64,000 bases of DNA from Chlorobium sp. (GTDB lineage: Bacteria; Bacteroidota; Chlorobiia; Chlorobiales; Chlorobiaceae): positions 1-64,000 of the forward strand of contig SZXV01000009.1 of NCBI GenBank assembly GCA_005862225.1, given 5' to 3'. Positions 1-64,000 of the stretch are shown piece after piece; the stretch's first letter is position 1; the number at the start of each line of letters is the position of its first letter. The position numbers and the translations under genes were made by a program. The notes beneath the pieces are model-generated. The model saw only the letters and a list, made by a program, of their open reading frames with translations, made no database searches and was not told the origin of the DNA.

Positions 1-312
1 AAGAAGCACAGCAAGGACAAACATCAGAATCGGTCCGATCACCCAGTTCTGTACCAGCGACAGGGCCAGAATTTTTGTATTGCGAAACACATCACCAAGC
101 TCCTCATACTTTACCTTTGCCAGCGGTGGATACATCATGACGATGAGCCCTGCAGCAATAAGGATGTTGGTGGTGCCTGACTGAAAAAGATTCCAGAACC
201 CGGAGATACCAGGGAATAACCAGCCCGACAGCACACCTGCCGCCATGGCAAGAAAAATCCAGAGCGTCAGGTAGCGGTCAAGAAATGACAATTGTTTTGT
301 TGCCAGGCTCAT
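1..312 (-). CDS. ACR3-family arsenite efflux permease, N-terminal part (cut by window edge)
   Basis: The leftward frame starts at an ATG at 312 and runs off the window edge, so only the first 104 residues are visible. They read as a membrane protein: a short cytoplasmic start, a first hydrophobic helix ([17 protein letters not shown]), then a segment [20 protein letters not shown] typical of the ACR3 (BASS superfamily) arsenite carriers, and a later segment [16 protein letters not shown]3 proteins expel arsenite across the cytoplasmic membrane using the ion gradient. The gene begins 4 nt after the arsC stop, so the two are almost certainly cotranscribed as part of arsR-arsC-ACR3. The family call rests on the N-terminal motifs and the operon; the catalytic Cys lies beyond the window. 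Confidence 0.85.
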
Positions 313-316
313 AGCG

Positions 317-745
317 TTACTTGCCGGTTAAATTATCGTTATAAAATTTTCGGAATCGCTGGTTGATCTCGTCGCGAACCCGCCGGAAAACGGCAAGCAC
401 CTCCTCCTGTGTTCCCTGAGCTTCAGCAGGATCATCAAACCCGATATGCAGCCGGTGCTCCACCTTGCCGGTAAAAAACGGGCATGACTCTTTTGCCGCA
501 TCGCAAACCGTTATGACATAGTCAAACGGCCTCTGGAGAAATTCATCAACGCTTTTCGGTTTGTGCAAACTGAGGTCGATCCACTCTTCATGCATCACCT
601 TCACGGCAAGCGGATGAACGGACTGCGCCGGTTTCGTGCCAGCAGAAAACACTTCGAGCGAGCTGTCAAAGGAACGGAGAAAGCCTTCAGCCATCTGGCT
701 TCGGCATGAGTTTCCGGTACAGAGAATAAGCACTGATTTCTTCAT
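317..745 (-). CDS. arsC: Arsenate reductase, thioredoxin-coupled low-molecular-weight phosphatase type
   Basis: A 142-residue protein that reduces arsenate to arsenite in the cytoplasm, making the substrate for the ACR3 pump downstream. The P-loop CX5R is at residues 9-15 (CTGNSCR), and the two further redox cysteines are at 81 and 88 (CDAAKESC). This matches the three-Cys relay (10, 82, 89) of the Staphylococcus/Bacillus ArsC family, which is recycled by thioredoxin rather than glutaredoxin. Length is normal for the family. It lies 25 nt after arsR and 4 nt before ACR3 on the same strand. All key residues are present and nothing looks damaged. Confidence 0.95.
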
Positions 746-770
746 GGTAATCTTGGAATGGATGAGGGAT

Positions 771-1139
771 TTATTTTATTTCTGATTGCGTGTCAATGGA
801 CTGCGGGCAAATTGATTGTGCACTGAAATCACCGCACTGGCCCGGATTACCATCACAGCATTCAGCCGTGAGATAGGCAATCAACTCCATCATTAACGGA
901 AGATTGGCCCGGTAGCGCTGATAGCGGCCTTCCTGCTCCACGGTAAGGAGGCATGTATGAGCGAGTGTTTTCAGATGAAACGAAAGATTTGTTGGCGGTA
1001 CATCGAGTGCCGAACCAATCTCGCCTGCGACCATGCCTTCGTGGCCTTTCTTGACGAGTAATCGATACACATCCAGCCTCACAGGGGATGAGAGCGATTC
1101 AAAAATTGTTGTTGCTGTTGATTTTTGCATAGACAACAT
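771..1139 (-). CDS. arsR: ArsR/SmtB-family arsenite-responsive repressor
   Basis: A winged-helix repressor that should release its operator when it binds arsenite. With the ATG at 1139 the protein has 122 residues. The helix-turn-helix lies around EIGSALDVPPTNLSFHLKTLA. A C-terminal cysteine group falls at residues 94, 95 and 102 (CCDGNPGQC), very close to the Cys95/96/102 site known from Acidithiobacillus ferrooxidans ArsR. This supports an As(III) site outside the classical alpha-3 helix position and also supports the 1139 start. A longer reading from a TTG at 1178 is possible, as is an ATG at 1130. The start codon sits inside a palindrome (1134-1161), which suggests autorepression of the operon. 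Confidence 0.9.
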   Translation of the reverse strand: MLSMQKSTATTIFESLSSPVRLDVYRLLVKKGHEGMVAGEIGSALDVPPTNLSFHLKTLAHTCLLTVEQEGRYQRYRANLPLMMELIAYLTAECCDGNPGQCGDFSAQSICPQSIDTQSEIK

Positions 1140-1161
1140 TACAATCTTTATTGGAATGTTG
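1134..1161. promoter_or_regulatory. 28-bp imperfect palindrome, probable ArsR operator
   Basis: Arms CAACATT (1134-1140) and AATGTTG (1155-1161) are perfect inverted repeats, and the inner arms CAAT/ATTG (1142-1145, 1150-1153) pair as well. In total 11 of 14 base pairs are symmetric. The site covers the first codons of arsR. ArsR-family dimers bind such sites at their own promoters, so it is the natural operator candidate for the ars operon. No footprint is known to me for this sequence. Confidence 0.55.
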
Positions 1162-1280
1162 AAACCATATCTTATCAACAGACTGTTACGTTTATGTTAA
1201 ATCTCAAGAGGTGCGGATGATGGTCCTGTAAAGTTATCGGGATCAGCTCATGTTCAGATCATCCGATCAGGATTTCCTTT

Positions 1281-1500
1281 TCAGTGATGTGCAAGGGCGG
1301 GCTGCTCCGGTTTTTCAAGCCTGTTATAAGCCACGGTGATGATGATGGCGGACAACATGGCTCCTACCCCGAGTAAATACATTGAAATACAGCAGCGATG
1401 TCAGGACGATCCTGATAACTACTGTAGCGCTTGCAAAATCAGAACTCCAGAAAACAATCGGTTAGTTCGAGCTGTACCGCAGGAAAATGTGTGCAGGATA
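1281..1500 (-). pseudogene. Eroded membrane-protein gene, C-terminal remnant
   Basis: Read leftward, three short reading frames in succession encode hydrophobic transporter-like sequence interrupted by stops and frame changes. The first is around NRLFSGVLILQALQ, the second around VVIRIVLTSLLYF, and the third an open 33-codon stretch from an ATG at 1382 to a TGA at 1281 containing YLLGVGAMLSAIIITVAYNR followed by a polar tail. Together they look like the last transmembrane helices of a carrier whose frame has been broken at least twice. The position just upstream of the ars operon would suit a lost arsenic-related or other transporter, but the family cannot be told. The 33-codon frame could alternatively be a genuine small membrane peptide. 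Confidence 0.3.
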
Positions 1501-1656
1501 TGTTACCTTTCAAAAGAGACAAATTATTCAGAGTTTCAAAAATACTATTCTCTATCTTTCCTTGTTTATCTTGGATTTCAGCAAAAGTCCTTAAATATAC
1601 TGATCGTTCAAAAACTGGATTATTGAGAAATTTGTAACGCGCTTGTGAATTTCTCG

Positions 1657-1688
1657 TTGTTTTTGATACTTTTATTTTCGTATATAAA
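1657..1688 (+). promoter_or_regulatory. Possible promoter of the CHAD-ParA operon
   Basis: TTGTTT at 1657-1662 and TATATA at 1681-1686 are separated by 18 bp, followed 20 bp later by the ATG at 1707. This is a plausible sigma-70-like arrangement in an AT-rich stretch. Support is from sequence resemblance only. Confidence 0.35.
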
Positions 1689-1706
1689 GCTATTTAATAA
1701 GCACTT

Positions 1707-3290
1707 ATGAGCTTTTTGCGGATAAATATCCCTAAAACAGTATACTTCAAATTGGATGGGACCGTCGCTCTGGAGACATTGCCCGAGAGCATCCAGCATT
1801 CCCTTCCCGTTGAATGGAGTCTTAAACAATGTTCCTCATTGGAGGAGCGCCGTTATTTCTACGACACGTTTCAATGGCAAGCCTTCGACAAGGAAACCGT
1901 GATTGTAAAAAAAAAGAACCTTCTTTCTCTTGTCAACCTCAATACAGGCCATGAAATTACCTCTGCACCATTCAAAGAAAATCCTGCTTCATTTTTCCCG
2001 GAAGCTCTTCCAGATTGTAAACTGAAAGAAGAGCTTTATTCATACAGCACCCTCAGGGCGTTCATAAAACTTTGCTCAATTCATGTATTCACTCGATTAT
2101 ACCAGCTCCTTGACGAAAACAAAAAGACTATAGCCACTCTCTCTTTGGAATCCTTATACCCGGCAGGAAATTCAAAAGAGAAGGCGTTAATACATTTTTT
2201 TTCTATCACTCCGAACAGAGGATATGAGAAAGCAATAGCGACTTTTGAAGGGCTCTTAAAAGAAAACAGTTTGATCGGTAAACGATTTGACTACAAAGCA
2301 CTCTTTTTATCGATTATAAATACTTCGGGGCATAACGTTGATGACTATTCACCGAAAATCCGTTTGCAGCTCGATCCGAATGCCTCTATCCATGAAAGCG
2401 CCATACGTCTGCTGAAATTTACTGTTTCTATCATGCGCAGGAATGAAGATGGCATTAGAAAAAATATAGACTCCGAATTTTTACACGATTATCGCGTTGC
2501 CATAAGACGAACCCGCTCCATTCTCAAGCAGCTTAAAGGAGTTTTTGATGCCGGAGAGACAGAATATTTTCTTAATGCCTTCAGGGATCTTGGGAAACGA
2601 ACCAATGAATTGCGTGACAGCGATGTCTATCTGCTTCGCGAAGGAACCTATTTAAACTATCTGCCTCCGTTTCTTCGGCCCTCTCTGGGACTATTTTTCA
2701 ATGAGATTGAAAATGTGCGAAGAAAAAGTCACAAACAATTCTGCTCTTACCTCTCTTCTCCCGAGTATCATTCATTTCTTCTGAAATGGGAAACATATCT
2801 TTGCAAACCGTCATATACAACATCTAAAGAGGCACCAAACGCATCTCGTGCTACCTTGAGTTTTGCGGTCGATACTCTTAAAAAAGCATGGAAAAAAGTA
2901 ATCCGCCACGGACGCCTTATCAGCAAGGAGGCAACTGATGCTGAACTTCATGGATTGCGCATTGACTGCAAAAAACTGAGGTATCTGCTTGAATTCTTTG
3001 CCTCTGTGTTTCCGGATAAAACCATTACCCCTGTTATTCAGAAACTCAAAAAGCTGCAAGAACAGCTTGGTGATGTTGTTGATTACGGCGTTCAACTTAA
3101 TTTTCTGCATCATCAGCTTACGGTAATGGCCGCAGACAAGTTACTTGCCGCCTCAACAGGAGGACTTATGGCAAGTCTTTTTCAACATCAGCAACAGGCC
3201 CGACTGAAGTTTCACAAAACCTTCTGCGCTTTTGACAATGAAGAGACAAATCAATTATTTCACGACCTTTTAACGGGCGCCGAGCTATGA
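1707..3290 (+). CDS. CHAD-domain protein with an unrecognised N-terminal half
   Basis: This 527-residue protein ends in a CHAD domain (roughly residues 225-505), an alpha-helical domain rich in conserved His, Lys and Arg that binds polyphosphate. Its signature pieces are visible: [43 protein letters not shown] and [14 protein letters not shown] often follows a CYTH triphosphatase domain. Here the first 220 residues show no clear EXEXK signature, so I leave that half unassigned. No signal peptide is seen, so it should be cytoplasmic. The stop overlaps the start of the ParA-like gene by 4 nt (ATGA), so the two are translationally coupled. This suggests a joint role, perhaps at polyphosphate granules. 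Confidence 0.8.
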
Positions 3291-4036
3291 AAACAATATC
3301 GCTTTACAGTATCAAGGGTGGGGTGGGAAAAACTGCGGCCGCAGTTAACCTCTCATATCTCTGTTCTTTGCCCTCCGCATCAACCTTGATCTGTGATCTT
3401 GATCCACAGGGAGCAAGCTCTTACTATTTCAGGATTACTGCGTCGAAAAAGTATAACAGTGAAAAATTCCTCAAAGGGAATAAAAAGATCTACCGCAATA
3501 TCAAAGCCACAGACTATCAAAACCTTGACCTTCTTCCTTCCGATTTTTCTTACCGGAACCTTGATATTGAGCTTTCTGAAGAGAAAAAACCTCAGAAAAA
3601 ACTGAAAAAAAATCTTGAAGAGCTGAATGAAAACTATCAGTTTGTGTTTTTCGACTGCCCACCAAACCTCACACTCCTTTCTGAAAGTGTTTTTGCGGCT
3701 TCTGATATAATTCTTGTACCATTGATTCCAACAACATTATCGATAAGAACATACTTTCAGTTGAGGGACTTTTTTGCCACGCAGAAACTCGATTGCTCAA
3801 AAATAATGCCGTTTTTCAGTATGGTGGAAAAACAGAAAAACCTGCACCGCGACATTATCAATGAATTCCGCCATACCTCGGAGTTGCTAACGCAAACCAT
3901 TCCCTACAATTCCGAGGTTGAAAAAATGGGTATTTACAGGGCGCCACTGAATGCCGTCCATCCAAACGCTCCTGCTTCAAAAGCTTACCATAACCTTTGG
4001 GAAGAAGTTAAAACGCATTTGGGGAGCAACTCCTGA
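3287..4036 (+). CDS. ParA/MinD-family ATPase coupled to a CHAD protein
   Basis: A 249-residue P-loop ATPase with the deviant Walker A motif KGGVGKT (residues 10-16; signature Lys10 and Lys15), Walker A' DLDPQG (37-42) and Walker B FVFFDCPP (Asp123). The family forms ATP sandwich dimers on DNA or membrane and positions plasmids, chromosomes or large cargo. No ParB gene or parS-like repeats are nearby. Instead it overlaps the upstream CHAD gene by 4 nt. I infer that it may place or segregate a polyphosphate-associated cargo carrying the CHAD protein, as McdA-type ParA relatives do for carboxysomes. A plasmid-derived Soj copy is the plain alternative, but the coupling argues against it. Confidence 0.85.
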
Positions 4037-4200
4037 CTGCCTCAATGTTGGATCTAATCGCACCCGCCGGGAAACTTTTGGAATTATTGCTCAATGAATT
4101 AAGAGCGAGTGCCAGCATCTTTTCCTTATCTCAGTCTTGAAAAATTCATATTATGATGATCAATCGTCTTGTGCAGTAATCATATCATCTACAGTTTCTT

Positions 4201-5790
4201 ATGGCAAAATGGCAATGTGGGCTATGCTCGTATATCTACGATGAAAATAACGAATCCGTCGCCTGGGATGCCCTCCCGAATGAGTGGATATGCCCTGTCT
4301 GCGGCTCACCAAAATCCTCATTTACCCTGCTGACAGAAAAAGAACACGTAGCCCCGGCAGTCAAAAGCGAATCCATTAGCACAAACATCTATGAATGTGC
4401 TCTCTGCTCCTATGTCTATGATGAAGCAAAAGAGGGTACTCTGTGGCCTGCTCTTCGCAGCGACTGGAGATGCCCTGTCTGCGGCTCAGGCAAGGAGAGT
4501 TTCAGCCTTGCAGCTTCCATCCAGCCAGCCGCCGCCTCTATTGGCCCTGAAACAGATGCGGCAGAAGAGTATCTGGCGGAATGGCGACGACCGGCTGACG
4601 ATTTTGAGGTCAACATGGCCGATATCCACCGCCTGGCCATGACGGGAAAGTCGATTATCGAACCTATGCGGAGCCGCATTCCCACCTTCTCCTGGGATGA
4701 AATTCTCATTAAGGGGGCGCAGCTTGCAAAAATGCCGCTCAACAAAACACAACCGATTGTCACAAAAACGGTTATCGGGCCCGCAGCCGCCTTGCCACTT
4801 ATACTCGAAACACCGGTTTTTGTCTCCCATATCTCTTTTGGCGCCTTGTCGAGAGAAGCAAAGCTTGCTCTTGCCAAAGGCAGCGCGCAGGCTAAAACAG
4901 CCATGTGTTCCGGTGAAGGGGGCATCCTGCCCGAATCACTTGCAGCCTCATACCGTTATATTTTTGAATATGTTCCCAACAAATACAGTGTCACCGACGA
5001 AAACCTGAAGCTGGTCGATGCTGTGGAAATCAAAATCGGACAGTCCGCAAAACCGGGAATGGGGGGGCATCTTCCGGGAAGCAAGGTCACTCGTGAAATC
5101 GCGGCAATCCGGGGATGCCGGGAAGGAGAGGATATCATCAGCCCGTCGCACTTCCCCGACATCCGCTCAAAAGAGGATCTGAAAGCCACGGTCACGCATT
5201 TGCGACTGAAAACCGGCGGTAAACCGATTGGCATCAAGCTTGCTGCTGGCCATATCGAAGAAGATATTGATATAGCTCTCTATGCAGGTGTGGATTTCAT
5301 AACGATCGACGGCCGTGCAGGCGGAACCGGCGCTTCTCCTAAAGTGGTGAAAAACGCTACATCAGTGCCAACCATTTTCGCTCTGGCAAAAGCAAGAAAA
5401 ATACTTGATTCGAGAGGGGCCGATACCGTCTCCCTGATTATTACCGGCGGCCTGCGTATCTCTTCGGATTTCGCCAAGGCGCTGGCAATGGGGGCCGACG
5501 CCATAGCTGTCGGGACTGCGGCAATGATGGCGGCAGGCTGTCAGCAGTACCGTATCTGCAATACCGGCAAATGTCCCGTCGGCATCGCCACGCAGGATCC
5601 TGCACTTCGCTCCCGCCTGGATGTCGATCAATCCGCCATCCGCGTCGCAAACTTTTTCAAAGCCGTCACCGAAGAGCTTCGTGACTTTGCTCGCCTGACC
5701 GGCAATGATAATGTTCACCATCTCTCGCCCTCTGATTTATGTACCACCAATTCCGAAATTTCCAATCATACCTCAATTGAGCACGTCTAA
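4201..5790 (+). CDS. Double-rubredoxin plus glutamate-synthase-type FMN domain protein
   Basis: A 529-residue fusion. Two rubredoxin modules come first (Cys 6/9/31/34 and Cys 66/69/91/94, each CXXC-CPVCG), joined by a Ser/Ala-rich linker to a GltB-like FMN-binding barrel (about residues 150-500). The barrel carries the SHISFGALSREAK, GQSAKPGMGGHLPG and DGRAGGTGASP segments and a [3Fe-4S] motif CX5CX4C at Cys447, 453 and 458. The amidotransferase domain of full glutamate synthase is absent, as in archaeal-type GltB-like proteins. The rubredoxins presumably feed or drain electrons at the FMN/FeS core. Rubrerythrin follows 60 nt downstream, hinting at an oxygen-defence or redox role rather than bulk ammonia assimilation. 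The true reaction is unknown. Confidence 0.85.
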   Translation: MAKWQCGLCSYIYDENNESVAWDALPNEWICPVCGSPKSSFTLLTEKEHVAPAVKSESISTNIYECALCSYVYDEAKEGTLWPALRSDWRCPVCGSGKESFSLAASIQPAAASIGPETDAAEEYLAEWRRPADDFEVNMADIHRLAMTGKSIIEPMRSRIPTFSWDEILIKGAQLAKMPLNKTQPIVTKTVIGPAAALPLILETPVFVSHISFGALSREAKLALAKGSAQAKTAMCSGEGGILPESLAASYRYIFEYVPNKYSVTDENLKLVDAVEIKIGQSAKPGMGGHLPGSKVTREIAAIRGCREGEDIISPSHFPDIRSKEDLKATVTHLRLKTGGKPIGIKLAAGHIEEDIDIALYAGVDFITIDGRAGGTGASPKVVKNATSVPTIFALAKARKILDSRGADTVSLIITGGLRISSDFAKALAMGADAIAVGTAAMMAAGCQQYRICNTGKCPVGIATQDPALRSRLDVDQSAIRVANFFKAVTEELRDFARLTGNDNVHHLSPSDLCTTNSEISNHTSIEHV

Positions 5791-5850
5791 TCAACCGTAG
5801 TCTCCCGACAAGAACAAGGAGAGGCAAAAAACACCAAGGAGAAAAACACC

Positions 5851-6351
5851 ATGTCAACAATGGATAATCTGCAGAACGCTTTTGCGGGAGAAAGTCAGGC
5901 AAACCGGAAATATCTCGCGTTTGCCAAAAAGGCGGAAGAAGAAGGAATGCATCAGGTAGCAAAGCTCTTTCGGGCTGCGGCTGAAGCGGAAACCGTCCAC
6001 GCCCTTGCCCACCTTCGTGTCATGGGTGGAATAAAAAGCACCGCTGAAAACCTTCAGGAAGCCATAGAGGGTGAAGAATTTGAATTTACCGAGATGTATC
6101 CCAACTATCTGGCTGAAGCACAGCAGGAAGGCAACAAACCAGCCGAATTTTCCATCAAGAATGCGCTGGCTGTTGAAGAGATCCATCACGGCCTCTACTC
6201 GAAAGCACTTGAGTCCGTAAAAGGCGGCAAAGACCTGCCTGCCGGAAAGATTTATATCTGTCCAGTCTGCGGCAACACCGTTGAGAACACGATACCGGAC
6301 ACCTGTCCAATCTGCAATGTTCCGGGAAGCAAGTTCATTGAAATCGGCTAA
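5851..6351 (+). CDS. Rubrerythrin
   Basis: A 166-residue cytoplasmic non-haem iron protein that reduces hydrogen peroxide in anaerobes. The N-terminal ferritin-like four-helix bundle shows the diiron ligand pattern (AGESQANRKY, AEAETVHALAHL, VEEIHHGLY). The C-terminal rubredoxin domain has Cys137/140 (CPVC) and Cys152/155 (CPIC). Length and order are those of classical rubrerythrin. A purine-rich stretch (AAGGAG) precedes the ATG. It probably shares a transcript with the double-rubredoxin protein upstream, a natural electron partner. Confidence 0.95.
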   Translation: MSTMDNLQNAFAGESQANRKYLAFAKKAEEEGMHQVAKLFRAAAEAETVHALAHLRVMGGIKSTAENLQEAIEGEEFEFTEMYPNYLAEAQQEGNKPAEFSIKNALAVEEIHHGLYSKALESVKGGKDLPAGKIYICPVCGNTVENTIPDTCPICNVPGSKFIEIG

Positions 6352-6461
6352 ACAGAACTCCAGGTCAACGCCGATATCATGCTGAAAAGCGGCCTGGAGC
6401 CGCCTGCTATATGTTCAGGTTGATATTATCTGCAGAACAACCTCTGCATGAAAAAAAATCA

Positions 6462-6896
6462 ATGGTTATGGATAAAAATCATGAAGAAAACATCGAGGCA
6501 GTAACGAAAATGGCACTGCAGTTTCTTGCTGAAGCAATCGGACAATGCCCCGCTGGACTCGAAAGCAGCACGAACAGGGATATTATTTTTGCTGTGCTTG
6601 GGTTCCAGTATGGTGCCGTGCAGAGCGCCGCTTACGTTGCCGGTCTGGACGAAGCCGCCTCTGCCGGTATCGCCGAAGATATCGTCAGCCGAATCAACGG
6701 TATGGACAGGGAGATTGTATCCAAATTTCTTGCCCTGATGCCAATGCTTGCCGAAAAGGGGTATCCTCCGATTGGTATTGGCGGCAAAGCAATTATCGCT
6801 TTTTACCATTCCGTCACTGAGGAGGATAAGCTGTCAACGTCAGGTTCGCTGCTGGAAATTCTTCGTCAGATTGATGCGGCGTCAATCGGGAATTGA
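6462..6896 (+). CDS. Hypothetical protein, mostly helical
   Basis: About 144 residues from an ATG at 6462; an ATG at 6468 is equally possible, and an upstream in-frame start at 6411 gives an unlikely hydrophobic leader. I do not recognise the family. The protein is acidic at its start, alanine-rich in the middle (AVQSAAYVAGLDEAASAGIAED) and has no signal peptide or membrane helix. It lies 110 nt after rubrerythrin on the same strand and ends 7 nt before the convergent permease gene, so it may belong to the redox group. No function is offered. Confidence 0.55.
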   Translation: MVMDKNHEENIEAVTKMALQFLAEAIGQCPAGLESSTNRDIIFAVLGFQYGAVQSAAYVAGLDEAASAGIAEDIVSRINGMDREIVSKFLALMPMLAEKGYPPIGIGGKAIIAFYHSVTEEDKLSTSGSLLEILRQIDAASIGN

Positions 6897-6903
6897 CCGG
6901 TAC

Positions 6904-8025
6904 TCACACCGCCACCTTCCGGTACCGGTTTACCGCCAGCGTCACCATCACCACAGCATAGCCGATCAACCAGAGCAATTGAGACCTGATCTCCATCAAC
7001 CCTGACCCTTTCAGCATGACGCGGCGCATGATGTCAACAAAATGGCGGACAGGGTTGAGCAGTGTCATGGTTTGTGCCCAGTGGGGCATACTTTCGATGG
7101 CGGTGAAAAGGCCGCTCATCAGGGTGAAGATGACCATGAAGAACCAAGCCACAAACATGGCCTGCTGCTGGGTTTCGGTGATCGTGGAGATAAAGAGCCC
7201 CATCCCCAAGACAACAAGCATAAAGATCGCTGAGACGAGATAGATCAGCCAGTAACTGCCGAGCATTGGAACATGAAAGATGAGTCGGGCAATCAAGAGA
7301 CCGATGCTCATTTCCGCAATGCCGATAATCCAGAAGGGGACAAGCTTGCCCGTAATGAACTGGTAGCGCTTGATCGGGGTGACGTTGATCTGGTCGATAG
7401 TGCCGATCTCACGCTCACGCACCACGTTCATACCTGAAAGAAAGAGGCCGATGAGAGTGACGAGAATGACGAGAATACCCGGCACCATGTAGTGTGTATA
7501 CTCAAGTTCGGGATTGTACCACCCTGAAGAGATGATGCCGATCTCTGGAGGAGCCTGAACGGTAGCATTAACTCCTGATTTCGGAAGCTCCTCCCGATTG
7601 AAGGTTCCGATAATCTCACTGGCATAGGCCTGAATAACGCCTGCTGAAAAGCCGTCTTCGGCGTTGATCATCAGTTGCACTTTGGCGTGGCCGGTTATGG
7701 TAAGGTCGCGCTCAAAGTTGTGCGGAATAACAAGCACAAGGTCGGCGCTCCTCTTGAGCAACTCATCGACGCTCTCTCGATCAAAAAAGGAGTAGCCTGT
7801 CAGGCGAAAATAGTCAGCAGCGGTAAATCGCTCCACCAGCTTTTCTGATAGTGTAGAGCGATCCCGGTCTTGCAGATGCATCGGCACCTGTTTGATGTCG
7901 AAGGTGGCCGCATTCGAGAGAATCACCAGTTGGATAAAGGGCATGATAATGATGATCGGCAGCATCCCCCGGTTGCGGAATATCTGCAGGAACTCTTTCT
8001 GTACAAGAAACCATATCGTACGCAT
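6904..8025 (-). CDS. ABC-2 type permease, last gene of an efflux operon
   Basis: A 373-residue inner-membrane protein with the ABC-2 (YhhJ/YbhR-like) layout. It has one N-terminal helix (about residues 20-42), a long periplasmic loop of some 150 residues, then five or six helices in the C-terminal half, including the GIFLS/GLFLSGMNVVREREIGTIDQINVTPI segment that abuts the ATPase. The start is supported by a GGAGG just upstream of the ATG. It is the fifth gene of a leftward operon with another permease, two ABC ATPases and a membrane-fusion lipoprotein. Together they should form a multi-component exporter of unknown substrate. Confidence 0.88.
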   Translation of the reverse strand: MRTIWFLVQKEFLQIFRNRGMLPIIIIMPFIQLVILSNAATFDIKQVPMHLQDRDRSTLSEKLVERFTAADYFRLTGYSFFDRESVDELLKRSADLVLVIPHNFERDLTITGHAKVQLMINAEDGFSAGVIQAYASEIIGTFNREELPKSGVNATVQAPPEIGIISSGWYNPELEYTHYMVPGILVILVTLIGLFLSGMNVVREREIGTIDQINVTPIKRYQFITGKLVPFWIIGIAEMSIGLLIARLIFHVPMLGSYWLIYLVSAIFMLVVLGMGLFISTITETQQQAMFVAWFFMVIFTLMSGLFTAIESMPHWAQTMTLLNPVRHFVDIMRRVMLKGSGLMEIRSQLLWLIGYAVVMVTLAVNRYRKVAV

Positions 8026-8049
8026 CTTTCCTCCCCCTGTTTACCGCCC

Positions 8050-9147
8050 TTAAAGCCTTGTCTTGAACTTTTTGATACTTGCCACCATCAGCACCGTCGT
8101 CATCACACCATGCACCAGCGTCTCTTTCCAGATATAGCCAAAACTTGTCCCTTTCAGCATGATTCCCCGGACAATGATCAAGTACCATTTTGCCGGAATG
8201 AAATTGCTGATCATTCGCAGAGGCAACGGCATGCTTGCCACAGGAAAGATAAAGCCTGAAAGAAGGATGGTCGGCAGCAACAGACCTGCGAGGGAGATCA
8301 TCATGGCCACCTGCTGTGAGCTGGTAATGGTGGAGATGAAGATACCGAGCGAAAGCGCTGTGACAATAAAGAGCAGCGATTCGAGCATAAGCAGCGTTAC
8401 ACTTCCCCGGCAGGGCACCCCAAAGACAAACGAGGCGAGCGCAACCACCGTCACCACATTAACGAAAGAGAGCAGAAAATAGGGCACAACCTTGCCGATG
8501 ATGATTTCCACCGGCCTGAGTGAAGAGACCAGCAGCACCTCCATGGTACCGCTCTCTTTCTCACGAGTAATGCTGATGGAGGTCATCAGCGCTGAAACCA
8601 GCATGAGAATAAGCGCCATAAGACCCGGGACAAAAAGGTTGACACTTTTCAGCTCAGGATTGAACATCATAAGCGGAACTGCCTCAACGCCCACCTCTGC
8701 CGCTCCGAATGCCGTATTCCGATAATCCTGCAACACCGATGCTGCATAGCCAGTAATAATTTTCGAGACATTGGGGTTCGATCCGTCGGTAAGCACCTGA
8801 ACAGTTGCTCTCCCCTCCCGTATCATTTTTGCAGCAAAGTCCGGCTCAAAAACAATCGCTTCAGCAATGCTCCCCTCCGCAAAAGCATGCTCAATCTCCG
8901 CTGTGGAATGCAGCTCCTGCCTCATGACAAAGTAGCCCGAGGAGGCGAACTTGTCGGTAATCTCCCGGGTCACAGCATCATGCGACTGGTCGTATATTCC
9001 GAGATTGACCTCCTGAATCTCGTTGCGAATGGCAAAACCAAAAAGGAGCAACTGGATAAGCGGCATCCCGAAGAGTATGGCCGCCGTTCTCCGGTCACGG
9101 AAAATGTGATAAAACTCCTTGAGCAGAAAGCCTCTGAAACTGTGCAT
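8050..9147 (-). CDS. ABC-2 type permease
   Basis: A 365-residue inner-membrane permease (counting from the ATG at 9147, which has GGAG 8 nt upstream; a GTG at 9156 overlapping the previous stop is the alternative). The topology repeats that of its neighbour: N-terminal helix, periplasmic loop, and a C-terminal block of helices with the ITREKESGTMEVLLVSSLRP coupling segment diagnostic of ABC-2 exporters. The two permeases are similar but not identical, so the transporter is most likely a heterodimer, as in the YbhS/YbhR pair of Escherichia coli. Confidence 0.88.
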   Translation of the reverse strand: MHSFRGFLLKEFYHIFRDRRTAAILFGMPLIQLLLFGFAIRNEIQEVNLGIYDQSHDAVTREITDKFASSGYFVMRQELHSTAEIEHAFAEGSIAEAIVFEPDFAAKMIREGRATVQVLTDGSNPNVSKIITGYAASVLQDYRNTAFGAAEVGVEAVPLMMFNPELKSVNLFVPGLMALILMLVSALMTSISITREKESGTMEVLLVSSLRPVEIIIGKVVPYFLLSFVNVVTVVALASFVFGVPCRGSVTLLMLESLLFIVTALSLGIFISTITSSQQVAMMISLAGLLLPTILLSGFIFPVASMPLPLRMISNFIPAKWYLIIVRGIMLKGTSFGYIWKETLVHGVMTTVLMVASIKKFKTRL

Positions 9148-9152
9148 TCGCT

Positions 9153-9890
9153 TCACTCCATTTTATTCGGCCTTGCAAGCTGGATGAAAACTTCGTTCAT
9201 GCTCTCCACCCCGAAATGGCGCTTCATCGCCTCCGGTCGGTCAAGCGCCGCCACTTTGCCGTCCACCATGATGCAGAGGCGGTCGCAATATTCGGCCTCG
9301 TCCATGTAATGGGTGGTAACAAAGATGGTTAATCCTCGCTCTGAAGCCTCATAGATCATATCCCAGAAGCGCCGTCTTGTCACCGGATCAACGCCACCTG
9401 TTGGCTCGTCAAGAAAGACAATCTTTGGCTCGTGGAGAATGGCGACGGAAAAGGCGAGCTTCTGTTTCCAGCCGAGGGGAAGGGAGGCAAGCCGCGTGTC
9501 AGCAACCTCCAACAGCTTGAGCGATTCAAGCAGTTGGCGACTTTTCTCCTTGATGGCCTGATTGTTGAGGCCGTAGATACCTGCAAAGAAGCGGATGTTC
9601 TCGCGCACTGTCAGGTCGTCGTAGAGGGAGAAGCGCTGACTCATGTAGCCGATGTTCAGTTTCACTCCCTCTGCGCCGGTGTAGAGGTCAAATCCTGCAA
9701 CGGAGGCAGTACCTGACGTTGGGATAAGAAGGCCGGTCAGCATTCTGATGGCGGTGGTCTTGCCTGCCCCGTTCGCTCCAAGAAAACCGAAAATCTCTCC
9801 GCCGGAGATAGTGAGTGAGAGTGCATCAACCACCACAAAATCGCCAAATCGCTTGGTCAGTTTGTCGGTATGAATCACCGGTTCACTCAT
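9153..9890 (-). CDS. ABC transporter ATP-binding protein with degenerate signature motif
   Basis: A 245-residue ATPase (start ATG 9890; GTG 9899 is possible). Walker A is GANGAGKTT, Walker B is IVFLDEPTGGVDP, and the switch His is in VTTHYMDEAEYC. The ABC signature, normally LSGGQ, reads LPLGWKQK and so is degenerate, unlike the companion ATPase at 9948-10877, which has LSGGMKQK. In E. coli YbhF two such domains sit on one chain; here they are separate genes. A heterodimer in which one composite ATP site is impaired is therefore likely. The gene overlaps or touches the next permease gene. Confidence 0.88.
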   Translation of the reverse strand: MSEPVIHTDKLTKRFGDFVVVDALSLTISGGEIFGFLGANGAGKTTAIRMLTGLLIPTSGTASVAGFDLYTGAEGVKLNIGYMSQRFSLYDDLTVRENIRFFAGIYGLNNQAIKEKSRQLLESLKLLEVADTRLASLPLGWKQKLAFSVAILHEPKIVFLDEPTGGVDPVTRRRFWDMIYEASERGLTIFVTTHYMDEAEYCDRLCIMVDGKVAALDRPEAMKRHFGVESMNEVFIQLARPNKME

Positions 9891-9947
9891 GGGGCTCACT
9901 CTTCAGGTCAAAAGCAAAGTCAAGTCGCAAGATAATCACCATTTCAC

Positions 9948-10877
9948 TCATAGACAGCTCCCCTGCTTCTCTTCCATGAGCGCAATAAAGGTATCTTCAA
10001 TACCCGGCTGAATCACCGACACCGAGACATCCGTAAACCCGTCAGCCTGAAGAGCAGCAAGCAGCTCATCGGCCCTGAGCGAAAGGCGGTTGTCGGTATA
10101 GTGCAAGGCGCTGCCGAAAGCATAGACGGATGCGGCATGAGGAGAGGCTCGCAAGGCGCAGAGCAACCGCCAGGTCTCCCGGGCGCGAATGGCAAAAAGC
10201 GGTTTTTGGAAAAGTTTGGTAATGCCCGACGGAGTATCGAGAGCGAGCATTCTCCCCTCCTGCATGAAGGCAATCCGGTCGCAGAGCACCGCTTCATCCA
10301 TGTAGGGTGTCGAAACAAGAATGGTCATCCCCTGCTCCCTGAGGCGGCCGAGCATCTGCCAGAACTCCTTGCGCGATACGGCATCAACGCCCGTTGTCGG
10401 TTCATCAAGAAACAGCACCTCCGGCCGATGCACCAGCGCGCAGGAGAGGGCGAGCTTCTGCTTCATCCCGCCCGACAGCTTGCCTGCTCGTCTCGTTTTG
10501 AAGGGCTCAAGCTGACTGTAGATATCGCGGATCAGCTCATAGTTTTTTTCGACCGTCGTACCAAAAACCGAGGCAAAAAAGCGGAGATTCTCTTCGACGC
10601 TCAGATCGGGATAGAGTGAGAATTTTCCCGGCATGTAGCCTATGCGCTTGCGAATATCTCGGTAAAAGCGCACCACGTCCAGTCCGAGCACCTCTGCCCT
10701 CCCCTCATCGGGAAGCAGCAGTGTTACGAGAATCCGGAAAAGAGTGGTTTTCCCCGCCCCGTCAGCGCCGATAAAGCCGAACAGCTCCCCTTCGCCAACA
10801 GAAAGAGTCACCCACTGAAGCGCCTGAACAGCGCCAAAGCGCTTGCCAACACCGGCGATAAGCACCGCATCTTTCAT
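9948..10877 (-). CDS. ABC transporter ATP-binding protein with C-terminal extension
   Basis: A 309-residue ATPase with Walker A GADGAGKTT, signature LSGGMKQK, Walker B VLFLDEPTTGVDA and switch-region VSTPYMDEAVLC, in which the usual switch His (THYMDEA) is replaced by Pro. About 90 further residues form a DUF4162-like C-terminal tail often found on ABC-2 exporter ATPases. Its ATG overlaps the stop of the membrane-fusion gene (ATGA), showing tight coupling. The sister ATPase lies 57 nt downstream. The unusual Pro, with the degenerate signature of the sister protein, suggests that the two nucleotide sites have specialised. Confidence 0.88.
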   Translation of the reverse strand: MKDAVLIAGVGKRFGAVQALQWVTLSVGEGELFGFIGADGAGKTTLFRILVTLLLPDEGRAEVLGLDVVRFYRDIRKRIGYMPGKFSLYPDLSVEENLRFFASVFGTTVEKNYELIRDIYSQLEPFKTRRAGKLSGGMKQKLALSCALVHRPEVLFLDEPTTGVDAVSRKEFWQMLGRLREQGMTILVSTPYMDEAVLCDRIAFMQEGRMLALDTPSGITKLFQKPLFAIRARETWRLLCALRASPHAASVYAFGSALHYTDNRLSLRADELLAALQADGFTDVSVSVIQPGIEDTFIALMEEKQGSCL

Positions 10878-11776
10878 GAGCCACGCTTCAGCAACCTCAT
10901 CTCTCCGGGCATCCCGATTTTAAGGCTGCCATCCTGATTGTTGACCTGTACCTTCACGCCGTAGACCATGCTCACCCGATCTTCCCTTGTCTGAATAATC
11001 TTCGGGGTAAACTCTGCCTTTGAAGAGATCCAGGTGATTCTGCCTTTCCGGCTCTTGCTGCCATCAATCAGCACCTCTACCTCTTCGCCAATCTGCACCT
11101 GCGGCACCTGCGCGCCACTCAGGTAGACTCTCAAAAACATGGTCTGAAGATCGGCAATCTTGTAGAGCGGCTTGCCGTAGGAGGTCAGCTCACCCTTTTC
11201 GGCATACCTTGTCAAAACAACGCCATCAACGGGATTGCGGAGAACGCACTTTTTTATCTGATCGTCAAGCTGTGCTATTCGAGCCTCTTTAGCGCTGATC
11301 TCACCGGCAATTCCGGGATTTTCGGTTTCGAGAGAGCCAATCTGTTTGTCGATAACGCTGAGGCGGTTTTCAATATCCTCAAGCTGTTTTGAGGGAACAG
11401 CCCCCTCCTTCACCAGCCTGCGATAGCGGTCATTGTCGCGCCTGATATTCCGCCGCTCTTCAAGCAGCACCCCGATTCGGGCACCAAGGCTTGGCCGCTT
11501 TGCAACAAGTGACTCTCGTTCCGACTGAAGCTGACTGCGGCTGTAATGGAGTTGCGTGGTATCAACCACAGCAGCAATGCTGCCTGCCGCCATTCGCATC
11601 CCCTCTTCAACATCAAGCAGCTCCAGTTTCCCGTTCGCTTCGGATGAAACAATGATCTCCGTTGCCTCAAAATTGCCGTAGCCATCTGACTTGTCGTTTC
11701 TCTGGCAACCTGAGAAAACAAGGATGAAGAGAAAAACGACACCTCTGATTGCCCCGGAAACTTTTTCATGATTCAT
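10874..11776 (-). CDS. HlyD-family membrane-fusion lipoprotein
   Basis: A 300-residue periplasmic adaptor. The N-terminus is a lipoprotein signal (FLFILVFSGC lipobox), so it is anchored by lipid rather than by a helix. It has a biotinyl-lipoyl-like half (IIVSSEANGKLELLDVEEG), a long helical hairpin rich in Glu/Arg (about residues 80-190), and the return lipoyl strand ending in VDGVVLTRYAEKGE. Such adaptors join an ABC-2 permease to an outer-membrane channel. The ATG at 11776 is preferred over a TTG at 11782. The gene follows the TPR gene by 9 nt. No TolC-like channel gene is present in the window. Confidence 0.88.
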   Translation of the reverse strand: MNHEKVSGAIRGVVFLFILVFSGCQRNDKSDGYGNFEATEIIVSSEANGKLELLDVEEGMRMAAGSIAAVVDTTQLHYSRSQLQSERESLVAKRPSLGARIGVLLEERRNIRRDNDRYRRLVKEGAVPSKQLEDIENRLSVIDKQIGSLETENPGIAGEISAKEARIAQLDDQIKKCVLRNPVDGVVLTRYAEKGELTSYGKPLYKIADLQTMFLRVYLSGAQVPQVQIGEEVEVLIDGSKSRKGRITWISSKAEFTPKIIQTREDRVSMVYGVKVQVNNQDGSLKIGMPGEMRLLKRGS

Positions 11777-11785
11777 GTTCAAAGG

Positions 11786-13924
11786 CTATGGCAACTTTTT
11801 GGGAAGTCCATCATAATTCTTTTTATGAGTAATCGTTTGCGGATGATTTTTACCCAATGTTTTTTCATCGATCGCCAGCGCACGCCGATAAAGTGGTTCA
11901 GCTTCAGCATACCTGCCCTGCAAACGGAGCAATTCCGCAAGATTGTTCAGACTTTTTGCCACCCAGGGATGCTCACTTCCATACTGTTTCTCATAGAACG
12001 CCAGCACACGACGATAGAGCACATCGGCTTCGGCGTATTTTGCCTCTGATTTAAGCAAATTGGCAAGATTGTTCAGGTTCATCGCCACGACTGGATGCTC
12101 ACTGCCAAACCGCTTTTCATTGATCTCCAGTGAACGACGGCCATGGATCTCTGCTTCTGCAAACTTTCCTTGCGCTCTAAGCAACTCCGACAGACTGTTC
12201 AGATTTGCTGCCACTTCAGAATGGTCAGGACCCAGCATTTTTTCACGGATCACAAGAGCACGGCGACAATATAACTCGGCTTCAGAGTACTTTCCCTGAG
12301 CTTGCAACAACCCCGCAAGATTGTTCAGACTTTTTGCAACTTCGACATGTTCTTCGCCTAATGTTTTTTCATTGATCTCAAGCGCACGACGAAACAGAGG
12401 CTCTGCCTCGGCATATTTCCCCTGGGCTTGCAACAACCCCGCAAGATTGTTCAGACTTGTGCCCACCAATGGATGCTCTCGCCCCAACTTTTTTTCAAGA
12501 ATTGCCAAAGAGCGGCGATACAGAGCTTCGGCCTCGGCATACTTGCCCTGCGTTTTCAATAATAATCCCAAATTGTTAAGACTGGTGGCCACTGCGGGAT
12601 GATCAAGGCCCATTGCTTTTTCGTTGATCACCAAAGCACGACGATAGAGGGGCTCGGCTTCGGCATATTTTGCCTGAATTTGCAACAAGCCCGCAAGATT
12701 GTTCAGACTTCTGGCCACAAGAGTATGCTCACTGCCTAACTGCTTTTCGCGAATCGCCAGCGAACGACGATAGAGAGGCTCTGCTTCAACGTACTTACCC
12801 TGCTCCTGCAACAAACCTGCAAGATTGTTCAGACTTGTCGTAACAGATGGATGATCAGGGCCCAGCGTGTTTTCGTTAATCACCAGCGCACGGCGATACA
12901 ACGACTCGGCTTCAACATACTTGCCCTGCGTTTTCAGTAATGAAGCAATATTATTCAAGGTCTGGGCGACATCAGGATGGCCACTGCCCAATAGTTTTTC
13001 ACGAATCGACAGTGAACGTCGATAAAGTGGCTCCGCTTCAGAATATTTACCCTGATCCTGAAGTAATTCACCAAGATTGTTTAAACTCTGTGCAACATCG
13101 GGATGCTCACTGCCCAATCGTTTTTCACGGATCGACAGTGAACGTCGATAAAGTGGCTCCGCCTCGGAATATTTGCACTGATCTTGTAACAAGGAAGCAA
13201 GATTGTTCAGACTTGTCGCCACATCTGGAGAATCGGTGCCCTGTACTGTTTCGTCTATTGCCAGTGCTCGACGAAAAAGAGGCTCTGCTTCAGCATACTT
13301 GCCCTGCATTTGCAGCAAATCCGCAAGATTATTGAGACTGGTGGCCACAAGGGGATGCTCTCGACCTTGCTGTGTTTCCCGGATCGCCAGTGAACGGCGA
13401 TAAATCGGTTCGGCTTCAGCATACTTGCCCTGCGTTTTCAGCAATAACGCCAAATTGTTCAGACTCGTGGCCACCAGGGGATGTTCACTACCCACCTGCT
13501 TCTCCCGAATAGCCAGCGCACGACGAAAAACCAGCTCTGCTTCAGCATACTTCCCCTGCGCTTTCAATAATGAGCCTAAATTGTTGAGGGTATTTGAAAC
13601 AAGCAGATGCTCACTCCCATATTTTTTTTCCTGACTTGCCAGCAGGCGTCGAGCAAGCACCTCCGCCTCAGCATACTTGCCTTGCTTTTGCAGCACATCG
13701 GCCTGATTGTCATTACTTCTTACCACAACGGGCGCTACATGCGCCAAAGAGGGACGGACTCTGCTCATGCGCTTTGTTTTGCGCACAACATGCACACTAT
13801 GTTTCTTTTTGGCCTTAGCCTTGCGATGGGAGGATGAAGCACACCAGCCAAGATCAGGATTAAACGCCGACATCGTAATAAAAGCGATCAAGCCAATACG
13901 AATGATGCAGACGGCTATTTTCAT
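11786..13924 (-). CDS. Secreted tetratricopeptide (kinesin-light-chain-type) repeat protein, 15 repeats of 42 residues
   Basis: A 712-residue protein. Residues 1 to about 29 form a signal peptide ending near GWCASS, and a basic linker (about residues 30-70) follows. After that come 15 consecutive repeats of exactly 42 residues, each of the form LNNLAxLLxxQGKYAEAEPLYRR followed by xLAIxEKxLGxEHPxVAxS. This is the TPR_12/kinesin-light-chain class, which builds a superhelix for protein binding. The repeats are similar enough in DNA that recombination could change their number. The gene is first in the operon with the membrane-fusion lipoprotein and ABC exporter, so it may be a periplasmic scaffold for that exporter. 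Confidence 0.88.
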   Translation of the reverse strand: MKIAVCIIRIGLIAFITMSAFNPDLGWCASSSHRKAKAKKKHSVHVVRKTKRMSRVRPSLAHVAPVVVRSNDNQADVLQKQGKYAEAEVLARRLLASQEKKYGSEHLLVSNTLNNLGSLLKAQGKYAEAELVFRRALAIREKQVGSEHPLVATSLNNLALLLKTQGKYAEAEPIYRRSLAIRETQQGREHPLVATSLNNLADLLQMQGKYAEAEPLFRRALAIDETVQGTDSPDVATSLNNLASLLQDQCKYSEAEPLYRRSLSIREKRLGSEHPDVAQSLNNLGELLQDQGKYSEAEPLYRRSLSIREKLLGSGHPDVAQTLNNIASLLKTQGKYVEAESLYRRALVINENTLGPDHPSVTTSLNNLAGLLQEQGKYVEAEPLYRRSLAIREKQLGSEHTLVARSLNNLAGLLQIQAKYAEAEPLYRRALVINEKAMGLDHPAVATSLNNLGLLLKTQGKYAEAEALYRRSLAILEKKLGREHPLVGTSLNNLAGLLQAQGKYAEAEPLFRRALEINEKTLGEEHVEVAKSLNNLAGLLQAQGKYSEAELYCRRALVIREKMLGPDHSEVAANLNSLSELLRAQGKFAEAEIHGRRSLEINEKRFGSEHPVVAMNLNNLANLLKSEAKYAEADVLYRRVLAFYEKQYGSEHPWVAKSLNNLAELLRLQGRYAEAEPLYRRALAIDEKTLGKNHPQTITHKKNYDGLPKKLP

Positions 13925-14019
13925 GATTTGCCTTATTTTATGGTTGTGAGCACAAACAGATTGCTCGACAGCATCAGTGTTGCTGATTGAAAAATCATTT
14001 TTTCATCAAGAGCGAGGAA

Positions 14020-14045
14020 AAATTGAACTAGTATACATTCAATTT
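14020..14045. promoter_or_regulatory. Inverted repeat upstream of the TPR/efflux operon
   Basis: AAATTGAA (14020-14027) and TTCAATTT (14038-14045) are perfect 8-bp arms around a 10-nt AT-rich centre, about 96 bp upstream of the TPR start. It has the look of a dimeric-regulator site. No regulator gene is adjacent, so the assignment is tentative. Confidence 0.3.
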
Positions 14046-14166
14046 AAAAAAGATAATGCTGATATAATCCAATAACAAGAAAGTTGAGATGAACAGCAAC
14101 GTTCAAATCATGCAGAGACAACTGGTATTTTCTTTCCCGGAGATGAATAATCGGCATATTGAGCTG

Positions 14167-14580
14167 CTAAAAATCAACTGGCCCCCTCATTGCCTTGACA
14201 GCTCCCCGCTTTACCTTGCTCTCAATGCGTCTCTCCTTCGAACTTTTTGTAGGTACAGTAGCCTTTCGTTTTTTGACCGGCTGAGCAGCTCGCTGCAGCA
14301 GCCCTTGCAGCCGCAGCATTGCATCGGCACGGTTCTTTTCCTGTGAACGGTAGCGTTGCGCCTTGATGATGATCACGCCATCTTTCGAGAGGCGGTGATC
14401 TTTCAGCATCAGCAACTTTTCACGGAAATCGTCAGGCAGAGATGATGCCCTGATATCAAAACGCAAATGCACAGCGGTCTCAACCTTGTTGACATTCTGC
14501 CCGCCAGCACCCTGCGCCCTCATGGTCTGGAGGTCAATCTCTTCATCAGGAAGAGCAATGGATCGGGTAATCTGCAACAT
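14167..14580 (-). CDS. arfB: Alternative ribosome-rescue factor ArfB (YaeJ-type peptidyl-tRNA hydrolase)
   Basis: A 137-residue release-factor-like protein. The catalytic GGQ sits in RAQGAGGQNVNKVETAVHL near residues 22-40, and the C-terminal tail after residue 100 is highly basic (KKRKATVPTKSSKERR, KVKRGAVK). This is the two-part design of ArfB: the tail enters the empty mRNA channel of stalled ribosomes and GGQ releases the peptide. It is shorter than RF1/RF2 and lacks their codon-recognition domains. It stands alone on the minus strand downstream of the autotransporter and its terminator. The start at ATG 14580 gives the usual family length. Confidence 0.92.
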   Translation of the reverse strand: MLQITRSIALPDEEIDLQTMRAQGAGGQNVNKVETAVHLRFDIRASSLPDDFREKLLMLKDHRLSKDGVIIIKAQRYRSQEKNRADAMLRLQGLLQRAAQPVKKRKATVPTKSSKERRIESKVKRGAVKAMRGPVDF

Positions 14581-14643
14581 GATCGCTTTTTATCGATTTC
14601 CAGCAAAATGATCTCGGCTGACACCTCAACATACTGTAACAGC

Positions 14644-14683
14644 AAAAAGCCTTTGACTTCACGAAGAGTTCAAAGGCTTTTTA
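14644..14683 (-). terminator. Rho-independent terminator after the autotransporter gene
   Basis: On the minus strand the arms AAAAAGCCTTTGAA and TCAAAGGCTTTTT pair around a short loop and end in a T-run, 34 bp after the autotransporter stop codon. Because the A-run is on the other side, it could act in both directions. Confidence 0.8.
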
Positions 14684-14716
14684 CCCTGAAAATTAAGCAA
14701 ACTATCGAGTAATGCG

Positions 14717-17700
14717 TTAAAACTTCCAGGCGGCGGTCAAAGAGCCTGTATGAGCTGTAAAGTCATTACGTTTATCAAAATCGTACCGAACCTGAATACT
14801 CAATGTATTTTTTGTTGATACCGTCAAGGCTGCTCCCAAATTCCAGGTATTGGCATCTGAGCCAAAACATGGTGTTGTAAATGCTTCGCCTCCGCCGACA
14901 AATGATGAAACGATGTCTTTACTGAGCGAATTATTATCATGATACCAATGGAACGCCACTTCAGGACGATAAGAGACATCAGGGCCTGACCATTCAGTAG
15001 CAAGGCGTCCGCCCAACCCGAATCGAGTGCGGTTAATCAACTGCTCTCCAATGTTCAAGCTGATCGCACCCGCTCCCGTTTCCGTGTAGGCATCCTGTTT
15101 CAGTTGTTTGTAATCAACTGACACCATTGGGGTGAGTGTTGTTTTTTTACCAAGATTAAAGTTGTAACCAACCCCCAAATCAGCACCCAATTGACGACCA
15201 TCAAAATTTGCATCGGCTTTACGTCCTATTGCAGCCGTACGCTGGCCATCATAACTGTTTAAGCCATAGCTGACCGCGCCATCCAAATAGAGTGACTCCG
15301 TCAAATCGTAAGTGAGGTAGCCGATAAGTTGATAGTTATTGATGTGCATCGTGTCCCCATCACGAAAATCCTGCTGGTCAACATCCACCGATCCATAACC
15401 ACCAGCAAGACCAACGATCAGATCCCGATTAACACACCCGTCAAAACCAGCAACGACGCTATATTCTGTTGAATTGTAACCATCGTACTCGCCTTGCTGT
15501 TTTTGTTTGCCATAAGAACCAAGCGTTTTCACCCATAATCCGCTCTGTGGTAACGATGCCCTGGCAATATCGCTGGCTGAAACACAGCAGTTGCCACGTA
15601 TAGCCGACAGACGCATGTCAAGAGCATCAAGCGACAACCTGAAGGCTGAAAATGCCGACTGTATAATGGAGCCATTTGCAATCGGGGCCAAACGCCTCAT
15701 CTGTGTTGCCAGATTTGCCTGATTGTTGCCATAGCCATAATTATCAATATCAATTTTCTGGATTACTTCAACCATATCGCCAGACTGGCTGCCCGCTGCG
15801 GCAATTCCACCCAGCACGATCGCGGCATTGTTCGAGAAGCTGCCAACTGTGCCCGATTTTTGAATGTAGTTCTCACTTGCCGGATAGAGCCCGCCTCCGG
15901 TACGATTAGCAGTAACTATCAAATCGCCTCCAACTTGCGATACCGAAGAGTTAATACTGAAGCTGTTGTCAAAAACCTGACCATATGCATCGGTATCTGT
16001 ACGAATAGCCCAACCAGACCCACTGGTGGTAGAATCAATCAGTGTGTAAGTACTGCCATTGGCCAAACTGCCAACATAGTTCACCTGCACTTTTTCAGTA
16101 CCAGTCATGGTCAATGCTTCAGTTGAAGGTTCAGTCAACGTCAATAATGAAGAACCGTCTATTGTCGCCGCCGCATTGAGGCTGTTTACGGTGAAGCTCA
16201 ATGCGCCACCATTAGTAGTGAACGTAGTAGCTGAAACATGCGCAACACCAAAGTTGATTGCATCGTGTTCATTATCAAGCACCAAATACCCACCAAGCTG
16301 AGTAACACCAGAACCAATATTAGCTACAGTGCCTCCTGTCCATCCACGCATAGAGCTTGCGCCAGCATAATCAAACGTTCCTGAAATATCCGCCAGTGCT
16401 GTAGCCTTCAACTCGCCATCACTGTTACCAATAGTCACTGTTGTAGCGTAAACGTTGTGACCAATGGTTGCGGTAAAGCCCGTTGTTGCACTCCCCGTTG
16501 AGGCTGAGTTGAACGTAACTGCATTCAGAGATGCACCGCTACCGCCAATTGTACCGCTGTAATTACTGCTGCCCATAAAATTCAGGAAGCCGGTACCATC
16601 CGTATTAGTCGTAATAGTACCAGTCACTGTTTTATTATGGGCAATATTAACAGTGCCATCATCAGCCCATACGCAGCTAACGACACCTCCGTCTCCATAA
16701 GTTGTGTATGCTGAACCTTCAACACTGACAGGGCCATTCCTGACAGGGGGCTTGTCCTCAGAGCCAATCACCAAATTGCCATGCAGATCGCCATTAAGGT
16801 TCACTATACCACTTCCAACATGCAGATATCCTGTATATCTATCCGTGCCAGACAGAGAGCCTGCTGTTGCAGCCGTCACTGAATTAACGCCAACGTAAAT
16901 ATCATTCTGGAAAGTATCAATTGCAGGGACGTGATCATTGTCATCCGATGCTGAACCTGCCCAAATGCGGTTGAAGGTGTTTGACGATGATGCTAATGTC
17001 CCAAGATTCCCACCGATTGTGCTTGAGCCAGCGATGACAAGCGTTGCATTATTTCCGTTCACAACATTGATACCAAGAGCGGGGTTGGTGCTGAATGTGA
17101 CATTCACATTATCCCCAATTTCAAGAGTACCTTTCCCTTGCGTTCCTGTAGCCGGTACATTAATTGTTGTATTGTATGTACCAAAGTTCAGCGTACCAAC
17201 CATACCTTTGGCTTCATATGGCAATGTTGGCAAAGTATATGCTCCTGATTCTGGAGTAGCAATACTCGAAGGCTGAAGCGGGGTAAAAGAAGTAATATCC
17301 ATTAATTTAAGCTTGCTAAAATGCCCATCCATCGTCACAGCATTAGCACTCAGGAGACCACTTGTTGCAACAACCGCCTTGTCAGCCGTAATCGCAAGCG
17401 TATTGACTGAAGTCGTGCCAGATTCGGTATTCAGTTGTACAAGTGACTCACCACCCTTGACGTTAATAGATTTAATCGGTCCAACTGTACCGGAAACCTC
17501 ACTACTGCCCTCAAACGTAAGTGTCCCGTTGTTAGTACCTGCACCAACGACATCGCCACCGCTCCCCGAAATGGGATATCCAGAGCCGTCTATGGAATAG
17601 GTTATATTGCTACCATTGCTCAAAGTAAGGGCCGCATCGTTTCCAGCATAAGAAACATTCCCTGTCAAATCGGAACCACCACCAAAATATGCTGTACCAG

Positions 17701-18649
17701 CACTGTTAAGAAAACTCAGTGCCCCAGTGACATTACCGTTGAATATGACATTTTGTCCAGAGACATGGACGTTATCCACAGTAACTGTACCATTGACGGT
17801 ATTGTTACCCTGAAACTCAACAATTGTTGTGTTTGTATCACTACTTGGTGTTGATTCAGTGATATTACCGGCAATTGTTGACGCTGCTGTGGTGAAAATC
17901 GCTTTTGAATTAGTTCCAGGGGCTCCATTGCCTCCCATATACAGGTTGGCGTAGAGATCTCCGTTAAATGTGGTTGTGCCGGAAGTAAGATAGGCGTTGC
18001 CATCGGTTGGGAGAGAACCGGAAGTCGTGCCCAACTGCACGATACCATTAAACTGATTTGTCCCTGTCAAATTCAGGGTACTGCCAACACCAGTGTCCGT
18101 TTTGATCGCATACCCGGAACCATCCGCCGTAACCGTAGAACCACTTGCAGTCAAAACTGCATACCAGTTCGGTGCATAATAGGTCGTAACAGTCCAGGAA
18201 GTTGTTGTTGTTCCACTAATGTAACCATTCCCAAAAAAATCAGAGTAACTATTGGTAAAACTCCCAGACGAAGGAGAAGGAACAACGCGATTATTATTAT
18301 CGTTACTTAAATTAATACCCTCTAATCCGAATGTATGTAAATAAACATCAGTTCCGTTTACCCCTGAAATAACAGTAGGCGGAACAGTTGGATAACTTAA
18401 TATGGGATTATAACCTGAAAGATCAGGGGGAATTGTCCCGCTTCCATTAGTTATTGAGTTGACGTACCATGAGTAATTGATCACAGCCTGCTGATCTCGA
18501 TACGATATATCAGCGGCAGTAACCGTCGTTTGAGCAGAAGCTCCACTGGAAAATATTATTCCAGTCATAGCATACGCAACAACTGCAGAGACCATACGAG
18601 GCCCCTGATGACTCCCTTTACTTACACGTTTTCGATAACTCACACTCAC
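14717..18649 (-). CDS. Large type V autotransporter (classical autotransporter)
   Basis: A 1310-residue outer-membrane/secreted protein. It starts at a GTG (18649; a second GTG lies two codons later) with AGGTGAG upstream. An extended signal peptide ends near SSGASA. The passenger (about residues 40-1020) is Gly/Thr/Ser/Asn-rich with repetitive beta-helix-like stretches (for example TLNLTGTNQFNGIV and GDLYANLYMGGNG). The last ~270 residues are the beta-barrel, from GLWVKTLGSYGKQ to a terminal Phe (TAAWKF) as BAM substrates require. Function is unknown; adhesion or surface display is usual. A terminator follows and no operon partner is evident. Confidence 0.9.
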   Translation of the reverse strand: MSVSYRKRVSKGSHQGPRMVSAVVAYAMTGIIFSSGASAQTTVTAADISYRDQQAVINYSWYVNSITNGSGTIPPDLSGYNPILSYPTVPPTVISGVNGTDVYLHTFGLEGINLSNDNNNRVVPSPSSGSFTNSYSDFFGNGYISGTTTTSWTVTTYYAPNWYAVLTASGSTVTADGSGYAIKTDTGVGSTLNLTGTNQFNGIVQLGTTSGSLPTDGNAYLTSGTTTFNGDLYANLYMGGNGAPGTNSKAIFTTAASTIAGNITESTPSSDTNTTIVEFQGNNTVNGTVTVDNVHVSGQNVIFNGNVTGALSFLNSAGTAYFGGGSDLTGNVSYAGNDAALTLSNGSNITYSIDGSGYPISGSGGDVVGAGTNNGTLTFEGSSEVSGTVGPIKSINVKGGESLVQLNTESGTTSVNTLAITADKAVVATSGLLSANAVTMDGHFSKLKLMDITSFTPLQPSSIATPESGAYTLPTLPYEAKGMVGTLNFGTYNTTINVPATGTQGKGTLEIGDNVNVTFSTNPALGINVVNGNNATLVIAGSSTIGGNLGTLASSSNTFNRIWAGSASDDNDHVPAIDTFQNDIYVGVNSVTAATAGSLSGTDRYTGYLHVGSGIVNLNGDLHGNLVIGSEDKPPVRNGPVSVEGSAYTTYGDGGVVSCVWADDGTVNIAHNKTVTGTITTNTDGTGFLNFMGSSNYSGTIGGSGASLNAVTFNSASTGSATTGFTATIGHNVYATTVTIGNSDGELKATALADISGTFDYAGASSMRGWTGGTVANIGSGVTQLGGYLVLDNEHDAINFGVAHVSATTFTTNGGALSFTVNSLNAAATIDGSSLLTLTEPSTEALTMTGTEKVQVNYVGSLANGSTYTLIDSTTSGSGWAIRTDTDAYGQVFDNSFSINSSVSQVGGDLIVTANRTGGGLYPASENYIQKSGTVGSFSNNAAIVLGGIAAAGSQSGDMVEVIQKIDIDNYGYGNNQANLATQMRRLAPIANGSIIQSAFSAFRLSLDALDMRLSAIRGNCCVSASDIARASLPQSGLWVKTLGSYGKQKQQGEYDGYNSTEYSVVAGFDGCVNRDLIVGLAGGYGSVDVDQQDFRDGDTMHINNYQLIGYLTYDLTESLYLDGAVSYGLNSYDGQRTAAIGRKADANFDGRQLGADLGVGYNFNLGKKTTLTPMVSVDYKQLKQDAYTETGAGAISLNIGEQLINRTRFGLGGRLATEWSGPDVSYRPEVAFHWYHDNNSLSKDIVSSFVGGGEAFTTPCFGSDANTWNLGAALTVSTKNTLSIQVRYDFDKRNDFTAHTGSLTAAWKF

Positions 18650-18982
18650 CTCACCGTTAAAAGTTAAGTAATCTTTCCAAGCAAAAATTATTTCAAAGTA
18701 CTTTGTTTACCGTTAAATTGCAATCGGTTATTATGTATTTGCAAATGGTTCAAGACGTTTGATTGTTCATAACCAACAATAAATAATGTGGCCTCGGAAT
18801 TTTTTGTCCAAACAAAACACTCCAGTGATTGTTTTCAAGCGCTTTAACTATTGGGCTGACACGCTCCTGATCCTCATGAGCATAGCTGATAAAAATATCG
18901 GTCATGCAATCCGTATCTATTTTTTCATGGTTGAGGCACCGTCGCCATGTTGCGCAGAATATACCCTCATTTTCTTGTCACA
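18650..18982. other. Spacer upstream of the autotransporter gene
   Basis: No gene is seen. The half nearest the autotransporter is AT-rich and carries a perfect 12-bp palindrome CAAAGTACTTTG at 18694-18705, about 45 bp before the start codon, a possible regulatory site. The rest, up to the radical SAM gene stop, has no clear structure. Confidence 0.4.
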
Positions 18983-20401
18983 TCACTCCATCCCCTTCAA
19001 CTGCCGCATCAAATCCTTACGCGCCATACCGTACATGTGCACATACAGCAAATTAAACATCAGCACCGCCGACCGCAGCCGGGGCGCACGCATAGCCCGT
19101 TTCACGGCGTTCTGCACGGTAAAGACGCGGCTGGTGAGCGCCGTATAACTCGGAATGAACTCTTGCAAGGGAATGCGCAAGGGCTTGTAGAGCATCTCCT
19201 GCCCCCATGAAAACTTGAAAGCATCGTGGTCATCAGGCGAGTGGAGCAGGCGCCCCTCCTCGGCGAGCCGGTTGAAAACGCCTGTGCCGGGAATGGGGCG
19301 CAGCAGATTGATACCGGGCACATCAACGCCGGTCTCTTCGATAAAGGCTTCGAGTTGGGCGGGCAGTTCAAGGGTGTCTTCGTCGAGGCCGTAGATGAAG
19401 CTGCCATAGACACATATCCCTGCCTGGCGAATACGCTTGATGCACTCCACCTGGCGGTCGGCGGGGTTGTGGAACTTCTTGTGGGCATGGTTGCTGCCAT
19501 CGGAGAGGCTTTCAATACCGATCAGGAGGGCGCCGCAACCGGAGCGGGCAAAGGCATCGAGAAGCCGGGGTTTTTCACCAAGAGCGGTGGTGGCCTGGCC
19601 TACCCATTTGATCCTGAAGGGCTCCAGTTGACGAAAAAGCTGTTCGGCATACTCTTCGTCGGCGTTGATGGTGTCGTCGAGAAAGAAGAAGATCCGCTTG
19701 TCCTCTTTCAGAAACGTTTCAACCTCCCTGAGAACGGCGGGAATGGTTCGGTGGCGCAGACGGTGGCCATTCATGACATGCACGTTGCAGAAGTCGCAAC
19801 TGAAGGGGCAGCCACGGGTGGTCTGCACCACGTTGGTGGTGAAGTAACTCTGGATGTCGAGCGCACTCTTGTTGACAACGCGCTCAATCGAGAGGTCGGG
19901 GAAGGTGGCAACCTGGTACTCCGGCTTGAGTTCGCCAGCAAGCAGATCCTCCTGCACCTCGCGCCAGATATCGTCGGCCTCACCGATGACCAGTGCATCG
20001 GCATGGTCGCGGCACTGGTCGGGAAAAATGGAGACGTAGGGGCCTCCGAGCACCACCTTGATGCCTCTGGAACGGAGCGCCCGGGCAAGCTCAAAGGCTG
20101 GCCTGACAGCGCCAGTCTGGACGCTGATACCAGCCATATCCCAGTGCTGATCGAGAGGAAGCTTTTCAAAACGCAGGTCGCAGAATGTCTGGCTCACGCC
20201 CGCCACCTTCTGGGAGCTGAGAATCATCAGCGCCAGCGGCGGAATCGCGAACTGTGCCCGCCTGATGATGTTGCTCAGGGCGGTGTCTTTCAATGAGCTG
20301 AAGATGCTGCGCTTGGCTGAGGTGCTGTCGAGCGAAGCCGCTCCATCAACACCGCTATCAGCTTGAATAAAAATGAGTAGTACTTTTTTCTCAACAGCCA
20401 T
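18983..20401 (-). CDS. B12-binding-type radical SAM protein
   Basis: A 472-residue protein with an N-terminal cobalamin-binding-like Rossmann region (about residues 60-145; LGGPYVSIFPDQ and ADALVIGEADDIW). A radical SAM barrel follows, with the CXXXCXXC cluster at Cys198, 202 and 205 (GCPFSCDFC). The region IESLSDGSNHAHKKF and a C-terminal helical block (about 370-470) resemble the DUF4070 class, to which the bacteriochlorophyll methyltransferases BchQ and BchR and the hopanoid methylase HpnP belong. The segment after the cluster (NVHVMNGHRLRHR) differs from what I remember of those enzymes, so I do not assign a substrate. A pigment- or lipid-modifying methylase is possible. It lies 105 bp downstream of mutS on the same strand. 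Confidence 0.8.
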   Translation of the reverse strand: MAVEKKVLLIFIQADSGVDGAASLDSTSAKRSIFSSLKDTALSNIIRRAQFAIPPLALMILSSQKVAGVSQTFCDLRFEKLPLDQHWDMAGISVQTGAVRPAFELARALRSRGIKVVLGGPYVSIFPDQCRDHADALVIGEADDIWREVQEDLLAGELKPEYQVATFPDLSIERVVNKSALDIQSYFTTNVVQTTRGCPFSCDFCNVHVMNGHRLRHRTIPAVLREVETFLKEDKRIFFFLDDTINADEEYAEQLFRQLEPFRIKWVGQATTALGEKPRLLDAFARSGCGALLIGIESLSDGSNHAHKKFHNPADRQVECIKRIRQAGICVYGSFIYGLDEDTLELPAQLEAFIEETGVDVPGINLLRPIPGTGVFNRLAEEGRLLHSPDDHDAFKFSWGQEMLYKPLRIPLQEFIPSYTALTSRVFTVQNAVKRAMRAPRLRSAVLMFNLLYVHMYGMARKDLMRQLKGME

Positions 20402-20506
20402 ATATTACCTGTCAAAGGCACGGTTTGTGCCTTTATCTAACGTTTAATTTGTTCGTAGAGACAACGCTTACGTGATCCTCTACAATCCATAATCATTTAT
20501 CATCCA

Positions 20507-23125
20507 TCAATAGCCTCCCCCATTCCGGGCCAGTTCCTGAAGCTTTTTCAGCTCCAGCAGAGCATCGAGCGGGGTAAGCCTGTCGAGATCAAGCGACTCA
20601 ACGGCTGTGCGAAGCTGGTTGTCTGCCTCTTCAAACAGGCTGATCTGCATACTCCTGATTTTAGGTGGCCGAATCAGGGGTATCTCAATGTCGCGTTTCT
20701 CCATACCAGCAAGAATCTCCTTTGCCCGCAAGATCACCTCCGCTGGCATTCCCGCCATTTTAGCCACCTCAATACCATAACTGTTGTCGGTAGAGCCACG
20801 AATAATCTTGCGCAGAAAAATCACCTTGTCGGCAGTCTCAACAACGGTGGCATTATAGTTCACCACTCCAGGCAGTCGGCTCTCCAGTTCGGCAAGTTCA
20901 TGATAATGGGTTGCAAAAAGGGTTTTTGCACCGATTGATCGGCAGATATATTCGCTCATTGACCAGGCAATAGACATGCCGTCAAAGGTGCTGGTTCCCC
21001 TGCCTATCTCATCGAGCAGCAGCAGGCTTCTGGAGGTGGCATTGTTGAGAATGCTGGCCGCCTCATTCATCTCAACCAGAAAAGTGCTCTCACCGGAAGC
21101 AAGATTGTCTGAAGCTCCGACCCGTGTAAAGATGCGGTCAACGAGCCCGATCTCCGCCCGCTCCGCCGGAACAAAACTCCCCGCCTGTGCCAAAAGAACA
21201 ATCAGGCCAATCTGGCGCAGAAAGGAGCTTTTGCCCGCCATGTTGGGGCCGGTAATCATCAGCATCTTCTGCTTCTCGTCGAAGTGGCAGTCATTCGGCA
21301 CATAAGGCTCCTCAACGCTCATCATCCTTTCAAGTACGGGATGACGGCCACCAACAATGAAGAGCTTTTCATGCTCCATGATCTCCGGCTTGCAGTAGCC
21401 GTATTCGACCGCAGAGAGGGCAAAGGAGCAGAGCGAATCAATTTCAGCGATGAGAGATGCGTTTTCCTGTATTCCTGACGCTTGTTCTGCAATGAGAAGA
21501 CAAAGGTCGTGAAAGAGCTGCGCTTCGAGCACCAGACTTTTCTCTTCAGCATTGAGAATCTTCTCCTCATACTCTTTTAAGGCAGGAATGATGTAGCGCT
21601 CGGCGTTGACAAGGGTCTGTTTCTTCTCGTAATAAGCTGGAACCTTGTCAGTGTTGGCGCGGCTGATTTCGATGTAGTAACCGAACACCTTGTTGAAACT
21701 CACCTTGAGCGACGAGATGGTAGTGGCGGCTCGCTCCTCCTGCTGAATCTGCAAGAGGCGGTCTTTAGCTGTTGAGGCAACGGAGCGGAGATCATCAAGC
21801 TCGGCGTTGTAGCCAGGGCGAATGTAACCGCCATCACGCATTGATGCGCCTGATTCGGGATCAATCGCCTCCTCAATTCGTGCTGCAAGCTCCGGCAGCG
21901 GCTGCAACGTAAAGGCAAGCGATCCCAGCCGGGCCGAACCAGCCTGATGCAGCAGCTCCTGAATCTTCGGAATGGCAGAGAGCGAGAGGCCAAGCTGGCG
22001 AACCTCCCGTGGAATGGTGCGAAACGTGGCAATTCGGGCAAGCGACCGCTCAAGATCGTTGATGGCCGACATCTGCTCGCTCAACCCCTCCCGCAACGCC
22101 CGGTTCTCGGTCAACTCCCCAACCGCATCGAGGCGCAGTCTGATCTCCTCAACCTTTTTCAGCGGTCGTTGAAGCCATCGCCGGATCAAGCGGGCTCCCA
22201 TGGGGTTGCGCGTGCGATCCATCACCTGAAGCAGGCTCCCGTTCAGCGTGCCATCCTGCATGGAGGAGATAATCTCCAGATTGCGCTTGGTCTGCTGGTC
22301 AAGCGTCATGTACTCCGCGTTATGCAGCTCCCCAATGCGGGTAATGTAGTGCAGGCGATTCTGCCGGGTCTCCTCAAGATACTGGAGCACCACACCAGCG
22401 GCCACCCTGCCGGCACGGTTGCCCTCAATGCCGAACCCCTTCAGCGAGTGGGTCTTGAACTGCCGCGAGAGCACCTCCTGCGCCTGCTCTTCACTGAACA
22501 TCCATGAATCAAGCTCGGTGACAAGCGTCTCCGCCGGTAACGCTTTTTTCAGAAGCTCGGCACGCTCTCTTTCAAAGGAAGAGACAAGAACTTCCGAGGG
22601 GTGCAGTGAAAGAAGAAAGTCTTTAAGCTCAACGGGCTGTAGAGAGGCAATCCTGAATTCAGCCGTTGTCACATCGATAAAGGCCACACCAACCAGCAGC
22701 GTTCTGCCCTCTTTGAGATAGGCAACTGCACAAAGGTAGTTATTGTGCCGATCGTCGAGCAGCTTGTCGCTGTAAATGACACCTGGAGTAATAATGTCGG
22801 TGATTTCACGGCGGACAATCCCTTTGGCATCGGCCGGATCTTCAACCTGGTCGCACACCGCCACCTTGAAGCCTTTTTTGACCAGTTTGGCTATGTATCC
22901 TTCACTGGCATGATGGGGAAAGCCCGCCATTGGTATATCGATGGTGCGTTTGGTCAGCACAATGTTCAGAGCGGTTGAGACCGTAACGGCATCGTCAAAA
23001 AAGGTTTCGTAAAAATCTCCAACCCTGAAGAGCAGCAGAAAATCAGGATATCGCTCCTTTACCTCCAGATACTGCCGCATCATTGGGGAGTGCTCTTTCT
23101 GCGTGGAACCCTCTGCTTTGCTCAT
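20507..23125 (-). CDS. mutS: DNA mismatch repair protein MutS
   Basis: About 872 residues from the ATG at 23125, which gives the usual MutS N-terminus; a GTG at 23206 would add 27 residues with no homology signal. The mismatch-sensing Phe-X-Glu is at residues 38-40 (GDFYETF). The C-terminal ATPase has Walker [10 protein letters not shown], Walker [13 protein letters not shown] and the THYHEL switch. MutS binds mismatches as a dimer and recruits MutL. No mutL is nearby. The gene is complete and normal in length. It is read leftward, divergent from the small membrane-protein gene at 23391. Confidence 0.96.
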
Positions 23126-23324
23126 GGTGTGATCATCAGTTAATGAAACTCCCCGCACCGCAAGCAGCGAGGTATCCGGTTGTAGAAGAAGCGTAACAAA
23201 ATTCACCGCAAGGGGTGAAGAATTCTGCCCTGATATTAAATCACTTTAGAGCGCAACTATCCCGCTTCCTTTTGCGAAAAAGAAGCTACTTCAGCGCACC
23301 TTAATAAACAAGTGCGGGAATCTC

Positions 23325-23353
23325 TTGACAAGAGGTGCAAGAAAAAGTATGTT
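23325..23353 (+). promoter_or_regulatory. Sigma-70-like promoter for the small membrane-protein gene
   Basis: A consensus TTGACA at 23325-23330 is followed after exactly 17 bp by TATGTT at 23348-23353, and the ATG of the next gene lies 37 bp downstream. This is the best promoter match in the window. Confidence 0.65.
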
Positions 23354-23390
23354 GAGGCAACAATAAGAGAACTCATCACCAGTTGAAACT

Positions 23391-23831
23391 ATGGAAATTT
23401 TTCATACGCTTCTGCGTTTTCTGCACGTCACCGCTTTTGCCGCATGGTTCGGTTCAGTGCTTGCATCAATCTATTTTCTCAAAAGCATTGAAGAGAAGCT
23501 CACGGGGAACGCAATCAATACCAGCGAATATACCTCTCTCCTCCAACGTTACATCAAGCTCGAAACAAAAGTTGCCGACACCGGGTTCAAGACAGTCATC
23601 ATAACGGGTATTCTGCTGGCGGCCTTGTACCATGGCTGGACGCTCTGGGTTTTTGTGAAAATTGGCCTTATTGTGCTTCAGGTTGCGTTGACGCTTGGCT
23701 ACATCACCCGTTCCATACGCACACTCAGCTACCCTTGCTCCCCAGCCAATTACAAGCGCTGGTATCGGCTTTTCACTATTTCACTTACCATGTTTGCCCT
23801 GGTACTGACCATCAGCTTTTTTCTTCTTTGA
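23391..23831 (+). CDS. Small four-helix membrane protein (CopD/DUF2269-like)
   Basis: A 146-residue inner-membrane protein with four predicted helices: about residues 5-28 (FLHVTAFAAWFGSVLASIYF), 64-82, 83-103 and 125-145. The start LLRFLHVTAFAAWFG resembles the HVxxxxxWxG pattern of CopD/DUF2269 proteins, in which the His may bind haem or metal. Function is unknown. A good promoter precedes it. The ribosomal genes rplU-rpmA follow 133 bp later from their own promoter. Confidence 0.65.
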   Translation: MEIFHTLLRFLHVTAFAAWFGSVLASIYFLKSIEEKLTGNAINTSEYTSLLQRYIKLETKVADTGFKTVIITGILLAALYHGWTLWVFVKIGLIVLQVALTLGYITRSIRTLSYPCSPANYKRWYRLFTISLTMFALVLTISFFLL

Positions 23832-23906
23832 AGGCCCAATATCCAAACAACAGCTACCCCTGTTATTGAAACAAGAAAGAGATTTCCCTGGATGCTTTTC
23901 CATTAT

Positions 23907-23934
23907 TTGATAATCAGGGAATTATTACTATATT
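23907..23934 (+). promoter_or_regulatory. Promoter for rplU-rpmA
   Basis: TTGATA (23907-23912) and TATATT (23929-23934) are spaced by 16 bp, and the rplU start is 31 bp downstream. The elements are close to consensus. Confidence 0.5.
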
Positions 23935-23964
23935 CAAGACCTTTATCACTAAAATATATCTGTA

Positions 23965-24252
23965 ATGCAGGCGCTGATCAAGATTTCCGACAAACAATAT
24001 CTGGTACAACAAGGGGACACACTCTTCGTTCCCAAACAAAGAACGGCAATTGGCGAAACCATGGAAATCAAAAGCATGGCATCGATTGACGGCGAAAATA
24101 CTGTTCTGGCAGCAGGCAGCATTCAGGCAAAAGTTCTTGCTCATGTCAAGGATGAGAAGGTTATCGTGTTCAAGAAAAAACGGAGGAAACGTTATCAGGT
24201 AAGAAACGGACACCGTCAGCAGATGACCCAGATCGAAGTTGTTTCGCTTTAA
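23965..24252 (+). CDS. rplU: 50S ribosomal protein L21
   Basis: A 95-residue ribosomal protein of the large subunit that contacts 23S rRNA. The beginning ALIKISDKQYLVQQGDTLFV and the end FKKKRRKRYQVRNGHRQQMT are clear L21 motifs. It is followed by rpmA after 32 nt, the usual pairing in bacteria. The start Met precedes the conserved first strand directly, so the assigned start is secure. Confidence 0.96.
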   Translation: MQALIKISDKQYLVQQGDTLFVPKQRTAIGETMEIKSMASIDGENTVLAAGSIQAKVLAHVKDEKVIVFKKKRRKRYQVRNGHRQQMTQIEVVSL

Positions 24253-24284
24253 AGATTCAGGATTTCTAACGTTAATTTTTTGCT

Positions 24285-24539
24285 ATGGCTCATAAAAAAG
24301 GTGGCGGATCAACCAAAAACGGTCGCGACAGTAATCCGAAATATCTCGGAGTTAAAGCAGCCGGAGGCTCTACGGTAGCAGCAGGCACAATTATTCTTCG
24401 CCAGAGAGGCACCGTTATCAAACCTGGCATCAATGCCGGTCTTGGACGTGATCATACTATTTTTGCTCTTGTTGACGGTGTCGTGACATTTCGCAACGGA
24501 CGCAATAATAAAAAGCAGGTCAACATACTTCCCTGCTGA
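24285..24539 (+). CDS. rpmA: 50S ribosomal protein L27
   Basis: An 84-residue protein whose N-terminus reaches the peptidyl-transferase centre. It begins [20 protein letters not shown], the family hallmark, without the cleavable extension found in some Firmicutes. It has the normal [10 protein letters not shown] core. It forms an operon with rplU and ends at a strong terminator. Confidence 0.97.
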
Positions 24540-24567
24540 ACCATGTCTGTTACTCAATAAGTTTTGA

Positions 24568-25617
<1,050 letters not shown>

Positions 25618-25642
25618 ATCTCCTGCATATAAGGACACTTCA

Positions 25643-25671
25643 CAAAAAGCGGTCGAGAGACCGCTTTTTTG
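25643..25671. terminator. Bidirectional terminator between mdh and aguA
   Basis: AAAAAGCGGTC and GACCGCTTTTTT form a perfect stem with a GAGA loop, with A-run and T-run on the two sides. It lies 26 bp after the mdh stop and 16 bp beyond the aguA stop on the other strand, so it serves both convergent units. Confidence 0.85.
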
Positions 25672-25686
25672 TTTCATACATGAGTT

Positions 25687-26730
25687 TTACAATGAGGGCT
25701 CTTCGTGTGTTATACAGTGTATAGCTCCAAGTCCCCAGACAAGATCAGTACAATCGATACCGACAACATTCCTCTCCGGGAAAAATTCCTGCAATATCTG
25801 AATGGCTCTCTGGTCTTGTTCGCACCGGTAGGTTGGGACAAGAACTACCGTGTTTGCAATATAGAAGTTTGCGTAACTGGCTGGCAAGCGACATTCATCA
25901 TGCAAAAACGGCAAGGGCATAGGCAGTCTCACCACCTTGAGCGGATTGCCATCAAGATCCGTGTAACGTAGCAGTCTCCTGTAATTTTCCTGCAACGCCT
26001 CATAATTCTCATCTTCAGGATCATCCTCAACAGCAATCACAACGGTTGTTTCATTGACAAAACGCGCCATATCATCAACATGGCCATCCGTATCGTCGCC
26101 CACAATGCCGTCGCCAAGCCAGAGAACTTTTTCAATGCCAAGATATCGACCAAGCGCAAGCTCAATCTGCTCGCGACTCATTGACGGGTTGCGGTTAGGA
26201 TTCAGCAGACAAGCCTCACTCGTCAGCAGAAGCCCTTTTCCGTTCACATCAATAGAACCTCCTTCAAGAATCATGCCGGGAGAAACAAGAGGTAACTGCT
26301 CCAGCGCAGCAATCATTTCTGGCACGGCATTGTCATGATGGAAGGAGGAATATTTTCCGCCCCACGCATTGTATTCCCAATTCATGATAATTTTTTCAAT
26401 CATCCCGTTTTTCTGACGAAAAACATAGTTCGGCCCATGATCCCTGCACCAGGCATCATTGGTTGGAATGCGATGAAGAAAAATACATTCTCTTCGAAGC
26501 TGCTGATGATCAGAGTTGCGAAACAAGTCCAACACCTCTTGCTCCATTTCTGCATCAACCACATTGATATGGACCTCTTCTGAAGAACTCAGCCAGGCCG
26601 CAATGTTGAGAAACACATCAGGAATCGGCTTGAACTTGCCAGGCCATGTCTCAAGCCGATGTGGCCAGGAGAGCCAGGTCGCCTTGTGAGCAGCCCACTC
26701 AGGCGGCATAAAATAAGTCGATTCAGCCAT
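25687..26730 (-). CDS. aguA: Agmatine deiminase
   Basis: A 347-residue guanidino-group-modifying enzyme that turns agmatine into N-carbamoylputrescine and ammonia. The conserved pieces are PPEWAAHKATWLSWP at the N-terminus, NDAWCRDHGP, LEGGSIDVNG, GDDTDGHVDDMARF, and the catalytic Cys339 in GAIHCITHEEP near the C-terminus. Length is typical. It is the last gene of a leftward run; aguB, the next enzyme of the pathway, lies two genes upstream, with the M48 protease between them (12 nt from aguA). Arginine decarboxylase is not in the window. Confidence 0.95.
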   Translation of the reverse strand: MAESTYFMPPEWAAHKATWLSWPHRLETWPGKFKPIPDVFLNIAAWLSSSEEVHINVVDAEMEQEVLDLFRNSDHQQLRRECIFLHRIPTNDAWCRDHGPNYVFRQKNGMIEKIIMNWEYNAWGGKYSSFHHDNAVPEMIAALEQLPLVSPGMILEGGSIDVNGKGLLLTSEACLLNPNRNPSMSREQIELALGRYLGIEKVLWLGDGIVGDDTDGHVDDMARFVNETTVVIAVEDDPEDENYEALQENYRRLLRYTDLDGNPLKVVRLPMPLPFLHDECRLPASYANFYIANTVVLVPTYRCEQDQRAIQILQEFFPERNVVGIDCTDLVWGLGAIHCITHEEPSL

Positions 26731-26742
26731 AAAATGTTCATT

Positions 26743-27996
26743 TCAGGATTTGGCACGACCGGCAGCTAACGCTTTGATGCGTTTGATACGCTGTAAAACA
26801 GGCGGATGAGAATAGTTCAAAAAAACATAAAGGGGATGCGGTGTAAGATTTGACAGATTGTTGCGTGCCAACTTTTTCAGTGCGTCGCCCAGAGCCTGCC
26901 CATGCTCATAGGTCGAAACCGCATAAGCATCAGCTTCATACTCATGTTTTCTTGAAAGGGCATTCATGACAACAGAAAGGATCCATTCTATCGGCGTATA
27001 AAGAAGCATGAAAAAAATCAGACTCCCATAGACAGAGGTATCCGTCATGAGAAAAGCATCAAAAAGAGAGCGGTTATTCATAAAAAGAGAGAGAAGAAAA
27101 AAAATCACACCGAGATGACCGAGGCTCAGGAACATCGTCACGACAATATGCTTTTTCATGAAATGACCTATTTCGTGAGCAAGCACCGCAACCAGCTCAT
27201 GAACGGTATGCGAGGCAATAAGCGTGTCAAAAAGGGCAATCCTCTTGTATTTACCAAATCCTGTAAAAAAAGCATTTGCTTTTTCTGAACGTTTTGATCC
27301 ATCAAGAACATAAATATCGGAAAGAGGGAATTTAACCCTGGAAGCGTAGCGCATTATATCACTCTTCAGCTCTCCAGCACCAAGAGGAACAAATTTGTTA
27401 AAAAGAGGCATGATCAACGTTGGAGCAACATACTGGAGCAAAAGAGAGAAGAGCATCATTCCCCCCCACGCCCATAACCAGGCCATTGATCCGGCGACCT
27501 CAAAAAACCAGAGCACTCCGGCAAGCAGAGGCGTGCCAAGCAGAACAGCAAGCAATAGCGCTTTGAAGATATCCAGGACAAACACAGACGGGGTCGTTTT
27601 ATTGAAGCCAAATTTCTCCTCAATAATAAAGGTCTCACAGGCGCTGAACGGAAGGGCGACAAGCGACTGCAGAAGCAGCAACGTCCCAATATAAAGCACC
27701 CCTGTCACAACCGGATTAAACCCATATCCCCTCAAAAACTGGTCGAGCAGATTAAAGCTTCCCGTAAACCAGAAAAGCAGAAGAATAAGCAGATCAATAG
27801 CCGCGCTGAACAAGGACAACGTGGTGGTGGCACCAAGATAGTCTCGCGACTTTTTGCAGGCATCCTTATCAAACAGTCTTGCAAACTCCTCAGGAAGCCC
27901 TGCCGCAGCAGCCCTGAGATTGAGCAATTCTGAAACCAGCCTGACCAGAAAAGTAATAATCAGCGTAAAAAATATTACCGCACCAAATATGTTCAT
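26743..27996 (-). CDS. M48-family membrane metalloprotease (Ste24/CAAX-prenyl-protease type)
   Basis: A 417-residue zinc protease of the inner membrane. The zinc motif HEIGH is in VAVLAHEIGHFMKKHI, and the third ligand is likely the Glu in HEYEADAYA. Six or so hydrophobic segments surround it, and the long N-terminal membrane domain matches Ste24 rather than the shorter HtpX. Bacterial members are thought to remove damaged membrane proteins. It sits 12 nt before aguA and 15 nt after aguB, an unusual neighbourhood with no obvious functional tie. Confidence 0.9.
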   Translation of the reverse strand: MNIFGAVIFFTLIITFLVRLVSELLNLRAAAAGLPEEFARLFDKDACKKSRDYLGATTTLSLFSAAIDLLILLLFWFTGSFNLLDQFLRGYGFNPVVTGVLYIGTLLLLQSLVALPFSACETFIIEEKFGFNKTTPSVFVLDIFKALLLAVLLGTPLLAGVLWFFEVAGSMAWLWAWGGMMLFSLLLQYVAPTLIMPLFNKFVPLGAGELKSDIMRYASRVKFPLSDIYVLDGSKRSEKANAFFTGFGKYKRIALFDTLIASHTVHELVAVLAHEIGHFMKKHIVVTMFLSLGHLGVIFFLLSLFMNNRSLFDAFLMTDTSVYGSLIFFMLLYTPIEWILSVVMNALSRKHEYEADAYAVSTYEHGQALGDALKKLARNNLSNLTPHPLYVFLNYSHPPVLQRIKRIKALAAGRAKS

Positions 27997-28011
27997 AGTA
28001 AATGAGATCGT

Positions 28012-28901
28012 TTATTCATCAAGAAACCGTCTCTCCAAATCCTTGTAGGTGTCGATACGGCGATCGCGCAGAAACGGCCAGTGCGAACGATAAAAACCTA
28101 TGCTGCTTCGGTCACACTCTGCCAGAACAATAGCTTCATCCTGATGAGCAGCATCGTTGATAATCTGACCGAATGGATTACAGATAAAACTGTTGCCCCA
28201 GAACTCCAGATCACCTTCTGTTCCAACCCTGTTGGCCGCCGCAACAAAGACTCCATTGGCAATCGCATGGCTGCGCTGTATGGTTATCCATGCCTCCTGT
28301 TGAGAACGACGCACATCGGTTGAACGTTCATGTGTTGCCCAGCCAATTGCTGTTGGATAAAAAAGAATCTCTGCGCCCTTGAGTGCAGTCAGACGTGCAG
28401 CTTCAGGGTACCACTGATCCCAGCATATCAAAACACCAATCGTTGCATAGCGGGTTTTAAAAACCTTGTAACCAAGATCACCGGGGGTAAAATAAAACTT
28501 TTCATAAAATCCCGGATCATCAGGAATGTGCATTTTACGATATTTGCCAAGACAGCTCCCGTCAGCATCAAGAACTACTGCTGTATTATGATACAATCCT
28601 CTTGCGCGCCGTTCAAAAAGAGAGGCGACAATAACCACCTCCAGCTCACGGGCAAGGAGTTGCATCACCTGCGTTGATGGCCCCGGAATTGACTCCGCAT
28701 AATCAAACGACGCATAATCCTCCGTCTGGCAAAAATAGCGAGTGGTGAAAAGCTCCTGCAAACAGATAATTCTGGCTCCCAACGAGGCAGCTTCACGTAT
28801 TTTCACGCACGCTTTGGCAAGATTTTCAGCCGGATCGCTCTGACACGATGTTTGAATGAGCGCTATGGCAACCTTTTCGGCATGCATAACTGATGATGTC
28901 A

Positions 28902-28902
<1 letters not shown>
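28012..28902 (-). CDS. aguB: N-carbamoylputrescine amidase
   Basis: A nitrilase-superfamily enzyme of 296 residues (ATG at 28902) that hydrolyses N-carbamoylputrescine to putrescine, CO2 and ammonia. The Glu-Lys-Cys triad appears in LQELFTTRYF, YRKMHIPDDP and GVLICWDQWYPEAAR. The ATG overlaps the menA stop as TAATG, which fixes the start; the frame stays open upstream but only within menA. With aguA two genes downstream it completes agmatine-to-putrescine conversion. Confidence 0.93.
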
Positions 28903-30858
<1,956 letters not shown>

Positions 30859-30875
30859 CTAATGAGGATACCAGA

Positions 30876-31226
30876 TTACTCGATATTTTTTTGACTATAC
30901 GTTTTTTCAGCCCCGGAGTTTTTCAGGTAGATTATTCCTTCAGGATCCACAATACCATAAAGAATCGTAATCAGGTGACCCTGCTCATCAAGCTCATGGA
31001 TCTCCACATGAATAGCATCCCTCTTCATGACCTGATTTCCTTCATTATCCCTGAAATGAAAAAGTGCCCTCACCCCGCCATGAGGAGTAACACCTTCAAA
31101 CTGGTAATTCCCATGTTCAATCTCATCAAGAGCGCATCCCGAAGAAGAGGCATCAATAGGACAACCAGCACACTGCGAATAAAATCCTTCCTCCGATTCC
31201 GCAAATTCACAAACAGGAAATTTCAT
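30876..31226 (-). CDS. Hypothetical protein with a Cys-rich N-terminus
   Basis: A 116-residue protein from ATG 31226, chosen because GAGGGG lies 8 nt upstream; an ATG 15 nt earlier would place that sequence inside the gene. Four cysteines in the first third (CEFAESEEGFYSQCAGC, then a Cys nine residues later) could bind Zn or an Fe-S cluster. The rest is a beta-rich hydrophilic region (FHFRDNEGNQVMKRD, HLITILYGIVDPEGI). I do not recognise the family. It precedes the FNR gene by 20 nt and is probably the first gene of the FNR-menA-aguB operon, so a redox role is conceivable. Confidence 0.7.
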   Translation of the reverse strand: MKFPVCEFAESEEGFYSQCAGCPIDASSSGCALDEIEHGNYQFEGVTPHGGVRALFHFRDNEGNQVMKRDAIHVEIHELDEQGHLITILYGIVDPEGIIYLKNSGAEKTYSQKNIE

Positions 31227-31464
31227 TAATCGCCCCCTCATTTTTATCTTTTTCCACCAAGATATAATGCGCGCAAATATAACACATTTCCAACTTATCT
31301 AATAAAATAAAGGGGACGTAGGTGATATTGTGTACTTACGAGAAAAGCGAGCAGAACCTCCACCAGAATTGTCCAATAACGACTACCGACAACAACCAAT
31401 AATTCAAGCTTATGAAAAGCAAAATCCATAATCACCGGATATGGAAGCTGCCTTGTGGTGGAAA

Positions 31465-33633
31465 CTATTTCTTTATGTTGTAGACTTTCTGAAGCATTTT
31501 TCTAACCATCTCAAGACTGAACATAGTTTTTTTGAGCGGTTGAGCGGGAGTATCTTCACTGGTCTCATCGGGAATACCCGTCTGAACGGGATAAATCAGG
31601 ATATAGCTGTTTTTATGAAAGTACCTGTTGAGATAAGCCGGAACCCTGGCCATCTTGGGATGATAAGAGTGATGATGTTTCCGGCTCATCACAATAATGA
31701 GATTATCATCATTTTTTATCTCACTGGATAAAAACAGAACATCATCCCACCCTCCGAACACTTTATACTCCGCATCCGGAATACTCCCCGCATAGACTTC
31801 TGTCAAAAGGGAAATCATGTGTTTTGATGCGTACACCACAAGTTTAGAACCGGTGTTTTTGATAATATTTGTCAGTCTCTGCCTCCAAAGCATAAATCCA
31901 ATCTCATTTTCCGCGCCGTCAGGAATGACCATAATGGTTCGTCTGATCGTGGCGAGAGGTTGAGCTGGCTTATATATAAACGTTGTCACATTACACCGCC
32001 CAAGAATCTTTTCGGATGAACTACCAAGAAAACCCTCGGTAAGAGGACTCTTGTGGTGAATACCCAAAATCAGATCGGTAATTTTTTGCTCTCTGATAAC
32101 ACTTGCAATGCCGTTAGCGACATCACTGTCATAGCGAAGAAGGCCCATCAACTCGTTATCTGTCGATGACGCCGCAACTGCTGCTTTTTCGAGAAGTTTC
32201 CCGGCATTCTTTTCAGCCATTTCATCGGGCATGCTGTTATCAGCAACGTGCATGGCATAAATACCGCGTCGCGTTTTATCTGATGTTACCGTGACACTGA
32301 GATTAACCAACTCGTCAACCGTACTGATTTCGTCAGTATGAATCAGTATCCGTTCATCAATTGGCAGAAGTCCTGGCACAGGAACATCCTCTGCCGTTTC
32401 AGCAAGAGCAATATTATGAGCACCTTTTTCACCGACAACTGTTGCGAGCGTACAGGTGACAAGAATAAAGAGGATCGTACCGTTCAAAACACTTTCATCA
32501 AGCAGCCTTATGTGAGCTCCATTTGAAGTGGTGATAATAATATTGTACCCGATCAGTACCGTTGCAAGAGCCAATGCGGCATGTGCACTGATCAGCCCAA
32601 AAATCAACCGTCGCTGATCGAGAGAAAAACCAAAAAGTTTCTGGGTAATCCAGGCTGAGAGATATTTGGCGAACGTAGCTGCCAGCGTAATAACAAGAGC
32701 AACTTTAATCGTTTCATAACCCTTGAAGAACGCCTGAATATTAATCAGCATACCAACACCGATCAGAAAAAACGGAATAAAAATAGCATTGCCGACAAAC
32801 TTGATCCTGTTCATGAGTGGCGATGTTCTTGGAATAAGGCGGTTGAGGGCAAGCCCCCCAAGGAATGCGCCGATAATCGCCTCAACTCCAGCAGCTTCAG
32901 CAAGAAATCCGCTGAAAAAGACCATGGCAAGCACAAAAAGGTACTGCAAAACACTGTCATCAAAGCGCTTGAAAAACCATCGTGCAATCACAGGAAAAAC
33001 CAGAAGAACAACCAGTCCGAAAAGTGTTATCCCGATGACAAGGCGAATCCAGAACCCGCTTGTCAACTCCCCAGAAGAGATTCCGACTACAACAGCCAGC
33101 ACCAGCAAGGCAAGGGTATCAGTAATAATGGTACCACCGATCGCCACATTGACCGCCTTGTTCTTGGCAATGCCAAGCTTGCTGACGACAGGATAGATAA
33201 TAAGCGTATGCGAGGCGAAAATACTCCCGATGAGAATCGATGATAGCAGAGAAAACTGAAGAATATAGAGCGCTACAACAATGCCAAGCACAATAGAGAT
33301 AAAAAAAGTATAAAGCCCAAATAGAATGCTTTTAGTACTGTTTTTTCGGAAATCGGCAACATCAATCTCGAGCCCGGCAAGAAACATGATGTAAAGCAGA
33401 CCCACGGTACCAAACAGGATAATACTGCTGTCACGAAGCATCAGGTTTAACCCGTGCGGGCCAATCACCGCACCCGCAATAATCAGGCTGATCAAACTGG
33501 GAATTTTCAGGCGACCAAGCAGAAGCGGCGCAAACAGAATGATAAACAGTATCAGTGAAAACTGTAATACTGGATTTTTCAAAGGAAGAGATAGATCAAG
33601 CAGGCTCATCAACCGTAAGGCGTCTATATTCAT
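31465..33633 (-). CDS. CPA2-family cation/proton antiporter with C-terminal universal-stress-like domain
   Basis: A 722-residue inner-membrane protein (ATG 33633; ATG 33609 is also possible). Residues to about 400 hold 11-13 hydrophobic helices of the Kef/Na-H exchanger type, with the LIIAGAVIGPHGLNLML and AEAAGVEAIIGAFLGGLALNR segments. The latter contains the Glu/Ala region where carboxylates of CPA2 carriers lie. The soluble tail (about 420-700) contains a UspA-like region (ITDLILGIHHKSPLTEG...GSSSEKILGRC). No TrkA-N domain is seen. It likely balances Na+ or K+ against protons and senses nucleotides through its tail. Confidence 0.85.
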   Translation of the reverse strand: MNIDALRLMSLLDLSLPLKNPVLQFSLILFIILFAPLLLGRLKIPSLISLIIAGAVIGPHGLNLMLRDSSIILFGTVGLLYIMFLAGLEIDVADFRKNSTKSILFGLYTFFISIVLGIVVALYILQFSLLSSILIGSIFASHTLIIYPVVSKLGIAKNKAVNVAIGGTIITDTLALLVLAVVVGISSGELTSGFWIRLVIGITLFGLVVLLVFPVIARWFFKRFDDSVLQYLFVLAMVFFSGFLAEAAGVEAIIGAFLGGLALNRLIPRTSPLMNRIKFVGNAIFIPFFLIGVGMLINIQAFFKGYETIKVALVITLAATFAKYLSAWITQKLFGFSLDQRRLIFGLISAHAALALATVLIGYNIIITTSNGAHIRLLDESVLNGTILFILVTCTLATVVGEKGAHNIALAETAEDVPVPGLLPIDERILIHTDEISTVDELVNLSVTVTSDKTRRGIYAMHVADNSMPDEMAEKNAGKLLEKAAVAASSTDNELMGLLRYDSDVANGIASVIREQKITDLILGIHHKSPLTEGFLGSSSEKILGRCNVTTFIYKPAQPLATIRRTIMVIPDGAENEIGFMLWRQRLTNIIKNTGSKLVVYASKHMISLLTEVYAGSIPDAEYKVFGGWDDVLFLSSEIKNDDNLIIVMSRKHHHSYHPKMARVPAYLNRYFHKNSYILIYPVQTGIPDETSEDTPAQPLKKTMFSLEMVRKMLQKVYNIKK

Positions 33634-33752
33634 TGAAAAAGCCAGCCAAGGCAAAACTCGATTCAGTTCTTTGGGAAATATGCATATCTTTTCAGTCGAA
33701 CACAAACAGGATACCGTTACAGTTCCTCATCAAACCATTTAGCTTTTCATCC

Positions 33753-34079
33753 ATGCACTGGCTCTATCTGATTATCGCTATCCTGCTTGAAGTCTCTGGC
33801 ACAACCTGCATGAAATTTTCTGACGGCTTCAGCAAACTTGTGCCGTCGCTTTTTATCTTTATTTTCTACGGACTGAGCTTTACCTTTCTCTCGCTGGCAC
33901 TCAAGGTACTGCCCATCGCATTGACGTATGCTATCTGGTCAGGGGTCGGAACAGCGGCAATTACCGTTATCGGCCTCCTCTGGTTCGGAGAGGGTATCAA
34001 TGCCATCAAACTTATCTCCCTGCTGCTGATTATTATCGGCGTTGCAGGGTTACATTATGGTCAGGAACAGCTTCACTAA
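33753..34079 (+). CDS. Small multidrug resistance (SMR) family transporter
   Basis: A 108-residue protein with four transmembrane helices beginning MHWLYLIIAILLEVSGTTC. The membrane-embedded Glu14-equivalent (the LLEVSGTT segment) is the proton/substrate residue of EmrE-type drug/proton antiporters; the PIALTYAIWSGVGTAAI signature is intact. The ATG at 33753 places that Glu at the expected position, while the longer open frame upstream overlaps the divergent antiporter gene. It lies 3 nt before proB on the same strand, so it may be read with proBA. Confidence 0.9.
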   Translation: MHWLYLIIAILLEVSGTTCMKFSDGFSKLVPSLFIFIFYGLSFTFLSLALKVLPIALTYAIWSGVGTAAITVIGLLWFGEGINAIKLISLLLIIIGVAGLHYGQEQLH

Positions 34080-34082
34080 CAA

Positions 34083-35165
34083 ATGAAAAAGCAACCCATC
34101 TATAAAAAAATTGTCGTCAAGGTCGGCACCAATGTCATTACCGGAAAAAACGGAGAGCTTGACCTTGAAATTCTCAGCAGTCTCACATCTCAAATTGCAG
34201 CACTGCAAAAAAATGGAATTCAGGTTATTCTTGTCTCATCAGGCGCAGTAGGGGCCGGGCGATCAGTAGTCAAGCTCTCCGGCACCATCGCGCCGGTTGC
34301 GGCTCGACAGGTACTCTCCTCAACCGGACAGATCAAGCTGATCAGCACCTATAACGACCTCTTTCTGCAGCACGGACTTGTCACCGCACAAATTCTGGTC
34401 ACCAAAAGTGATTTCAGCGACCGCCTGCACTACCTCAACATGCAGACCTGCTTCACCTCCTTGCTCCAGCAGAACATCATCCCCGTCGTCAATGAGAACG
34501 ATGCGGTTTCAGTCACAGAGCTGATGTTTACCGATAATGATGAGCTCTCCGGCCTTATCGCCTCCATGATGGATGTTGAGGGTTACATTATTCTGTCGCA
34601 TGTTGACGGGCTTTTCGACATGAAAACCGGCAACGGCGTCCTCATTCCGGTCATTGACCCATCGACCAAACATTTTCATCAATATATTAATCCAGGAAAA
34701 TCAGAGTTTGGCAGAGGTGGTATGCTGACCAAATGCCACATCGCGCAAAAGCTTTCGCGGCTTGGCATTACGGTTCATATTGCCAACGGACGCAAACCGG
34801 ATATTCTCCTCTCGATTCTTGAGGGAGAAAAGACCGGCACAACATTTCTGCCACAAAAACCGACGCACGGCCCAAAACGGTGGATTGCCAACAGTGAGGG
34901 TATGGAAAAAGGGGCGGTCACCGTCAATATGGGCGCTGAAATGGCGCTGGTGGCCGGAGAACGCGCCAACAGCCTGCTGCCTGTAGGAGTTGTATCTGTT
35001 GAAGGGCGCTTTCTGAAGGGCGATATTATCAAGGTGTGCGCCACCGACGGAACCATTATAGGATATGGCATGGCACAGTACAGCTCGGAAAAAACCCTGG
35101 CGATCATGGGGCAGAACGATCAGAAACCCCTGATTCATTACGATTATCTCTATATAACCACCTGA
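34083..35165 (+). CDS. proB: Glutamate 5-kinase
   Basis: A 360-residue enzyme of proline synthesis that phosphorylates glutamate. The amino-acid kinase core carries VVKVGTNVIT, LVSSGAVGAG, NENDAVS and DVEGYIILSHVDGLFD. A C-terminal PUA domain (about residues 275-355; KGAVTVNMGAEMALV to GDIIKVCATDG) is present, as in E. coli. It is followed by proA after 12 nt. ProB and ProA form a complex that protects the labile acyl phosphate. No feedback-resistance change can be judged. Confidence 0.95.
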   Translation: MKKQPIYKKIVVKVGTNVITGKNGELDLEILSSLTSQIAALQKNGIQVILVSSGAVGAGRSVVKLSGTIAPVAARQVLSSTGQIKLISTYNDLFLQHGLVTAQILVTKSDFSDRLHYLNMQTCFTSLLQQNIIPVVNENDAVSVTELMFTDNDELSGLIASMMDVEGYIILSHVDGLFDMKTGNGVLIPVIDPSTKHFHQYINPGKSEFGRGGMLTKCHIAQKLSRLGITVHIANGRKPDILLSILEGEKTGTTFLPQKPTHGPKRWIANSEGMEKGAVTVNMGAEMALVAGERANSLLPVGVVSVEGRFLKGDIIKVCATDGTIIGYGMAQYSSEKTLAIMGQNDQKPLIHYDYLYITT

Positions 35166-35177
35166 ACTCCATTCGAC

Positions 35178-36434
35178 ATGAAGGAAACGATAACGAAACA
35201 GCTTGGAGCGGTCTTGCAGGCAAGCCGCGAGATCATCACCCTTACCGATGAGGCGATCAACCGTCTTCTCTGCGACCTTGCCGACAGAATACCTTCTCAC
35301 CAGGAGGCCATTCTCTCCGCCAATAAAAAAGATGTGGAGCGGATGGATCCCGCCGACCCAATGGTTGACCGTCTGCTGTTGAACCCTGCAAGGCTCGAAG
35401 CCATTGCCGCCGATATCCGCAACGTCGCATCGCTCACCTCCCCGCTCGATGTGGTGCTTGAAGAGCGAGTACTCAAGAACGGGCTTGGCCTGAAAAAGGT
35501 GACTGTGCCCATCGGCGTCATTGGCATCATCTACGAAGCAAGGCCAAATGTCACCTTCGACGTCTTCGCCCTCTGCCTGAAATCGGGGAACGCCACCGTG
35601 CTGAAGGGTGGCAGCGATGCCATGTACTCCAACATCGCCATTGTCAAGCTTATCCATAGCGTTCTGAAAGAGCACGGCATCAACCCCGATGCCATCTATC
35701 TGCTTCCCGCAGAGCGTGAGGCCGCAGCGGTTATGCTGAACGCTGTTGGTTATATTGATATGATCATTCCAAGAGGAAGCCAGAAGCTGATTGATTTTGT
35801 GCGCGACAATTCCAGGGTGCCCGTTATCGAAACCGGCGCAGGCATTGTGCACACCTATTTCGACAAAAGCGGCGACCTTGCGCTGGGCAAACAGGTGATC
35901 TTCAACGCCAAAACCCGCCGACCCAGCGTCTGCAACGCGCTCGACACCCTCATTATCCACCGCGACCGCCTTGGTGACCTCCCTGCCCTTGTTGCGCCGC
36001 TTCTGGAAAAGCAGGTGCTGCTCTTTGCCGATGAAGCAGCTTTTGCCGCCTTGCACGGGCACTACCCTGATGCGCTCCTTCAGTTAGCAGAACCCGAACA
36101 CTTCGGTACCGAATTTCTCTCCCTGAAGATGTCGGTGAAAACTGTTGCATCGCTTGAGGAGGCGCTGGAACACATCGCCCACTACAGCTCCCGCCACAGC
36201 GAAGCCATCATCTCTACCGATGCCGCCACAACCGCCACCTTCCTGAAGCGCGTTGATGCCGCAGTGGTCTATGCCAACACCTCAACCGCCTTCACCGACG
36301 GCGCACAATTCGGCCTTGGCGCCGAGATCGGCATCAGCACCCAGAAGCTCCACGCCCGGGGGCCCATGGCGCTGAAAGAGTTGACGACGTATAAATGGAT
36401 TATTGAGGGGAGTGGGCAGGTGAGGCCGGTGTGA
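35178..36434 (+). CDS. proA: Gamma-glutamyl phosphate reductase
   Basis: A 418-residue aldehyde-dehydrogenase-superfamily enzyme that makes glutamate semialdehyde from the ProB product. The N-terminal [16 protein letters not shown], the [13 protein letters not shown] cofactor loop, and the catalytic Cys in [13 protein letters not shown] are intact, and the C-terminus ends [10 protein letters not shown] degraded second copy of the last 36 codons lies at 42382-42493, six kb downstream and directly before lolD. I infer that the 3' end of this gene marks the left edge of an inserted island, with the present end either restored or brought in by the insertion. Confidence 0.96.
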
Positions 36435-36503
36435 TGAGGTGTGTTAGACCAGTGAGGCCAGCATAAATAGATCAGATTCACCAAGAACCAAGAACCTCAT
36501 ACA

Positions 36504-37811
36504 ATGAATATAAAACGTATCACCATACAGAATTTCAGGAATATTGGTAGCGAAAAAACGTTTTATCTGAATCCTGATTTTACAGCATTCATTGGTGTCA
36601 ATGGAAAAGGTAAATCAACAATTCTTCACGCTCTGAGAATTGCAAGCGGCTCTTACTTTCTGGCAATTCCTGATGTAAAATCACGTCACATTCAAAAAGA
36701 CGAGATCAGGATTATTGAATCAGGCAAGTTGCTCCTCCAACAATTTCCTGTAAAAATAGAAACTGAAGGCTCTTTCCCTGATTTTGATAATACAATTACA
36801 TGGCGGCGGCAGTGGCTTGAAGGCAGCAGCTCAACCACATCGACTAATGCTGATGTAGGCGCTATCAGAAGTATTGCTCTTGAAAAATATAATCGAGTGC
36901 AGAAAGAATCTGACGATAAGGTTGATTTACCAGTTATAGCCTTCTTTGGTATAACCCGTGCTGTAGGTGCCGGGCGAGTTACAAGGAAAAGCCGCATTCA
37001 GCGTTTGGGGAGGCAGCTTTTTAAGGAAGGTTATCAGGATTGGGAAGAGATGAAGGCGGTTAAATTCCATTATGAAGAGTGGCTGGGGACTTACGATCAC
37101 TTGGTTGATAAAGGCAAAGAATATCCAACGACAAAAGAGGCATTTTTTGCAGCAGTTAAAATCGCGAACCCTTTTATAACACACATTGAGTTTATTAATG
37201 GTGAATTATGGGTAAAAATCGACATTGATGATGATGAAACTGGATTACTTCCACTGAGTCTTCATAGTGATGGCATTCATTATTTTACCGCAATGGTGGC
37301 CGAAATTGCATACCGCTGCGTGGTGCTGAATGGATACAAAAATGAAAAAGCAATTTCAGAAACGAAAGGTATTGTGATGATTGATGAAATAGACCTTCAT
37401 CTTCACCCTAACTGGCAACGGCATGTGGTTCATGATTTAAAAACGGCTTTTCCTGAAATTCAATTTGTTGTTACGACACATTCGCCATTTATCGTTCAGT
37501 CCCTTAAATCAGAAGAGCTTATAATTCTTGATGAAGAGATCGAGAAAGATGGTGACCCGTTCAAAAAAAGTATTGAAGAAGTGGCTGCTCATGAAATGGG
37601 TGTTGAAGATATCCCAAGAAGCAGCGAATTTTTAGAGATGCAGAGTGTTGCTGAAGAGTATTATAAGCTTATCGAAGCTGGAAAAACGAGTGATACTGAT
37701 GATAAAACACAACAACTCAGAAACAGGCTTAATGAACTTGAAGAGTTGTTTGGTGCAGATCCAGCTTTTGTTGCAGCATTAAAAATCGAAAGAGAGGCAA
37801 AAGGGCTATGA
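36504..37811 (+). CDS. ptuA: Septu-like AAA/ABC-type ATPase (PtuA-like)
   Basis: A 435-residue SMC/RecF-like ATPase. The N-terminal strand IKRITIQNFRNIG leads to Walker A GVNGKGKST (residues 31-39). Walker B and adjacent residues read IVMIDEIDLHLHPNWQ and the switch is TTHSPF. A 180-residue insertion separates the halves, and the tail is rich in Glu. No nuclease (Toprim) domain is seen, so it is not an OLD protein. The HNH gene that overlaps its stop by 4 nt makes the ATPase-HNH pair of the Septu antiphage system, also found with some retrons; no reverse transcriptase or ncRNA is visible here. Symbol given by resemblance; a related ATPase-HNH defence pair is the alternative. Confidence 0.7.
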   Translation: MNIKRITIQNFRNIGSEKTFYLNPDFTAFIGVNGKGKSTILHALRIASGSYFLAIPDVKSRHIQKDEIRIIESGKLLLQQFPVKIETEGSFPDFDNTITWRRQWLEGSSSTTSTNADVGAIRSIALEKYNRVQKESDDKVDLPVIAFFGITRAVGAGRVTRKSRIQRLGRQLFKEGYQDWEEMKAVKFHYEEWLGTYDHLVDKGKEYPTTKEAFFAAVKIANPFITHIEFINGELWVKIDIDDDETGLLPLSLHSDGIHYFTAMVAEIAYRCVVLNGYKNEKAISETKGIVMIDEIDLHLHPNWQRHVVHDLKTAFPEIQFVVTTHSPFIVQSLKSEELIILDEEIEKDGDPFKKSIEEVAAHEMGVEDIPRSSEFLEMQSVAEEYYKLIEAGKTSDTDDKTQQLRNRLNELEELFGADPAFVAALKIEREAKGL

Positions 37812-38527
37812 GACCAGTAATAAAATTAGATTGGCCTCAGGAGAATGGAAGCCAGAAATCATATAGACCTCATACCAAGGCTAATAATGACCTCGAGGAA
37901 AATCTTGGCCCCTATTGTAGTTACTGCGAGGTTTTCAGTTCTGACCTTGAAGTAGAACACGTTATATCTCAAGATCAAGATGCAACATTAGCTCACGATT
38001 GGAATAATTTTTTGCTGGCCTGTGGCAGATGCAATGGGAAATGTGGCAAATCAAACAAACACGTTGATTTCACAACGATACATTTCCCCCATTTGAACAA
38101 CACCTTTCTGTCGTTTTCCTATAAAGAAGGTGGCCTTATTACAGTAAATCCTGCACTGACGGGCATTTCTCGTACACATGCAGAAAACATGCTTAACCTG
38201 ATTGGCCTGGATAAGTATCCTGGCAATGCAAAGTATCCAACGCTGAATCAAAATGACTCCCGATGGAAACATAGAAGAATAGCATGGGAGTGGGCGAAAA
38301 GGTATTTACCTGAATATGAAGCAGACAATTTAACTGCAAAACAGATTGTCGATTTTGCTACTCAAAGAGGATTCTTTTCTGTCTGGTATACCGTTTTTGC
38401 AAATCATCCTCCTGTCAAACAATTACTGATACGTTCATTTGCAGGAACAGCGACAAATTGTTTCGACTCCACAAATAGCTATCAGCCCGTTCCCCGTAAC
38501 CCCGAGAGTCTGGCTGACCCAATATAA
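37808..38527 (+). CDS. ptuB: HNH endonuclease of a Septu-like pair (PtuB-like)
   Basis: A 239-residue protein with a zinc-ribbon HNH core: Cys37/Cys40 (YCSYC), the EVEHV segment with His51, WNNFLLAC near residues 65-72, and Cys72/Cys75 (CGRCN). This CXXC...H...N...CXXC layout is the TIGR02646-type HNH typical of PtuB. The ATG overlaps the ATPase stop (ATGA), so both are made from one message in step. PtuA/PtuB form a complex that cuts nucleic acid upon infection; here this is inferred from family and context. All putative metal and catalytic residues are intact. Confidence 0.72.
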   Translation: MRPVIKLDWPQENGSQKSYRPHTKANNDLEENLGPYCSYCEVFSSDLEVEHVISQDQDATLAHDWNNFLLACGRCNGKCGKSNKHVDFTTIHFPHLNNTFLSFSYKEGGLITVNPALTGISRTHAENMLNLIGLDKYPGNAKYPTLNQNDSRWKHRRIAWEWAKRYLPEYEADNLTAKQIVDFATQRGFFSVWYTVFANHPPVKQLLIRSFAGTATNCFDSTNSYQPVPRNPESLADPI

Positions 38528-38542
38528 AACCTTAAGCGCAGG

Positions 38543-38800
38543 ATGAGCATGATGAATCATCCAAAAATCATAAGTGCCACCACAATCGATGATCATTCAC
38601 TTCTCGTTGAATTCGATAATCATCAGAAGAAAACCTATGACATTAATCCCTTGCTTGAGAAGGAGATGTTTGCTCCGTTGAAAAACGCAGCACTGTTCAG
38701 AACTGTGAGAGTGGATGTGGGTGGCTACGCGGTTGTTTGGTATAAGGATATTGACATCAGTGAACATGAGTTGTGGGTTCATGGAAAGACAATATTGTAA
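38543..38800 (+). CDS. DUF2442-domain protein
   Basis: An 85-residue protein with the DUF2442 pattern: I-S-A-T-T-I-D-D-H-S-L-L-V-E-F-D-N near the start, YDINPLLEKEMFAPL, and the Val-Trp-x-x-x-x-D-I-S end near WYKDIDISEHELWVHG. DUF2442 proteins often sit beside DUF4160 proteins in gene pairs resembling toxin-antitoxin modules. The DUF4160 partner is missing here, and the preceding gene is the HNH protein. Start ATG 38543 (38552 is also possible). Function unknown. Confidence 0.7.
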   Translation: MSMMNHPKIISATTIDDHSLLVEFDNHQKKTYDINPLLEKEMFAPLKNAALFRTVRVDVGGYAVVWYKDIDISEHELWVHGKTIL

Positions 38801-38945
38801 TTCGTCATGGGTACAAGTTTTGAGAACTAAAAATTTCATACACTACGCTGTTATTTCAATAATACAGAACGATTTACCCCAAAGAACAAGAGAGTATCAT
38901 AGACTCGTTACGCTGAAAAGCACCAGCAGACAAAGGAAACACAGT

Positions 38946-39164
38946 ATGACCACATTGCTCACCAAGGCATTTAAAACTGCAGAAAACCTTCCGGCGGTAG
39001 AGCAGAACGCATTGGCAAAATGGCTTTTTGACAAGCTCCATTCTGAAGCGACATGGCAAAAAACGTTTGCAGGATCGGAAGAGATTCTTGAGATGCTCGC
39101 CGATGAGGCTCTGGAAGAGAAACAAAAAGGCAAGACCGCTCCCCTTGACCATAGTCGCCTGTGA
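38946..39164 (+). CDS. Antitoxin of a RelE/ParE-type module (partner decayed)
   Basis: A 72-residue acidic, helical protein. It shows the pattern of a common antitoxin family, with LTKAFKTAENLPAVEQNALA, then LFDKLHSEATWQKTFAGS and EILEMLADEALEEKQKGKTAPL (each only partly shown). Partners of this family are RelE/ParE-like toxins whose gene normally starts a few bases before the antitoxin stop. Exactly that arrangement remains here (GTGA at 39161-39164), but the toxin frame is broken (39161-39315). The frame extends far upstream, yet the ATG at 38946 is where similarity begins. Confidence 0.7.
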   Translation: MTTLLTKAFKTAENLPAVEQNALAKWLFDKLHSEATWQKTFAGSEEILEMLADEALEEKQKGKTAPLDHSRL

Positions 39165-39315
39165 AATCGCTGACAAATGAACGCTTCTGAAGTACTATGC
39201 CAACCTGCCTCATGAAACCAGGCGACATCTACCCTGAAATCCGTTCCAGCAAAAAAACTTTTAGAACATTGAAAGCGGAAAGACCAAATAAATCTCTTCA
39301 TTTTCTTCCCCCCAC
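39161..39315 (+). pseudogene. Broken RelE/ParE-like toxin gene
   Basis: From a GTG overlapping the antitoxin stop, the first frame reads VKSLTNERF and stops at TGA 39188. After a one-base frame change the text continues as KYYANLPHETRRHLP and stops again; another frame then gives a stretch around RTLKAERPNKSLHF. These fit, in order, the ERFWKxYxxLPxxxRRxx...NPxxPSLHFK framework of the toxins that accompany this antitoxin. At least two frame breaks and missing C-terminal sequence show that the toxin is dead. The antitoxin alone may persist because it can still neutralise toxins elsewhere. Confidence 0.6.
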
Positions 39316-39351
39316 TTGTATCGTGATATTACATTTAGTATCATTCGTTTT

Positions 39352-39576
39352 GTGAGCAAAGCAGATAAAATTCTCCAGCAGATGCAAAACAATCCCCTTG
39401 ATTGGCGGATTGATAGTCTGAAAACCGTTGCCAGCGCCTACAATATTGAATGGCGACAACGTGGTACAAGTCATGTCGTTTTTATACGCGCTGATGGTCG
39501 GACGTTACCTGTCCCCGCTCATAGGCCAATTAAACCGATATACATCAAGAAATTTGTTGATTTTATAATTGATTGA
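39352..39576 (+). CDS. hicA: HicA-type mRNA interferase toxin
   Basis: A 74-residue protein with the double-stranded-RNA-binding fold of HicA. The catalytic His is in RQRGTSHVVFIRADG, preceded by a helix VASAYNIEWRQRG and followed by LPVPAHRPIKPIYIKKFVDFI. The GTG at 39352 is preferred because the 12 upstream codons (TTG start at 39316) are hydrophobic and unlike the family. HicB follows after 3 nt, so this is the toxin-first order. HicA cleaves mRNA until HicB binds it. Confidence 0.82.
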   Translation: MSKADKILQQMQNNPLDWRIDSLKTVASAYNIEWRQRGTSHVVFIRADGRTLPVPAHRPIKPIYIKKFVDFIID

Positions 39577-39579
39577 GCT

Positions 39580-39939
39580 ATGAATGATTTAAGCAAATAC
39601 CCATTTGAAATTCGTCCGCTCTCAAAAGAAGAGGGTGGTGGTTATATGATTTCATTTACTGACTTTTCTGAATGTATTTCAGATGGCGAAACCATAGCGA
39701 CAACAATTGAAAATGGCATGGATGCTTTACAAGAAACAATAGCTGCCCTGGAAAGCTTGCACATGCCTGTTCCAGAACCAGGTAGTGGCGGCACGTATAG
39801 TGGCAAGTTTATTCAAAGGGTACCTAAAACTATTCATTCCCGTTTGGTTATGAGAGCAAAACAGGAGGGCGTCAGCATGAACTCTCTTGTAACATCCATG
39901 TTGGCAGAGAGCTTGGGCAAACGCGAATACGGTAGTTGA
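39580..39939 (+). CDS. hicB: HicB-type antitoxin with ribbon-helix-helix C-terminus
   Basis: A 119-residue antitoxin. The N-terminal HicB fold carries PFEIRPLSKEEGGGYMISF and DFSECISDGETIATTIENGMDALQETI. The C-terminal part GKFIQRVPKTIHSRLVMRAK, followed by NSLVTSMLAES, is a ribbon-helix-helix that would bind the operon promoter. The start lies 3 nt after the hicA stop, which ensures paired synthesis. This longer, DNA-binding form differs from the short HicB at 52428. Confidence 0.85.
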   Translation: MNDLSKYPFEIRPLSKEEGGGYMISFTDFSECISDGETIATTIENGMDALQETIAALESLHMPVPEPGSGGTYSGKFIQRVPKTIHSRLVMRAKQEGVSMNSLVTSMLAESLGKREYGS

Positions 39940-40089
39940 GAGTCACACATCATATCTCTTCAGTACGTTTAAGTGCGATGCTTGATTATCACAATAAAAG
40001 CAGTCAACACAGAAAAACCACAAATAAGGGAAAACAGCTATGCAAGCTACGTTCACCTCGATGGTTTTCACGTTTTCAGGAAATCATTG

Positions 40090-41017
40090 ATGCTTATACA
40101 AGCTGAACCAATTTACAAGACGGCATTTGGGGCGTTGTTCTGCGCTGACAGCCTCGAATTCATGCGGCAAATTGCTGACGATTCTGTCGATCTGGTTCTT
40201 ACCAGTCCCCCCTACGCTCTTCACTTTAAAAAAGAGTATGGCAACGCAAATCAGCAGGATTACATTGCCTGGCTTCTTCCTTTTGCCCGAGAAATCAAAC
40301 AGATCATGAAGCCATCCGACTCCTTCGTTCTGAACCTCGGTGGCGCATGGCAGCCCGTTACCAATTCGCAGTTTGTACCATTATCGCGTCCTGCTTTCTC
40401 TTGTTGACGAAGTGGGTTTTGATTTGGCTCAAGAATTTTTCTGGTTCAATCCAGCAAAAATGCCTGCACCCGCCGAAAGGGTCAATGTCCGTCGTATCCG
40501 GGTAAAAGACAGCGTGGAGTATATTTTCTGGTTTGTCAAAGATCCAATGGCGAAGGCTGATAATCGAAAAGTTCTCCAGCCATACAGCGAGGACATGAAG
40601 CGACTGATCAAACGCGGAGTAAAGCAGACAATCCGACCAAGCGGTCATATCATCAACGGAACCTTTGCAAGCGACAGAGGAGGTTTAATTCCATCCAACC
40701 TTATCCAGTGTGGAAATAATGAATCGAACAGCGCCTATATAAAGAACAGTAAAATTGCTGGCAATAAAATACACCCGGCCCGTTTTCCGGCAGAGATCCC
40801 GAGATTCTTCATCGAATTTCTGACGAACCCCGGCGATTTGGTACTTGATCCATTTGCAGGAAGCAACACCACCGGATACGTCGCTGATGGCCTGAAGCGA
40901 CAATGGGTTGGGGTGGAACTCAGAAGCGACTTAGCCGAGGAGAGCAAATTACGCTTTGAGGGTGTGCCGGAAGAGGTTATTTTGAGCCAAGACCAACAGT
41001 CTTTGCAATTTGAATGA
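40090..41017 (+). pseudogene. Frameshifted beta-class (TSPPY, probably N4-cytosine) DNA methyltransferase
   Basis: The first frame starts at ATG 40090 and contains FCADSLEFM and the catalytic TSPPYALHFKKEYGN, ending in NLGGAWQP. At about 40357 the sense moves to another frame, which resumes [21 protein letters not shown], the target-recognition region, and ends with the AdoMet motif [19 protein letters not shown]. Motif order (catalytic first, AdoMet last) is that of beta-class enzymes such as M.PvuII. The break amounts to loss of two bases or gain of one. No restriction endonuclease gene is beside it. Either it is a true pseudogene, a phase-variable gene or a sequencing error; no homopolymer sits at the site. 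Confidence 0.8.
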
Positions 41018-41077
41018 ATACCACTCTAAGGTACACTTTAGAATTTGTAGCAACCAATAAATTGAGGAGGAATAACA

Positions 41078-42337
41078 ATGAGGTTCCGTCTAATTTTAGC
41101 CTGTTTGCTGTATATCCTTGCTTCGCCTTTTACCGGATATGGAGTAACTCCAAAGTATGACGAGATAAAGCTGGGGGCGCTTATACCTTTAACCGGCGAC
41201 TGGGCGTCGAAAGGGAGTGGATTTAAAGCCGCGCTGTCTATTGCCAAGGATGACGTAAACAACTTTCAGGAACGCATCGGCTCCGGGCACAGGATTAGTA
41301 TGACTATAATGGATACAGAGACAAGTCCGTCAACGGCGTTGGCAAAGATGAAGGAGTTCAGTAAGTTAGGAGTACGTCTGGTCATTGCCGCTACTTCAAG
41401 CGCTGAGCTGGCGGCAATAAAGGAGTATGCCGATACTAACGGCATCATCGTGATTGGAACGGCAAGCACCGCTGTCAACCTCGCTATTCCCGATAATATC
41501 ATTCGCCTTGTTCCCAATGACGCCAATCAAGGGAGAGCTATGGCGGAGTTGCTGAAGATTGAGAAAATGAAAGTACTCGTTCCAATCGTCAGAGGTGACG
41601 TTTGGGGGAAGGGACTGCTCAAAGAAACAGGCAGGCGCTTCGGTGGGAAGGTGGTCAAAGGGATAGATTATAAGCCGGGTACGGATTTATCCTCCGCAGT
41701 CAGAACGCTCAGAGGCATCGTAAAGGAGAACATCGCCCGATATGGCTCTGACAGGGTCGGTGTATATCTGATCTCGTTTGACGAAGCGGTCTCTCTGATG
41801 GCCCAGGCTTCCAAAGACCCTGTGCTTTCATCGGTGAAATGGTTTGGTTCAGACGGGATAGCAAATTCCAAAACTCTCATTGATAACGCAGCAGGTGCAA
41901 ATTTCGCTTTAAAAACAAAGCTGGTCTGTCCCGCCTATGGTGTTCTCCCTGGACTTTTCATAAGGAACATGGACGATTACGAGCGGGTTAACGTGATGAT
42001 CACTCAGGAGACCGGGGCAAAGCCTGATGGCTATGCGCTGGCTTCGTATGACGCTCTCTGGATCGCAACCCAAGCCATGATCTTGGCAGGGACGGGAACA
42101 CCCGATCAGCTCAAAGATGCCGTCAGCAATATTGCCAACAGATTCACAGGGATAACCGGGCCTCTCAGTGTAAACAGCGTCGGGGACAGAGAGTCTGTAA
42201 CCTATCAGTTCTTATCTGTAAAGTTATTTGAAGGCACCCCGTCATGGAAGGTAACAGGGAGCTTCAGGTTAGGTTCCGGGGGTGGTGTGCTTGACTGGAA
42301 GGGGCAAACGGTGAAGATGGCAGCAGAACCACGATGA
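41078..42337 (+). CDS. Periplasmic branched-chain-amino-acid-type substrate-binding protein (orphan)
   Basis: A 419-residue protein with a signal peptide (about residues 1-23, ending near FTGYG) and a two-lobed peripheral-binding fold of the LivJ type. Segments such as KLGALIPLTGDWASKGSGF, the hinge residues in VIAATSSAELAAI, and DGYALASYDALWIATQAM are characteristic. A strong GGAGG lies 7 nt before the ATG. No ABC permease or ATPase gene of the same system is adjacent; it stands at the right end of the accessory island. It may serve a distant transporter or act as a ligand sensor. Confidence 0.85.
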   Translation: MRFRLILACLLYILASPFTGYGVTPKYDEIKLGALIPLTGDWASKGSGFKAALSIAKDDVNNFQERIGSGHRISMTIMDTETSPSTALAKMKEFSKLGVRLVIAATSSAELAAIKEYADTNGIIVIGTASTAVNLAIPDNIIRLVPNDANQGRAMAELLKIEKMKVLVPIVRGDVWGKGLLKETGRRFGGKVVKGIDYKPGTDLSSAVRTLRGIVKENIARYGSDRVGVYLISFDEAVSLMAQASKDPVLSSVKWFGSDGIANSKTLIDNAAGANFALKTKLVCPAYGVLPGLFIRNMDDYERVNVMITQETGAKPDGYALASYDALWIATQAMILAGTGTPDQLKDAVSNIANRFTGITGPLSVNSVGDRESVTYQFLSVKLFEGTPSWKVTGSFRLGSGGGVLDWKGQTVKMAAEPR

Positions 42338-42381
42338 GGAGATGAGATCAGTTCCAGCGAAAAAAGTTGAGAGGAAGTTTA

Positions 42382-42495
42382 ATGATCGGCATCAGTATCC
42401 AGAAGTTGTACTCAGGTACTCCAATGGCACTAATAAAAATAACAACGCATAAACACTTCGTCGAAGGAAACAGCCAAACCAGACCAGCTTCATAA
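42382..42495 (+). pseudogene. Decayed copy of the proA 3' end
   Basis: Read from 42382, 37 codons align without a gap to the last codons of proA: MIGISIQKLYSGTPMAL corresponds to [17 protein letters not shown], and the tails EGNSQTRPAS and EGSGQVRPV also match (about 19 of 36 residues identical). The nucleotide match is best at GATCGGCATCAG (42384-42395; same at 36326-36337). The stop TAA overlaps the lolD start as TAATG. I infer that proA was once joined to lolD in one operon and that the 6-kb island between them was inserted at this point. Confidence 0.8.
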
Positions 42496-43202
42496 TGCTC
42501 ACAGCAAAAAATATCAGCAAGTCATACACCATACCGGGCAAGCGCACCATACAGATCCTTCGCGGGGTTGATCTGACGGTCGGTGAAGGTGAGATGGTGA
42601 CCATCATCGGCGCATCAGGAAGCGGCAAAACAACCTTGCTGAACCTTCTCGGCACCCTCGACACCCCCGATAGTGGCGAGATCATGTTCGATAAAGAGCT
42701 TTTGTTCAGGGACACAAAGTACACTCTCCACCAAAAGGCGCTTGCCAAATTCAGGAACCAGAAAATAGGCTTTGTCTTCCAGTTCCACCACCTCCTCTCG
42801 GACTTTACCGCCCTCGAAAATGTTGCGATGCCGGAATTCATCGCCACAAGCAAACTGCCGCCTGCCAAAAAACGGGCTGCCGAACTGCTTCAGAGCCTCG
42901 GCCTCTCGGAGCGATTTGACCATCTCCCTTCGGAGCTTTCCGGCGGCGAACAGCAACGGGTCGCCATTGCCCGCGCCCTGATGAACAATCCCAAGCTGGT
43001 GCTTGCCGACGAGCCAAGTGGCAACCTTGACAACCAGAACAGCCGCATCCTTTATGATCTGATGGCCAAACTGAGCAAAGAGCGCAGTACCTCCTTCATT
43101 ATCGTTACCCATAATGAAGAGTATGCCGCGCTTGCTGATCGATGTTTGCGTATGGAGGGTGGCAAACTACAGCCATGCGGGAATAAAGACGAATCAATCT
43201 GA
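42495..43202 (+). CDS. lolD: LolD-type lipoprotein-releasing ABC ATPase
   Basis: A 235-residue ATPase that powers release of lipoproteins from the inner membrane through a LolC/LolE permease. Walker A is GASGSGKTT, the signature LSGGEQQR and Walker [12 protein letters not shown]; the LolD-typical Q-loop region [17 protein letters not shown] is present. No LolC/E gene follows. The start codon overlaps the stop of the proA remnant. MacB-type ATPases are similar, but the length and the Q-loop favour LolD. Confidence 0.85.
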
Positions 43203-43326
43203 AACAAAACTTTAAATTCATGTATAGAGGATGTTACAAGTGAAAAGAGTGAAAACTATTCCTATTTTACGCTAAAGCAATTACGTTTCAAGTCATCCAA
43301 TAACCTGCCAAAAATTCAGATATCCT

Positions 43327-43521
43327 ATGGACGCACAAGAAGATTCAACACTCTACAACGTTTTGGTCAACGACGAGCACTACTCCTTCTGGCCATCTGA
43401 CCGTGAGCTTCCCATTGGCTGGACTTATTTCGGAAAAAGTGGTACAAAAGAAGAGTGCATAGCCTGCATTCATGAGATCTGGACAAATACGCGTCCGCTC
43501 TCTGTTCAAGAAAATCTTTGA
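43327..43521 (+). CDS. MbtH-like protein
   Basis: A 64-residue protein with the MbtH fold residues: N-x-E-x-Y-S-x-W-P near the start (VNDEHYSFWPSDRELPIGW), then GTKEECIACI and the end IWTNTRP. MbtH proteins bind and stabilise adenylation domains of nonribosomal peptide synthetases. One residue is missing in the NDExQYS loop relative to most members. No NRPS gene lies in the window; the next gene is a hydrolase. The partner must be elsewhere, or the protein has another role. Confidence 0.8.
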   Translation: MDAQEDSTLYNVLVNDEHYSFWPSDRELPIGWTYFGKSGTKEECIACIHEIWTNTRPLSVQENL

Positions 43522-43616
43522 CCTTATCTGCATCTCAGCATTGCAATGCATCAGTCAATAACTGAATTGACTATCGTTGTATCACAAGTATAAAAAGTGT
43601 ATAACCCGCTCAAGAA

Positions 43617-44525
43617 ATGACCGGACAAGAACAACAAAGTGACCCAAAAAGTGAAATAAATAAAAAGCAGCTCTCCGCTGACAGCAACTTTATTGAGGTG
43701 AATGGATTCAATGTTCATTACCGGATGACCGGTAGTGGCGAGCCACTCGTTGTGCTGCTGCATGGCAGTTTTCTGAGTATCCGGTCGTGGCGAAATGTGT
43801 TCGAGAGATTGGCGGAAACGACAACGGTCATGGCTTTCGACCGTCCGGCATTTGGCCTCACCTCACGCCCCCTGCCCTCAAAGGAAACCGGAGTCAGTTA
43901 CACGCCTGAAGCCCAGAGCGACCTCATTATTGAGCTGATAAAAAAACTTGGGTTCAAGAAAGCTGTTCTGGTTGGCAATTCAACAGGCGGCACTCTGGCG
44001 CTGCTCACTGCCCTGCGCTCTCCTCAGCATGTTACAGGGCTGGTGCTTGCCGGAGCAATGATTTACAGCGGTTATGCAACCAGTGAAGTGCCTGCGCCCA
44101 TGAAGCCTGCCATGAAAGTCCTCACACCACTTTTTTCGCGGTTGATGAAGTTTCTCATTACAAAACTGTACGATAAAAATATTCGTGGTTTCTGGCACAA
44201 CAAGGAGCGACTTGGCGACGATGTTCTGGCAGCCTTTCGCAGTGACCTGATGGTTGGCGACTGGTCGAGAACATTCTGGGAGCTTTTTCTTGAAACTCAT
44301 CATCTCAGGCTGGATAAACGACTAAAAACCATGTCGCTGCCGTCACTGGTCATTACTGGCGAACACGATCTTACGGTGAAAACAGAAGAGAGTATCAGGC
44401 TTGCGGATGAACTTCCCAATGCTGAGTTGGTTGTTGTTCCTGATTGCGGCCATCTGCCACAGGAAGAGCAGCCTGAAGCGTTTATTCTTGCTGTAAGGAA
44501 GTTTCTGAAAAACATCGAACCGTGA
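43617..44525 (+). CDS. Alpha/beta hydrolase
   Basis: A 302-residue hydrolase of the alpha/beta fold. The oxyanion region is VLLHGSFLSIRSWRN, the nucleophile Ser is in VGNSTGG, the acid is probably Asp in VITGEHDLTV, and the His is in CGHLPQEEQP. There is no signal peptide. The substrate is unknown; esters or C-C bond cleavage are typical. It follows the MbtH gene by 95 nt on the same strand and may share its transcript. It is convergent with the metallophosphoesterase gene. Confidence 0.82.
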   Translation: MTGQEQQSDPKSEINKKQLSADSNFIEVNGFNVHYRMTGSGEPLVVLLHGSFLSIRSWRNVFERLAETTTVMAFDRPAFGLTSRPLPSKETGVSYTPEAQSDLIIELIKKLGFKKAVLVGNSTGGTLALLTALRSPQHVTGLVLAGAMIYSGYATSEVPAPMKPAMKVLTPLFSRLMKFLITKLYDKNIRGFWHNKERLGDDVLAAFRSDLMVGDWSRTFWELFLETHHLRLDKRLKTMSLPSLVITGEHDLTVKTEESIRLADELPNAELVVVPDCGHLPQEEQPEAFILAVRKFLKNIEP

Positions 44526-44566
44526 GATGCCCCGGTTGGTGGGAGTGCTCGTTTTCTCAGAATGCT

Positions 44567-45640
44567 TCAAGCCAGAAGATGCAGACGCGAAAAGACATAA
44601 TCGAGAGAATCCTCGTTGAGAACAACCCGGGAAAAACCGGTTGTGCCAAGCTCCATTGGGCGATTATCCCGGTCGCTGGTAAACTTGCGGCTTTGCTTGC
44701 CATTGTACCAGTACACAAGCCTTATTTTGTTCCCCTCAATTTCAAGGGCAGTTATTCCTCGTTTTCCAATGGAACAACCTGAGTTAAAGATACTTGGAAT
44801 GGTAATATTGTTGTAACGACCGCTCCGAAGACCAATTTTTTTCCCCCGCTTGTAACAGGCGTCAAGTTCTGTTTTCAGAGATGTTATTTTTTGCTGAATA
44901 ATCACGCGTTTTTCAGTATCCGCAGAGGGATAAGCCCTGCAAAGCTCCTCAATTCTGTAGTTCAGAAAATCAACCTTTGAGAGTGATTCAAACAGAGGGC
45001 GATGGGTATGCCCAATGATAGAGACAATTTTCGCCTGGTTTGAAAACTCATAAATGGATTTTTCTATGGCGAATCTTCGGGGGCTGTTATAGGATTTTGA
45101 AAAATTCCGGATACCGACAGGCTTGGCGATGTAGCGAATAAAAAAAATAATGGCATGACTGACCATTGGATAGGTATCCCATAAAAGCTCCGAGGCCTGA
45201 TGACCGTGAAAAAGCAGCATGGTTTCATTCCCATATTGAAATTTCAGCGAATTGACCATTGATGACGCAAGCTGATACTCCCTCTCATCAAGCAAGCTGG
45301 CATCATGGTTGCCATAGGTTTTCCAGAAAAAGCCGTTCTTCATAAACTTGAGAAACAGGTCGTACAAGCTACCCCACTCCGACGCAATGCTTTCAAGAGA
45401 AAACTTGAACAGCTCCTCAACATCTCCATTAAGCACAAGACTATATTTTTCAGGCAGATAATAGCTTTCGAGCATGGTTCGAACCAATTCAGCATTCCGC
45501 TTGAACTCGTCCCGCCTTCCGCCATTTCCCATGTGAAGGTCGCTCAGAATCAGAACCTTTGATGAAGAATTCAGAGTAACCGGTGTTGCTGTCTCGAGCA
45601 GGTGTTCAAGGTAGGGATGTTTTGTAGTAGGAAGCCTCAT
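44567..45640 (-). CDS. Calcineurin-like metallophosphoesterase
   Basis: A 357-residue enzyme with the full set of metal motifs: SDLHMGNGG, NGDVEELF, GNHD and GHTHRPLF. The ATG at 45640 precedes the domain by about 30 residues; an earlier start at 45757 adds a segment without similarity. LpxH-type enzymes are smaller, and the extended linker (about 200-290) with a Lys/Arg-rich part differs from UDP-diacylglucosamine hydrolases, so the substrate is open. Confidence 0.8.
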   Translation of the reverse strand: MRLPTTKHPYLEHLLETATPVTLNSSSKVLILSDLHMGNGGRRDEFKRNAELVRTMLESYYLPEKYSLVLNGDVEELFKFSLESIASEWGSLYDLFLKFMKNGFFWKTYGNHDASLLDEREYQLASSMVNSLKFQYGNETMLLFHGHQASELLWDTYPMVSHAIIFFIRYIAKPVGIRNFSKSYNSPRRFAIEKSIYEFSNQAKIVSIIGHTHRPLFESLSKVDFLNYRIEELCRAYPSADTEKRVIIQQKITSLKTELDACYKRGKKIGLRSGRYNNITIPSIFNSGCSIGKRGITALEIEGNKIRLVYWYNGKQSRKFTSDRDNRPMELGTTGFSRVVLNEDSLDYVFSRLHLLA

Positions 45641-45871
45641 AATAATTACAGCCGCACGTATACCCTGTTTCCAATAATTTGCCGCTCCTGAGCGGCTACT
45701 GATATGGATATAGTTAAAAAAAGTAACCTCCGCAAGATTGAAACTCCCGCAAATCAAGAATGCATAATCTCATCAAGCTTTGACTGGAATTGACAAAAAG
45801 GGAAAAAATGGCTTTCTTGTTCTTCAAAACCTTGACGATATGATGATTTATCAACCTTCTGCCACCACATT

Positions 45872-46525
45872 TTGATCTCTCCTGAACGGTTCCTGAAAAT
45901 ACAATACATGCTGCGTCATCGACAGCCTGACCTGACGGTTGTCATGGATAATGTCAATAAGGCTCACAATCTCTCGGCTATTATCCGAAGCTGTGACAGT
46001 GTCGGCATCAATGAAATTCATGCAGTTTCTTACCGAAAATCAATTTATACCGAGCAGAATGCTGCTGCTGGAGCAAGTAAATGGATCACCATGAATTTGT
46101 ATCCCGATATTGCGTCGGTGTACAAAAAGTTATCGACATGCGGCATGCAGATCCTTGTTGCGGCCAACAGGGAGGGTTCGCTGGATTTCAGAGACGTAGA
46201 CTATTCAATTCCGACAGCACTTGTCGTTGGTGCAGAGTGGGATGGAATATCAGAAATGGCTATCGACGGGGCAACACATACTATTACCGTGCCAATGCTT
46301 GGAATGGGAGAATCCCTGAACGTCTCTGTAGCAACAGCAGTCATTCTCTTTGAAGCTCAACGCCAGAGAAGAGAAAAAGGGATGTATCACCAAACCCGTC
46401 TCAGACCGGAATGCTTTGACAAAATGCTCTTTGAGTTTGCCTATCCGCGCCTGAGCCGGGAACTCAGGGAAAAAGGAACCCCCTATCCATCTCTTGATGA
46501 ACAGGGGGGCTTGCTTTCCCCCTGA
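45872..46525 (+). CDS. trmH: tRNA (guanosine-2'-O-)-methyltransferase (Gm18)
   Basis: A 217-residue SPOUT-class methyltransferase that methylates the 2'-OH of G18 in tRNA. Motif 1 is NKAHNLSAIIRSCDSVG, motif 2 ALVVGAEWDGI, and motif 3 IPM-like VPMLGMGESLNVSVATAVILFE, the knot that binds AdoMet. The TTG at 45872 aligns with the E. coli TrmH N-terminus (residues ERFLKIQYMLRHRQPDLTVV); the first ATG (45908) would remove part of the helix. It stands alone on the plus strand. Confidence 0.88.
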   Translation: MISPERFLKIQYMLRHRQPDLTVVMDNVNKAHNLSAIIRSCDSVGINEIHAVSYRKSIYTEQNAAAGASKWITMNLYPDIASVYKKLSTCGMQILVAANREGSLDFRDVDYSIPTALVVGAEWDGISEMAIDGATHTITVPMLGMGESLNVSVATAVILFEAQRQRREKGMYHQTRLRPECFDKMLFEFAYPRLSRELREKGTPYPSLDEQGGLLSP

Positions 46526-46569
46526 AACACTGGGCTGTAATGAGTTCACAAACCAGGCAAAAGCAATAT

Positions 46570-47544
46570 TCAGACCAGAACCTTGCGTGGCAGTTTTTTG
46601 GCTTGAGCTATCCACTCTTTTATCTGATCAACGGAAGGTGGCAGTTGAATCAGTTTTTTCTGTTTGATGATCGCCTGCATTTTTCCATAAAGATTTGACG
46701 GATTCCGCTGTGACAGATCAAACATTGTAGCAACCCCGGCCGCATCAAGCAGTTCAGCTACAGATGCGTTTATACCCTGAATCCTTGCAAGGTCTGCACG
46801 ATGAACCAGCTTGAGTATCGTCGTCTCACCGATACCGGTTGTAACAGAAAGCTCCTTGCGTCCACTCTTGTCATGCCCTTTTTCAAGAAGCTGTTCAAGG
46901 CTTTTTACACCAGCAGCCGCCAGCTTCAGCGTAGTCACCTCATCAATACCTTCAAGAGTCACCGTCGGCGTATTACTCTCTTTGATCGCGACAGGAACAG
47001 GCGCCACAACCGGGGCACTCACCTTCATCACAACTGGCTGAAGCTCAACTGCTTCCGGCAAAGAAACCGCCACTGATTGCTGTGCAGGGCTGGCAACCAT
47101 GAACAACACTTCCGAATCATCCTTGACGCTCACCTCTCCTCTGACTATCCTCCCTGCAAGATTGGCAATACCTGGCAAAATCCTCAACGCGGTGTCACTG
47201 GCCATGCTTGCACCATAGGGCAAAAGCGCCAGCGGATTGCTGAACAACAGCCGACGAATCTCTTCTGGACGAGAGAGAACATCGAGCGTTCCCTCATGTT
47301 CAAGAACAGCCTGACAGGCAAGGCGTCCTCCACTCTGGATCTGTCGCTCAGATAAAAATGCCTGTTCAATATCAGAAAGAGGAGAAAGACATTCATCTCC
47401 TTCCCTTACCGTTACATAGCAAGTCTGGCAAATCCCCCTGCCTCCGCACAGATGTCCGACATGACTGTGGCTCAACTGAGCCACCTTACCGATTGTCTGG
47501 CCAGGTGATGCGTCACAGGGGATATCGTTAATAACAAGTTTCAT
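46570..47544 (-). CDS. Chlorosome-envelope-type [2Fe-2S] protein with C-terminal helix-hairpin-helix (DUF4332-like) domain
   Basis: A 324-residue protein. Residues 1-90 form an adrenodoxin-type ferredoxin with Cys33, 39, 42 and 77 (CX5CX2CX34C). Residues 95-150 (PEEIRRLLFSNPLALLPYG and IANLAGRIVRG) are hydrophobic and resemble the C-terminal region of CsmI/CsmJ/CsmX, the chlorosome envelope FeS proteins of green sulfur bacteria. A Val/Pro/Ala-rich linker follows. Residues 195-324 contain repeated helix-hairpin-helix-like pieces (IDEVTTLKLAAAGVKSLEQL, TGIGETTILKLVHRADLARI, NASVAELLDAAGV), as in DUF4332. The known Csm proteins end before such a domain, so this is an elongated relative. Membership is inferred from memory of the family. 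Confidence 0.75.
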   Translation of the reverse strand: MKLVINDIPCDASPGQTIGKVAQLSHSHVGHLCGGRGICQTCYVTVREGDECLSPLSDIEQAFLSERQIQSGGRLACQAVLEHEGTLDVLSRPEEIRRLLFSNPLALLPYGASMASDTALRILPGIANLAGRIVRGEVSVKDDSEVLFMVASPAQQSVAVSLPEAVELQPVVMKVSAPVVAPVPVAIKESNTPTVTLEGIDEVTTLKLAAAGVKSLEQLLEKGHDKSGRKELSVTTGIGETTILKLVHRADLARIQGINASVAELLDAAGVATMFDLSQRNPSNLYGKMQAIIKQKKLIQLPPSVDQIKEWIAQAKKLPRKVLV

Positions 47545-47560
47545 GGCAATACATTAGCTG

Positions 47561-47586
47561 ATAATAAAAAAGAGGTAAAAACCTCG
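47561..47586 (-). terminator. Small terminator after the hflX-ybeY operon
   Basis: On the minus strand GAGGT and ACCTC form a 5-bp stem with a TTTT loop, followed by a run of T, 45 bp after the ybeY stop. The short stem makes it modest. Confidence 0.5.
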
Positions 47587-47629
47587 TAATTGCAAGAACA
47601 ATTGTGTTCGATGAGAGAGTGACTAAAGC

Positions 47630-48082
47630 TCACCCCTTTTGTTCATTAATCGGGACTGGAGAGGGTATTGCTATACCAAAACTGGTGAGATAAAATGCCT
47701 CTTTTTCCTGCATCAGCGTTCGATCTTCCGCTGACTGATCATCATACCCGAGCAGATGAAGGGCTGAATGAAAGGTGACGCGCAAAAGCTCCTCCTGAAC
47801 ATCAACGTTGAACTTGGCCGCATTCTCCCTGACCACATCAAGTGAAATATAAAATTCCCCGTCCACCTCATTACCCTTGTTGTAACGGAAAGTAATGGTA
47901 TCAGTAGGATAATCATGACCAAGAAACTCCCGGTTGATCCGTTGTATCATCTTGTTGCCACAGTAAACACAGACCACAGATTCAACCACATAACCCTCGT
48001 GTTCGAACACCGAAAGAACGGCCTTTTCGAGCAATTGCTCGGGTATTTGTTTTTTGGTAGAGTTGTAAATCTCAAGCGTCAT
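47630..48082 (-). CDS. ybeY: Endoribonuclease YbeY (16S rRNA maturation/ribosome quality control)
   Basis: A 150-residue single-strand endoribonuclease acting in 16S rRNA 3'-end processing. The zinc motif reads HSALHLLGYDD: the first two His are present but the third ligand, usually His, is Asp here. I recall the same change (His to Asp or Lys-Asp) in Bacteroidetes-type YbeY, so it may be a lineage trait. The ATG overlaps the hflX stop by 4 nt. The rest (FLGHDYPTDTITFRYN) is normal. Confidence 0.88.
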   Translation of the reverse strand: MTLEIYNSTKKQIPEQLLEKAVLSVFEHEGYVVESVVCVYCGNKMIQRINREFLGHDYPTDTITFRYNKGNEVDGEFYISLDVVRENAAKFNVDVQEELLRVTFHSALHLLGYDDQSAEDRTLMQEKEAFYLTSFGIAIPSPVPINEQKG

Positions 48083-49368
48083 GATGGTGACTGCTGGGGG
48101 GCGTTGATAAGAGCATCAATATGTTTAAGCTGATTGTTGCGGACCCTGATCGTCAACTCAACTTCTTCATCAACATATCGTTTGTCGATAACTTCAGTGT
48201 GCTCGTAAAGGTAACTGATCAGTTTATAGTTTGATACGTGCACACTGATATGGCGTTCCGTATATTCACGCGCAACCTGCTGACCAATCACTTCCTTCAG
48301 GAGCTGGATATTGGTTCCCTGTACAGCGGAGATAAAAACCGCATCAGGATATTTTTCGACAAGTTCGTGAAGAGCTGATGAATCTTCAAGGGCATCAATC
48401 TTGTTAAAAACCTCAATAATATTGTCGTGGCTGACACCAATCTCCTTCAGCGTTTCGCGCACCACAGTCATCTGCTCCTCAAAACCGGGATGACTGATAT
48501 CAATCACATGAAGCAGAAAATCTGCCTGCAGCACCTCATCAAGAGTCGACTTAAAACTTTCGACAAGAGTATGAGGCAACTTGCGGATAAAACCAACCGT
48601 ATCTGACAGCAGAACCAGCTTGTTGATGTTGAGCTCCAGACGTCGGGTTTTCGTGTCGAGCGTCGCAAAAAGCCTGTTTTCAGCAAAGGCCTCAGCCTCA
48701 GGGCAGAGGGCATTCATCAACGTGGACTTGCCCGCATTGGTGTAGCCCACAAGAGAGACCCGCTGCACGGTCTGGCGACTGCGAGTCTGTGTATCATGCT
48801 GCAGGGCAACCTCCTTCAGCTTTTTTTTCAGGAGGGAGATACGGTTTCGAACCAGACGCCGGTCAGTCTCAATCTGTGTCTCACCCGGCCCCTTGTTGCC
48901 AATGCCACCCTTCTGCTTTGAGAGGTGGGTCCATTTTCCGGAAAGGCGGGGCAGCATGTATTCAAGCTGGGCAAGCTCGACCTGCATTTTGGCTTGAGCT
49001 GATTGGGCCCGGATGGCAAAGATCTGGAGGATCAGGCCTGTACGATCAATCACCTTGCAATCCAGCGCCTGTTCGAGGTTTCTGGCCTGTGCAGGTGAAA
49101 GGTCATCATCAAAAATGACAAGGTCAATCTCCTTCTCTTTGACAAAGGCAACCAGTTCTTCAACTTTGCCTTTTCCGATGCAATATGAAGGATCACGAAG
49201 TTTTCTCTCCTGAATGAACGAGTCAATAACATCGGCACCGGCGGTATCCGTGAGAAAAGCAAGTTCATCAAGATACTCCTCGGCAAGTGAACGAGGTATT
49301 TCAGGAGGGGAACAGATACCTACAAGGAAAGCCTTTTCCCTTTTATTTTCAGAAGTAACAGTATTCAA
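48079..49368 (-). CDS. hflX: Ribosome-associated GTPase HflX
   Basis: A 429-residue OBG-family GTPase that splits stalled ribosomes. The N-terminal nucleotide-binding region (EYLDELAFLTDTAGADVIDS, then VIDRTGLILQIFA), the linker GKWTHLSKQKGGIGNKGPGETQIE, and the G domain with G1 GYTNAGKST, G3 DTVGFIRKLP and G4 NKID are all clear. The frame begins with TTG 49368; no ATG precedes the conserved region, so the TTG start is accepted. It overlaps ybeY and diverges from crtB, 211 bp away. Confidence 0.92.
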   Translation of the reverse strand: MNTVTSENKREKAFLVGICSPPEIPRSLAEEYLDELAFLTDTAGADVIDSFIQERKLRDPSYCIGKGKVEELVAFVKEKEIDLVIFDDDLSPAQARNLEQALDCKVIDRTGLILQIFAIRAQSAQAKMQVELAQLEYMLPRLSGKWTHLSKQKGGIGNKGPGETQIETDRRLVRNRISLLKKKLKEVALQHDTQTRSRQTVQRVSLVGYTNAGKSTLMNALCPEAEAFAENRLFATLDTKTRRLELNINKLVLLSDTVGFIRKLPHTLVESFKSTLDEVLQADFLLHVIDISHPGFEEQMTVVRETLKEIGVSHDNIIEVFNKIDALEDSSALHELVEKYPDAVFISAVQGTNIQLLKEVIGQQVAREYTERHISVHVSNYKLISYLYEHTEVIDKRYVDEEVELTIRVRNNQLKHIDALINAPQQSPS

Positions 49369-49579
49369 CAGAGCAATAATAATGTGCGTAAAAAATGAAT
49401 GGCACTGATCTGTAATCTCGCATGTTGCTATATTACAACCATTGTTTTATCTTGGCGGTTTACTCCTTGATGAGTATACAAACCGTGTTAAAAGGTACAC
49501 ATTTTTGCTTTCACCCCCTACCACAGAAAGCTAATAAAGCTGTAATGAACCAAACAGGTCAATATAAAGCGGATATCAG

Positions 49580-50503
49580 ATGAATCAGAACGATAACCGA
49601 AACTCTGCTGGACAGGAGACGGAAAAGCTGATAACGCTTGAAGAAGCTTATACATACTGCCGAAATATTTCAAAAAAACACGCAAAAACGTTCTATCTGG
49701 CAACTCTGTTTCTGCCCGAAAAACAGCAGAAACCTATTTTTGCTATTTACGCCCTGCTGCGGACGGTGGACGATGTCGTCGATATGGCTGAGGAGAAACT
49801 TGCCGACGGCCTCATCACCCGGGAAGAGATCAGCCAGATGCTTGAGAGCTGGAAAACAAAACTCAAGGCCTGCTATGATGGGAAGATTGAAAATGATCCG
49901 ATCATGATGGCCTGGCAGGACACCCTGAAAAGCTATTCGATTCCCATAGAACTTCCTCTTGATCTGATGGATGGCGTCGCCATGGATATTGAGTTCAAAC
50001 CCTTCGATACCTTTGATGAACTCTATGTCTACTGTTACAAGGTAGCCGCTGTTGTGGGATTGATGACCTCAGAGATCTTCGGTTACAGCGACAAACAGGC
50101 ATTGCAACATGCCATCGAGCTGGGCATTGCCATGCAGTTGACCAACATCCTGCGTGATGTCGGTGAAGATGTCAATCGTGGAAGAGTCTATCTGCCCCTT
50201 GAGGATCTGCGCCGCTTCAACTATTCGAGCGAGGAACTGATGCAGAAAAAAATGAACAGCAACTTCATTGAGCTGATGAAGTTTCAGATCGACAGAGCAA
50301 GAAATTACTACAGCTTGTCCGATAAAGGGATTCCAATGCTGGAACGGCGGAGCCGCTTCGGGGTTGCCATCAGCAGCATCAACTATGGCAACATATTAAG
50401 CGCTATTGAAAAGAACCAGTACGATGTTTTTTCAAAACGGGCCTATCGTTCTTTTTTTCAGAAAATCAGTACAATTCCTTATGTCTGGCTCAAAACACGT
50501 TAA
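49580..50503 (+). CDS. crtB: Phytoene/squalene synthase family enzyme, likely phytoene synthase
   Basis: A 307-residue prenyl-condensing enzyme that makes phytoene from two geranylgeranyl diphosphates, the first committed step of carotenoid synthesis. The two Asp-rich motifs are DDVVD (Asp64/65/68) and DVGEDVNRGRVYLP. The FKPFDTFDELYVYCYKVAAVVG region is typical of CrtB rather than the longer squalene synthase. Green sulfur bacteria need carotenoids for chlorosomes and reaction centres. Downstream, lysS follows after 69 nt. Confidence 0.88.
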   Translation: MNQNDNRNSAGQETEKLITLEEAYTYCRNISKKHAKTFYLATLFLPEKQQKPIFAIYALLRTVDDVVDMAEEKLADGLITREEISQMLESWKTKLKACYDGKIENDPIMMAWQDTLKSYSIPIELPLDLMDGVAMDIEFKPFDTFDELYVYCYKVAAVVGLMTSEIFGYSDKQALQHAIELGIAMQLTNILRDVGEDVNRGRVYLPLEDLRRFNYSSEELMQKKMNSNFIELMKFQIDRARNYYSLSDKGIPMLERRSRFGVAISSINYGNILSAIEKNQYDVFSKRAYRSFFQKISTIPYVWLKTR

Positions 50504-50572
50504 GAGTCAAGACCCCGAAGTTGTAACTCATATTACTATCAAACACAGAATATTCAGAGAGAGATAACCATC

Positions 50573-52108
50573 ATGCAGAACGAGAACGAACAGAAAAAAA
50601 ATAGCCCGGAACAGCCAACACAGATATCCCTGAATGACCAGATGCAGCGCCGTTTTGAGGAGCGCCAGCATCTGATGGATGCAGGAGTCAACCCCTATCC
50701 AACCCGGTTCGAGGTTACACACTCTTCTGCGGAGATCATTGCCAATTTTGAGGAAGAGGTTAAAACACCAGTCTCTGTCGCAGGCAGAATTATGACCATC
50801 AGAAAAATGGGAAAAGCATCATTTTTTCATCTTCAGGATTCGGCAGGCAGGATCCAGATTTACATGAAAAAGGCTGAAGTCGGCGAAGCAACCTACAACA
50901 CCTTCAAGCTGCTCGACATCGGCGATATCGTTGGGGTCAAAGGGTACACCTTCAGAACCAAAACCGGCGAAATATCGGTTCACGCCGAAGCACTTGAACT
51001 CCTCACCAAATCGCTGCGACCAATTCCCGTAGCCAAGGAGAAAGATGTTGATGGAGAGAAGGTTATTTTTGACGCCTTCAGCGACAAAGAGATGCGCTAC
51101 CGCCAGCGTTATGTTGACCTGATTGTCAACCCTGAGGTCAAGCAGACCTTTATCAAACGATCAGCCATTGTCTCTTTCATGCGGAACTTCTTTTCCGGAC
51201 AGGGATGGCTTGAGGTCGAAACACCCATCCTGCAACCTATCTATGGCGGCGCGGCTGCCCGTCCATTTACCACGCACCACAATGCGCTCGATATGCAGCT
51301 CTATCTGCGCATTGCCAACGAGCTCTACCTCAAACGTCTTATTGTCGGCGGCTTTGATGGCGTTTTTGAATTTGCGAAAGATTTCCGCAACGAAGGGATT
51401 GACCGTTTCCACAACCCGGAGTTTACCCAGGTTGAGCTCTATGTTGCCTATAAAGATTACAACTGGATGATGAAAATGGTTGAAGAGTTGATCTGCCAGA
51501 CAGCTCTTGCCGTCAACAAAAGCGACAGCACCATGTTTCTTGGCAACGAGATCAGCCTTAAGACTCCGTTCAGGCGTCTGAGCATTATCGACGCCATTGC
51601 CGAATACACCGGGAAAAATATTAGCGGACTATCCGAGGAGGAGCTTCGCTACACCGCCAAGGATCTCGGTCTTGAACTCGATCCAAAAATCAGCAGCGGC
51701 AAGATAATCGACGAAATTTTCGGTGAATTTGTCGAGTCAAAACTCATTCAGCCAACGTTTATTACCGACTACCCCACTGAAATGTCGCCCCTGGCCAAAG
51801 AGCACCCCTCTCAGCCGGGCATCGTCGAACGATTTGAACTGATTGTGGGAGGCAAAGAGGTCTGTAACTCATTCTCCGAGCTGAACGACCCCGTCATTCA
51901 GCGTGAAAGACTGGAATCGCAATCTCGGTTACGGCAACGAGGCGACGAAGAGGCGATGATTGTTGACGAAGATTTCCTCCGCGCCATCGAATACGGTATG
52001 CCGCCATGCGCTGGCCTTGGCATCGGAATCGACCGTTTGGTGATGATTCTGACCGGACAGGATTCAATCAGGGATGTGATTTTCTTCCCACATTTGAAAC
52101 CCGAGTAA
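50573..52108 (+). CDS. lysS: Lysyl-tRNA synthetase, class II
   Basis: A 511-residue enzyme that charges tRNA-Lys. The anticodon-binding OB domain (about 60-160), motif 1 near [20 protein letters not shown], motif 2 [18 protein letters not shown], and motif 3 [15 protein letters not shown] are all complete. GAGAGA lies about 9 nt before the ATG. Nothing unusual is seen. Normal length for bacterial LysS. Confidence 0.96.
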
Positions 52109-52427
52109 AGTCAAGATTTTTGACAGTAAAAGCGTACTTTTCAGGAAACGAAAAATGATCGGAACAAGTATCAGGTGAGACTCAATGAAAAGATATCTCA
52201 ATCATGAATACCGCCACGTTTGAAAAGAGCAATGAATCGGAAGCCTCTGAATACGAAATCGAACTTTCAGCTCTCCATGACCACTCAACTGAGTTTCGTT
52301 CGGGGAAGGAACTCAGTTATTATTTGAGTCTGCAAAAGTTATGAAAACCTTTCAGTGTAGTCAGATATAGGTGGTAAACGTTGATCAGGATTTTGGACAC
52401 GAATATCTCAAAAAGGAAAAATCACAC
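52109..52427. other. Spacer between lysS and the hicB gene
   Basis: No sure gene. AACTGAGTT (52287-52295) and AACTCAGTT (52310-52318) form a 9-bp stem with a 14-nt loop; it has no T-run, so a terminator role is doubtful. A 46-codon frame at 52204-52344 opens with ATG and spans this hairpin, but has no clear ribosome site or recognised homologue. Confidence 0.4.
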
Positions 52428-52634
52428 ATGGAATTATCTGCCATAATAACCCCCTCTGCTGAAGGTGGATACGTTGCATTCAATCCTGAAACAGGGACGA
52501 CAACTCAAGGTGAAAGCATTGAAGAAGCCCTTGCAAATCTGCGCGAAGCGACTGAACTCTATCTGGAAGAGTTTCCTTTAACGCTTACAGGACGCTCTTT
52601 GCTGACAACATTCCAGGTTGCTACACATGCCTAA
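52428..52634 (+). CDS. hicB: Short HicB-type antitoxin
   Basis: A 68-residue HicB-fold protein (UPF0150 type): SAIITPSAEGGYVAFNPETG, then TTQGESIEEALANLREATEL and LEEFP. It lacks a DNA-binding tail, unlike the 119-residue HicB at 39580. The ATG at 52428 has AAAGGA about 11 nt upstream; the longer frame from 52371 adds a charged segment without similarity. The next gene, hicA, starts 8 nt before its stop, so this is the antitoxin-first order. Confidence 0.85.
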   Translation: MELSAIITPSAEGGYVAFNPETGTTTQGESIEEALANLREATELYLEEFPLTLTGRSLLTTFQVATHA

Positions 52635-52848
52635 ATTACCCATTGTTTCTGGTTCTGAAGTCATTCGGGCTTTGCAACGTCTCGGGTTTATTGTGCTTCG
52701 TCAACAAGGCAGTCATGTTATTCTCCGACGGGGTTCACAAGGTTGTGTTGTGCCTGACCACCGTGAAGTTAAAACAGGGACTTTGGCAGGGTTACTGAAA
52801 CAGGCTGGCGTTTCAGTTGATGACTTTATTCGTGCTCTTCATGCTTGA
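52627..52848 (+). CDS. hicA: HicA-type mRNA interferase toxin
   Basis: A 73-residue toxin with SGSEVIRALQRLGFIVLRQQ, the catalytic His in GSHVILRRG and the end VPDHREVKTGTLAGLLKQAG. The ATG at 52627 overlaps the hicB stop by 8 nt, giving translational coupling. All family residues are in place, so the pair should be active. It is about 13 kb from the other HicAB pair and not closely similar to it. Confidence 0.88.
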   Translation: MPKLPIVSGSEVIRALQRLGFIVLRQQGSHVILRRGSQGCVVPDHREVKTGTLAGLLKQAGVSVDDFIRALHA

Positions 52849-53197
52849 AATCGTGGTTATTTGTTCATCCAGCCAGACAAAAGTATCGGGATAATTGCCG
52901 CAGTCCCGTTGACAGTGAGATCCATCTTCGATTTGCTCGGTTTATAAAAGTTTTTTTTACATTGAGCTGATACGATTTATTAACCCGGCGTATTTATAGT
53001 CGTCCATATCGATTACTGTTTTTTAACAAGGAAATCAGGAGATGGCCGTCCTCTCGATGACACAAGATTTCTTCGATACAGAGTTCAGCACATCAGGTCA
53101 TTGCAGTTTTGCACAGCTTAGCGCCACAAAGCAGAACAAGCAGGTTCAGATTAGAATAAAGTACAATTAATAAATAACTTATAAACCAAAACAGCCA
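52849..53197. other. Spacer with a promoter and a possible small frame before the secreted-protein gene
   Basis: A likely promoter TTTACA (52956-52961) and TATTAA (52978-52983), 16 bp apart, is the clearest element. A 42-codon frame at 53042-53170 (beginning MAVLSMTQDFFDTEF) has AAGGAA 11 nt and AGGAG directly before its ATG, so it could be a small gene; no family is recognised. The remainder is AT-rich. Confidence 0.4.
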
Positions 53198-53542
53198 ATG
53201 AAAAATCTTGCGCGACTTTTTTTGGTAGCGTTTTTTGCTCTCGTTTTTGTAATGCATTCAGCAGTTAGTTATGCGGTTACCGGTGGCACCGTGGATGTTG
53301 AATACCTGACAGATTCCGACGGCTATAATTATGGCGCTAATTTCTTCGTTAACAGCAGTGTTAATGTACCTATTTACGCATTCCCGTATATCACCTCTCA
53401 GGAAAATGTGAATGGAGACGTAACACATGGCCCGATTCCGCTGGCAGCCAATGAACAACATTTCCGCATAGGTTCATTCATCTCTGCTGATCGGAGCAAG
53501 GCGTGGTCAGTCAATGTCAATTGCAAGTTTGAGTATCAATAA
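53198..53542 (+). CDS. Small secreted protein of unknown function
   Basis: A 114-residue protein with a clear signal peptide (about residues 1-26, LARLFLVAFFALVFVMHSAV then SYA as likely cleavage). The mature part of about 88 residues is beta-rich with many Asn, Ser and aromatic residues (YNYGANFFVNSSVNVPIYAF) and a Cys near the end. I do not recognise it. It has its own promoter region and a strong terminator hairpin 82 nt downstream, so it is a single-gene unit. It may be periplasmic or extracellular. Confidence 0.65.
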   Translation: MKNLARLFLVAFFALVFVMHSAVSYAVTGGTVDVEYLTDSDGYNYGANFFVNSSVNVPIYAFPYITSQENVNGDVTHGPIPLAANEQHFRIGSFISADRSKAWSVNVNCKFEYQ

Positions 53543-53623
53543 CCTGGGCGATGTACAATCAACCACTGATCTGTATCTGCAAAGAGTGATCAGCAGAAAT
53601 GCAGGGAAACATTCCGATAAATT

Positions 53624-53653
53624 GCAGCCTGCATATGGATTCATGCAGGCTGC
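53624..53653. terminator. Perfect 11-bp hairpin between convergent genes
   Basis: GCAGCCTGCAT and ATGCAGGCTGC pair perfectly around an 8-nt loop. The hairpin lies between the secreted-protein gene and the convergent epimerase gene. The following T-run is weak on both strands, but position and stability suit a terminator. Confidence 0.6.
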
Positions 53654-53736
53654 TTCTATGTAGTAACTCTCCGTACCAAGGGTTCTGTCTCGCCCAAATT
53701 CCTCCCCTTTTTTCAATCAGGCTACTCCGCCGGATT

Positions 53737-54750
53737 TTATACCGGAATGGCATAGTATTCGCGGTACCAGGCAACAAAGCGCCGGATGCCCTCCTGTACA
53801 GTTGTTTCTGGCTTGTACTGGACATCTTCCATCAGTTGATCAACGTCGGCGCAGGTATCGGGCACATCGCCGGGCTGCAGCGGCAGAAACTCTTTTACAG
53901 CAGTCCGGCCAAGCTGGCCTTCAAGAGCTTCAATGTAATCCATGAGCTCTACCGGACTGTTGTTGCCGATATTGTAAACTCTCCAGGGAGCCTTGCTCGT
54001 GCCGGGATCGGGATTGATACCTGACCATTCAGGGTTGGACTCGGCGACATGGTCGAGCGTCCTCAGAATTCCCTCAGTAATATCATCAATAAAGGTAAAA
54101 TCCCTGCAATGCTTGCCGTAATTGAACACCTTGATCGGCTTGTTGTTCACGATGGCGTCAGTAAAAAGGAAGAGCGCCATATCCGGCCGGCCCCACGGTC
54201 CGTACACCGTAAAAAAGCGCAGGCCTGTGGTCGGCAAATTGTAGAGATTGCTGTAGGTATGCGCCATCAGCTCATTGGCCTTTTTGCTTGCAGCATAAAG
54301 CGAGAGCGGATGATCGACATTGTCGTGCACTGAAAAAGGCATGGTTTCATTAGCGCCATAAACCGAGCTTGACGAAGCATAAACGAGATGCTTCACATCG
54401 TTATTCCGGCACCCTTCAAGGATGTTGAGGAATCCGACAATATTGCTCTCAATATAGGCATGGGGATTCTGGATTGAATAGCGCACCCCTGCCTGGGCGG
54501 CAAGGTTAACCACCCGCTCAAACTCACCCGCTTTAAAAAGCTCCTCCATCGCACCCCTGTCGGACAGATCAGCTTTCACAAAGGTAAACCCCTCAAAAGG
54601 GGCAAGCATCGAAAGGCGGGCTTCCTTGAGTGAGACATCGTAATAATCATTCATGTTATCGATGCCTGTTACCCGCTCTCCCCTTTCGAGCAGACGTTTA
54701 CAGACATGAAACCCTATAAAGCCAGCCGCACCGGTAACCAGTATTTTCAT
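53737..54750 (-). CDS. UDP-glucuronate 4-epimerase-like NAD-dependent epimerase
   Basis: A 337-residue extended SDR. The NAD-binding GAAGFIG is at residues 7-13, the catalytic Ser/Tyr/Lys set is in YASSSSVYG and YAASKKANE, and the substrate part has [16 protein letters not shown]. The [15 protein letters not shown] segment is typical of UDP-glucuronate (galacturonate) epimerases. It would make UDP-galacturonate for surface polysaccharides. It stands alone on the minus strand. Confidence 0.88.
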
Positions 54751-54879
54751 TTGATGTAATCATTAATGAGTTACAGCCGCATTCCGTGCAGCATTGAGTG
54801 AAGTATGTTCAAGATTCATAATAAAAACAATTCCCCGCCCTGACAAGACAAAAAATGCTTTAACCATTTTGCCGGATGC

Positions 54880-55090
54880 CACAGATATGTCGCCCCTGCG
54901 GGACTTCGACTTTGTCTTTGAATCTCTTTTCATCGGGCATACGGCATGAGCTGCCGATATGGTTACTCCCTGGCGTGGCGCCTACTGTTCATTCGAAACT
55001 TTTTTTCACGGGGTTTAAGGGACTCCTGTGTGCTACCGATAGGCTCACCAACACTTGGAGCTTCACCAGAACAAATAGAAGCTTTTTATG
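54880..55090. repeat. Probable dispersed intergenic repeat element
   Basis: The stretch holds GC-rich, partly palindromic pieces that stand out from the AT-rich spacer: the GTCGCCCCTGCGGGAC area (54889-54904), CGGCA/TGCCG around 54942-54956, and CCTGGCGTGGCGCC near 54971. I recall similar blocks as interspersed non-coding repeats in Chlorobi genomes. Only one copy is in this window, so the repeat nature cannot be shown here. Confidence 0.35.
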
Positions 55091-55125
55091 GAAATAACCG
55101 ACAAAAATGTAAAATTCTTCTCTGA

Positions 55126-55175
55126 AGTTTAATTTATTTAGGTATATTCAGAAAATATCCGAAATAAATTAAGCT
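55126..55175. promoter_or_regulatory. 50-bp AT-rich palindrome upstream of the ATP-grasp operon
   Basis: Arms 55126-55142 and 55159-55175 pair in 16 of 17 positions (one is a G-T pair). An uninterrupted 11-bp core, TTAATTTATTT/AAATAAATTAA, lies at 55129-55139 and 55162-55172 around the loop. It ends 48 bp before the start codon. It may be an operator for a dimeric regulator or a hairpin in the leader RNA. Confidence 0.5.
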
Positions 55176-55223
55176 ATAGCGCGGTAAGATAATGATTCTC
55201 TATAAACGTCAAGAATTGCCTCT

Positions 55224-56672
55224 ATGAGTCGTTTTTTTGAGCGGTACAATCCTGAAACCAGTCAGTTTTTTGATGAGGTTATCGCAACAGAGGGAGTTCC
55301 CCGGCCTCATTACGACAAAATGCTTCAACGTTTTGCGCAGTTTTCGATAGATGATGTCAAAGCGCGCAGGGAGATCGTCAACATTTTTTTCCGAAATCAG
55401 GGAATCACCTTTACGGTTTATGGTGAGGACGAAGGCGTCGAACGACTTTTTCCATTTGATCTTATTCCGAGAGTAGTGCCAGCCAATGAATGGCAAACCA
55501 TCGAAAAAGGCCTGATACAACGAATCACTGCGCTCAATGAGTTTCTGAATGATATTTATCATGGCCAGAAGATTCTTAAAGACAAGATCATTCCTGCTGA
55601 ACTGATTCTTGGAAGCCAGCACTTCAGACGCGAGTTTGTAGGCGTGAATCCCCCGCTTGGCATCTACATTCATGTCACAGGAAGCGATATCATCCGTGAC
55701 AGAAAAGGCAACTACCTTGTGCTCGAAGACAACCTCCGAACCCCGAGCGGTGTCTCCTACATGCTGCAAAACCGGCAGGCGATGAAACGCGCCTTTCCGG
55801 TACTCTTCGACAAATACAAGATTCGGCCAATTGAGAATTATCCTCAGGAGCTGCTCCGCACGCTGCAGGAGATCGGGCCCGTTTCGCGTCGCGAACCAAA
55901 TGTTGTGGTCCTTACTCCGGGAATCTACAACTCTGCCTATTTCGAGCACAGTTTTCTTGCCCGCCAGATGGGCGTTGAGCTTACCGAAGGCAAAGATCTT
56001 GTGGTCAACAACAACAAGGTCTACACAAGAACCACAAGAGGACTTGAACAGGTTGATGTCATCTACCGCAGGGTTGATGATGCCTTTCTTGATCCACTTG
56101 TGTTTCGACCGGATTCAAAACTTGGAGTGGCCGGTCTCGTCAACGCATACCGTAAAGGGAATGTCACGCTTGCCAACGCTATTGGCTGCGGCGTGGCCGA
56201 CGACAAGGTGATCTACAGCTTTGTTCCAAAAATCATCAAATATTATCTTGGAGAGGATCCGATTCTTGAGAATGTTCCTACCTGGCTGGCAAGCAATCCT
56301 GAAGACCTGAAATACATTCTTGCCAACCTTGATTCTCTGGTGGTAAAGGCCGCCAATGAATCCGGAGGGTACGGCATGTTGATCGGGCCGGAGTCAACCC
56401 TTGAAGAGCAGGAGACGTTTGCAGAAATGATTGTGGCTAATCCCCGCAACTACATCGCGCAACCAACGATTTCGCTTTCTCGCCACCCCAGCTTTTTCAA
56501 TGACACTGAACTCTGGGGATGTCATATCGATCTTCGCCCTTATGTCTTGTATGGCAAAACTGTTACTATAGTTCCCGGAGGCTTGACGAGGGTAGCACTC
56601 AAGCGTGGTTCGCTGGTTGTCAACTCCTCCCAGGGCGGAGGAAGTAAAGATACGTGGGTTGTCGATGAATAA
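55224..56672 (+). CDS. Circularly permuted ATP-grasp protein (DUF404/DUF407)
   Basis: A 482-residue protein of the circularly permuted ATP-grasp type 2 family. It has [17 protein letters not shown]-like text near residue 75, [24 protein letters not shown] (in part), [17 protein letters not shown], and the C-terminal [25 protein letters not shown]-grasp enzymes ligate a carboxylate to an amine; this class is predicted to form amide bonds in peptide tags or small peptides. The alpha-E gene follows after 18 nt and a transglutaminase-like gene next, the standard order of this cluster. No proteasome-like Anbu gene is in the window. Confidence 0.88.
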
Positions 56673-56690
56673 ACCTAATATTGTACTATC

Positions 56691-57773
56691 ATGTTAAGCC
56701 GTGTTGCCGAATCACTTTTTTGGATGAGTCGCTATTTTGAACGGGCAGAGAATACTGCAAGGTTTCTTGACGTTAATTTTAATCTGCTGCTTGACCTCAA
56801 CAAAATTACCCATGTTGAGAACCCGAACTACTGGATAGCGCTGATTCTTGTCACCAGCGACAAAGAGCGCTTCAACGAACTCTACGAAGACTATTCGGCC
56901 CGTACCGTGACCGACTATCTGGTATTCAACAAGAATAATCCGAACTCCATCATCTCCTGTATCAGTCTGGCAAGAGAAAATGGGCGAAGCATTATTGAAA
57001 GCATCTCAAGCGAAATGTGGGAGCAGGTGAATAACCTCTACCACTACCTGCAGAGTGTGACGCCCCAGGTCGTGCATAACGACCCTTACAGTTTTTACAA
57101 AGAGATCAAAAATGCCTCTCACCTCTTCCAGGGCATTACCGACAACACCTTTTCCCACAACGAGGGGTGGGATTTTATACAGATCGCCAAATATCTTGAG
57201 CGCACCGACAATATCGCCAGGTTAATTGATGTGAAGTACCACATGCTGCTCTCCGAAGCTGAAAACCAGACTGAAATTGTAGCCGGATCTGAAGATATTA
57301 TCCAGTGGATGGCCGTGCTCAAAAGCTGCAGCGCACTTGAGGCTTTTCGAAAGGTTTATCTTTCAAAAATTGACCCCGACAACATCCTGCGCTTTCTCAT
57401 TCTCGACAGAACATTCCCTCGCAGTATCAATTTCTCGGTCTGTGCGGCTGAAGATGCCCTGTGGCGCATATCGGGCAGCTCACGCCATCGTTACGTCAAC
57501 AACGCCGACAGGCTTATAGGAAAAATAGAGGCAGAGCTGAGCTATACTGCCATTGAAGACATCTATGCCAAAGGGTTGCATCACTACCTTGAAGATCTGG
57601 AACAACGGCTGGTAAAAGTTGGGGAACAGGTTCATTTGACCTATTTTGCCTATCACACTCCGGAAATAGAACCAGTGGATATTGAAGATGCCCTGCCTTT
57701 TACCGGAGTTGCCGGAGGAAGGGCCTACTGGAGTCAGGCACAACAACATCAGCAGCAGCAACAACAGCAATAA
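56691..57773 (+). CDS. Alpha-E domain protein (DUF403) with a poly-Gln tail
   Basis: A 360-residue all-helical protein beginning MLSRVAESLFWMSRYFERAE, the alpha-E hallmark, with a second FIQIAKYLERTDNIARLIDV repeat near residue 165. The fold has no known catalytic activity; it always accompanies circularly permuted ATP-grasp ligases and probably binds their peptide substrate or product. The last 13 residues are almost all Gln (AQQHQQQQQQQ), coded by a CAG/CAA tract at about 57738-57772. That tail is outside the domain and may vary in length. It lies 18 nt after the ATP-grasp gene. Confidence 0.87.
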   Translation: MLSRVAESLFWMSRYFERAENTARFLDVNFNLLLDLNKITHVENPNYWIALILVTSDKERFNELYEDYSARTVTDYLVFNKNNPNSIISCISLARENGRSIIESISSEMWEQVNNLYHYLQSVTPQVVHNDPYSFYKEIKNASHLFQGITDNTFSHNEGWDFIQIAKYLERTDNIARLIDVKYHMLLSEAENQTEIVAGSEDIIQWMAVLKSCSALEAFRKVYLSKIDPDNILRFLILDRTFPRSINFSVCAAEDALWRISGSSRHRYVNNADRLIGKIEAELSYTAIEDIYAKGLHHYLEDLEQRLVKVGEQVHLTYFAYHTPEIEPVDIEDALPFTGVAGGRAYWSQAQQHQQQQQQQ

Positions 57774-57794
57774 CCCGATGTAAACACAAAGAGC

Positions 57795-58622
57795 ATGATT
57801 CTGAAAGTTGAGCACGCAACCCTGTTTGAATATGACAATCCAATCTACGAAACAGCGACCGAAGTAAGACTCCACCCCGACAACAACCCTGCTGCTCCAC
57901 AGCGTTGCGCAAGCTTCAAGCTTGAGGTCGATCCGCCGGCGACCATTTTTGAGTATACCGATTTCTATGGGAATCATGTCAACCACTTCAACTTGCTCCA
58001 GAGCCATAAAAGGGTCAAAATTGTTGCCACCTCTGTGGTCGAAACAGGTATGGGCACCTCTGCTGCCAGTGAGGATGAGGATATCTATCTTATGGACTTT
58101 TCGTGTCAAAGCCGGTACGTTCATTTCGATCAGGCAATACGCGATTTTACCGCTCGTTTTGCAACGGATCCCGACAGTTTTCAGCTTGCCGAATCAATCT
58201 GCCGCCACATTAACGACACATTCATCTACGAACCCGGAGTGACAGACGTTCACAGCACCAGTGCCGTTGTTATGGCTCTTGGACGAGGAGTTTGCCAGGA
58301 TTTTGCCCACATCATGCTTGCCGCCTGCCGATACCTGAACATACCGGCTCGCTACGTCAGCGGATACCTTTTTGGAGGAAGTACACCGGACGGGCGGGAT
58401 GAGGCAAGTCACGCCTGGTGCGAAGTCTATTGCGGCAAAGAGAAAGGGTGGATCGGTATGGATCCAACCCACAAAACCCTTTTTGTTGACGAACGCTACA
58501 TCAAAATCGGCTCTGGCAGAGACTATGACGACGTGCCTCCTGTTCGCGGCACCTATAAAGGCAACGCCAAAGAAAAACTCAGCGTATCAGTGAAGGTAAG
58601 CTCGATGGAACAAATATATTAA
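57795..58622 (+). CDS. Transglutaminase-like cysteine protease/transferase
   Basis: A 275-residue protein. The N-terminal beta region (bacterial transglutaminase-like N domain) has HATLFEYDNPIYETATEVRL. The catalytic triad is Cys in GRGVCQDFAHIML, His in SHAWCEVYCG and Asp in GMDPTHK. There is no signal peptide, so it acts in the cytoplasm. It lies 21 nt after the alpha-E gene and is the third member of the predicted peptide-ligase cluster. It could cut or cross-link the product of the ATP-grasp enzyme. Confidence 0.9.
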   Translation: MILKVEHATLFEYDNPIYETATEVRLHPDNNPAAPQRCASFKLEVDPPATIFEYTDFYGNHVNHFNLLQSHKRVKIVATSVVETGMGTSAASEDEDIYLMDFSCQSRYVHFDQAIRDFTARFATDPDSFQLAESICRHINDTFIYEPGVTDVHSTSAVVMALGRGVCQDFAHIMLAACRYLNIPARYVSGYLFGGSTPDGRDEASHAWCEVYCGKEKGWIGMDPTHKTLFVDERYIKIGSGRDYDDVPPVRGTYKGNAKEKLSVSVKVSSMEQIY

Positions 58623-58643
58623 GCAATAAATTTTTTCGGACTA

Positions 58644-59642
58644 ATGTCAATGACACTTCGCCCGCAGAATGGTATTCGCAAATGGTGGTTATTTCTCTTG
58701 ATCACCGGATTGATCATTTCGATTGTTTTTGCTCTCCTCACACCATGGGACATTTCACACCTCTCTTCTCACCCTCATCCGGCCCAGAGTTACAGCGAAG
58801 CCCTGCATCTTGTCGATATCTTTCGAGAAAAGGAAAAACAGAAGATGAATCCGGTCGGCCGGCTTCAGTTAATGAGCCACAACAGCAAAACAGAACGCGC
58901 CATTATTCTGGTTCATGGCTATACAAGCTGTCCTGAACAATTTCACGAATTGGGACAACGTTTTTATGATGCTGGATATAACGTGCTGATTGCACCCCTT
59001 CCGCATCACGGCCTGGCAGATCGTATGACTGATGAACAAGGAAAACTGACCGCAGGAGAACTTGCGGATTATGCTGACCGAACAGTTGATATTGCCCGGG
59101 GACTTGGCCAGGAGGTCGTAATGATTGGCCTTTCAGCCGGTGGGGTAACCACCGCCTGGGCAGCACAAAACCGGCACGATATCGACCAGGCCATTATCAT
59201 TTCTCCAGCATTTGGATTCAAAAAAATCCCGACATTCCTGACCGGTGCCACAATGAATATCTATACCCTGTTGCCCGACGCTTTTGAATGGTGGGATCCA
59301 ATACTGAAAGAAACGGTTCCGCCTGCATACTCTTATCCCCGTTATTCCCGTCATGCTCTGGTTGAAATCCTTCGCCTCGGTTTTGCAACCCGGGCGGGAG
59401 TCCTTCACAATCCTCCCGGAGCAAAAAGAATAACCGTGATACTCAACGCCAATGACACCACAGTCAATAACGAGTTAACAAAAGACGTAGTAAAAATCTG
59501 GCAGGCTCAAAAACCTCAACTGAGTACTTACGAGTTCGATGCCTCACTGAAACTTCCACATGACATTATTGATCCATCAAAATCAAACCAACGGGTTGAT
59601 ATCGTTTACCCTCGATTGATTGAGCTGGTCACACATCCCTGA
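58644..59642 (+). CDS. Membrane-anchored alpha/beta hydrolase
   Basis: A 332-residue protein. An N-terminal transmembrane anchor (about residues 14-34, WWLFLLITGLIISIVFALL) precedes a periplasmic-facing hydrolase. The oxyanion segment is ILVHGYTSCPEQFHELG, the nucleophile Ser is in MIGLSAGG and the His near the end is in LPHDIIDP. Carboxylesterase/lipase-like folds of this type act on small esters. It begins 21 nt after the transglutaminase-like gene, so it probably belongs to the same operon, and its stop is 5 nt before the convergent gene stop. Confidence 0.82.
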   Translation: MSMTLRPQNGIRKWWLFLLITGLIISIVFALLTPWDISHLSSHPHPAQSYSEALHLVDIFREKEKQKMNPVGRLQLMSHNSKTERAIILVHGYTSCPEQFHELGQRFYDAGYNVLIAPLPHHGLADRMTDEQGKLTAGELADYADRTVDIARGLGQEVVMIGLSAGGVTTAWAAQNRHDIDQAIIISPAFGFKKIPTFLTGATMNIYTLLPDAFEWWDPILKETVPPAYSYPRYSRHALVEILRLGFATRAGVLHNPPGAKRITVILNANDTTVNNELTKDVVKIWQAQKPQLSTYEFDASLKLPHDIIDPSKSNQRVDIVYPRLIELVTHP

Positions 59643-59647
59643 ATAAT

Positions 59648-59986
59648 TTATAATAACGCAAACCCTATTTTTCCATTGATAAACGCGGCTCCAGCATTAA
59701 GAGCGGCATTGACCGTGCCTTGAGCCAAAACAAGTGTCATTCCTTCGGAGGCGGTAAGAACAGATGCCATCGCAAGCTTCTGCTGATTAAGCAATATCTT
59801 TGCCTCCGCCTGTGAAATTTCACCCGATGCAACTCCCTCGGTGATCATTCCAAGTGTAATGGCAAGTTTCTCACTTTCAGCCTTCAGGTACTGCTTGACA
59901 ACCTCATACTTTGTTCCTGCGGCTATTTTTGCTTCCTCAAACATGCTGTCACCAAGATTACTCAACGTCATATCTTTTTTCGTCAT
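59648..59986 (-). CDS. Hypothetical alanine-rich protein
   Basis: A 112-residue protein preceded by a strong Shine-Dalgarno sequence (TAAGGAGG, 8 nt before the ATG). It is helical and amphipathic, with TKYEVVKQYLKAESEKLAIT and a mildly hydrophobic C-terminal half (LTASEGMTLVLAQGTVNAAL), without a signal peptide. I do not recognise it. It follows the lipoprotein gene by 40 nt, so the two are likely cotranscribed. Confidence 0.65.
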   Translation of the reverse strand: MTKKDMTLSNLGDSMFEEAKIAAGTKYEVVKQYLKAESEKLAITLGMITEGVASGEISQAEAKILLNQQKLAMASVLTASEGMTLVLAQGTVNAALNAGAAFINGKIGFALL

Positions 59987-60026
59987 AGCTTACCTCCTTA
60001 ACACAGATTGTTGATCAATAATCTCA

Positions 60027-60527
60027 TCACCGCCTTGCTTTTTCGACCTCCAGACTTTTGGCAGCAGAAATAACCTGATTAATATTCTTCTGATTAATCT
60101 CAAGTGTCATCAATGGTATCCCTTTTTTGACATTTTCTGGTAAGCCATGCAAATGTTTCATGCTCGTAACATCAGCATCTGTACCGTCACCAAGAATAGC
60201 TAAACGAATATTATGGACAAGATTTTCAGTCTTGACATTTTCAGGAGCGCCCTTGACCCTGGTTTCCAGGCGGAGCAAGTCCTGATCGATGTCGTCATAA
60301 AATCTTTTTGAACTCTTCAGAGACGCGGCATCAGTCCCAAAGTTTCTTTTCAGGGAGGCAATAAAAATATCGGTTTTTTTCTGAATGGTCGTCAATCCCT
60401 GATCGGTACCCTCATCATAACTGGATATCTGGGGGGTTACACTGCAAGCTGTAACAAAAGCCAGCATGATCAAATAAGACAGGTAAACCAAAAAACGACC
60501 ACTGGGAGTTGATGACAAGCGTTTCAT
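60027..60527 (-). CDS. Hypothetical lipoprotein
   Basis: A 166-residue lipoprotein from ATG 60527, chosen because AAGGAG lies 8 nt upstream; a longer reading from 60662 adds 45 residues of no similarity. The signal LVYLSYLIMLAFVTAC ends in a lipobox (VTAC), so it should be lipid-anchored in the cell envelope. The mature part is hydrophilic and helical, rich in Lys/Asp. Family not recognised. It lies upstream of, and probably in one unit with, the 112-residue protein. Confidence 0.7.
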   Translation of the reverse strand: MKRLSSTPSGRFLVYLSYLIMLAFVTACSVTPQISSYDEGTDQGLTTIQKKTDIFIASLKRNFGTDAASLKSSKRFYDDIDQDLLRLETRVKGAPENVKTENLVHNIRLAILGDGTDADVTSMKHLHGLPENVKKGIPLMTLEINQKNINQVISAAKSLEVEKARR

Positions 60528-60828
60528 AGACGGCTCCTTGATAAAAAAATTAGTCTGTGACCATTGACCACTATTATTTTTCCGGGGTTTTTGAAGATGC
60601 GTTGCAGAAGATGCGGATTGACGCAGTGAAAGCAATAACCACCACGAATAACACCTTTTCAACTTTTTTTATAAACAATATGTGATTGCATTTCGTTCCC
60701 GTTTCACGACTATCGCGTCCACACAGCTTTGTAAAATGAATTAACTCATGATTCCTTTACGGTCAATACCGGGCACCGCAGCCTCTCCTTTCAAGAGTTA
60801 TTGAAAGACAGTGGCTACAAAACCATCT

Positions 60829-61707
60829 TCACTTCTGGAGCGACTTACACTGCATAAAAAAATCACGCAAGCGGTGTATGCCATAAAGAGGGGCGACGAA
60901 GTCTACCCGGCTGAGCGTCGTCGCAAAGAGCGCCACATCGTGAATATCGCGATTGAAGAGACCAACTGCGGCGACCAACCCGTCAGCGGCCCAGAGTGGC
61001 AGCGGAAAAACAATTGGTTTGGTTTGAGCAAGTTCAATCGCCAGATCAACCATTTCAAGGTAGGTAAAAACCTCAGGACCACCGACTTCAACCTCTTTTG
61101 CTGAGCCATCGACCGCATCAACGCAGACTTTGGCAAGGTCAGCGCCATGAATAGGATTCGAGCGCTGAAAACCATCTCCAACCATCAGCATAAATCCACT
61201 GCGTGCCCTTGCAACAAACTGCCCAATCTCTGAATAATAGCCTGTCGGGCGAATAATGGCAGACTCTATACTGGCAGCTTTCAGCTCTCTGACAAACTTC
61301 TCATGAGCCTGGACGTTCGGAATATTCATCATCCGATGGGCATCGAAAACCGAGACGTAGACGAATTTTTTTACCTTGGCCTTCAACGCAACCTCAAGCA
61401 AATTCATGTTTGCCTGATAGTCCACCTCAAAAATCGTATGGACAAAATCAGGCTTGATCATGCCAAGGGATGAAAAAACCACATCAATTCCATCACATGC
61501 AGCAGCAATGGTTTCAGGCTTTGTTGCATCGCCAACGACAACCTCATCAACCAGATTTTCCAGAGCAGGCGCAAAATAGGGGCCGGGTTGCCTGACCTTG
61601 TTCGGATTACGCACCAGAGCGCGTACCCAATAACCACGGTTTTTGAACTCCTGCACTGCATAGCGACCGAGATAACCGGTTGAACCGGCCACAAGTACTT
61701 TCTTCAT
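60829..61707 (-). CDS. NmrA-like NAD(P)-binding SDR protein
   Basis: A 292-residue atypical SDR. It has GSTGYLGRYAVQEFKNRGYW (GXXGXXG at about residues 8-14) and lacks a YXXXK active site in the usual place, having FVYVSVFDAHRM and IIRPTGYYSEIG instead. Relatives include divinyl-chlorophyllide reductases (BciA-like) and complex-I assembly proteins, but none is close enough by eye to name. The substrate is unknown. The gene follows the SDR of 61953 on the same strand after a hairpin-rich spacer. Confidence 0.75.
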   Translation of the reverse strand: MKKVLVAGSTGYLGRYAVQEFKNRGYWVRALVRNPNKVRQPGPYFAPALENLVDEVVVGDATKPETIAAACDGIDVVFSSLGMIKPDFVHTIFEVDYQANMNLLEVALKAKVKKFVYVSVFDAHRMMNIPNVQAHEKFVRELKAASIESAIIRPTGYYSEIGQFVARARSGFMLMVGDGFQRSNPIHGADLAKVCVDAVDGSAKEVEVGGPEVFTYLEMVDLAIELAQTKPIVFPLPLWAADGLVAAVGLFNRDIHDVALFATTLSRVDFVAPLYGIHRLRDFFMQCKSLQK

Positions 61708-61814
61708 TATTTGGGTGATAAAATTGGGAAATATTCCTGGACTGTTTTGATCATCATTAAAATAATAAAATTTATTGCTGGCAGTAACCTGCTGTAATCA
61801 ATGCCATTCTGCGC

Positions 61815-61930
61815 CAAGAGAGAGAGACTCCTGTTCTCCAGGAATCACCTACCCCGCAGCAGAGCTACGGGGTAGTAACTCATGTTTAAGAATTCCATGA
61901 CGAAGCTGAGCTTCGAGGAATATGTACTAT
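61815..61930. repeat. Hairpin-rich intergenic element (REP/MITE-like)
   Basis: Three hairpins occur in about 90 bases: TCCTG/CAGGA near 61829-61843, the perfect 8-bp CTACCCCG/CGGGGTAG (61849-61856, 61868-61875) and CGAAGC/GCTTCG (61901-61906, 61910-61915). Such palindrome groups are usual for REP or MITE elements. No second copy lies in the window, so the repeat status is inferred. Confidence 0.4.
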
Positions 61931-61952
61931 AGCGATTTAACGAGATCATGAT

Positions 61953-62825
61953 TCAACCTTCTTTTGACTTCCTCAGAAGCTGAGGAACTCCCATAAGTAT
62001 TCTGAAAAACATTTTTATCAGCGGCTCATACCTCAAGCGACTGTTTCGACTTTTTATCGCCCGTATTTTCGGCACCAGGATTGACGCAACCTTTACAGGC
62101 TCTTCTGCTATGACCTTTAAAAACCTGCCAGCCTCTTCTGTGGCATCTCGAAGCAGCAACTCGGTCAGCACAAGACCAGGACTCAGCTCATGGACACCAA
62201 TACTTTTTACTCCGGCTTCTTTCAACTCCCGGAAAAGGAAATGCGTCAATTCAGCCACACCTCTTTTTGAGGCCTTGTGTGGTACCGCTGAACGTGAAAA
62301 AGATGCTCCAATCATCGAAAAGCCCATGTTGAAAATATGATAACATGTTTTTTCAGATGATGGTTGGCGCAGCATAACCCTGACAGCTTCGGAGCACATA
62401 ATGATAGAGCCTGAAAGATTTGTCGTGCATGTTTCAAAAATATCACCGGGTTCAAGTTCCCATAACGGACGCTTCAACATGCCCGCTGTGCCAGCATTGT
62501 TAATCCAGCGATCCACCCTTCCCAGAGAGGAAACAGCAAAATCTGCCAGCAATTTCGCGGCAAAATGATCGCCGACATCACACCTGACACCATAAATCTC
62601 CCCATCCGGCACCGCCTGCCGAAGAGCATGCAATGCCTTCTCCAATCGCTCTGAATTTCTGCCACAGATAACCACGCGGTCACCTGCAGAAAGAAACTCC
62701 AATGCAAGAGCATACCCTAATCCTTTGCTTCCTCCGGTGATAACAACACCGAGAGAGTGGCCTCCATTCTTTTTTTTCACAATCTTATCGCAATTATAGA
62801 GCCTGTTCGTTGGCGATACCGGCAA
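61953..62825 (-). CDS. SDR protein resembling chlorophyll b reductase (NYC1/NOL), catalytic Tyr replaced by His
   Basis: A 290-residue classical SDR. TGGSKGLG (residues 30-37), WINNAGTAG near 108-115, IFNMGFS and SPGLVLTELLLRDATEE are strikingly like plant NYC1/NOL chlorophyll b reductases (INNAGTN, IFNM, SPGMVLTELLL, as I recall them), including the later ILVPKIRAIK segment. Those reduce the C7-formyl group of chlorophyll b. The catalytic YXXXK is HXXXK here (His183/Lys187), with Ser170 at the expected distance. The frame starts at TTG 62825, with AAGGAG just before it; GTG 62780 is another option. Substrate unknown; a pigment is plausible in a green sulfur bacterium. Confidence 0.72.
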   Translation of the reverse strand: MPVSPTNRLYNCDKIVKKKNGGHSLGVVITGGSKGLGYALALEFLSAGDRVVICGRNSERLEKALHALRQAVPDGEIYGVRCDVGDHFAAKLLADFAVSSLGRVDRWINNAGTAGMLKRPLWELEPGDIFETCTTNLSGSIIMCSEAVRVMLRQPSSEKTCYHIFNMGFSMIGASFSRSAVPHKASKRGVAELTHFLFRELKEAGVKSIGVHELSPGLVLTELLLRDATEEAGRFLKVIAEEPVKVASILVPKIRAIKSRNSRLRYEPLIKMFFRILMGVPQLLRKSKEG

Positions 62826-62959
62826 AATCTCCTTATAAAATCAATATTTCCAATTGATTGCACACTGTTTCAGCATAATACGGAAGTGATGAAAGCCTTA
62901 TATCCTCCGAATTATTGCAGAATATATCGCCCGAAACGCTTACTTTCAACCTGCTGTAG

Positions 62960-64000
<1,041 letters not shown>

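Follow-up and report, generated by a model that had tools for sequence, protein, structure and literature searches.

A ParA-type ATPase encoded directly behind a CHAD protein, at positions 1707 to 4036 of the window (the whole stretch of 64,000 nucleotides of Chlorobium sp. analysed here), raises the question of what such an ATPase would act upon. The first-pass annotation had seen in the two genes a possible device for positioning polyphosphate (polyP) granules, with the CHAD protein as adaptor.

The gene pair and its ATPase

Re-reading the sequence reproduced the two open reading frames, their coordinates and strand, and their ATGA coupling as first annotated. The upstream gene (1707..3290, forward strand) encodes a protein of 527 aa belonging to the CHAD family, proposed here as the polyP adaptor of ParA. 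It matches the CHAD protein of Chlorobaculum tepidum (CtCHAD, 3e0s) with a phmmer value of 6.8e-100, and its adjacency to ParA is conserved. The CHAD domain itself lies at 2421..3107 on the forward strand (E 5.7e-53; residues 240-467 in Pfam, 3.9e-52), and the polyP contacts can be mapped onto it from CtCHAD. The CHAD stop codon overlaps the start codon of parA in the ATGA at 3287..3290 (forward strand), and parA (3287..4036, forward strand) encodes a ParA/MinD-family ATPase of 249 aa assigned to AAA_31/ParA (Pfam, 8.4e-33). Promoter and terminator scans gave no usable signal. A 96-aa reading frame with paired cysteines lies 5' of the CHAD gene (window 1336-1626); it has no family match and may not be a gene. 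At window 4201-5790, a glutamate-synthase-type FMN domain is fused with two rubredoxin domains, followed by a rubrerythrin (5851-6351).

The claim that the ATPase carries all the motifs of its family is borne out by an alignment of 85 CHAD-linked relatives. The deviant Walker A KGGVGKT with the signature Lys10, the Walker A' with Asp37 and Asp39, and the Walker B with Asp123 are invariant in these relatives, except for Val13, replaced by Ile in two. At the position of Tyr207, present in most members of the alignment, canonical ParA has an arginine, which we take to be the DNA-contact arginine of Soj. Other basic residues are conserved, namely R154, R183 (in most relatives), K184 and R218. A single-sequence AlphaFold model of this ParA was discarded (pLDDT 32.8).

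A canonical ParA followed by ParB is encoded on another contig of the same genome, and the CHAD-paired ParA branches apart from this chromosomal ParA in a quick tree in which many forks are open (the row L108 of this tree represents the wrong ParA of a contig carrying two, and its placement among the canonical ParAs is an artefact). No ParB adjoins the pair, and no parS-like site turns up in the window when as many as 3 mismatches are tolerated, in line with the first-pass annotation. The distinction between the CHAD-paired ParA and a chromosome-partition ParA is thus supported. The locus shares with ParABS (Soj/Spo0J) the ParA family and its ATPase motifs, but lacks ParB and parS, differs in the tree position of its ATPase and has an adaptor that binds polyP. 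The pair could also be regarded as a DNA partition cassette or a mobile-element remnant, in which CHAD would be an accidental neighbour or a ParB-like part, and the Paracoccus pair does reside on large plasmids. Nevertheless, we give this explanation hardly any credence and rejected it, as the ParB, parS and synteny checks were all contrary: the pairing extends to nine phyla in which replication or transfer genes are not constant neighbours. In addition, the CHAD domain retains its polyP-binding residues, and neither of two CHAD domains assayed with single-stranded DNA bound it (PMC6537752).

The N-terminal domain of ParA-linked CHAD proteins

The N-terminal 220 residues of the CHAD protein, initially left unassigned, can now be given a predicted fold. 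Residues 1-213 (1707..2345, forward strand) are predicted by AlphaFold2 and Foldseek to form a degenerate CYTH/TTM domain, which we consider the candidate ParA-contacting part. The AlphaFold2 model, built with 70 sequences, has a pLDDT of 93.8, and its confident Foldseek matches are triphosphate tunnel (CYTH) proteins, including AtTTM3, SaTTM, thiamine triphosphatases and YgiF (probability 1.00, TM mostly 0.45-0.6), with a Mediator subunit also among the matches. Pfam gave no consistent family for this domain across 70 members, the fold being recognised from structure only. Because all 72 members lack the metal-binding EXEXK motif, this is most likely, on the predicted fold, a dead enzyme domain; a D-T/S-F-D-W-R-L motif is conserved in the domain of the relatives. 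The first-pass annotation had imagined a basic ATPase-activating peptide at this N-terminus, but none is conserved, the tail preceding the first strand being short and, in most orthologues, not basic. The folded CYTH-like domain would therefore be a better candidate for activating ParA than a basic peptide. The architecture resembles that of CYTH-CHAD proteins such as YgiF of E. coli, in which a TTM fold also precedes the CHAD domain, but the class of the window has lost EXEXK, has no Pfam CYTH match and has ParA adjacent.

This domain and the neighbouring ParA go together. The test loci were collected by their CHAD domain, with the exceptions of the window itself (L001), three loci from genomes found through ParA (L134, L232 and L233) and a paralogue (L034). 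The N-terminal domain and an adjacent ParA co-occur at 29 CHAD-collected loci, and neither is present at 86. At seven loci the domain was found without adjacent ParA, three with strong matches (L024, L034 and L232) and four with weak ones, three of which were tested and are all ordinary CYTH-CHAD proteins; some ordinary CYTH-CHAD proteins do match the profile of the domain weakly (E about 1e-4). The single locus with ParA adjacent and no domain found (L025) has its N-terminus cut by the contig end. ParA is therefore adjacent at 29 of the 32 strong matches (plus the truncated L025), in contrast to none of the 90 others (Fisher p = 1.8e-20, a value that overstates the association, given the kinship among the loci and the origin of most positives in one family). 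The CYTH-like N-terminal domain marks the ParA-linked CHAD proteins, and among the CHAD-collected loci a ParA of this family is never adjacent to ordinary CHAD or CYTH-CHAD proteins.

Distribution of the pair and its polyphosphate neighbourhood

In the phylum of the window, 118 genomes were searched, 51 of which have a CHAD, and 30 CHAD loci were read over at most 1.5 kb per side, 26 of them from the family of the window (f1). ParA lies directly 3' of CHAD at 25 of these 26 loci (the paralogue L034 aside), and the pair is also present in a distant member of the phylum (G030). Within f1, identity to the window reaches 68-84% for ParA, as against 41-62% for the CHAD protein. In the exception (G094, locus L024) the CHAD gene has no adjacent ParA, which is kept on another contig, and one genome (G010) has a second CHAD gene (L034), not accompanied by ParA, in addition to its linked pair; these unlinked CHAD genes of G094 and G010 each lie directly before PPK1. 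The sole sampled f1 genome without CHAD (G067) has only a canonical ParA left. Both cases favour the pair as a unit, since G094 split the genes yet kept both and G067 lost CHAD as well as its ParA. Seven further genomes, in which CHAD is short (absent in one), have canonical ParAs only, with bit scores of about 92-107 in contrast to 376-472 for the true family. A pairing of CHAD and ParA far beyond chance is confirmed.

On a wider scale, the ParA alignment was used to screen 84,980 species genomes, which yielded at least 485 confirmed relatives, from which 80 loci were taken. Among the matches listed, a CHAD gene is present at 60 of these 80 ParA loci and at 59 immediately precedes ParA on the same strand, with a 4-nt NTGA overlap in 43 of the 59 linked pairs; at L089, CHAD is found about 4 kb downstream of ParA, inside a cluster of CYTH, PPK1 and Ppx. 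The adjacency first noticed in the window is therefore conserved in nine phyla, usually with the 4-nt overlap: Bacteroidota, Pseudomonadota, Actinomycetota, Acidobacteriota, Chloroflexota, Planctomycetota, Gemmatimonadota, Thermodesulfobacteriota and Dormiibacterota, of which single names may be wrong because many records are metagenome bins. A lack of conserved adjacency, the first ground for refutation named in the first-pass annotation, was thereby checked and did not materialise. In a sample of 150 Pseudomonadota genomes, the N-terminal domain occurs in four (the genome at the centre of the draw included), and ParA is adjacent in all four.

ParA may also stand apart from CHAD. Among 13 genomes tested in which it has no adjoining CHAD, ten carry a CHAD elsewhere, which in at least seven is of the long class with the N-terminal domain, and three carry none. 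In the quick tree, CHAD-linked members are spread across the entire ParA family, and the unlinked groups comprise many Methylococcaceae, a group neighboured by cysM- and truA-like genes, Chitinophagaceae and Mariprofundaceae. This scattering suggests, as far as the tree can be trusted, an old CHAD-ParA link that would have been lost several times, and the existence of relatives that have no CHAD neighbour means that this family of ATPases is able to work with other partners. The cysM/truA-neighboured group (L247-L254 and related loci) is well supported and carries KGGVGKTTT and DLDPQGGTSYYL. The converse arrangement is seen on a Thiodictyon plasmid (L258, 6923-8509), where a CHAD of the ParA-linked class lacks a ParA and has a pst phosphate-uptake operon in its vicinity.

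The association of CHAD with polyP, taken as known in the first-pass annotation, holds for this class: an orthologue has been crystallised with polyP, the residues through which it makes contact are conserved, and genes for polyP enzymes are repeatedly found in the neighbourhood. The protein of locus L003 is evidently the C. tepidum CHAD of PDB entries 3e0s, 6qv7 and 6qva, because the printed sequences agree and the residue numbering is identical to that published, and a ParA of the same family is encoded directly downstream of it. This orthologue, 45% identical to the window protein, binds polyP in a basic pore, and mutating its central contact residues lowers the binding, as described in the accessible portion of PMC6537752; that portion treats CtCHAD only as an isolated polyP-binding domain and leaves its ParA unmentioned. 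His260, Arg263, Arg267, Arg303, Arg425 and Tyr426 of the window protein correspond to His253, Arg256, Arg260, Arg296, Arg418 and Tyr419 of CtCHAD, and the window protein, like at least 71 of the 72 orthologues, retains the central polyP contacts.

The genomic context agrees with this. Among the matches listed, PPK1 occurs near 6 of the 80 ParA loci, PPK2 near 5, CYTH near 5 and SixA near 11, where about 0.23 would be expected per single-copy gene (a rough figure that ignores relatedness). One locus (L050) unites CYTH, PPK1, CHAD, ParA and PPK2, and Paracoccus marcusii has the order CHAD-ParA-CYTH-NUDIX-CYTH. PPK1 lies two genes upstream of the pair in C. tepidum and also upstream in a close relative of the window (G048), where an alkaline phosphatase follows directly downstream. 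The genome of the window has two PPK1 genes, one adjoining a phoU-like gene. Taken together, a polyP role of the CHAD-ParA pair is well supported. SixA-type histidine phosphatase genes are found close to the pair at L237, L238, L050 and other loci. In several green sulfur bacteria, a leucine-rich-like repeat protein (DIDCSNRGLTSLEGCPEIV...) is encoded between or beside CHAD and PPK1 (L032, 7531-8352; L034, 3478-4584; L036, 683-1876; L040, 3650-4837).

The frequent polyP-enzyme neighbours could also mean that the ATPase regulates polyP metabolism, binding the CHAD/CYTH-like protein and switching or assembling a complex of PPK1, PPK2 and CYTH phosphatase in the manner of BcsQ. BcsQ-type ATPases serve cellulose synthase, and the ParA of the window matches the BcsQ model TIGR03371, below the model's cut-off. 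The missing canonical DNA-contact arginine points in the same direction, as does a Marinobacter locus (L111, 5989-9037) where ParA and PPK1 stand tail to tail at a distance of one base, in a genome without CHAD. We consider such a regulator unlikely, given that the loss of EXEXK from the CYTH-like domain in all 72 members makes an enzyme improbable as direct partner and that ATPases of the ParA family with a complete set of motifs have, for the most part, spatial roles (PMC10241942).

A body other than polyP, or several bodies such as glycogen and polyP, might also be positioned. Among the matches listed, glycogen phosphorylase is encoded at 6 of the 80 loci (L058, L064, L075, L046, L108 and L114), mostly of Methylococcaceae, and one locus is arranged CHAD-ParA-PPK1-GlgP. 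However, the link belongs mostly to one family, three of the six loci have no CHAD gene, and CHAD binds polyP, so that we hold this explanation to be very improbable.

A candidate positioning system

We consider the chances slightly better than even that the pair is a cargo-positioning system of the ParA/MinD kind, with polyP as the cargo and the CHAD protein as the adaptor. In such a system, CHAD proteins would coat the granule, and ATP-bound ParA dimers would occupy a surface extending through the cell, for which the nucleoid is the simplest candidate. A granule-bound protein would touch ParA with its CYTH-like domain, triggering ATP hydrolysis and release, and the resulting ParA gradient could move the granules, space them or share them out before division. 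Judging from the alignment, the main doubt in this mechanism concerns the cell-wide surface that ParA would use: since the usual DNA-contact arginine is replaced by Tyr207, nucleoid binding is not assured. The Ralstonia work cited in PMC6537752 locates other CHAD proteins on polyP granules in vivo and, in Ralstonia eutropha, reports that over-expressed CHAD proteins shift the granules to the poles. The same source cites no apparent phenotype for CHAD deletions in Ralstonia or for deletion of ygiF, although these proteins may lack the N-terminal domain of the ParA-linked class. These deletions count against the positioning mechanism, together with Tyr207, the CHAD-less ParA relatives and the lack of a basic activating peptide.

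PolyP could alternatively be a signal instead of a cargo, the CHAD protein reporting the polyP or phosphate state to ParA at the nucleoid or division site and so connecting starvation to the cell cycle. The presence of PhoU and pst genes near some CHAD genes of the ParA-linked class would suit such a role, and polyP granules are tied to the nucleoid and the cell cycle in other bacteria (review PMC13052382). Nevertheless, at the loci read the pair is not constantly accompanied by parS or by a gene for chromosome partition or division, and the genome of the window has its own ParAB; we therefore find a signalling role distinctly improbable.

One of the known systems closest to the positioning mechanism proposed here is McdA-McdB, which positions carboxysomes and likewise combines a ParA-type ATPase with an adjacent non-ParB adaptor for a cargo other than DNA. 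In contrast to the small McdB, the adaptor here combines a CYTH-like and a CHAD domain, and the proposed cargo is polyP; with this adaptor the pair is not an McdAB system. In addition, the ATPase here has the signature lysine (KGGVGKT), in contrast to the McdA motif SGGQGKT (PMC9178275), and McdB has a basic N-terminal peptide (PMC12204374), whereas the CHAD orthologues have no conserved one. AlgP of Pseudomonas aeruginosa is also concerned with the placement and spacing of polyP granules, but it is a histone H1-like DNA-binding protein, and no ATPase is known in its system. A 2025 review gives AlgP as the sole entry for polyP placement and leaves the need for ATP open (PMC13052382).

The first-pass annotation was aware of no described system of this kind, which stands for the positioning role and not for the adjacency. 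In the open-access literature, the scope of which left subscription papers and preprints largely outside, no paper joins CHAD and a ParA-like ATPase in positioning. A folD-ppk-parA-CHAD cluster was reported from Acidithiobacillus in 2024, in a study of copper resistance that proposed no positioning role (PMC10892726); there, genes of the same names adjoin, also with ppk, the likeness resting on the gene names.

We regard as evenly balanced the full proposal, namely an ATP-driven positioning of polyP in at least nine phyla, with a dead CYTH/TTM domain as activator of ParA and CHAD as the polyP anchor. If true, this would be, to our knowledge, the first case known of polyP granules being placed by an energy-driven system. 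The conserved pair of a polyP binder and a ParA ATPase provides a named candidate for such a machine, open to experiment in culturable hosts that carry it, such as Chlorobaculum tepidum, Paracoccus marcusii and Methylomonas lenta, and the polyP-bound structure of its adaptor has already been solved. The pair also points to a possible task for one CHAD class, the physiological function of CHAD proteins being undefined, and for a ParA class with no known partner. The bacteria that carry it may thus have a dedicated machine for placing polyP granules or sharing them out at division.
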